Source of the DNA: Methyloprofundus sp.
Lineage (GTDB): Bacteria > Pseudomonadota > Gammaproteobacteria > Methylococcales > Methylomonadaceae
Reading direction: 5' to 3'
Assembly: GCA_028599115.1 (NCBI GenBank)
Contig: JAQRMR010000096.1
Span: 1 to 34,181 of the forward strand
Length of the DNA stretch: 34,181 nt
Part shown: positions 1-34,181 of the stretch, piece after piece
Layout of the letters: each line of letters opens with the position of its first letter
How positions within the stretch are numbered: the first letter of the stretch is position 1
Translations under genes and position numbers: made by a program
The notes under the pieces: model-generated
What the model was told of the DNA's origin: nothing
Seen by the model: only the letters and a program-made list of their open reading frames with translations
Database searches by the model: none

Positions 1-408
1 AAAGATATTCAAGCCGTACAAAAAGCTTTTGATGATTTAAACGAGTTTATGGAAGGTGATTTATCGCCTGAAATGCAGCGGGCTGTTCGTGAGGGTTTGG
101 ATGAAGAAACTTTGGCTATTTATGATTTACTGCGCAAACCTGAATTAACAGCTAAGGAAGAAATTGAGGTTAAGAAAGTGGCAAAACAAACCTTGGAAAC
201 TTTAAAGGCTGAAAAATTGAAGGTCGAGCGGTGGCGCGAGAGTGAGCAGGTTAGCTCTCAGGTTAAAGTGATGATTTCAGATGCTTTGGAATATCTACCT
301 CCTGCCCCTTATCCTGATGAGGAATTGGCAGATATGAGTTTGGTGGTTTATCAGCATGTATATAGTCATTACCAAGGCGGTGGTATGAGTAGTTATGACG
401 TGATTTAA
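1..408 (+). CDS. hsdR: Type I restriction enzyme R subunit, C-terminal end (5' partial)
   Basis: The frame is open from the first base of the window, so this is the last 135 residues of a larger protein whose start lies outside. The visible part is helical and charged and matches the C-terminal domain of HsdR subunits, which couples the motor/nuclease subunit to the methylase-specificity complex. Recognisable pieces are REGLDEETLAIYDLL near the start, a Lys/Glu-rich stretch with VKKVAKQTLETLKAEKL, WRESEQVSSQVKV, and the ending YQHVYSHYQ, equivalent to the 'VYQHVY' close of this family. The nuclease and helicase domains would lie upstream and cannot be judged. hsdM and hsdS, if present, would also be upstream; no restriction gene follows. 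Identification rests on remembered family similarity of the tail only. Confidence 0.8.
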   Translation, partial: KDIQAVQKAFDDLNEFMEGDLSPEMQRAVREGLDEETLAIYDLLRKPELTAKEEIEVKKVAKQTLETLKAEKLKVERWRESEQVSSQVKVMISDALEYLPPAPYPDEELADMSLVVYQHVYSHYQGGGMSSYDVI

Positions 409-437
409 GGTGTTATAGAATGTATGATTTATTTTGG

Positions 438-456
438 ACGCTATTCATAATAGCGT
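438..456 (+). terminator. Hairpin downstream of hsdR
   Basis: A perfect 8-bp inverted repeat (ACGCTATT / AATAGCGT) with a 3-nt loop lies 30 nt after the hsdR stop. A short T-run (GTTTTTG) follows about 13 nt later rather than directly, so it is only a candidate terminator. Confidence 0.4.
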
Positions 457-519
457 TGGCTGTATGTTTTTGAGTTGTTAAAGTAAAATTAAAAAAAGCT
501 TGTTATTAGCCTATAAAGT

Positions 520-550
520 TTAGCCACTTTAAGTATTAAAAAGTGGCTAA
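520..550. terminator. Hairpin between convergent genes
   Basis: An 11-bp perfect inverted repeat (TTAGCCACTTT / AAAGTGGCTAA) with a 9-nt loop sits between hsdR (+) and the small gene at 582-779 (-), where a bidirectional terminator is expected. Neither side has a strong T-tract. Confidence 0.45.
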
Positions 551-581
551 TCCCAGAGCTATATAAACGGATTGAAAATAA

Positions 582-779
582 TTAATAGAAGTTATTTTGG
601 TCAGACTTTCTTTTCTCGTTAGCAGATTCAAAAGCCTGCTGAGTTGAAGCAGTTGATGCACCAGATTTTAAATGTTCTGTTTCTCTTGATTTCAGTAGGA
701 CAACGCCGATAACAGTTGCAATCACTATTCCCGCTAAGATTTTGGTCATGTTATCTTTTTCTTCTACTTGATTAGTCAT
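582..779 (-). CDS. Small single-helix membrane protein, unknown function
   Basis: A 65-aa protein that I do not recognise. It has a charged N-terminus (residues 1-12), one clear membrane helix (about 13-29, rich in Ile, Val, Ala and Gly) and a hydrophilic, Ser/Glu/Lys-rich tail of about 35 residues that probably faces the periplasm or cytoplasm. Read on the minus strand, a GAGGAA sequence lies about 5 nt before the ATG, a good ribosome-binding site that supports translation. It stands alone, convergent with the hsdR tail and divergent from the Cys-rich gene at 1119. The coding call rests on the binding site and the plausible membrane topology; no function can be assigned. Confidence 0.55.
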   Translation of the reverse strand: MTNQVEEKDNMTKILAGIVIATVIGVVLLKSRETEHLKSGASTASTQQAFESANEKRKSDQNNFY

Positions 780-1118
780 GGTATTCCTCGTTATTTTTAT
801 TATTTAGGTTTATGTGCAAGAAAAGTTAGTTGTTTTCATTATTATAAACATAATGGCAGTTAGACTGCTCCAAAGCACGGAGTATTTTTATCATGATGAA
901 TAGTGTCGTGTCAAAACTATCATAAAAAAAGAGTGTTATTTTTTGTAGTACCATGATTTATATGTATTTTTTTACATGCGCTATTTGCACTAGGGATACT
1001 TACATCAAAAATATTGATAATACTCGTGTTTTGGACTTTTCTTAATGGGTTATTAAAGAGTTTTAAAAGTGTCTATGTTATTTTAATGAATGTTGAATTA
1101 TTTAAACTTGGAGGTAGT
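780..1118. other. AT-rich intergenic region between divergent small genes
   Basis: A 339-bp stretch holding the upstream regions of both flanking genes. It contains short palindromes (GCAGT-TAG-ACTGC near 863 and CTCC-N7-GGAG followed by TATTTTT near 880-895), but no RNA gene, good promoter pair or coding frame that I can support. Confidence 0.4.
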
Positions 1119-1349
1119 ATGAAATTTACTCCTTGCCAACCAGGACAATGTACGGAAGGTGGTACAAATTGTATGGGTTGTGGGTGCTCTCATGCGGAAA
1201 TAGCGAAGACTAAAAAGCTTGTTAGTCATATTGTAGAGTTTTCTCGAAAGCAAAAATATGACAATGTTGATGACTTTGCTGCCTTTATCAATAAGAATTT
1301 ATTAAAGAAGTTACATGATAGCGTGATTTTCTTAGCTGTCACACTTTAA
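1119..1349 (+). CDS. Small Cys-rich protein, DUF1289-like
   Basis: A 76-aa protein. I start it at the ATG at 1119 because GGAGG lies a few nt upstream; the same frame is open further upstream, but that part is unrelated AT-rich sequence. The N-terminus carries five cysteines in about 22 residues (C-x4-C-x6-C-x2-C-x-C, ending CMGCGCSHAEI). This resembles the small DUF1289-type pattern in which a Cys cluster is followed by a 'GCGR..dEI' motif; here the usual Arg is replaced by Cys. The remainder is helical and Lys-rich. The Cys cluster could bind a metal or an Fe-S centre, which is inference only. It stands alone between the divergent small gene and comF. Confidence 0.65.
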   Translation: MKFTPCQPGQCTEGGTNCMGCGCSHAEIAKTKKLVSHIVEFSRKQKYDNVDDFAAFINKNLLKKLHDSVIFLAVTL

Positions 1350-1397
1350 TACCCAGTCATAAATATGATGCTAAAGTGCATGGGGTAACGAAATTAT

Positions 1398-2129
1398 TTA
1401 AGCCCTAGCGCAAACCCAAATATCAACTCTTTTAGCCCCAGCTGCTTTTAATGTTTTAGCCAGCTCGTTAGCTGTGGCTCCTGTGGTCATGACATCATCT
1501 AAGATGGCAATATGATCTGCACTAACGGCTTGTTTAACAGTAAAAGCGCCTTTTATATTTTGTTGGCGCTGCTTTAAGCTGAGCGAGATTTGGTGAGCGC
1601 TGTTTTGGGTGCGCAGGCAATTCTTGTATTCAATCGGTGTATTGAGTTCTTTAGATATGACTTTGGCTATTTCCAGTGTTTGGTTGTAACCACGCTGCCG
1701 GTAGCGCTTGGGGTGTAATGGAACAGGCATAATATAATCAGGTAGGGGTGTTTTTTGTGTGACTAGGAATTCACTGAGTAATAAACCTAATAACCTTGAG
1801 TTCTTATAAGCGTTTTCAAATTTTAATTGATTGATTAAATAGCGAATCTCACCTTGGTGCTGATAGGGAGCATAAACCTTATCAAATGCTTTAGGTTCTT
1901 TCTGACATCGCCCACAAATTTGTTGCTTATTTGCTTTTATTTCTAAAGCTTGGGCGCAATAAATGCATTGCGTACCAAGACTTAACAAACCTTTTTTGCA
2001 GGTATGGCATAAGTCTAATAAGCGTTCTGCTTGTTTACCGCAAAAGATACAGCTAGGCGGGAACAAACTATATTGTATAATGCCACTCCAGTTGTTTACT
2101 GTTTTTATCATATTGGGTCGACCATTCAA
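1398..2129 (-). CDS. comF: ComF family phosphoribosyltransferase-like protein
   Basis: A 243-aa protein with the two-part ComF layout. An N-terminal zinc-finger-like region has paired cysteines (C27/C30, C41/C44, C55/C58, C72/C75). A C-terminal type I phosphoribosyltransferase fold carries [15 protein letters not shown] (about 136-150) and the PRPP-binding loop [13 protein letters not shown] (207-219). ComF is needed for natural DNA uptake in competent bacteria, where it acts in the cytoplasm on incoming single-stranded DNA; in other gammaproteobacteria (GntX) the role is less clear. The start is uncertain: ATG at 2129 or ATG at 2111, neither with a convincing ribosome-binding site. It is divergent from bioB, with only 26 bp between start codons if the longer form is right; comF beside bioB is a common gammaproteobacterial arrangement. 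Confidence 0.9.
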
Positions 2130-2155
2130 TCAATTTAGTTTTGGAGATTAATCGC

Positions 2156-3133
2156 GTGTCATCAAATTCCGCAGAAGTTTTACGCCATGATTGGCAGCTA
2201 GATGAAGTTAAAGCATTACTGGCTAAGCCATTTAATGATCTTATTTTTCAAGCTCAAACGGTGCATCGGGCTCATTTTGATCCCAATGAAGTTCAAGTTA
2301 GCAGTTTATTAAGTATAAAGACAGGCTCTTGTTCGGAAGATTGCGGCTATTGTCCACAAAGTGCGCGACATGATTCAGATTTAACGCCAGAAGCTTTGAT
2401 GCCTATTGATGAGGTTTTAAAAAGTGCTCAATTAGCGAAAGACCAGGGGGCATCGCGTTTTTGTATGGGGGCCGCTTGGCGTAGTCCTAAAGATAAAGAT
2501 ATAGAGCGCGTTGTAGCAATGGTGCAAGGTGTTAAAGAGATGGGCATGGAAACCTGTGTCACATTAGGCATGTTAACTGAGCAGCAAACCAAGGCTTTAA
2601 AAGAGGGTGGTTTAGATTATTACAACCATAACTTAGATACTTCGGAAGATTATTATTCTGAAGTGATTACCACGCGTACCTATCAAGATCGTTTGGATAC
2701 CTTAGAGCGCGTTCGTGATGCGGATATTAATGTCTGTTGTGGTGGTATTGTAGGGATGGGGGAAAGTGCAGATGATAGAGCCAATCTATTAATTGGCTTA
2801 GCTAATTTACCTAAGCACCCAGAAAGTGTGCCGATTAATATGTTGGTGCAAGTAGAGGGAACACCGCTTGCCAACACGGAATCAATTGACCCTTTTACCT
2901 TTATTCGTATGATTGCCGTTGCGCGTATTTTAATGCCGCAATCACGCGTTAGACTGTCTGCAGGAAGGGCAGATATGTCGGATGAAATGCAGGCGTTTTG
3001 TTTCTTCGCAGGTGCTAACTCAATTTTTTATGGTGATAAATTATTAACCACGGCAAATCCAATGAGTAATCATGACTTAGCATTGTTTGATCGCTTGGGT
3101 GTGCGTTCTGCGGGTTCAAGCTACGCACAATAG
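2156..3133 (+). CDS. bioB: Biotin synthase BioB (radical SAM)
   Basis: A 325-aa enzyme that inserts sulfur into dethiobiotin, the last step of biotin synthesis. The radical SAM cluster motif is CSEDCGYC (C59, C63, C66). Other family blocks include [46 protein letters not shown] and the RLSAGR segment carrying the Arg ligand of the [2Fe-2S] sulfur-donor cluster. I choose the GTG at 2156 because GGAG lies 9 nt upstream and the protein then begins about 15 residues before the conserved part; a TTG at 2141 would place this site inside the gene. It is the first gene of a five-gene operon. The length is slightly below the E. coli enzyme because the variable C-terminal tail is short. Confidence 0.97.
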
Positions 3134-3136
3134 TTG

Positions 3137-4300
3137 ATGTCTGCTAGCGAGAACGGCTTAAAGGAAAACCTTGAGCAGTTAAAAGAGTCTAATTTATACC
3201 GCTCAAGACGAACCGTTGAAGCCGTATCAGGTAATTATGTGCAGATTGAAGGGCGACAAGTCTTGAATTTCTGCAGTAATGATTATTTAGGCTTGGCGCA
3301 GCATCAAGATGTGATCGCTCGATTTAAGTCGGCCGCGGATGAGTATGGCGTGGGCAGTGGATCTGCGCACCTTGTTTGTGGACACAGTGCAGAGCATCAT
3401 GCTTTGGAAGATGAATTAGCTGATTTTACGGGCCGAGATCGAGCGTTGCTTTTTTCCACTGGCTATATGGCAAACCTAGGGATTATTGCAGGCTTGATGT
3501 CTAAAGGTGATGTGGTTTATCAAGATAAGTTAAACCATGCTTCACTGCTGGATGCAGGCTTATTATCCGGCGCTACTTTTTCTCGCTATTTACATAATGA
3601 TTTAGAAAACCTGTCGATAAAAATGCAAAAACATCCCGATAAACCGTCAATGATTGTGACCGATGGTGTCTTTAGTATGGATGGTGATCAGGCTCGAGTT
3701 GCTGAGTTGGCCGCATTGGCACAACAAAAATCAGCTACTTTTATGATCGATGATGCGCATGGATTTGGAGTCTTGGGAAAAAACGGTGCGGGAATTGTTG
3801 AACAATGCCAGCTCAGCCAAAAACAGGTCCCTTTATTGATGGGCACATTTGGTAAAGCTTTTGGGACTAGCGGTGCATTTGTTGCTGGTTCTGACGATAT
3901 GGTTGAGACTTTGATTCAAACAGCAAGAACCTATATTTATACGACGGCATTGCCACCGGCGGTGGCTGCAGCAACACGTTGTAGCTTATCTTTAATGCAA
4001 AATGAATCTTGGCGTAGAGAGAAGTTGGCTGCTTTAATTCAATATTTTAAACAAGCAGCAAGGCAGTTAGAGCTAGCTTTAATGCCATCGGAAACGGCGA
4101 TTCAGCCTATATTAATAGGTGGCAGCACAGAAGCGTTAGCCGCAAGTGAGGCTCTTTTACAGCAGGGGTTTTGGGTGAGTGCTATTCGTTATCCTACAGT
4201 TCCTAAAGGTAGTGCTAGATTAAGAGTTACCTTGTCAACTGAGCATAGCCAAGCACAAATTGATCAGCTTTTAGATGCTTTAAAAAGAATTTCGTTATGA
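3137..4300 (+). CDS. bioF: 8-amino-7-oxononanoate synthase BioF
   Basis: A 387-aa pyridoxal phosphate enzyme that condenses pimeloyl-ACP with L-alanine to give 8-amino-7-oxononanoate. The PLP lysine is K240 in GTFGKAFG. FCSNDYLGLAQH near the N-terminus, GSGSAHLVCGH, DGVFSMDGD and DDAHGFGVLG are alpha-oxoamine synthase blocks. The start is the ATG at 3137, three nt after the bioB stop; no strong ribosome-binding site is seen, so translation is probably coupled to bioB. The gene overlaps bioH by four bases (ATGA). Confidence 0.97.
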   Translation: MSASENGLKENLEQLKESNLYRSRRTVEAVSGNYVQIEGRQVLNFCSNDYLGLAQHQDVIARFKSAADEYGVGSGSAHLVCGHSAEHHALEDELADFTGRDRALLFSTGYMANLGIIAGLMSKGDVVYQDKLNHASLLDAGLLSGATFSRYLHNDLENLSIKMQKHPDKPSMIVTDGVFSMDGDQARVAELAALAQQKSATFMIDDAHGFGVLGKNGAGIVEQCQLSQKQVPLLMGTFGKAFGTSGAFVAGSDDMVETLIQTARTYIYTTALPPAVAAATRCSLSLMQNESWRREKLAALIQYFKQAARQLELALMPSETAIQPILIGGSTEALAASEALLQQGFWVSAIRYPTVPKGSARLRVTLSTEHSQAQIDQLLDALKRISL

Positions 4301-5079
4301 GCCAGCTTTATACTGAAACTTTTGGGCAAGGTGCCCCTGTTATTATGTTACATGGTTGGGCGATGCATTCAGGTGTTTGGCGACATTTTGCGCAAGAAAT
4401 AGCGCAGAATAATCAAGTGACCTGCGTTGACCTACCGGGGCATGGGCGAAGCGCTGGTTGTTCATTAATAGAGTTAGATAGCTGGATAACCGCTGCTTTA
4501 GATGTTTTTCCAGATAAACCTTGTCACATTGTGGCATGGTCATTGGGTGGAAATGTTGCTTTAGAGTTGGCTAATAAATATCCTGAAAAAGTGAAAAGTT
4601 TGACTTTGCTTGCAAGTAATCCGCATTTTTTGTCAGAAGCTGAATGGAGCGGCGTTTCCGAGCTTGTTTTAGATGAATTTACTAGTAAGTTGGCGCGTAA
4701 TATTGATGCGACTTTATTTCGTTTTTTGACCTTACAAGTGCAAGGTATGGAGAATACTAAGCAGTATGTAAAGGGCATTGAAATGGCATTGCAAGAATGC
4801 GCGGCGCCAGAGATTCATATGTTAGTCAATGGTTTGGCTTTACTGAAAACAACGGATTCAAGGAATGCTTTGCAAGCATTATCTTGCCCTGTGCAATTGA
4901 TTTTAGGTTCCGTAGACTCTTTAGTTCCAGCCGATATTTTAGAGGATTGCCAGAGTTTACAGCCAAAATTGAGTTGTCATCTTATTGAGGGTGCTGGGCA
5001 TATTCCTTTTATTACCCATAAAAAAGAGACTTTAGAGTTGGTGCAAAATTTTTTAGAGCAAAAAGGTGTAAAACAATGA
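4297..5079 (+). CDS. bioH: Pimeloyl-ACP methyl ester carboxylesterase BioH
   Basis: A 260-aa alpha/beta hydrolase that removes the methyl group from pimeloyl-ACP methyl ester, ending the BioC-initiated pathway. The oxyanion-hole region is LHGWAMHSGVW, the nucleophile is S82 in AWSLGG, and the other triad members are D207 (GSVDSLVP) and H235 (GAGHIPF), the same numbering as in E. coli BioH. It overlaps bioF and bioC by four bases on each side, so translation is coupled. Its place between bioF and bioC is the usual gammaproteobacterial order and supports BioH over a generic hydrolase. Confidence 0.95.
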   Translation: MSQLYTETFGQGAPVIMLHGWAMHSGVWRHFAQEIAQNNQVTCVDLPGHGRSAGCSLIELDSWITAALDVFPDKPCHIVAWSLGGNVALELANKYPEKVKSLTLLASNPHFLSEAEWSGVSELVLDEFTSKLARNIDATLFRFLTLQVQGMENTKQYVKGIEMALQECAAPEIHMLVNGLALLKTTDSRNALQALSCPVQLILGSVDSLVPADILEDCQSLQPKLSCHLIEGAGHIPFITHKKETLELVQNFLEQKGVKQ

Positions 5080-5864
5080 CTGCTTTATTAGATAAGCAGA
5101 GGGTGCGAGCATCGTTTGCAAAAGCATCAGCTAGTTATGATGAGATGGCTACTCTGCAGAGAAAAGTTGGTAGACAGCTTTTTGCGTGTATTCCATCGCA
5201 AGAAAATTCTAAAATTTTAGATTTAGGTTGTGGCACAGGTTTTTTTACGCAGTTAGTGGCTGCCGCGAATCAGGACGCAGATGTTTATGCTCTAGACTTG
5301 GCATTGTCGATGTTAGGTAAAACTAAAAGTCGAGAGAACTGTTGTGATGTGAGTTTAGTTTGTGCGGATGCGGAGCAATTGCCTTTTGTTGATAATAGTA
5401 TGCAATTACTTAGCTCAAACTTGGCTTTGCAGTGGTGTCAAAACCTAGGGTTACTTTTTACTGGTGTTCATCGCGTGCTAGAAAATCAGGGGAGTTTTGT
5501 TTTTTCTACTTTTGGGCCGAATGCTTTAAATGAACTGAAATCAGCCTGGGCTAAGGTAGATGCTTACCCACATGTTAATGATTTTTGTTCTGAAAAAGTG
5601 TTGCGGTATGCTTTAGAAGAGGCAGGGTTTTGTGATATTCAGATAAAAAGTGAAACTTATGAGTCGAAATATAAAACCGTGCTTGATTTAATGCGTGAGC
5701 TAAAAGGGATTGGTGCGCGCAATGCGAATTTAGCCAGAAAAAAAACATTAACCAGTAAAGGTGATCTGCTGAGGCTGCAAGATGCTTACTCGGAGGATGC
5801 AGTGAGTGGTATAAAGGCAAGTTTTGAAATTTTATATGTTGTAGCGAGAGTGAGGAAGGGGTAA
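5076..5864 (+). CDS. bioC: Malonyl-ACP O-methyltransferase BioC
   Basis: A 262-aa SAM-dependent methyltransferase that caps malonyl-ACP so that fatty acid synthesis can build the pimeloyl chain. The family N-terminus (VRASFAKASASYDEMA) is present, followed by SAM motif I KILDLGCGTGFFT (about 46-58), the acidic YALDLA strand and the motif VCADAEQLPF. SNLALQWC is the BioC block equivalent to 'SNLAVQWC'. It starts in an ATGA overlap with bioH and ends in a TAATG overlap with bioD, so it is translationally coupled at both ends. Confidence 0.95.
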   Translation: MTALLDKQRVRASFAKASASYDEMATLQRKVGRQLFACIPSQENSKILDLGCGTGFFTQLVAAANQDADVYALDLALSMLGKTKSRENCCDVSLVCADAEQLPFVDNSMQLLSSNLALQWCQNLGLLFTGVHRVLENQGSFVFSTFGPNALNELKSAWAKVDAYPHVNDFCSEKVLRYALEEAGFCDIQIKSETYESKYKTVLDLMRELKGIGARNANLARKKTLTSKGDLLRLQDAYSEDAVSGIKASFEILYVVARVRKG

Positions 5865-6541
5865 TGGCGCAGGGATATTTTGTAACGGGGACGGATACGG
5901 AAATAGGTAAAACTTGGGCGAGTTTGGCTTTGATGGAGTATTTTCAGCAACAAGGTAAAGTGGTTGTGGGTATGAAGCCTGTTGCAGCGGGTTGTGAAAT
6001 GCTGGATGGGCAATTAAAAAATGAAGATGCATTGCAGCTTCAAGAGCAATCTTCAGTAGATATTTCTTATGATTTAATTAACCCTTATGCTTTTTTGTTG
6101 CCCGTTTCTCCACATATTGCCGCAAAAAAAGAAAATAAAAAAATCGAATTAATACGTATTAAGCAAGACTATCAAAAGTTAGCAGCCTTAGCGGATGTGG
6201 TGGTTGTCGAAGGGGTTGGGGGTTGGCTGGTTCCGTTAAATGAAAAAGAGGACGTGTCTGATTTGGCTGTAGAGTTAAATTTGCCAATTATTGTTGTTGT
6301 GGGAATGAGACTGGGTTGTATTAATCAAGCTAAATTGACGTTTGGGGCGATAAGTCGCTTAGGTTTACGCTGTGAGGGCTGGATTGCGTCATGTGTTGAA
6401 AAAAATATGGATGAGTTAGAAGCAAATATAAAAACACTGAAGGGCAGTACTGATATGCCTTTGCTAGCGATATTTCCTTATGAGGAAAAAAGAAACTATA
6501 AAAATCATAAGAGAATACAGATTAAACCCTTAAACCCTTAA
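5864..6541 (+). CDS. bioD: Dethiobiotin synthetase BioD
   Basis: A 225-aa ATP-dependent carboxylase that closes the ureido ring to make dethiobiotin from 7,8-diaminopelargonic acid. The P-loop variant GTDTEIGKT (residues 9-17), the KPVAAG segment (about 38-43) and VVVEGVGGWLVPL (about 113-125) are the nucleotide- and substrate-binding blocks. It is the last gene of the operon and overlaps bioC by one base (TAATG). No bioA (diaminopelargonate aminotransferase) is in the window, so that step must be encoded elsewhere. The C-terminus is basic and ends in a short repeat-like KPLNP; no strong terminator follows. Confidence 0.95.
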   Translation: MAQGYFVTGTDTEIGKTWASLALMEYFQQQGKVVVGMKPVAAGCEMLDGQLKNEDALQLQEQSSVDISYDLINPYAFLLPVSPHIAAKKENKKIELIRIKQDYQKLAALADVVVVEGVGGWLVPLNEKEDVSDLAVELNLPIIVVVGMRLGCINQAKLTFGAISRLGLRCEGWIASCVEKNMDELEANIKTLKGSTDMPLLAIFPYEEKRNYKNHKRIQIKPLNP

Positions 6542-6607
6542 AACATTAATTGTTTATGGTTTAATAGTTGTTAGGTTTCACCACTAAATACGAAACCGGA
6601 GAAAAAG

Positions 6608-7005
6608 ATGGCTTTAATTACGTGGAACGAGAAAGATCATGGTACAAAAGTTGGCTTTGCTGATGATGAGCATAAGGTGTTATTTGATTTGTTAAATACT
6701 TTATATGACAAGGCTATTAGTGGCGCGGATCGTGCAGATATGGCAAAGCGCTGGATGCTTTGATTGCCTATGTTGTTGATCATTTTGCTCATGAAGAAAA
6801 AGAAATGCAAGCCAAGTCATACGGTGGTTACGCAAGACATAAAGATGAGCATGATAAGTTGGTTGCTATTTGTGCTGACCTCCAAACAAAATTTCACGCT
6901 GGTGAAGCGGATGTGACTGATGCAGTAGGTCAAATGGTTAAAGGGTGGTTGGATAGCCATATTCCACAATTTGATATGCCATATGCTGATGCTTTAAATA
7001 GCTAA
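6608..7005 (+). pseudogene. Bacteriohemerythrin, frameshifted
   Basis: The first frame begins at ATG 6608 (GGAG 6 nt upstream), reads MALITWNEKD... and stops at TGA 6761 after 51 residues. The rest continues one frame over, from about 6745 to 7005. Adding one G in the GG at 6742-6743 restores a 132-aa protein of normal family length. The restored protein keeps every diiron ligand: H22 (DEHK), H59 and E63 (HFAHEE), H78 and H82 (RHKDEHDKL), H118 and D123 (SHIPQFDMPY). Bacteriohemerythrins bind O2 reversibly and in methanotrophs are proposed to carry O2 to membrane enzymes; here the gene sits just upstream of the terminal oxidase operon. Both halves are otherwise clean, so either the break is recent or a base was missed in sequencing. 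Confidence 0.88.
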
Positions 7006-7020
7006 GAGCAAAAAAGCACT

Positions 7021-7061
7021 AAAAAAAGCTTGTGAGCTATCAGCTCACAAGCTTTTTTTTT
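7021..7061. terminator. Strong intrinsic terminator after bacteriohemerythrin
   Basis: A perfect stem (AGCTTGTGAGCT / AGCTCACAAGCT, 7027-7038 and 7042-7053) with a 3-nt loop, extended by A-tract/T-tract pairing to about 18 bp and followed by a run of nine T. The A-run on the other side makes it potentially bidirectional. It isolates the cox operon from upstream transcription. Confidence 0.9.
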
Positions 7062-7256
7062 GCCATCAGGATAGTAATAAAAATAAAAAAGCTAAGTAGA
7101 CTATAGCTTAGTGTGGTGGCATAGGTTAAAATTAAAAAGGTTATTTGTGATGAAATAAAATGGATTGTTTTAAGTAAGGGAATGCAAAAAATAAATCACA
7201 AAAATTTAGGTGCATTTAAGCAGTTTATTATTTTAATGAGAGGAGGCTACTCCGTG

Positions 7257-8417
7257 ATGAAAACACAGCAATTATTCGCAGGTCTTGTCCTAATGGCTTT
7301 AAGCCTTGGTACAGCGCAGGCGGACTATACACTCAATCTAATGGAAGGGGTGACATCAATCAGTCGTGATATTTATGGACTACATATGCTTGTATTATGG
7401 GTATGTGTATTTATAGGTATTGGTGTATTTGGTACGATGTTTTATTCCATCTACTTTCACCGTAAGTCTAGAGGCTTTAAAGCAGCTAACTTTCATGAAA
7501 GTGCAAAGGTTGAAATTATTTGGACAATTATTCCAACTGTCATTCTTATTTTATTAGCGATACCTGCAACTAGAGTAATGATCGAGATGGATGATGTGAC
7601 AGAGTCCGAAATGACAATTAAAGTCACGGGGTGGCAATGGAAATGGGAATATGAATATTTAGATAGTGGTGTTCATTTCTTTAGTAGTCTAGATGAAGCG
7701 AGTAATAAGGCTAGACAGTTAAACTCTGGCATTGACCCTCGTACCGTTGCTAATTACTTATTAGAAGTTGATAAACCTTTAGTTGTTCCAGTTAATACTA
7801 AGATTAGGTTTTTATTTACTTCGGCGGATGTAATTCATTCTTGGTGGGTGCCTGATTTAGGTTGGAAAAAAGATACAGTTCCAGGGTTTATAAATGAATC
7901 ATGGACTTCAGTTGAAAAAGCTGGGACTTATCGCGGCCAGTGTACTGAGCTTTGCGGGAAAGATCATGGATTTATGCCTATTGTGGTTATTGCAATGGAA
8001 AAACCTGATTATGAAAAATGGGTTGTTGAGCAAAAATCGCTAGCAGTAGCCAATGCTGATGCAGCAACAAAAGAATGGACAAAAGAAGGTTTAATTACAG
8101 CAGGCGAAAAAGTCTACGCAAGTAATTGTGCTTCATGTCATATGCCAGATGGAGCAGGATTAGCCGGTACATTCCCTGCAATTACAGCAAGTGCTGTGGT
8201 GACTGGTGATTTAAATGCACAGGTTGATTTAATGCTAAATGGTAAAGGAATGATGCCTGCTTTTGGACAAATGTTAGATCCTGTTGATTTTGCAGCAGTA
8301 TCAACATTTATTCGTAACGGGCTAGGAAATAGAGTAGGTGATGCAATTCAGCCATCTGCAGTTAAGGCGTTACAAGCAGCGATTCCAGAAATTGTTTATG
8401 ACGGCGATGATGAGTAA
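7257..8417 (+). CDS. coxB: Cytochrome c oxidase subunit II with fused cytochrome c
   Basis: A 386-aa subunit that takes electrons from cytochrome c through its CuA centre. A signal peptide (about 1-22, ending AQA) is followed by two membrane helices (about 42-66 and 86-108) and a periplasmic cupredoxin domain with CuA ligands H194, C229, E231, C233, H237 and M240. After a linker comes a cytochrome c domain with CASCH (291-295) and axial Met at 332 or 333 in GMMPAFG, so electrons can enter through a covalently attached heme. The start is ATG 7257 or GTG 7254: AGGAGG at 7241-7246 serves either. A longer in-frame ATG at 7182 would place this site inside the gene and is unlikely. First gene of the operon. 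Confidence 0.96.
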   Translation: MKTQQLFAGLVLMALSLGTAQADYTLNLMEGVTSISRDIYGLHMLVLWVCVFIGIGVFGTMFYSIYFHRKSRGFKAANFHESAKVEIIWTIIPTVILILLAIPATRVMIEMDDVTESEMTIKVTGWQWKWEYEYLDSGVHFFSSLDEASNKARQLNSGIDPRTVANYLLEVDKPLVVPVNTKIRFLFTSADVIHSWWVPDLGWKKDTVPGFINESWTSVEKAGTYRGQCTELCGKDHGFMPIVVIAMEKPDYEKWVVEQKSLAVANADAATKEWTKEGLITAGEKVYASNCASCHMPDGAGLAGTFPAITASAVVTGDLNAQVDLMLNGKGMMPAFGQMLDPVDFAAVSTFIRNGLGNRVGDAIQPSAVKALQAAIPEIVYDGDDE

Positions 8418-8477
8418 CCATCATTTTTCGTTATAAATAAATCGAATCTTTTTTTAGTATTAAACGAGGTATAAATT

Positions 8478-10091
8478 ATGTCTGCTGTAACAGCTGAACA
8501 TGAACACGATGATCATCACGATCACGGGCCTGAAAAAGGCTTTATGAGATGGATAGTTACGACTAACCATAAAGATATTGGTACGTTGTATTTGTTTTTT
8601 GCGCTAGCAATGTTTTTTGTTGGCGGAACAATGGCACTTATTATTCGTGCCGAGCTATTTGAGCCAGGTATGCAGTTTGTAACGCCTCAGTTCTTTAACT
8701 CAATGACGACAATGCATGCTTTAGTCATGGTATTTGGTGCAGTTATGCCGGCTTTTGTTGGTTTTGCTAACTGGTTAATCCCAATGATGATTGGTGCACC
8801 TGATATGGCGCTACCAAGAATGAATAACATGAGTTTTTGGATGTTAGTTGCTGGGGTACTTTTATTAGCAAGTACTCTATTTATGGAGGGTGGCGCGCCT
8901 GCATCAGGCTGGACCTTATATCCGCCACTAGTGTTGCAAACTGGTGCTGCACTACCATTTGCTATTTTCTCAGTGCATTTATTGGGTATCTCATCAATTA
9001 TGGGAGCAATTAATATTATTGCGACTATTTTTAATATGCGTGCACCAAAAATGACATTAATGAAAATGCCATTGTTTGTTTGGACTTGGTTGATTACTGC
9101 TTTCTTGTTGATTGCGATTATGCCGGTATTTGCTGGTGCGGTAACTATGTTGCTGACCGATCGTTTTTTCGATACGAGCTTTTTTAATGCTGCTGGTGGT
9201 GGTGACCCTGTACTTTATCAACATATTTTCTGGTTCTTCGGACATCCAGAAGTTTATGTCATGATTCTGCCTACATTTGGTATTGCTTCAACGATTATTC
9301 CTGTTTTTGCGCGTAAGCCATTATTTGGATATAGTTCAATGGTATATGCAACAGCAGCGATTGCATTCCTATCATTCATCGTTTGGGCGCATCACATGTT
9401 TACTGTGGGAATGCCAATATCCGGTGAGTTGTACTTTATGTATGCCACAATGTTGATTGCGATTCCAACCGGTGTGAAAATCTTCAACTGGACTGCAACT
9501 ATGTGGCGTGGATCAATGACATTTGAAACACCGATGTTATTTTCTATTGCTTTCGTGGTTTTGTTTACCTTAGGTGGTTTTACTGGATTGATGATGGCGA
9601 TGGCGCCAATTGATTTTCAATATCATGATACTTACTTTATTGTTGCTCATTTCCATTACACACTGGTACCTGCATCGGTCTTTATCTTGATGGCAGGTGG
9701 GTATTTCTGGCTACCTAAATGGACCGGAAATATGTATGACGAAAGACTAGGACGATTACATTTCTGGTTATCTGCAGTATCAGTAAATATTTTATTCTTT
9801 CCACAGCATTTCTTAGGTTTAGCAGGTATGCCACGTCGTATTCCTGATTATGCTGTGCAATTTGCTGATTGGAATATGGTATCTAGTGTCGGTGCTTTTA
9901 TTTTTGGTTTTAGCCAATTAATGTTTGTTTATATCGTTGTGAAAACAATTAAAGGTGGAACAGGCGAAAAAGTAACTGATGAAGTTTGGGAAGATGCAGC
10001 TAAGCATAGCTTAGAGTGGACACTACCTTCACCAGTTCCATACCATACGTTTGCAACGCCTCCTAAAGAAATTCCTACGGAACACTTTTAA
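8478..10091 (+). CDS. coxA: Cytochrome c oxidase subunit I
   Basis: A 537-aa catalytic subunit of an aa3-type heme-copper oxidase with about twelve membrane helices. Low-spin heme ligands are H80 (TMHALVMVF) and H393; the high-spin heme ligand is H391 (VAHFHYTLV). CuB ligands are H256, H305 and H306, with the cross-linked Tyr at 260 in GHPEVY; the Glu of that motif (E258) is the D-channel residue, marking an A1-type oxidase. A His- and Asp-rich N-terminus (residues 7-16) precedes the first helix. GAGG lies upstream of the ATG. Subunit I of this class normally carries heme A, which matters for the degenerate CtaA-like domain encoded downstream. Confidence 0.98.
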
Positions 10092-10145
10092 GGATTGAAT
10101 TAGCTTTGTCTATAGCTTGGGTTATGGACAAAGCTAAGCGTTAAT

Positions 10146-10241
10146 ATGAATATTAAAACTAAAAACAGACTGACAGTTGTAGCATTAACTATTGTTGTTG
10201 CTGTTATTTATGTTCTTGTTGTCATGAGGGTGACTTCTTAG
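10146..10241 (+). CDS. 31-aa single-helix protein between coxA and ctaG
   Basis: A very short frame, MNIKTKNRLT followed by a Val/Ile-rich helix and ending MRVTS. It has a basic N-terminus and one membrane helix (about 9-27). Its TAG overlaps the GTG start of ctaG by one base, an arrangement typical of translational coupling. Tiny one-helix proteins at this position in other proteobacterial cox operons are annotated as small cytochrome oxidase assembly proteins, so position and topology support that identity; sequence similarity cannot be judged at this length. The upstream ribosome-binding site is weak. Confidence 0.6.
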   Translation: MNIKTKNRLTVVALTIVVAVIYVLVVMRVTS

Positions 10242-10768
10242 TGAGCTCTGATTTAGAGGAGAAAAACAAAAAAACAGTCAGGGGTTTGCTTGTACTGGTT
10301 TTTCTTATGTTCTTATTTGCGGCGGCGTTAATACCTTTGTACGATATTTTGTGTGAAATAACGGGTATTAACGGTAAAACAAAAAAGGACTTAAGTTCTC
10401 TAAGTTATGAAATTGACTCAAATAGAAAAGTGACTTTAGAGTTTGTAACAACAGTAGGTGCGCGGACACGGTTAGCTTTTAAAGCGGATCAGTTTGAAAT
10501 TAAAGCACACCCTGGTGAAAAAATTACAGCTCGGTTTACAGCAAGAAATTTAACTAACAAACATATAACAGCTAAAGCTAGCCCTAGTTTTACACCAGGG
10601 GTAACTGCAGGATATGTTAAAAATATTGAATGTTTTTGTTTTTCTAATCAAGTGTTTAAACCCGGTGAAACAAAGCACTTAGAGGTGCAATTGGTCGTTT
10701 CTCCAAGTTTAGCGATAGATTATAAGCAGATAACATTCGGACTTACTTTTTACGATATTACTCATTAA
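10241..10768 (+). CDS. ctaG: Cytochrome c oxidase assembly protein CtaG/Cox11
   Basis: A 175-aa copper chaperone that delivers copper to the CuB site of subunit I. It has a short cytoplasmic N-terminus, one membrane helix (about 14-34) followed by the conserved IPLYDILC, and a periplasmic beta domain with the copper-binding motif ECFCF (C131, C133). GTG start at 10241, overlapping the stop of the preceding 31-aa frame; GAGGGTGA upstream can act as ribosome-binding site. Its place between coxA and coxC is standard for the proteobacterial operon. Confidence 0.95.
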   Translation: MSSDLEEKNKKTVRGLLVLVFLMFLFAAALIPLYDILCEITGINGKTKKDLSSLSYEIDSNRKVTLEFVTTVGARTRLAFKADQFEIKAHPGEKITARFTARNLTNKHITAKASPSFTPGVTAGYVKNIECFCFSNQVFKPGETKHLEVQLVVSPSLAIDYKQITFGLTFYDITH

Positions 10769-10778
10769 ATAGGGGATT

Positions 10779-11648
10779 ATGATGTCTACACAAGACGCAT
10801 ATTACATTCCACATAAGGCGACATGGCCTATTGCGGCAACCTTGGGATTAGTCACATCATTAGCAGGCTTCGCGAATTACCTAAATGGTAATGCGGCAGG
10901 GTCTACTTTTATGCTGATAGGGTTAGGGATTTTTATTTTAATGCTTGCAGGGTGGTTTACTATGCAGGCAACAGAAAGTGAAACAGGTATGTATAACCAT
11001 GGGGTAGGTGTTTCTTACCGTATGGGGATGATGTGGTTTATCTTTTCTGAAATTATGTTTTTTGCTGTGTTTTTTGGAACACTTTGGTACACACGTAATT
11101 TATCAATGGATTGGTTAGGTGGTATGGGTGATGGGCCAGGGCGTTCAACAGCAATGTTATGGCCTTCATTTGAGGCTGTATGGCCTACTAATGGTCCAGG
11201 AAATATTGGTGGCGAATTTGAGCCTATGGGAGCGTTTGGCTTACCATTATTGAATACATTATTATTATTAACCAGTGGTGTTACTTGTACTTGGGCGCAT
11301 CACGGGCTATTAGCAAACAATCGTTCTCAGTTAATTAAAGGTTTAGCTGCTACTGTTGGCTTAGGGTTTTTGTTTGTTGCATGTCAAGCTTTAGAGTATA
11401 TGGAAGCGTACCATGATATGGGGCTTACTTTAGGATCAGGAATTTACGGTTCAACTTTCTTTATGCTAACAGGCTTTCATGGATTTCATGTTTGTGTCGG
11501 AGCGATTATTCTGACTGTTGTATTATTCCGTAGCTGGAAAGGGCATTTTACACCAGAGAATCACTTTGCTTTTGAAGCAGCAGCTTGGTACTGGCATTTT
11601 GTTGATGTTGTATGGTTAGGCTTATTTATCTTTGTTTATATGATGTAA
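10779..11648 (+). CDS. coxC: Cytochrome c oxidase subunit III
   Basis: A 289-aa membrane protein with about seven helices that stabilises the subunit I proton uptake path. Family blocks include YYIPHKATWPI at the N-terminus, FSEIMFFAVFFGTLWY with the conserved Glu, NTLLLLTSGVTCTWAHH, GSTFFMLTGFHGFHV and WYWHFVDVVWLGLF near the end. Two ATG codons in tandem (10779 and 10782) follow an AGGGG site; the first is used here. It is the last gene of the oxidase structural operon, and a terminator follows 20 nt later. Confidence 0.97.
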   Translation: MMSTQDAYYIPHKATWPIAATLGLVTSLAGFANYLNGNAAGSTFMLIGLGIFILMLAGWFTMQATESETGMYNHGVGVSYRMGMMWFIFSEIMFFAVFFGTLWYTRNLSMDWLGGMGDGPGRSTAMLWPSFEAVWPTNGPGNIGGEFEPMGAFGLPLLNTLLLLTSGVTCTWAHHGLLANNRSQLIKGLAATVGLGFLFVACQALEYMEAYHDMGLTLGSGIYGSTFFMLTGFHGFHVCVGAIILTVVLFRSWKGHFTPENHFAFEAAAWYWHFVDVVWLGLFIFVYMM

Positions 11649-11669
11649 ATAAGGGTATAACCTAAGCAT

Positions 11670-11706
11670 AAAAAGCACTCCCTATTGAGGTGAGTGCTTT
11701 TTTTTT
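11670..11706 (+). terminator. Intrinsic terminator after coxC
   Basis: The stem AAAAAGCACTC / GAGTGCTTTTT encloses an 11-nt loop and is followed by a T-run. It closes the coxB-to-coxC transcript. Confidence 0.85.
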
Positions 11707-11720
11707 GTCTAAATTTAATA

Positions 11721-12218
11721 ATGATGAAAAATAATAAATTAAGAGTAGATCAGCAGGAAGCTAATAAATTAAGTGTGGAGGGAAAAACAGATTCAAAAGT
11801 ACTGATTAACTTGGGGATTAAGTTTGTATTTCTATATTTTGTCCTACTTATGTTTGATGTGCTGTTAGATGGCTTAATGATGATATTCGATTTTTTGGTG
11901 GAACTTATTCATATTCTTATAGAAATTGTTGAGTTATTAGCTGAGGAAGGTGTGGAGATGGTTTTCCATACCGAACACCATCAGAGTGAAACGATTCTAC
12001 TTAATTTAGTATCAATCATAGCGTTAATCCTGTTGTATTATTTTATAAAAGCACTGCCGCACTTAATTGTAGTCTGGGAAAAGAGGCTTCTTAATAAAAT
12101 GAAAGAGTATTGGAGGGAGCGAGTACTACAGTGGCATTTGTTCTCAATTGGACTGAAATTAAAGTTTACTTTAGTTTATATATTAGGTTCTTTAGGTTTG
12201 ATTATGCTGCTTGGCTAG
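11721..12218 (+). CDS. Membrane protein of unknown function in the cox region
   Basis: A protein of about 165 aa that I do not recognise. I start it at the tandem ATG codons at 11721/11724; the frame runs 27 nt further up to a GTG inside the coxC terminator, an unlikely start. No good ribosome-binding site is visible. A hydrophilic N-terminus of about 30 residues is followed by two very hydrophobic stretches, an acidic segment with a His-rich motif (VFHTEHHQSE), another helix, a basic segment and a final C-terminal helix. The His/Glu motif could bind metal, which is inference. The gene lies just after the oxidase terminator and is convergent with the DUF2909 gene. Confidence 0.6.
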   Translation: MMKNNKLRVDQQEANKLSVEGKTDSKVLINLGIKFVFLYFVLLMFDVLLDGLMMIFDFLVELIHILIEIVELLAEEGVEMVFHTEHHQSETILLNLVSIIALILLYYFIKALPHLIVVWEKRLLNKMKEYWRERVLQWHLFSIGLKLKFTLVYILGSLGLIMLLG

Positions 12219-12274
12219 AGGGTGAAGAGGTAGGGGAGAGATATTTGGTAAGTAACATACCTACGGATAAAGAA

Positions 12275-12336
12275 AGCTTAACTTTTAACTACATGTGAGG
12301 AGTTATTGCACATAAGAAGTCGTTAAAAGTTAAGCT
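12275..12336. repeat. 15-bp perfect inverted repeat between convergent genes
   Basis: AGCTTAACTTTTAAC (12275-12289) and its exact reverse complement (12322-12336) flank 32 nt. The spacer holds a second, inner pair, ATGTG (12293-12297) and CACAT (12309-12313). RNA could fold into a long two-part hairpin. It lies between the 3' ends of the 11721 gene and the minus-strand DUF2909 gene, so a bidirectional transcription stop or mRNA end-protecting structure is the likeliest role. There is no clean T-run on either side. Confidence 0.7.
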
Positions 12337-12349
12337 ATTTTGAGTTATT

Positions 12350-12595
12350 TTAATTTAGGTTTTTTTGCGCTTGTTTTTGTAATTGCATTTGCATGCCAAT
12401 ACCCGTTGGTTGAATAAGGCCTGACATAAAAGCAATACTTAATAGAATGAAAAGAACCATAGAAATAGCAATTCGGTAAGTTAAAGCCTGTACAGTTTTT
12501 GGTGACGATTTTTTGTTTTTAATCAGTTGGTATAACGCAGTTCCAAGGCTGATGAGAATTGTCAGGAAGACTAAAATAACAAGAATTTTTATCAT
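12350..12595 (-). CDS. DUF2909 twin transmembrane protein
   Basis: An 81-aa protein with two membrane helices (about 3-24 and 41-60) joined by a short basic loop containing SSPKTVQALTYRI, then FMSGLIQPTGIG and a Gln-rich tail. This is the layout of the small DUF2909 proteins found between coxC and SURF1 in many gammaproteobacterial oxidase clusters. The molecular role is not established; position suggests a part in oxidase assembly. It is on the strand opposite its oxidase neighbours and divergent from SURF1. The ribosome-binding site is weak. Confidence 0.8.
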   Translation of the reverse strand: MIKILVILVFLTILISLGTALYQLIKNKKSSPKTVQALTYRIAISMVLFILLSIAFMSGLIQPTGIGMQMQLQKQAQKNLN

Positions 12596-12671
12596 AAATA
12601 TTAATGTCAGCGAGTAAGCCGCTGATAAATGGGTAAGTTAAAATAGGGTTGTTAATTTTATTGATTATAGC

Positions 12672-12698
12672 CTCAATTTTTCTATTGAGTAGTATAAT
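12672..12698 (+). promoter_or_regulatory. Possible SURF1 promoter
   Basis: A perfect TATAAT (12693-12698) lies 37 nt before the SURF1 ATG. A small inverted repeat (CTCAAT / ATTGAG, 12672-12677 and 12684-12689) lies just upstream, where a -35 box would be; no good -35 hexamer is seen at 16-18 nt spacing. Tentative. Confidence 0.3.
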
Positions 12699-12735
12699 AT
12701 GACATTAGATTGGGTGAATTTTATAACGAGAAGGT

Positions 12736-13479
12736 ATGCGCGTAAATTTCTTTAATTATCAATGGAAAATACATTGGCTGCCACTAGTGATTTTTATTGT
12801 TGTATTTAGTTTGTTGTTACGCCTAGGTTTTTGGCAGCTTAATAGAGCAGCTGAGAAAGAGCAGCTATTTAGCAATCAAGCCCAACGAATGCTTAGTAAG
12901 CCCGTTTATTTGCCTGAGTTATTAAAAGCGCAAGATGAAATAAAGTATCGCCCCGTTGTATTAAAAGGAAATTATGATGCAACGCATCAGCTTCTAGTGG
13001 ATAACCAAATAGTTAATGGAAAATTGGGTGCGTTTGTGATGACGCCATTTATATTGGCAGATAAGTCAGGAGCTGTGCTAGTAAATCGTGGCTGGATTGC
13101 TATGGATAAAGCAAGATTAAAAGTGCCTGATATCAGCTTGACGGCTAACCAGTATGAGATCTCGCTTATCGGTAGAGTTAATAACTTTCCCGCAGTAGGG
13201 ATGGTGCTAAAAGGTGCTGATGATTTAAGCGAGGGCTGGCCTTCTCAGGTACAAGTTATTAATTTAGATAAGCTGGCAACAAGATTTAATTATTCATTCT
13301 ATTCCTTTCAAGTGCAGCTACAGGCTGATCAGGCTAACGGGTATTTGAGAGACTGGAAAATTAACACGCGAATGCCCCCAGAAAAACATAGGGCGTATGC
13401 ATTTCAGTGGTTTGCATTGGCAGCTACTTTATTTTTTTTAACACTTTGGATAAGTTGTAAGACACATAAAAATGATTGA
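12736..13479 (+). CDS. SURF1 family oxidase assembly protein
   Basis: A 247-aa protein with the SURF1 layout: an N-terminal membrane helix (about 14-32) followed by LGFWQLNRAAEKE, a large periplasmic domain and a C-terminal helix (about 220-241). Family blocks include YRPVVLKGNYDATHQLLVDNQ, VLVNRGWIAMD and the closing HRAYAFQWFALA. SURF1 proteins help insert heme A into subunit I. GAGAAGG precedes the ATG. The gene overlaps the next one by eight bases and probably begins the transcript that runs through ftsX. Confidence 0.93.
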   Translation: MRVNFFNYQWKIHWLPLVIFIVVFSLLLRLGFWQLNRAAEKEQLFSNQAQRMLSKPVYLPELLKAQDEIKYRPVVLKGNYDATHQLLVDNQIVNGKLGAFVMTPFILADKSGAVLVNRGWIAMDKARLKVPDISLTANQYEISLIGRVNNFPAVGMVLKGADDLSEGWPSQVQVINLDKLATRFNYSFYSFQVQLQADQANGYLRDWKINTRMPPEKHRAYAFQWFALAATLFFLTLWISCKTHKND

Positions 13480-14068
13480 TCAGAAAAACAAAAACCAACG
13501 AACTATTATTATCGTTGCACTCATATCTATTGTTCCTTTTATTATTGCTTGGGGGTTAACTGAAAGTAGTACCTTTAAGCTTGCTTCGACTAATAAAGGA
13601 AATTTGATTGTCCCTATTTTGACCACAGAAAAAGCAGATTTCTCTGGTGTGGGTGCTTTTTCAGAAGAAAATATCTCTGAATTATCAGGGCACTGGGTGA
13701 TGTTGAATTATATTGTAGGGAATAAGTGCGATAAGCTTTGTATAGAATCTATACATGCAACTAAACAGATTCGTTTAATGTTAAATAAAGATTTGACTCG
13801 GGTTAGGCGTGCCGTTATTTTACAGGCAGGCAAGCAAGAGGAGAGTTTTTCGAGTTGGTGGGAAGCAGATTTACGTTTGTTGAAATTACAAGCAAGTCAA
13901 ACCTTGCTAGATAAAATTAAAGTATTTAAACCTGAAGGCATTGAAAATGGCAGTATCATTATTATGGACCCTTTAGGTAATTTAATGATGCACTATGATG
14001 CTAATTATGACCCGTATGCCGTTAAAAGCGACCTTAAAAAACTCCTTAGAATTTCACAAATAGGGTAA
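13472..14068 (+). CDS. Membrane-anchored thioredoxin-like oxidase assembly protein
   Basis: A 198-aa protein with one N-terminal helix (about 11-29) and a thioredoxin-fold-like periplasmic domain. It carries a CxxxC motif (CDKLC, C86 and C90), spaced as in SCO copper chaperones, and ends in a segment like those of small cox-cluster proteins found between SURF1 and ctaA in other gammaproteobacteria (MDPLGNLMMHYDANYDP, then a basic helix). The usual distal His of SCO proteins is not obvious, although H174 is near the expected region. A copper- or thiol-handling role in CuA assembly is inferred from position and motif. It overlaps SURF1 and lies 4 nt before the CtaA-FtsY fusion gene. Confidence 0.72.
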   Translation: MIDQKNKNQRTIIIVALISIVPFIIAWGLTESSTFKLASTNKGNLIVPILTTEKADFSGVGAFSEENISELSGHWVMLNYIVGNKCDKLCIESIHATKQIRLMLNKDLTRVRRAVILQAGKQEESFSSWWEADLRLLKLQASQTLLDKIKVFKPEGIENGSIIIMDPLGNLMMHYDANYDPYAVKSDLKKLLRISQIG

Positions 14069-14072
14069 TTAA

Positions 14073-15983
14073 ATGTTCAGACTATTTGCATTCTTATTGA
14101 GTTTTCTTGCTGTACTAGCAGTGAGTTCTAATTTTTACCAGTGGTCCATGGCCGCAATTAATAAGCAAAATTGTGATAATTTAACAGCTTGCTACACTCA
14201 GCTTGTCGATTTCGGTTTAGCCTCCATTGCACCAGTAAGTAGTCTTTATTATGTAAGTCTTGCTTTGATGTGCTTATTAATAGTGGGATTATTGATTGCT
14301 AGTTTTTCATTCTTTAAAACGAGAGTGAAGTTACTGTTATCAGCACTGGTTTTATTGCTGTTGATTGTTGGGCAGTTGTTGGTAGAGCTGAATGCTCATT
14401 TATTCATAAGTTCTGCGCTGACATACTTTATTCAATACATAGTCAATGTGTTAATTGCTGGAATTGCTATTTATATGGCAGTTCGTAGTCAATTAAGCTA
14501 TGTGAAAAATGATAGGCCATCAAAATCTTATTTATTACAAATAGGAATGGGGCTTTTAAGTTGTCAGTTACTTGTTGGTGCGTGGTTAACGGCTAATCAT
14601 GCTGGCTTGGTGTGTTCGGGGTTTCCTCAGTGTAATGGTTCTTGGTGGCCTGTTGCTGATTATCGTTACGCTTTTGATTTATTTTCGCCTTTATCTTTCA
14701 GTGCAAAAGTCGCTGTCAGTTGGGTGCATCGATTATTTGTTGTTGTTAATTTTGTCACGTTAACTTGGGTGTTGCTATTAGCTACTCAGCAGAAAATAAA
14801 AAAAGTACGCTGGCTGGCAACGACGGGTAGCTTTCTGCTATTGCTATTGATAGCAAGCGGTGTCGTTAGTGTAAAAACGGCAATGCCTGTTTGGCTAATT
14901 GCAGCGCATAGTATTATCGCTGTTTTATTAATCATCGACTTGCTGCTAATTCATTTTTATTCTCGGTATACGAGAAAAGATTTAACTGATGAAAGTGAGC
15001 GCGAAGTTCAGGATAGTCCAAGTGAGCCTCTGGAAGAGCCTGAAGTAGAAGTAGTTGAGTCAATTTATGGACGGTTAAAGTCTCAGTTAGGCAAAACGCG
15101 CGGTGGTTTTGGTGCTGTTTTGTCAGGTTTGTCTTTAAGTAACAGAAGAATTGATCAAGAGTTACTTGAGGAAATTGAGACTAGTTTATTGGTTGCAGAT
15201 GTTGGCTTGGATTTAACGACAGAAATTATTGCTCAACTGGAAGAAAAGGTTGAAAAGCATGAGTTACAGGATGCAGCAGCATTAACGGGCTTGTTGAAAA
15301 CTCAGTTGCTAGAAATATTACAACCAGTGAGTCAGCCTTTAGTGATTCCTAAGCAGGATGGGCCTTATGTAATTTTAGTTGTGGGGATTAATGGGGTAGG
15401 AAAAACGACAACAATTGGTAAGTTAGCGCAAAGGCTGCAAGGAGAAGGGCATAGTGTTATGTTGGCTGCCGGTGATACATTTAGAGCTGCAGCAGTTGAG
15501 CAATTGCAAGTTTGGGGAGAGCGCAATAATATTCATGTGGTTGCTCAGCATACGGGGGCAGATTCCGCATCAGTTATTTTTGATGGCGTTGAGTCAGCAC
15601 GAGCGAAAGGGGTTGATGTGTTAATTGCAGATACTGCTGGAAGACTGCATACTAAAGCTAATTTAATGGAAGAGTTAAAGAAAGTTAAACGCATTATTTC
15701 GCGGATTGATGAATCAGCACCACATGAGGTTTTGTTGGTTTTGGATGCGGGAACAGGACAAAATGCCTTGTCCCAGGCTGAGCATTTTAATAAAACTGTC
15801 GATTTAACTGGGATTGCACTGACTAAGTTAGATGGAACAGCAAAGGGTGGAATTATTTTCGCGCTAGCAAAGCAGCAGGGAATTCCAATCCGATTTTTAG
15901 GCGTGGGTGAAGGTATTAATGATTTGCAGGATTTTAATGCTGAAAATTTTATTGATGCGCTTTTTATGGAAGATGAGAAATAA
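14073..15983 (+). CDS. ftsY: CtaA-like membrane domain fused to FtsY (SRP receptor)
   Basis: One uninterrupted 636-aa frame. Residues 1-295 form about eight membrane helices in the CtaA (heme A synthase) layout, with Cys pairs C34/C40 and C181/C187 and the block TANHAGLVCSGFPQCNG-WWP. C-terminal-half His ligands H219 (VSWVHRLF) and H279 (IAAHSII) are kept. The N-terminal half has no His or Glu in helix 2 and no His at 110-175, so the catalytic-half ligands are missing. Residues 303-330 are an acidic linker. Residues 331-636 are a complete FtsY NG GTPase: GINGVGKTTT (438-447), DTFRAAA (468-474), DTAGR (520-524), TKLDG (584-588) and a normal FtsY ending. There is no in-frame ATG between residues 271 and 463; a TTG at codon 290 lacks a ribosome-binding site. 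Followed by ftsE after 5 nt. Confidence 0.9.
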   Translation: MFRLFAFLLSFLAVLAVSSNFYQWSMAAINKQNCDNLTACYTQLVDFGLASIAPVSSLYYVSLALMCLLIVGLLIASFSFFKTRVKLLLSALVLLLLIVGQLLVELNAHLFISSALTYFIQYIVNVLIAGIAIYMAVRSQLSYVKNDRPSKSYLLQIGMGLLSCQLLVGAWLTANHAGLVCSGFPQCNGSWWPVADYRYAFDLFSPLSFSAKVAVSWVHRLFVVVNFVTLTWVLLLATQQKIKKVRWLATTGSFLLLLLIASGVVSVKTAMPVWLIAAHSIIAVLLIIDLLLIHFYSRYTRKDLTDESEREVQDSPSEPLEEPEVEVVESIYGRLKSQLGKTRGGFGAVLSGLSLSNRRIDQELLEEIETSLLVADVGLDLTTEIIAQLEEKVEKHELQDAAALTGLLKTQLLEILQPVSQPLVIPKQDGPYVILVVGINGVGKTTTIGKLAQRLQGEGHSVMLAAGDTFRAAAVEQLQVWGERNNIHVVAQHTGADSASVIFDGVESARAKGVDVLIADTAGRLHTKANLMEELKKVKRIISRIDESAPHEVLLVLDAGTGQNALSQAEHFNKTVDLTGIALTKLDGTAKGGIIFALAKQQGIPIRFLGVGEGINDLQDFNAENFIDALFMEDEK

Positions 15984-15988
15984 AGCGT

Positions 15989-16636
15989 ATGCTTAGCTTT
16001 AACCATGTTTTTAAGCGTTACACTACAAATGATGCATTGGTAGATGTTAATTTTCATCTCAATAAAGGTGAGATTGCATTTTTGACAGGGCATTCAGGCG
16101 CAGGAAAAAGCACGGTATTGCGTTTGCTGGCTGTTATGGAACGCTGTTCAAGAGGGCAGATGTTGTTTGACGGGCAGAATTTGTGTCGCTTACGTGAGGA
16201 AGATATTCCTGCTTTTCGCAGAAAATTAGGGCTTATATTTCAGGATTATAAATTACTTCAAGATCGTACTGTTTTCGATAATGTTGCTTTACCTTTGTTG
16301 GTTTCAGGTGTAGGGCATTATGAGATAGCTAGACGAGTGCGTGCGGCATTAGATAAGGTGGGCTTGTTGGGGAAAGAAAAAAAATACCCTCTCGCGTTAT
16401 CGGGGGGAGAGCAGCAACGAGTCGGAATTGCTAGGGCGGTGGTTAATAAACCCCTATTAATTCTAGCAGATGAACCAACGGGTAACTTAGACCCTGAACT
16501 GTCGATTGAAATTATGCGTTTATTTGAACAATTTCAGCAGGTTGGTGTCTGTGTATTAATTGCAACTCACGAGGCAAGCATTGTTGCAGCAACTCAACAT
16601 AAAGTGTTGCAATTGGATCATGGTCGAATGTTGTAG
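15989..16636 (+). CDS. ftsE: Cell division ATP-binding protein FtsE
   Basis: A 215-aa ABC ATPase that works with FtsX at the division septum to control peptidoglycan hydrolases. Walker A is GHSGAGKST (34-42), the Q-loop is in LIFQDYKLL (about 82-90), the signature is LSGGEQQR (137-144) and Walker B is [13 protein letters not shown] (156-168), with the H-loop in ATHE. It starts 5 nt after the fusion gene stop and ends 8 nt before ftsX, the conserved ftsY-ftsE-ftsX order. No strong ribosome-binding site is seen, so translational coupling to the upstream gene is likely. Confidence 0.97.
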
Positions 16637-16644
16637 CAGGCCTT

Positions 16645-17637
16645 ATGAAAGTAGCTAAAAAGAAAAAAATAAAGAATATAAGGGGTAGGAGAAAAGAGCC
16701 TCTTAAATCTCCTAATGAGCGAAAAAGGCTGTTATTTTCCTGGCAATATAACGCACTATTTTGCAGTGCAAGGCGGTTATTAAAAACACCAGCATCATCG
16801 GCGATGACAATCTTGGTGATTGCCATTGCAATGTCACTAGCGGGAGGTTTTTATGTTGCCTTGAGTAATAGCCAACATGTGTTTGATGACGTGCAAATGG
16901 GTAGGCAGATTTCTCTTTATTTGTATGAGCATGTAAATGATGATGAAGCAATGCTTTTAGCGGGGCAATTAAAGAATAAAAAGCAGGTTGCTAAGGTTGC
17001 TTATATATCCAAACAGCAAGCGTTAGATGAGTTTCAAATGTATAGTGGTTTTAGTGGGGCATTAAATGCTTTGGCAAACAACCCTTTGCCAAGAGTGATT
17101 CAGGTCTACCCGGAAACTAAATTCAGTGAAAGTATTGATTTTGAAACTTTGCTTCAGTTTTTAGAGGCTCAGCCGGCTGTAGAATTTGCACAAATGGATA
17201 TGCAGTGGGTTTCAAGGCTGCAAGCAATGATGGGGATAGTACATAATTTTAGTCATGCTTTAACTGTATTGTTAATTATTGCAGTGATACTAATAACAGG
17301 TAATAGCATACGTTTGGAGCTGCAAACACGGCGAGATGAGATTAGGGTAGAAAAATTGGTTGGTGCGAGTAATGCTTATATATACAGGCCGTTTTTATAT
17401 ACTGGTTTTTGGTATGGTTTTTTGGCGGGTGTTTTAGCCTGGCTTATTATTGCTGGCATTGTTTTGCTGTTAGAGTCTCCTGTCGAGCAATTGTTGGCGC
17501 TTTACCATAGCGCTTACCAGTTACGTTTTATGGGCTTAAATGACTCTATTGTATTTATTATTCTATCCTCATTGCTTGGGGTTTTGGGGGCGCTTATTGC
17601 GGCAAGTCAGCAAATAAAAAATATAACAAATTATTAA
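16645..17637 (+). CDS. ftsX: Cell division protein FtsX
   Basis: A 330-aa membrane partner of FtsE. A strongly basic cytoplasmic N-terminus (residues 1-30) is followed by helix 1 (about 52-74), a periplasmic domain of about 130 residues that would contact an activator of cell wall hydrolases, then three more helices; GNSIRLELQTRRDEI and KLVGASNAYIYRPFLYTG are the family blocks between them. In many gammaproteobacteria rpoH follows ftsX; here it does not, and hfq is next after 179 nt. Confidence 0.95.
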   Translation: MKVAKKKKIKNIRGRRKEPLKSPNERKRLLFSWQYNALFCSARRLLKTPASSAMTILVIAIAMSLAGGFYVALSNSQHVFDDVQMGRQISLYLYEHVNDDEAMLLAGQLKNKKQVAKVAYISKQQALDEFQMYSGFSGALNALANNPLPRVIQVYPETKFSESIDFETLLQFLEAQPAVEFAQMDMQWVSRLQAMMGIVHNFSHALTVLLIIAVILITGNSIRLELQTRRDEIRVEKLVGASNAYIYRPFLYTGFWYGFLAGVLAWLIIAGIVLLLESPVEQLLALYHSAYQLRFMGLNDSIVFIILSSLLGVLGALIAASQQIKNITNY

Positions 17638-17816
17638 AGGTTTTTGGTTTTTTGTTCAGCTCAAGTTTCATGCCTTGAAAATGCTTAAAATTGTCGGTAA
17701 GGTATGGACTCATAATAATGAGATTTAAGCTTATGGAATAGGCTGGTAGCTATATTTGGAAGTACCTTTATGTGCTATTAAACAGGATTAAGAATAATAA
17801 AAAAAGGAGAAAAGGG

Positions 17817-18053
17817 ATGTCTAAAAGTCAAAATTTGCAAGACACTTTTTTGAATACGTTAAGAAAAGAGCATACGCCGGTTTCTATTTTTTTAGTGAAC
17901 GGGATTAAGTTACAAGGGCGAGTTGACTCGTTTGATCAGTATGTCATTATGCTCAAAAATACGATGGTGCAAATGGTATATAAACATGCCGTATCAACAA
18001 TAGTGCCAGGAAAACCAATTAATATCTCAGTTAAAGAGAATGAATTTGAGTAA
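17817..18053 (+). CDS. hfq: RNA chaperone Hfq
   Basis: A 78-aa Sm-like protein that pairs small RNAs with mRNAs as a hexamer. The start is the ATG at 17817 after AAGGAGA; in-frame sequence upstream is not Hfq-like. Proximal-face residues Q8, D9 and the YKH motif (55-57) are conserved, as are VNGIKLQG and the distal-face region around residues 25-33. The lateral rim, RRER in E. coli (16-19), is RKEH here, so two of three rim arginines are replaced (K17, H19). The C-terminal tail is very short. First gene of the hfq-hflX-hflK-hflC cluster. Confidence 0.97.
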
Positions 18054-18082
18054 TTATAGAAAAGTTATAAAGGGGATTTACT

Positions 18083-19348
18083 TTGTTTGACCGCCCCGAA
18101 TCTGGAGAGCGTGCTGTTCTAGTGCATATTAATCTCTACCAAGGACAAGAAGATTTAAATGAGTTAAAAGAGCTGGCAAAGTCAGCGGGTGCAGAAGTTG
18201 TTCATGTATTGACTGGGTCAAGAAATTACCCAGACCCTGGCTTTTTTATTGGCTCAGGTAAGCTAGATGAGTTAAAAGCGGCGATAGCTGAAACGGAAGC
18301 GGATTTAGTTTTATTTAATCATGTACTCACACCAAGCCAAGAACGTAATTTAGAGGCTGAATTAGAATATCGAGTTGTTGATCGTAATGGTCTGATCTTA
18401 GATATATTTGCCTTACGTGCAAAGAGCTACGATGGAAAGTTACAAGTTGAATTGGCGCAATTAAATCATTTATCCTCAAGGTTGACTGGAGGGTGGTCGC
18501 ATTTAGATCGCCAAAAAGGTGGAATAGGGATGCGTGGTACTGGGGAAACTCAGTTGGAATCTGATCGCCGTCAAGTTGGTCTGCGAATTAAATTGGTTCA
18601 AAGTCGTCTTGAAACGGTTGTTAAGCAACGACACCAAGGGCGTGCTCGTCGGAAACGCTCAGAAACTCCTAGTATTTCTTTGGTTGGCTATACCAACGCA
18701 GGGAAATCAACCTTATTTAATAGTTTAACGGGTGCAGGTATTTATGCAGCAGACCAATTGTTTGCTACCTTAGACCCTACATTAAGAGAGTTTAAGCTTG
18801 TTTCTGGTACAAAAGTTGTTTTAGCGGATACGGTTGGTTTTATTCGGCATTTACCGCATGAATTAGTTGCAGCATTTAAATCAACCTTACAAGAAGCAAT
18901 CGAATCAGATTTATTGATGCATGTTATTGATGTCAATGACGAGTATCGTAATGAAACGATTCAAGAAGTGAATCGAGTTCTTAAAGAAATTGGTGCGGGA
19001 GATAATCAGCAGTTAGAAGTATTTAATAAAATCGATTTGTTAGATGATTTCTCACCTCGAATTGATAGAAATGAAGACGGAATCCCTGTCAGGGTATGGA
19101 TCTCAGCAGAAAAAAACTTAGGCTTGGATTTATTGGCGGAAGCACTCACTGAAATATTTTCTACCAATAACCTTAAAATTTCATGCCAGCTTTCGCCTTT
19201 ACAGGGTGGAATTAGGTCTCAGTTATACTCAATGGCTAATGTTGTTAAGGAAGATTATACCGAGGAAGGCGGTTGGGATTTAGTGGTAAACATAGATCAG
19301 CAGCACTTGGGGGTTCTCAGTGATATTTCTTTTGAAGAAATTGACTGA
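18083..19348 (+). CDS. hflX: Ribosome-associated GTPase HflX
   Basis: A 421-aa GTPase that binds and splits stalled or stressed 70S ribosomes. It begins with a TTG codon; the start is supported by AAGGGG upstream and by the family N-terminus FDRPESGERAVLVHI directly after it. The HflX N-terminal domain includes VLTGSRNYPDPGFFIGSGK and the Gly-rich linker WSHLDRQKGGIGMRGTGETQLE. The GTPase domain has GYTNAGKST (202-210), DTVGF and NKID. It lies 29 nt after hfq, as in E. coli. An unusual start codon may limit its level relative to hfq. Confidence 0.96.
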   Translation: MFDRPESGERAVLVHINLYQGQEDLNELKELAKSAGAEVVHVLTGSRNYPDPGFFIGSGKLDELKAAIAETEADLVLFNHVLTPSQERNLEAELEYRVVDRNGLILDIFALRAKSYDGKLQVELAQLNHLSSRLTGGWSHLDRQKGGIGMRGTGETQLESDRRQVGLRIKLVQSRLETVVKQRHQGRARRKRSETPSISLVGYTNAGKSTLFNSLTGAGIYAADQLFATLDPTLREFKLVSGTKVVLADTVGFIRHLPHELVAAFKSTLQEAIESDLLMHVIDVNDEYRNETIQEVNRVLKEIGAGDNQQLEVFNKIDLLDDFSPRIDRNEDGIPVRVWISAEKNLGLDLLAEALTEIFSTNNLKISCQLSPLQGGIRSQLYSMANVVKEDYTEEGGWDLVVNIDQQHLGVLSDISFEEID

Positions 19349-19458
19349 CAAAGATTGTATTAAGTGATGTTTTTTAGGATAATTGACAAGTTAATACTGA
19401 CTGATATTTTAGTGGGTAAACATTATCAATTTTGCGGTAAATTAAGTGGAGTTAACTA

Positions 19459-20670
19459 ATGTCTTGGAATGAACCAGGCGGCGATAAGAATAAAGATCCT
19501 TGGAGTGGTCGTGATACAGAAAATACTCCTCCTGACCTAGATGAAGCGATGCGTACGCTGCAAAATAAATTAGGTGGTCTATTTGGCGGCGGTGGTGATA
19601 ATAACCATGGCGGTAATAATAATTCTGCACCTTCGTTAAAAGGACTAGGTTTATTAGCTATTGGTGCCGCGGCACTTTGGTCAGCAAGTGGGTTTTATAT
19701 TGTTGACGAGGGAAACCGTGGGGTCGAAATGCGCTTTGGTGAATACATTGCGACGACTCAGCCAGGTTTAAATTGGCACTTTCCTTCACCGATTGAAAAA
19801 GTAGAAATTATTAATATTTCTCAACAACGCTTTTTAGAAGTAGGTTACCGTTCAGGTGGTAGTCGTCAGCGAGGCATGGGATCTGTACCTAAAGAAGCAC
19901 TTATGTTGACCAAAGATGAAAATATTGTTGATATTCGTTTAGCGGTTCAGTATCAAGTAAGTGACGCTAAAAAATATTTATTCAATATTAATAATCAAAC
20001 AGCAACACTAAAGCAAGTGACTGAAAGTGCGGAGCGTGGTGTTATTGGTGCAAATACAATGGATTTTGTTTTAACAGAAGGCCGAAGCCAAGTTGTTGCG
20101 GATATTGAAACTGAAATTCAAAGTGTTTTAGATTCTTATGAATCTGGGATTCAGATTACCAGTGTGAATTTACAGGATGCACAGCCGCCTGAGCAAGTTC
20201 AAAGTGCTTTTGAAGATGCTATTAAAGCGCGAGAAGATAAACAGCGTTTAATTAATGAAGCTGAAGCGTATGCCAATGATATTGTACCGAAGGCTCGTGG
20301 TGCAGCTGCAAGGCTAACGCAAGAAGCTGAGGGGTATAAATCACGTATTACTTCTGCAGCAGAAGGGGATGTAAGCCGGTTTACACAAATTTTAAAAGAG
20401 TATAAAAAAGCACCTAAAGTAACTCGGAAACGTATTTATTTAGATACGATGGAAGAAGTTATGAGTGGTACTGATACTGTTTTAGTTGATGTGAAAGGCT
20501 CAAATAATATGATGTATTTACCACTTGATAAATTAGTGGACAATTCATCTAGTCGTGGTGCGCAGAAAGCCTCGAATAGCTATAAATCAGCTACGAAGCC
20601 AACAACGTCGAGCCGCAGTGTTAAACAACCACGTTCTTCTGGGCGTGGACGTGTAGAGAGAGGGCGCTAG
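19459..20670 (+). CDS. hflK: FtsH protease modulator HflK
   Basis: A 403-aa SPFH/band-7 membrane protein that forms a cage with HflC around the FtsH protease. The N-terminus is Gly/Asp/Asn-rich (MSWNEPGGDKNKDPW, then a GGGG run), followed by one membrane helix (about 62-80), FYIVDEGNRGVEMRFGEY, the SPFH domain and a long Ala/Glu-rich coiled coil with IKAREDKQRLINEAEAYAND. The C-terminal tail is Ser/Arg-rich and basic. It ends one base before the hflC start. The upstream 110-bp gap may hold a promoter, but I see no strong match. Confidence 0.96.
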   Translation: MSWNEPGGDKNKDPWSGRDTENTPPDLDEAMRTLQNKLGGLFGGGGDNNHGGNNNSAPSLKGLGLLAIGAAALWSASGFYIVDEGNRGVEMRFGEYIATTQPGLNWHFPSPIEKVEIINISQQRFLEVGYRSGGSRQRGMGSVPKEALMLTKDENIVDIRLAVQYQVSDAKKYLFNINNQTATLKQVTESAERGVIGANTMDFVLTEGRSQVVADIETEIQSVLDSYESGIQITSVNLQDAQPPEQVQSAFEDAIKAREDKQRLINEAEAYANDIVPKARGAAARLTQEAEGYKSRITSAAEGDVSRFTQILKEYKKAPKVTRKRIYLDTMEEVMSGTDTVLVDVKGSNNMMYLPLDKLVDNSSSRGAQKASNSYKSATKPTTSSRSVKQPRSSGRGRVERGR

Positions 20671-20671
20671 A

Positions 20672-21529
20672 ATGTCACAAAATAAATTATTAGTCGGCAT
20701 TGGTGCGGTTTTTACTCTTTTTATGATGAGTGTATTTACCGTTACAGAGACTGAAAAAGCAATTAAATTTAAGCTAGGGGAGATTGTTGAATCTGATTAC
20801 GCAGCAGGTTTACATTTTAAATTACCTTTTATTAATAATGTTAAAAAATTTGATGCGAGAATTTTAACTTTAGATTCATCACCAGAGCGATTTTTAACAG
20901 CGGAAAAGAAAAACGTTATTGTTGATTCTTTTGTGAAATGGCGCATAGGCGATGTCAGGGTTTTCTATACAGCGGTTGCTGGAGATATTTACCAAGCAAA
21001 TGTACGTTTAGATCAAATTATTAAAGATGCTTTTCGTAGTGAATTTAGTAAGCGTGATATTAAGCAGTTGGTTTCGACAGATCGTAGTGTTGTGCGTAAG
21101 GCGTTGATTGCATCAACTCGTGAAGCAGCGGCGAATTTGGGTGTTGAAATTGTTGATGTTCAAGTAAAGCGTATAGACTTACCTAGCGAAGTTAGCCAAT
21201 CAGTTTATCGACGTATGGAAGCTGAGCGAGCGCGAGTTGCACGTGAATTTAGATCGCAAGGGTCAGAGGCTGCAGAAAGAGTACGTGCTGATGCGGATAA
21301 ACAAAAAGAAATTATTTTAGCCGATGCTTATCGTGATGCTGAAATGGTAAAAGGTTCGGGTGATGCAAAAGCGGCTGATATTTACGCAAAAGCGTATGGG
21401 TCAGACGTTGAGTTTTATGCTTTTTACCGTAGCATGAGTGCTTACAAGCGTTCATTTGAGAACTCATCAAATATAATGGTGACTGAGCCAAACTCGGAAT
21501 TCTTTAAATACTTTAAGAAAGAAAAATAA
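20672..21529 (+). CDS. hflC: FtsH protease modulator HflC
   Basis: A 285-aa partner of HflK with one N-terminal helix (about 6-24), the SPFH domain (FTVTETEKAIKFKLGEI to VKRIDLPSEV) and the conserved RMEAERARVAREFRSQG / ADADKQKEIILADAYRDAE coiled coil. The C-terminal block YGSDVEFYAFYRSMSAYKRSF is typical. It begins immediately after hflK, so the two are co-translated. The small DUF2065 gene that often follows hflC is absent; a terminator-like hairpin and then hisZ follow. Confidence 0.97.
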   Translation: MSQNKLLVGIGAVFTLFMMSVFTVTETEKAIKFKLGEIVESDYAAGLHFKLPFINNVKKFDARILTLDSSPERFLTAEKKNVIVDSFVKWRIGDVRVFYTAVAGDIYQANVRLDQIIKDAFRSEFSKRDIKQLVSTDRSVVRKALIASTREAAANLGVEIVDVQVKRIDLPSEVSQSVYRRMEAERARVAREFRSQGSEAAERVRADADKQKEIILADAYRDAEMVKGSGDAKAADIYAKAYGSDVEFYAFYRSMSAYKRSFENSSNIMVTEPNSEFFKYFKKEK

Positions 21530-21587
21530 AATAATTAACTGTTAGGTTAATAAAGGTGTGCTGTTTATCAGTTACCCGTGTTTAACA

Positions 21588-21619
21588 AAAAAACGCTCTG
21601 CCTTGGTAGAGCGTTTTTT
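21588..21619 (+). terminator. Intrinsic terminator between hflC and hisZ
   Basis: The stem AAAAAACGCTCT / AGAGCGTTTTTT encloses an 8-nt loop and ends in a T-run. It ends only 19 nt before the hisZ ATG, leaving no room for a separate promoter after it, so hisZ must be reached by read-through or from a promoter upstream of or overlapping the hairpin. Confidence 0.82.
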
Positions 21620-21638
21620 GTGTGTATTGGATAAAAAA

Positions 21639-22832
21639 ATGTTGCATAGAGATCCGTGGTTATTGCCTGAAGGGGTTGAAGAAGTACTTCCTGAGGATGC
21701 AAAACACTTAGAAAAAGTACGTCGTCAATTACTAGATGTATTTGAGTGCTGGGGTTATGAGAAAGTAAATCCCCCTTTTATTGATTATGTTGATTCATTA
21801 TTGACAGGGTCGGGTCATGATTTGAATTTACAAACATTCAAATTAACTGATCAATTAAGTGGTGAAATGCTGGGTATTCGTGCAGATATGACACCACAGG
21901 TCGCTCGGATTGATGCGCATAGCTTAAATCATCAACAGACTTCTCGACTTTGTTATGTAGGTACAACTTTACATACGAGAGGAAACTCATTAGATAAAAC
22001 TAGAATTCCGATGCAAATAGGCGCTGAATTATTTGGCCATGCTGGGATTGATAGTGATACAGAAGTTGTTCGTTTGATGCTGGAAGTTTTGGCGCAGGCT
22101 GGTGTGCAAAATGTACACTTGGATATCGGGCACGTGGGTATTTATCGTGGCTTAGTTGAACAAGCTGGTTTAACTGAAGAGCAAGAAATTGAATTATTTA
22201 ATGTTTTGCAACGTAAATCAAATGTTGAGCTAGAGGTGCTATTAGCTGGTTACTCACTAACTACAGAGCTACATAGCCTCTTTTTAGAGCTACCTAAATT
22301 GAATGGTGATTGTGCTGTTTTGAGTGCTGCGAAACAAAAATTATCAGCAGTGAGCGAAGGTATTAAAAATGCATTTTCTGATTTGCAAGCATTAGCGGAT
22401 GTATTGCAAAATAACTACCCACAATTAACGATTAGTTTCGATTTAGCTGAATTACGTGGCTATCATTATCATACAGGTTTAGTTTTCTCAGCATTTGTTC
22501 CGCAAATGGGTAAAGAAATAGCTCGCGGCGGTCGCTATGACAATATAGGGCAAATTTTTGGTTCAGCTAGACCGGCAACAGGTTTTAGTGCTGATCTAAA
22601 AGTTTTAGCAAGGCTAAGTAAAAAAGAAGTGTCAACAAAGGCTGTTAATAAAGTATTAGCTCCTATTGCGATAGGTGATTCGTCATTGGATGAAAAAGTA
22701 CAGGAATTACGTGCAGCAGGCTCTATTGTGATTAAAGAGCTATCAGGGCAGCAAGATTCTGCTAAGCAATTGGCGTGTAACCAAAAATTAGAAAAAGTTG
22801 ATGAGAACTGGGTTCTTGTCCCATTAAATTAA
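21639..22832 (+). CDS. hisZ: ATP phosphoribosyltransferase regulatory subunit HisZ
   Basis: A 397-aa HisRS-like paralogue with no tRNA-charging role; it partners the short form of HisG in the first step of histidine synthesis. I choose the ATG at 21639 because the protein then starts at DPWLLPEGVEEVLPEDA, the family N-terminus; the open frame continues 81 nt up to a GTG at 21558, but that would run through the terminator hairpin. Class II synthetase-like blocks: RADMTPQVARIDAH, RGYHYHTGLVFSAF and ARGGRYDNIG. The ribosome-binding site is weak. The 12-nt gap to purA indicates co-transcription, as in many gammaproteobacteria. Confidence 0.94.
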   Translation: MLHRDPWLLPEGVEEVLPEDAKHLEKVRRQLLDVFECWGYEKVNPPFIDYVDSLLTGSGHDLNLQTFKLTDQLSGEMLGIRADMTPQVARIDAHSLNHQQTSRLCYVGTTLHTRGNSLDKTRIPMQIGAELFGHAGIDSDTEVVRLMLEVLAQAGVQNVHLDIGHVGIYRGLVEQAGLTEEQEIELFNVLQRKSNVELEVLLAGYSLTTELHSLFLELPKLNGDCAVLSAAKQKLSAVSEGIKNAFSDLQALADVLQNNYPQLTISFDLAELRGYHYHTGLVFSAFVPQMGKEIARGGRYDNIGQIFGSARPATGFSADLKVLARLSKKEVSTKAVNKVLAPIAIGDSSLDEKVQELRAAGSIVIKELSGQQDSAKQLACNQKLEKVDENWVLVPLN

Positions 22833-24155
<1,323 letters not shown>

Positions 24156-24163
24156 GTACTTTG

Positions 24164-24200
24164 TAATGGGGGCTTAAAATTAAGCCTCCATTATTTATTT
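24164..24200 (+). terminator. Terminator after purA
   Basis: TAATGGGGGCTTAA and TTAAGCCTCCATTA pair over 14 positions with one G-T pair; the AT-rich apex forms the loop, and TTTATTTG follows. It lies 9 nt after the purA stop. Confidence 0.75.
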
Positions 24201-24255
24201 GTTCAGAGTTATACTCCCATCTTTAGCTTTTTTAGTTCTTCAAAAATCCCTTGTC

Positions 24256-25059
24256 ATGCAAAAATATGATGGCTTATTAGTTCACCAAGAATTTGATGAG
24301 CACGGCCTCATTGAAATTGTAGAAACCGAAGGTGTGCGCTCTTTGCATTTTGGCACGAGTCCTCGGCAAAGTAGCATGTACATAGCTGAACCTAATTTAT
24401 TGCATTCAGCTTACGCAAAAGCAATGATGAGCTGGTTAATGTTTAAAGATCAGCCTGATGATGTATTAATGATTGGCTTAGGCGGCGGCTTGTTGACCAA
24501 GTATTTATTGTATGAATTTCCAGATTGCCAGATAAAAACGATAGAATTTCGCCAAGCAATGCTAAAAGTTGCTCGACGATTTTTTAAGCTTCCTTTAGAA
24601 CCACGCTTAAAAGTAAAAATAGGCGATGGCGCAGAATATATCAAGCAACAAAGCAAGGTCACTTCTGATCAGCATGATTTAATTATGATTGATGCTTTTG
24701 ATGATGTAGGTATGGCGGAGACTATGCAAGGTTCTACCTTGTTTGCCGCTTGTAAAACCCTGCTATCTAATAAAGGGTTGTTAGTGATTAATTTATGGGG
24801 AAATGAGAAGGAGTTATTTCAACAAATAGCTTGGGAAATGGGCACGGTCTTTGAGTGGAAAATATTGTTTCTACCGGTCAGGGGGCGGGGTAATATCATT
24901 GGGCTGGCCTTTGCAGAAGGGCACCCTGATTTTTCCATGAAAGCATTAAGGCTTAGAGCTAAACAGCTTGATGAGCAATATCAGATTGAATTTTTAAATT
25001 TTATAAAAGATTTAAAAAGAAATAATAGTAGTGTATTAAAAAGAGTTATCAAATCATGA
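24256..25059 (+). CDS. Spermidine synthase-like (SpeE-family) protein
   Basis: A 267-aa Rossmann-fold protein. The start is taken at ATG 24256; the frame extends 57 nt upstream to a TTG that lies in the purA terminator tail. No clear ribosome-binding site is visible. The fold blocks are an N-terminal beta domain ([14 protein letters not shown]), motif [15 protein letters not shown] (about 72-85), [15 protein letters not shown] and LIMIDAFDD. This pattern fits the many SpeE-like proteins of unproven substrate; a true spermidine synthase would show the full putrescine/dcSAM motif set, which is not clear. It overlaps ygiQ by four bases (ATGA), so the two are co-translated. Confidence 0.8.
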
Positions 25060-27206
25060 ATATTTTGGATGCCAAACACATTTTTTCTTATCGGAAATTT
25101 TGGGCGCAACGCTTTGGCACAGCAAAAGAACTTCCCATGTCACGACAAGAAATGGATGAATTAGGCTGGGATAGTTGTGATGTTATTTTGGTAACAGGTG
25201 ATGCCTACGTGGATCATCCTAGCTTTGGTATGGCTGTTATCGGGCGAGTGTTGGAGGCGCAAGGTTTTAGAGTCGGGATTATCTCTCAGCCTGATTGGAA
25301 AAGTGCTGATGATTTTAAAGCCCTAGGTCAACCAAATTTATTTTTCGGAGTAACCGGTGGCAACATGGATTCCATGGTTAACCGCTATACATCCGATAAA
25401 AAAATTCGCTCTAATGATGCTTATACAGCAAATGGAGATGGGGGGAAGCGCCCAGATAGAGCTGTTAATGTGTATTCACATCGTTGTCGCGAAGCTTATA
25501 AAGAAGTACCTATTATTATTGGCGGTATTGAAGCAAGTCTACGCCGAATTGCCCATTATGATTATTGGTCAGATAAGGTTAGAAAATCCGTTTTATTAGA
25601 TTCCAAAGCAGACTTACTGGTTTATGGTAATGCAGAAAGGCAGATTGTAGAAATCGCACATCGCTTAGCGTCAAATGAATCAATTAATGATTTAAAAGGC
25701 ATACGAGGGACTGTTCATTTTGTTAAACAAGTGCCTTCTGATTGGGTTATTAAAGATTCATCGGATATAGATAAACCTGGATTGGTTATCAAGCCTAAAA
25801 ACCCCTACCAGATGGAAGAAGAAACCGTTTGCGCAAGTAAGGCAGAGGAGGGGCAAAAGCCTGCAGCAGTAGAAAGCTCTAAAATTAGTAATAAGCAGCG
25901 CCAAAAAACCATTATTCGTCTTCCAGATTACGATACAGTGAAAGATGATCCGGTGCAGTATGCGCATGCCTCACGAGTTATGCATGGTGAAACTAACCCG
26001 GGTAACGCGCGGCCTTTATTACAAAAACATTTGCAGCGTTTATTATGGATTAATCCGCCGCCTATACCACTAACCACCAGTGAAATGGATGGCGTGTTTG
26101 ATTTGGAATATTCGCGTTTGCCGCATACTCATTATGGTAAAGCCAATATTCCTGCGTTTGAAATGATTCAGCATTCCGTTAATATTATGCGCGGCTGTTT
26201 TGGCGGTTGTTCTTTTTGTTCGATTACAGAGCATGAAGGGCGGATTATCCAAAGTCGTTCAGAAGACTCGATTATTAAAGAAATTGAAGCTATTCGCGAT
26301 ATATCGCCTACTTTTACGGGAAATATTTCCGATTTAGGTGGGCCGACGGCCAATATGTACCGCCTTGCCTGTAAGGATGAAAAAATTGAGGAAGCATGTC
26401 GTAAACCTTCCTGTGTTTTTCCAGGAATTTGTGAAAACCTAGACACCAATCATACGCCGTTAATAAAATTATATAGACGTGCGCGTGCTTTAAAAGGAAT
26501 TAAGAAAATTTTTATTGCTTCAGGTTTGCGCTATGACTTAGCTGTGAAATCACCTGAATATGTTAAAGAATTAGTTTCGCACCATGTCGGTGGTTATTTA
26601 AAAATTGCTCCAGAACATACCGAAGATCGACCTTTATCTAAAATGATGAAGCCAGGTATGGGGACTTATGATGCTTTTAAGAAAATGTTCGAGAAGTACT
26701 CTAAAGAAGCGGGTAAAGAACAATACTTAATTCCCTACTTTATTGCGGCTCATCCAGGAACTGAAGATACGGATATGCTAAATTTAGCTTTATGGCTGAA
26801 GAAGAATGGTTTTAGAGCAGATCAAGTACAAGCATTTTTACCTTCTCCCATGTCCATTGCTAGTGCGATGTATTACTCAGGCAAGGATACTTTGCATAAA
26901 GTAACCCGAAGAGGTGATTCTGATGTCTCTATTCCTAAAGGAATTAAACAGCGCCGGTTACATAAAGCATTTTTACGTTACCACGATCCCAAAAACTGGG
27001 CTTTACTTAGAGAAGCTTTAAAAAATATGGGGCGTGCAAACCTAATAGGTAATGGTAAACACCAATTGATTCCTAATTGGAGTCCTAAAGAAGGGGCTGC
27101 TTCTGGCGACCCTAAAAAAGGTAAAGGAAAAACATTTAGAACGCAACGTACTGAAAATAATAACAGACGTGCGCCACACAAGAAAAAAAATCACCGAGTT
27201 AGATAA
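25056..27206 (+). CDS. ygiQ: YgiQ family radical SAM protein (UPF0313)
   Basis: A 716-aa protein. The radical SAM cluster motif is CFGGCSFC (C381, C385, C388), preceded by an N-terminal cobalamin-binding-like domain that opens with [28 protein letters not shown]. Conserved family blocks include [33 protein letters not shown] and LRYHDPKNW. The C-terminus is Lys/Arg-rich and disordered. The reaction it performs is not established. It overlaps the SpeE-like gene by four bases. The 3' end lies 5 bp before the tRNA promoter, so the tRNA transcription signals are packed tightly behind it. Confidence 0.95.
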
Positions 27207-27211
27207 AAGTC

Positions 27212-27240
27212 TTTACAGGTGTGGGTTAACTACCTATAAT
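27212..27240 (+). promoter_or_regulatory. Sigma70-type promoter of the tRNA-Thr pair
   Basis: TTTACA (27212-27217) and TATAAT (27235-27240) with a 17-bp spacer is a near-consensus promoter. The expected start falls a few bases before the first tRNA at 27253. Confidence 0.8.
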
Positions 27241-27252
27241 ACCGATTCTTTA

Positions 27253-27328
27253 GCTGATGTAGCTCAATCGGTAGAGCAGCTGATTTGTAATCAGCAGGTC
27301 GCGGGTTCGATTCCCATCATCAGCTCCA
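27253..27328 (+). tRNA. tRNA-Thr (UGU), copy 1
   Basis: A 76-nt tRNA with encoded CCA. The acceptor stem GCTGATG / CATCAGC is perfect, the D-arm is GCTC-AATCGGTA-GAGC, the anticodon stem is GCTGA / TCAGC and the loop is TTTGTAA with anticodon TGT, reading ACA (and other ACN by wobble). The T-stem GCGGG / CCCAT contains a G-U pair at 49-65 and a C-A mismatch at 50-64. The base before CCA is T. Confidence 0.96.
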
Positions 27329-27372
27329 TATTTACAACACTCTTAAGGATAAGGGTGAAAAACCAGCTTTTA

Positions 27373-27448
27373 GCTGATGTAGCTCAATCGGTAGAGCAGC
27401 TGATTTGTAATCAGCAGGTCGCGGGTTCGATTCCCATCATCAGCTCCA
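27373..27448 (+). tRNA. tRNA-Thr (UGU), copy 2
   Basis: Identical to copy 1 in all 76 positions, including the T-stem C-A mismatch and T73. The two are separated by 44 nt and should be made as one transcript from the promoter at 27212-27240. Confidence 0.96.
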
Positions 27449-27455
27449 TATTTAG

Positions 27456-27490
27456 AACCTCGTTATATGCAAATATAGCGGGGTTTTTTT
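27456..27490 (+). terminator. Terminator after the tRNA-Thr pair
   Basis: The stem AACCTCG...CGGGGTT continues upward through TATAT / ATATA and is followed by seven T. It ends the tRNA transcript. Confidence 0.85.
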
Positions 27491-27669
27491 ATGCCTGACA
27501 TTAAGTTATCCCGGTGTTTTCTATTTAAAAATCAAGTCAATAATGCGCAGCTAGAAGAGTTGCCGCTTGTTTTTCTAGAGAGGGCAGAGTAATCTGCTTA
27601 GTGAAAATTCTTTTCTAAATCAAACTAAACTCTATTAATTTAGGGGTATTTTTATCCGTATAAGGATGG

Positions 27670-29073
27670 ATGTCTTTTGAGCACTCGCTATTTCTACTTA
27701 TGACACAAAAACAATTTATTATCTTGTTTGGCGCTTTTTTTGCTTCTAGCATATCGGCAACGATATTAATGAATATTTATCAACAGCCTTCAGAATTAGC
27801 GTGGACAGTTGCTATTACGTTGCTGACGATTATTTTATGGGTAACAGAGGCGATACCTATTCCTGTTGCATCATTAATTCCTTTTGCTCTTTTTCCCTTT
27901 GCGGGCGTGCTAACGCATAAGCAAGTTTCTGCTGCATTAGGTAGTCATGTGATTTTATTGTTAATGGGTGGCTTTATGTTGTCTAAATCACTGGAAAAAA
28001 GTGGCATACATCGGCGCCTAGCTATTTATATGGTTAAATTAATTGGGGTTGATAGTGGTAAGCGGGTAGTGATTGGCTTTATGGTTGCTGCAGCATTATT
28101 AAGTATGTGGATATCCAATACCGCGACAACACTTATTTTATTGCCGATTGCCTTAGCTGCTTTGCAAGGGATTGAAGATAAAGCAACTATTACAGCGCTT
28201 ATGCTGGGTATTGCTTATGCCGCTAGCTTAGGTGGTGTGGGTACGCCAATTGGGTCACCGCCTAATATTATTTTTATGAGTATTTATCAAGAAACGACAG
28301 GGTTGGAACTTGATTTTCTTGCATGGATGAAAGTTGGTGTGCCTATTGTAGTGGTTGGGGTTCCATTGATTGCATTGTGGCTAACGCGTAATATATCGAC
28401 CAAATTAGTATTTAGCCTGCCAGAGCAAGAGCCGTGGCGCATCGCTGAAAAACGTGTATTGCTAGTCTTTAGTTTGGTTGCATTAGCCTGGATGACACGG
28501 CAATTATGGAGTGATTATTTGGGTTTTAATGAGGTGGGTGATAGTACTATTGCATTATTAGGCGTTATCTTGATGTTTATTACACCGAATGGTGAACAAA
28601 AGGGCACTTTATTAGACTGGAAAACTGCGAGTAACATTCCTTGGGGGATGTTACTTTTATTTGCGGGTGGTATTGCTATTGCTAAGGCATTTATGGCATC
28701 AGGCTTAAGCCTAATGATGGGAGAAATGTTGGCTGGCTTAGCGAATTTACCTATATATGTGCTTATATTGGTGCTTTGTTTATGTGTCACTTTTTTAACG
28801 GAAATTACCAGTAATACAGCCACAGCAACTTTGTTAATGCCTATTTTAGCAACCGCTGGTATGGCAGCAGGTATTGACCCACAAGTTTTGATGATGCCAG
28901 CGGCAATTAGCGCTAGTTGTGCTTTTATGATGCCGGTAGCAACAGCGCCTAATGCTATTGTTTATGGGACAAATAAATTTCATATTAAAGATATGGCGCA
29001 AGAGGGCCTTGCTTTGAATTTGATACTTGCTGTCGTGGTGAGTGCTGTTTGTTATCACTCTTTAATTGAATGA
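27670..29073 (+). CDS. SLC13/DASS-family anion transporter
   Basis: A 467-aa inner-membrane protein with about 11-12 helices. The inverted two-repeat layout is shown by two SNTAT motifs, ISNTATTLILLP (S149-T153) and TSNTATATLLMP (S381-T385), with GTPIGSPPN following the first and VATAPNAIVYG the second. These line the sodium and anion sites in the divalent anion:Na+ symporter family. The substrate (dicarboxylate, sulfate or another) cannot be read from the sequence. The start ATG 27670 follows AAGGATGG; an internal ATG at 27703 is an alternative. It stands alone between the tRNA terminator and the element at 29083. Confidence 0.93.
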   Translation: MSFEHSLFLLMTQKQFIILFGAFFASSISATILMNIYQQPSELAWTVAITLLTIILWVTEAIPIPVASLIPFALFPFAGVLTHKQVSAALGSHVILLLMGGFMLSKSLEKSGIHRRLAIYMVKLIGVDSGKRVVIGFMVAAALLSMWISNTATTLILLPIALAALQGIEDKATITALMLGIAYAASLGGVGTPIGSPPNIIFMSIYQETTGLELDFLAWMKVGVPIVVVGVPLIALWLTRNISTKLVFSLPEQEPWRIAEKRVLLVFSLVALAWMTRQLWSDYLGFNEVGDSTIALLGVILMFITPNGEQKGTLLDWKTASNIPWGMLLLFAGGIAIAKAFMASGLSLMMGEMLAGLANLPIYVLILVLCLCVTFLTEITSNTATATLLMPILATAGMAAGIDPQVLMMPAAISASCAFMMPVATAPNAIVYGTNKFHIKDMAQEGLALNLILAVVVSAVCYHSLIE

Positions 29074-29082
29074 GTGCGTTTT

Positions 29083-29246
29083 TTAAGGAAGCTCTGATCA
29101 AGTCCGATTATTTTTAGCTTGCTAAAACAGCCGTTACTTTCCACTAAGATCGTCGCAATAGAATAACTATTACAACTTACTTCGTGAAACACTCGACAGT
29201 TTTTTTCTGCGCTAAACTCTAATCAACTGAATCAGAGATCCCTTAA
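29083..29246. mobile_element. Probable IS5-type miniature element (MITE) or IS remnant
   Basis: GGAAGCTCTGAT at the left (29087-29098) and ATCAGAGATCCC at the right (29231-29242) are imperfect inverted repeats (15 of 19 bases with the flanks), each bordered outside by TTAA (29083-29086, 29243-29246). The left end reads GGAAG-N5-GA-N-CAAGTCC, like IS5 ends, and TTAA fits the 4-bp YTAR target duplication of IS5. The 156-bp interior has no transposase frame but contains TTTTAGC-TT-GCTAAAA. It separates the transporter from the grpE promoter. Confidence 0.55.
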
Positions 29247-29271
29247 CTGAGAAAAATTGTTACAAAATAAG

Positions 29272-29299
29272 CTTGAATATAAATGAAGCAACCCCATGT
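29272..29299 (+). promoter_or_regulatory. Sigma32 (heat-shock) promoter of grpE-dnaK
   Basis: CTTGAAT (29272-29278), 13 nt, then CCCCATGT (29292-29299) matches the RpoH consensus (CTTGAAA, 11-16 nt, CCCCATNT) at all but one position. It lies about 45 nt before the grpE ATG. Confidence 0.82.
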
Positions 29300-29344
29300 T
29301 AAGGCTATCTTTTTAGAGTGCACTAAACGTGGAGCAATATATAA

Positions 29345-29989
29345 ATGAGTAATGATCAGAAATCATCTGAGACTCAATCAGATAGCGATTTGATTGATGA
29401 AGTTCTTGAACAAGCGGCAGATATTGATAAGCAAGCAGAAGAGAATGATGAAGCAGTTGAAGTGGAGGCCGTTGAGGTTTCTGTTGAAGACTTACAAAAG
29501 CAATTGGCTAAAGCTGAGAAAAAAGCAGCAGATAATTTAGATAAAGCATTGCGAGTGCAAGCTGAAATGGAGAATCTTAAGCGCCGCACACAAAAAGACC
29601 TAGATAGTGCACATAAATATGGGTTAGAAAAATTTGCTAAAGAATTATTAGCGGTGATTGATTCGCTAGAACTAGGTATTCAAGCAGCAACCAGTGACCT
29701 ACCGGAAGTATTAAAGTTAAAGGAAGGTAGTGAGCTGACTATTGCACAATTTGAAGCTGTGTTTGCAAAATTTAATATAGAAGCGATTAATCCAATCGGT
29801 GAAGCGTTTAACCCAGAGTTTCACCAAGCAATGACCATGGTTCCTTCGCCAGATGCAGAACCTAATTCGGTTATTAATGTCTTTCAAAAAGGTTATGTTT
29901 TAAATGGACGCTTGATTCGTCCTGCGATGGTTGTGGTTGCGCAAGCAGTTGCCGGCGATGATTCAGCAAAAATTGATGAACAGGCTTGA
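29345..29989 (+). CDS. grpE: Nucleotide exchange factor GrpE
   Basis: A 214-aa co-chaperone that releases ADP from DnaK. A disordered acidic N-terminus (residues 1-45) is followed by a long coiled coil (about 48-100, containing RVQAEMENLKRRTQKD), a helical bundle and the C-terminal beta domain FNPEFHQAMTMVPSPD ... VFQKGYVLNGRLIRPAMVVVA. It is first in the heat-shock operon behind the sigma32-type promoter; dnaK follows after 68 nt. Confidence 0.97.
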   Translation: MSNDQKSSETQSDSDLIDEVLEQAADIDKQAEENDEAVEVEAVEVSVEDLQKQLAKAEKKAADNLDKALRVQAEMENLKRRTQKDLDSAHKYGLEKFAKELLAVIDSLELGIQAATSDLPEVLKLKEGSELTIAQFEAVFAKFNIEAINPIGEAFNPEFHQAMTMVPSPDAEPNSVINVFQKGYVLNGRLIRPAMVVVAQAVAGDDSAKIDEQA

Positions 29990-30057
29990 AAATAGAAAAT
30001 CTAACCTTATATCAGATTCAACTTTTAAAAATAATATAAACCTTTTTGGAGCTTTCA

Positions 30058-31992
30058 ATGGCTAAAATGATCGGAATTGATTTAGGAACAACCAACTCTT
30101 GTGTTGCTGTTCTGGAAAATGGTACATCACGTGTAATAGAAAACAGTGAGGGCGCGCGTACAACCCCTTCTATCATCGCTTTTACTAAGGATGATGAAGT
30201 ATTAGTTGGACAAGCCGCTAAACGCCAAGCAGTCACTAACCCAGAAAATACATTATTCGCAATTAAGCGTTTAATTGGTCGTCAGTTTAAAGATGATGCG
30301 GTACAAAAAGACATCAAAATGGTGCCTTACAAAATTGTACCTGCAGAAAATGGTGATGCATGGGTTGAGTGTCATGGTAATAAAATGGCAGCACCAGAAG
30401 TTTCATCACGTGTATTGATGAAATTAAAAAAAGATGCAGAAGCATTTTTAGGTGAAGAAGTCACAGAAGCAGTTATTACTGTTCCTGCTTATTTTAATGA
30501 TTCACAACGTCAAGCAACGAAAGATGCGGGGCGTGTTGCGGGTCTTGATGTTAAACGTATCATCAATGAGCCAACAGCGGCTGCGTTAGCATTCGGTATG
30601 GATAAGCCTGAAGGCGATTCTACTATTGCTGTATATGATTTAGGTGGTGGTACATTTGATATTTCAATTATTGAAATTTCAGAAGTTGAAGGCGAGCATG
30701 CGTTTGAAGTGTTATCAACCAATGGTGATACGTTCTTAGGGGGTGAAGATTTCGATTTACGTATTATTGAATTCCTAGTTGCTGAATTCAAAAAAGACAA
30801 TGGCATTGATTTACACAATGATCCATTGGCTTTACAGCGTTTAAAAGAAGCGGCAGAAAAAGCAAAAATTGAGCTTTCTTCAGCAGAAGCAACGGATATT
30901 AACTTACCGTATGTAACAGCAGATGCTTCCGGCCCTAAACATTTAAACGTGAAATTAACACGTGCGAAATTAGAGTCTTTAGTTGAAGATTTAGTTGAAC
31001 GTACGAAAGGTCCTTGTTTAACGGCTTTAAAAGATTCTGGTTTATCTGCATCTGATGTTGACCATGTTATTTTGGTCGGTGGTCAATCACGTATGCCAAA
31101 AGTACAAGCAACAGTACAAGCTATTTTTGGTAAAGAACCGCGTAAAGATGTTAACCCTGATGAAGCAGTAGCACTAGGTGCGGCAATTCAAGCGGGTGTA
31201 TTAGGCGGTGATGTTACAGACGTTTTATTATTAGATGTAACGCCTCTATCATTAGGTATTGAGACGATGGGTGGTGTAATGACTAAGCTTATCGACAAAA
31301 ATACAACGATTCCTACTAACGCGGCACAAGTTTTCTCTACAGCAGAAGATAATCAAGGTGCAGTAACGGTTCATGTCTTACAAGGTGAGCGTGAAGTGGC
31401 AGCAGGAAATAAATCGTTAGGTCGTTTTGATTTATCAGATATTCCACCAGCACCACGTGGCACACCACAAATTGAAGTAGCGTTTGATATTGATGCCAAT
31501 GGTATCTTAAACGTATCAGCAAAAGATAAAGCGACAGGTAAAGAACAATCTATCGTGATTAAAGCTTCAAGTGGTTTATCGGATGAAGAAGTGGAACGCA
31601 TGGTAAAAGATGCTGAAGCTCATGCTGAAGAAGATAAAAAAGTGACTGAGCTGGTTTCTGCACGTAACACAGCAGAAGGTATGATCAATGCAACTGAAAA
31701 ATCTTTAACAGACCTTGCAGAGCAAGTAACTGATGAAGAAAAAACAGACATTGAAGCAGCAATTGAAGCGCTAAAAGAAGTTGTAAAAGGCGACGATAAA
31801 GATGAAATTGAAGCGAAAACAACTGCTTTAACTGAGTTATCTGGCAAACTAGCTGAACGTGCTTATGCACAGCAAGCAGGTGCTGAAGGCGCAGCAGATG
31901 TTGAAGGTGGCGCTGAGCAAGCTGCACCAGAAGCAGATGATAGTGTTGTTGATGCTGAGTTTGAAGATGTAACAGAAGACGATAAAAAGTAA
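30058..31992 (+). CDS. dnaK: Chaperone DnaK (Hsp70)
   Basis: A 644-aa Hsp70. The start is ATG 30058 ([15 protein letters not shown]) with TTGGAG upstream; the frame extends 12 nt to a TTG that overlaps this site. Nucleotide-binding domain blocks include [46 protein letters not shown] and [13 protein letters not shown]; the substrate domain starts after [19 protein letters not shown]. The C-terminal tail is the acidic [11 protein letters not shown] type that helps client binding. Followed by a terminator hairpin before dnaJ. Confidence 0.99.
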
Positions 31993-32008
31993 TTTTATAG
32001 TCGATTAG

Positions 32009-32036
32009 AAATAGACTGTTATTAGTCTATTTTTTG
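32009..32036 (+). terminator. Terminator after dnaK
   Basis: AAATAGACT and AGTCTATTT form a 9-bp stem with a 6-nt loop, directly followed by a T-run. Placed 17 nt after the dnaK stop, it would lower dnaJ transcription relative to dnaK. Confidence 0.75.
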
Positions 32037-32044
32037 ATAAAACA

Positions 32045-32077
32045 CGCCTCGTCATGGATGGAATCTGTGATGGGGCG
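32045..32077 (+). other. Second hairpin in the dnaK-dnaJ gap
   Basis: CGCCTCGTC and GATGGGGCG can pair over nine positions, two of them G-U, with a 15-nt loop. There is no T-run of terminator type; it could be an mRNA stability element. Low certainty. Confidence 0.35.
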
Positions 32078-32103
32078 TTGTTGTTAACTAGATGGAATAT
32101 TCA

Positions 32104-32159
32104 AATAAAGTATAAGCCTGCCGTTTGTGTGTTTTCAGATGATAGACTTATACTTTATT
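32104..32159. repeat. 13-bp inverted repeat overlapping a possible dnaJ promoter
   Basis: AATAAAGTATAAG (32104-32116) and its exact complement CTTATACTTTATT (32147-32159) flank 30 nt. The right arm contains TATACT (32149-32154), a good -10 box; TTGTGT (32125-32130) is 18 nt upstream as a weak -35. The repeat could therefore be an operator for a dnaJ promoter or a long hairpin in the transcript. Confidence 0.55.
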
Positions 32160-32195
32160 AACAAAAAATTAATTTGATCAGGGTGTGGGCTGAAC

Positions 32196-34159
<1,964 letters not shown>

Positions 34160-34181
34160 TTTTATACTGGTGATTTACTTG

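Follow-up and report, generated by a model that had tools for sequence, protein, structure and literature searches.

We find that the SRP receptor FtsY is fused in frame to a membrane domain of the heme A synthase (CtaA/COX15) family, and that this fusion is a conserved architecture across most of the order Methylococcales. In the window, which is the whole 34,181-nucleotide stretch of Methyloprofundus sp. DNA that we analyzed, translation gives a stop-free frame of 636 residues at 14073..15983 (+). It encodes the only FtsY found in its genome, the catalytic residues of heme A synthase are absent from it, and the heme-b ligands and a cysteine pair of the membrane domain are near-invariant among the fusions sampled. 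The explanation that we favor, and consider likely, is that a clade-wide fusion of the sole FtsY found to a heme A synthase-derived eight-helix domain has produced a permanently membrane-anchored SRP receptor, with an anchor predicted to hold heme b between His219 and His279. The gene is laid out as follows.

14073..15983, + strand: ctaA::ftsY fusion gene, 636 codons (translation, Pfam, NCBIfam; the frame recurs in relatives)
14073..14966, + strand: CtaA/COX15-derived membrane domain, residues 1-298, eight predicted helices
14073..14495, + strand: N-half (substrate/catalytic half in CtaA), residues 1-141, decayed
14496..14966, + strand: C-half (heme-b half in CtaA), residues 142-298, retained
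14967..15062, + strand: short acidic linker, residues 299-330 (pLDDT below 50 at 305-327, AlphaFold)
15063..15095, + strand: alphaN1-like amphipathic helix, residues 331-341 (AlphaFold helix; E. coli FtsY alignment)
15096..15980, + strand: FtsY N and G domains

Both parts of the protein were recognized by family profiles. Pfam COX15-CtaA (PF02628) matched residues 65-288 with 59.8 bits against a cut-off of 29.9, SRP54_N matched residues 350-412, and the SRP54 GTPase domain matched residues 431-631 (6e-76). Against NCBIfam ftsY (TIGR00064), the fusion protein scored 358.8 bits, passing the curated threshold of 260.7. The FtsY part has both the NG fold and the GTPase motifs, and the alphaN1 amphipathic helix lies ahead of its N domain, with R334, L335, Q338, and L339 of this helix invariant in an alignment of 59 sequences (alignment A1). 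AlphaFold placed eight long helices within residues 2-298 and modeled the linker (305-327) with low confidence. Because FtsY structures dominated the comparison of the full-length model, we folded the membrane domain separately; the predicted model has the eight-helix CtaA fold. Searching with the single sequence of the CtaA part found no PDB match, and searching with a profile matched 6a2j. The loops of the membrane domain carry nine Lys/Arg residues on the presumed cytoplasmic side versus one on the presumed periplasmic side, which, together with the even number of helices, suggests that both of its termini are cytoplasmic, as FtsY requires.

The initial annotation had described the locus as a single in-frame fusion of CtaA-like and FtsY parts and had proposed searching related genomes for the same two-domain architecture. 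The fusion held up, as 31 of 40 relatives have FtsY in a long frame (620-864 aa), which excludes a missed stop or frameshift in the window. A species genome scan recovered the long frame from loci whose titles name Methylobacter, Methylomicrobium, Methylotuvimicrobium (L053 of Methylotuvimicrobium buryatense 5G carries the fusion), Methylovulum, Crenothrix, and mussel symbionts, and found FtsY frames of 410-484 aa in Kangiella loci. We take the name of the order from these titles, and fifteen CtaA parts of the other genomes sampled are identical to parts of such named loci. FtsY was matched in 229 of the 234 genomes of the order that are at least 90% complete. Among the 150 rows listed, 10 come from family f7, with FtsY frames of 343-367 aa; among the 140 listed from outside f7, 138 have FtsY frames of 558-723 aa and two are cut by contig ends. 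Thirty more genomes from thinly covered genera gave 29 FtsY frames of 567-878 aa and one of 292 aa (G088), in which the match covers model positions 2-228 of 279; this locus (L254, G088:C243) may be broken, truncated, or unfused. In families f7 and f8, ctaA and ftsY are separate genes. Across the class (370 genomes), both halves were covered, among the matches listed, only in four of the five sampled members of the order, and no match listed from outside the order starts before residue 301 of the 698-residue query. We built an FtsY tree of 64 rows, thinned at 93% identity and without L017, L046, L066, and L133; all 51 of its fused rows group as a single clade (SH-aLRT 96, quick method) that excludes the unfused members of the order. 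Methane oxidation was rejected as a discriminator since PmoA-family genes (PF02461) occur in fused and unfused genomes alike (25/28 fused genomes, 8/10 unfused f7, 2/2 unfused f8). One contig titled as a Bathymodiolus brooksi thiotrophic gill symbiont (L025) carries a methanotroph-type ctaA::ftsY with 74% identity to the window, probably a binning mix-up.

To follow the fate of the enzyme we relied on published assignments for CtaA. According to PMC12808453, the site for the heme o substrate belongs to the N-half (His60, His123, and Glu57, which is proposed to be catalytic), that for the heme-b cofactor belongs to the C-half (His216 and His278), and the C-terminal cysteine pair is unnecessary for activity. 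The corresponding positions in the window, in B. subtilis numbering, are given here, with counts from the 87 fusions described below.

14238..14240, + strand: Ser56 at the catalytic Glu57 position (alignment)
14247..14249, + strand: Tyr59 at the heme ligand His60 position (alignment)
14433..14435, + strand: Gln121 at the heme ligand His123 position (alignment)
14613..14633, + strand: Cys181...Cys187 pair (C191/C197 position), predicted periplasmic loop (85/87 each)
14727..14732, + strand: His219-Arg220 (H216-R217 position), predicted heme-b ligand and neighbor (His 85/87, Arg 81/87; aligned to 6a2j)
14907..14909, + strand: His279 (H278 position), predicted heme-b ligand (85/87; aligned to 6a2j)

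The window copy has thus lost Glu57, His60, and His123 and kept the His216, His278, Cys191, and Cys197 positions along with Arg220. The description of the domain as heme A synthase-like therefore stands for its eight-helix fold and CtaA/COX15 family membership and falls for a complete, working synthase, whose catalytic residues are gone. The best reading of these residues is that in the lineage of the window the membrane domain has been kept as a predicted heme-b protein and is no longer a heme A synthase.

We asked how widely this pattern holds in two sets of fusions. The first comprises 101 fused rows, collected partly by a scan with patterns including PQCNGSWW and partly from loci ranked by CtaA score, in which the window is present twice (L001, L003). 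The second, less biased set began with 60 loci drawn across genera, mostly by FtsY matches and a few by coordinates. Two were dropped, L220 at a contig end and L169 because an assembly gap interrupts its N-half, leaving 58; the 30 additional genomes, including genus g8, were then added without L254, whose 292-aa frame has no CtaA part. The resulting 87 fusions represent 40 genera and were reached mainly by way of the FtsY half. The gap in L169, shared by the identical L046, is a run of N inside the fused gene that mimics an N-half deletion, and the piece of L046 ahead of it keeps the catalytic motif. The first set and the FtsY-drawn one share fifteen identical CtaA parts, so the two must not be added.

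Of the 87 fusions, 17 retain Glu57, 58 retain His60, and 55 retain His123; the N-half cysteines Cys35 and Cys42 are retained in 60 and 59. In strongly decayed N-halves these positions are alignment-dependent. Cys191, Cys197, His216, and His278 each survive in 85, and Arg217 in 81; in the first batch the C-half residues were kept in all 58. The biased 101-row set agrees (Glu57 47, His60 71, and His123 68, versus 98 or 99 for the C-half residues). Every key residue is kept in all 14 unfused CtaA proteins compared from f7 and f8. Conservation reaches at least 95% in seven columns of the CtaA part, all of them in the C-half (G169, C181, P185, C187, H219, L256, and H279 of the window). Among 42 copies without Glu57, dereplicated at 80% identity and still including the gapped L046 type, 15 C-half versus one N-half column that are invariant in unfused proteins are kept at 90% or more. 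On the tree, we count at least eight changes of state for the catalytic set and three for the heme-b set, each of these three in one row. The heme idea of the initial annotation gains support from these patterns, because the heme-b half is the conserved part of the enzyme.

Conserved His, Cys, and Gly could nonetheless serve packing alone, and the fused domain might do nothing more than hold FtsY at the membrane, without heme. We regard this simpler reading as unlikely, although it survives better than the other alternatives. In its favor, engineered anchors of unrelated sequence are reported to suffice in E. coli (PMC5533587), and 3 of the 87 fusions, G024 (L235) and G269 of genus g8 and G297 of genus g36, together with locus L083, have lost heme-b ligands or cysteines with the membrane domain still in place. 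The fused proteins at L083:3506-5491, L084:3368-5068 (the G269 sequence), and L085:3836-5815 (the G297 sequence) are of this kind, and L084 has no CtaA profile match, yet has about six hydrophobic helices ahead of FtsY. Judged by these losses, the heme-b site can disappear while the fusion stays and is dispensable in some lineages. Elsewhere in genus g8, G268 (L225) and G270 (L234) keep the heme-b histidines and cysteines, with Val or His replacing Arg217. In the genus g34 fusions (L195, L196, L197, and L224), whose frames span 565-582 aa, the C-half residues are kept; L195 and L196 have about six hydrophobic helices rather than eight, with a whole C-half and an N-half apparently reduced from four to about two. 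Against a mere anchor, both histidines and both C-half cysteines persist in 67 of the 70 copies that have lost Glu57, in a half whose mean pairwise identity is just 0.42 (59 rows), and the packing explanation gives no reason why exactly these residues should be retained.

The near-strict retention of the heme-b half, which exceeds what an anchor needs, suggests instead a receptor that is a heme protein in most lineages. PMC2780400 describes E. coli FtsY as needed for growth and found mostly at the membrane, attached only peripherally, and PMC5533587 reports that E. coli FtsY mutants without the loose N-terminal contact are rescued by fusion to a membrane helix, with alphaN1 required. The natural fusion likely has the design of the rescued E. 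coli protein, a permanent anchor plus a conserved alphaN1. The membrane domain would replace the loose membrane contact made by the A domain of E. coli FtsY, and the retained alphaN1 helix would still make the regulated contact after SRP arrival. The initial product was presumably a working heme A synthase and receptor, as apparently it still is where it is the only CtaA; once a second CtaA was present, the catalytic half would have decayed, and use by the receptor, at least in folding its anchor, may have preserved the heme-b half in almost every lineage. A bolder extension, possible but rather improbable in our estimation, is that the Methylococcales SRP receptor is a hemoprotein in which the anchor heme b and the periplasmic Cys181/Cys187 sense heme supply or redox state and gate FtsY, tying co-translational insertion to heme and respiration.

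The genome of the window has two SRP54-GTPase matches, the fusion protein and one matching Ffh, so this search found no second ftsY there, in line with the proposal that FtsY is present only as the fusion copy. Residues 288 to 362 of the window gene contain no in-frame ATG or GTG; translation could begin there only at one of three TTG codons (residues 290, 350, and 353), none of which has a Shine-Dalgarno-like site. In 100 fused genes we examined the stretch from the last membrane helix to the N domain: ATG is absent from 82, an ATG accompanied by a Shine-Dalgarno-like site occurs in one, a start codon of any kind with such a site occurs in 13, and five lack ATG, GTG, and TTG altogether. An internal start yielding free FtsY, which the initial annotation had also thought absent, was rejected on these counts, none being conserved.

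A broader alternative is that FtsY is released by a protease or an internal start and that the join couples expression only. Proteolysis would be invisible in sequence, at least one ATG, GTG, or TTG occurs in the junction region of 95 of the 100 genes, and in the class genomes listed from outside the order FtsY has no CtaA domain. Besides the lack of a conserved start, however, the membrane domain is under purifying selection even in copies without Glu57, with median omega of 0.27 for the N-half, 0.15 for the C-half, and 0.05 for FtsY (53 non-independent pairs; we used medians only, since some values between high-GC genomes are inflated). We therefore consider release improbable. In one locus (L133, G107:C246, from a genome 75% complete), an in-frame TGA in the last membrane helix leaves CtaA and FtsY as two frames, which may be a sequencing error or a real split.

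Whether the fused protein still makes heme A depends on the lineage. The fusion is the only CtaA match in five genomes (G028 and G254-G257), all of which keep the full catalytic set, and these are the best material for a bifunctional enzyme; there, the intact residues in a sole CtaA make it likely that the fused protein is both heme A synthase and FtsY. G089 (83% complete) looks alike. A second, stand-alone CtaA is present in most other genomes. As an account of the fusion in general, a protein that is still heme A synthase and FtsY at once is very improbable. The window has Ser, Tyr, and Gln at the Glu57, His60, and His123 positions, Glu57 is missing from 70 of the 87 sampled fusions, and in 66 of these 70 genomes CtaA is matched at least twice. 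The remaining four, with one match, are G024, in which it is a stand-alone copy, G269, G038 (85% complete), and G253 (92%). Stand-alone CtaA proteins have Asn at the His60 position in 13 of 13 compared and lack the second cysteine pair. Since PMC12808453 reports His or Asn at this position and PMC8239418 lists a CtaA class with H60N, the stand-alone copies may well be functional enzymes. The stand-alone CtaA in the genome of the window runs off the end of contig C119 and is thus cut rather than shown broken. The neighbors of three stand-alone copies (L150:1032-2015, L114:1471-2466, and L148:865-1530) are not oxidase-like in appearance. An assembly or annotation artefact, finally, has nothing to favor it in the window (the stop in L133 and the gap in L046/L169 lie elsewhere) and is refuted by recurrence of the frame in more than 100 loci, including single-contig genomes and named isolates, leaving it practically no credence.

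A full-text literature search, with subscription journals mostly outside its scope, found no description of a CtaA-FtsY fusion in print, in agreement with the earlier impression that no such protein had been described. The architecture has already been annotated under the database name 'cytochrome oxidase assembly family protein/cell division protein FtsY [Methylocaldum marinum]'. JGI uses 'fused signal recognition particle receptor' as what we take to be a general name for FtsY, and that label is no evidence of fusion. Compared with B. subtilis CtaA (PDB 6a2j), the window protein lacks the three N-half residues and gains a complete C-terminal FtsY; compared with E. coli FtsY (PDB 2yhs, 7o9h), it has an integral eight-helix anchor in place of a long acidic A domain and peripheral contact. 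Tethered FtsY has been engineered: the NG part was reportedly joined to an unrelated membrane polypeptide by Zelazny in 1997. As in the natural fusion, FtsY in the 3L-Pf3-FtsY construct is described as permanently membrane-held by a foreign domain (PMC5533587). Unlike such engineered proteins, the window fusion is natural and clade-wide, and its anchor keeps a predicted heme-b site. CtaA-CtaB (heme O synthase) fusions (PMC12808453, PMC8239418) also join a CtaA-family domain to another protein, but the partner described there is the other enzyme of the heme A pathway, whereas here it is a protein-targeting receptor.

In nearly all of the order, a respiratory enzyme put to a new use would hold the sole FtsY in the membrane. 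Each step is still represented among its members: unfused genes, an intact fusion as the only CtaA, an intact fusion with a second CtaA, fusions with a decayed or shrunken catalytic half that keep the heme-b half, and a few without the heme-b site. With this series, nature provides a test of whether FtsY must ever detach from the membrane. It also raises the testable possibility that heme controls protein targeting; the receptor is likely a permanently anchored heme protein, and such a combination would link protein insertion to heme.

The gene neighborhood bears on how the fusion arose.

7182..11648, + strand: cytochrome c oxidase genes coxB, coxA, cox11-like, and cox3, upstream (NCBIfam; cox3 match below the families' cut-offs)
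12736..13479, + strand: SURF1-like gene, upstream (113.8 bits, below the model cut-off of 190)
13472..14068, + strand: PA0111-family redox protein (weak match), directly upstream (48.9 bits, below the family cut-off of 230)
15989..16636, + strand: ftsE, directly downstream (TIGR02673, 278.7 bits, cut-off 264.85)
16645..17637, + strand: ftsX (TIGR00439, 315.7 bits, cut-off 255)

In fused genomes, as seen in the window, the gene order is SURF1, the PA0111-like gene, ctaA::ftsY, ftsE, and ftsX; in L083 and L085, the next gene after those of the fused locus is one that we take to be sigma-factor-like. In the unfused genomes G036 (L152) and G031 (L151), ctaA and a UbiA-family neighbor, probably cyoE, lie a few kb from the ftsY/ftsX/sigma-factor gene group and converge on it. 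We infer a single origin of the fusion, probably via a local inversion that placed ftsY behind ctaA and that would explain the gene orders in unfused and fused genomes. The FtsY proteins of G036 and G031 are only 339 and 346 aa long, so the short A domain is older than the fusion; the initial view that fusion had reduced the acidic A domain does not survive this comparison, and we rejected A-domain loss as a consequence of fusion. Elsewhere in the window, the oxidase subunit II at 7182-8417 carries a C-terminal cytochrome c domain (PF13442), and a tandem pair of tRNA-Thr(TGT) genes with equal Rfam scores lies at 27253-27448.
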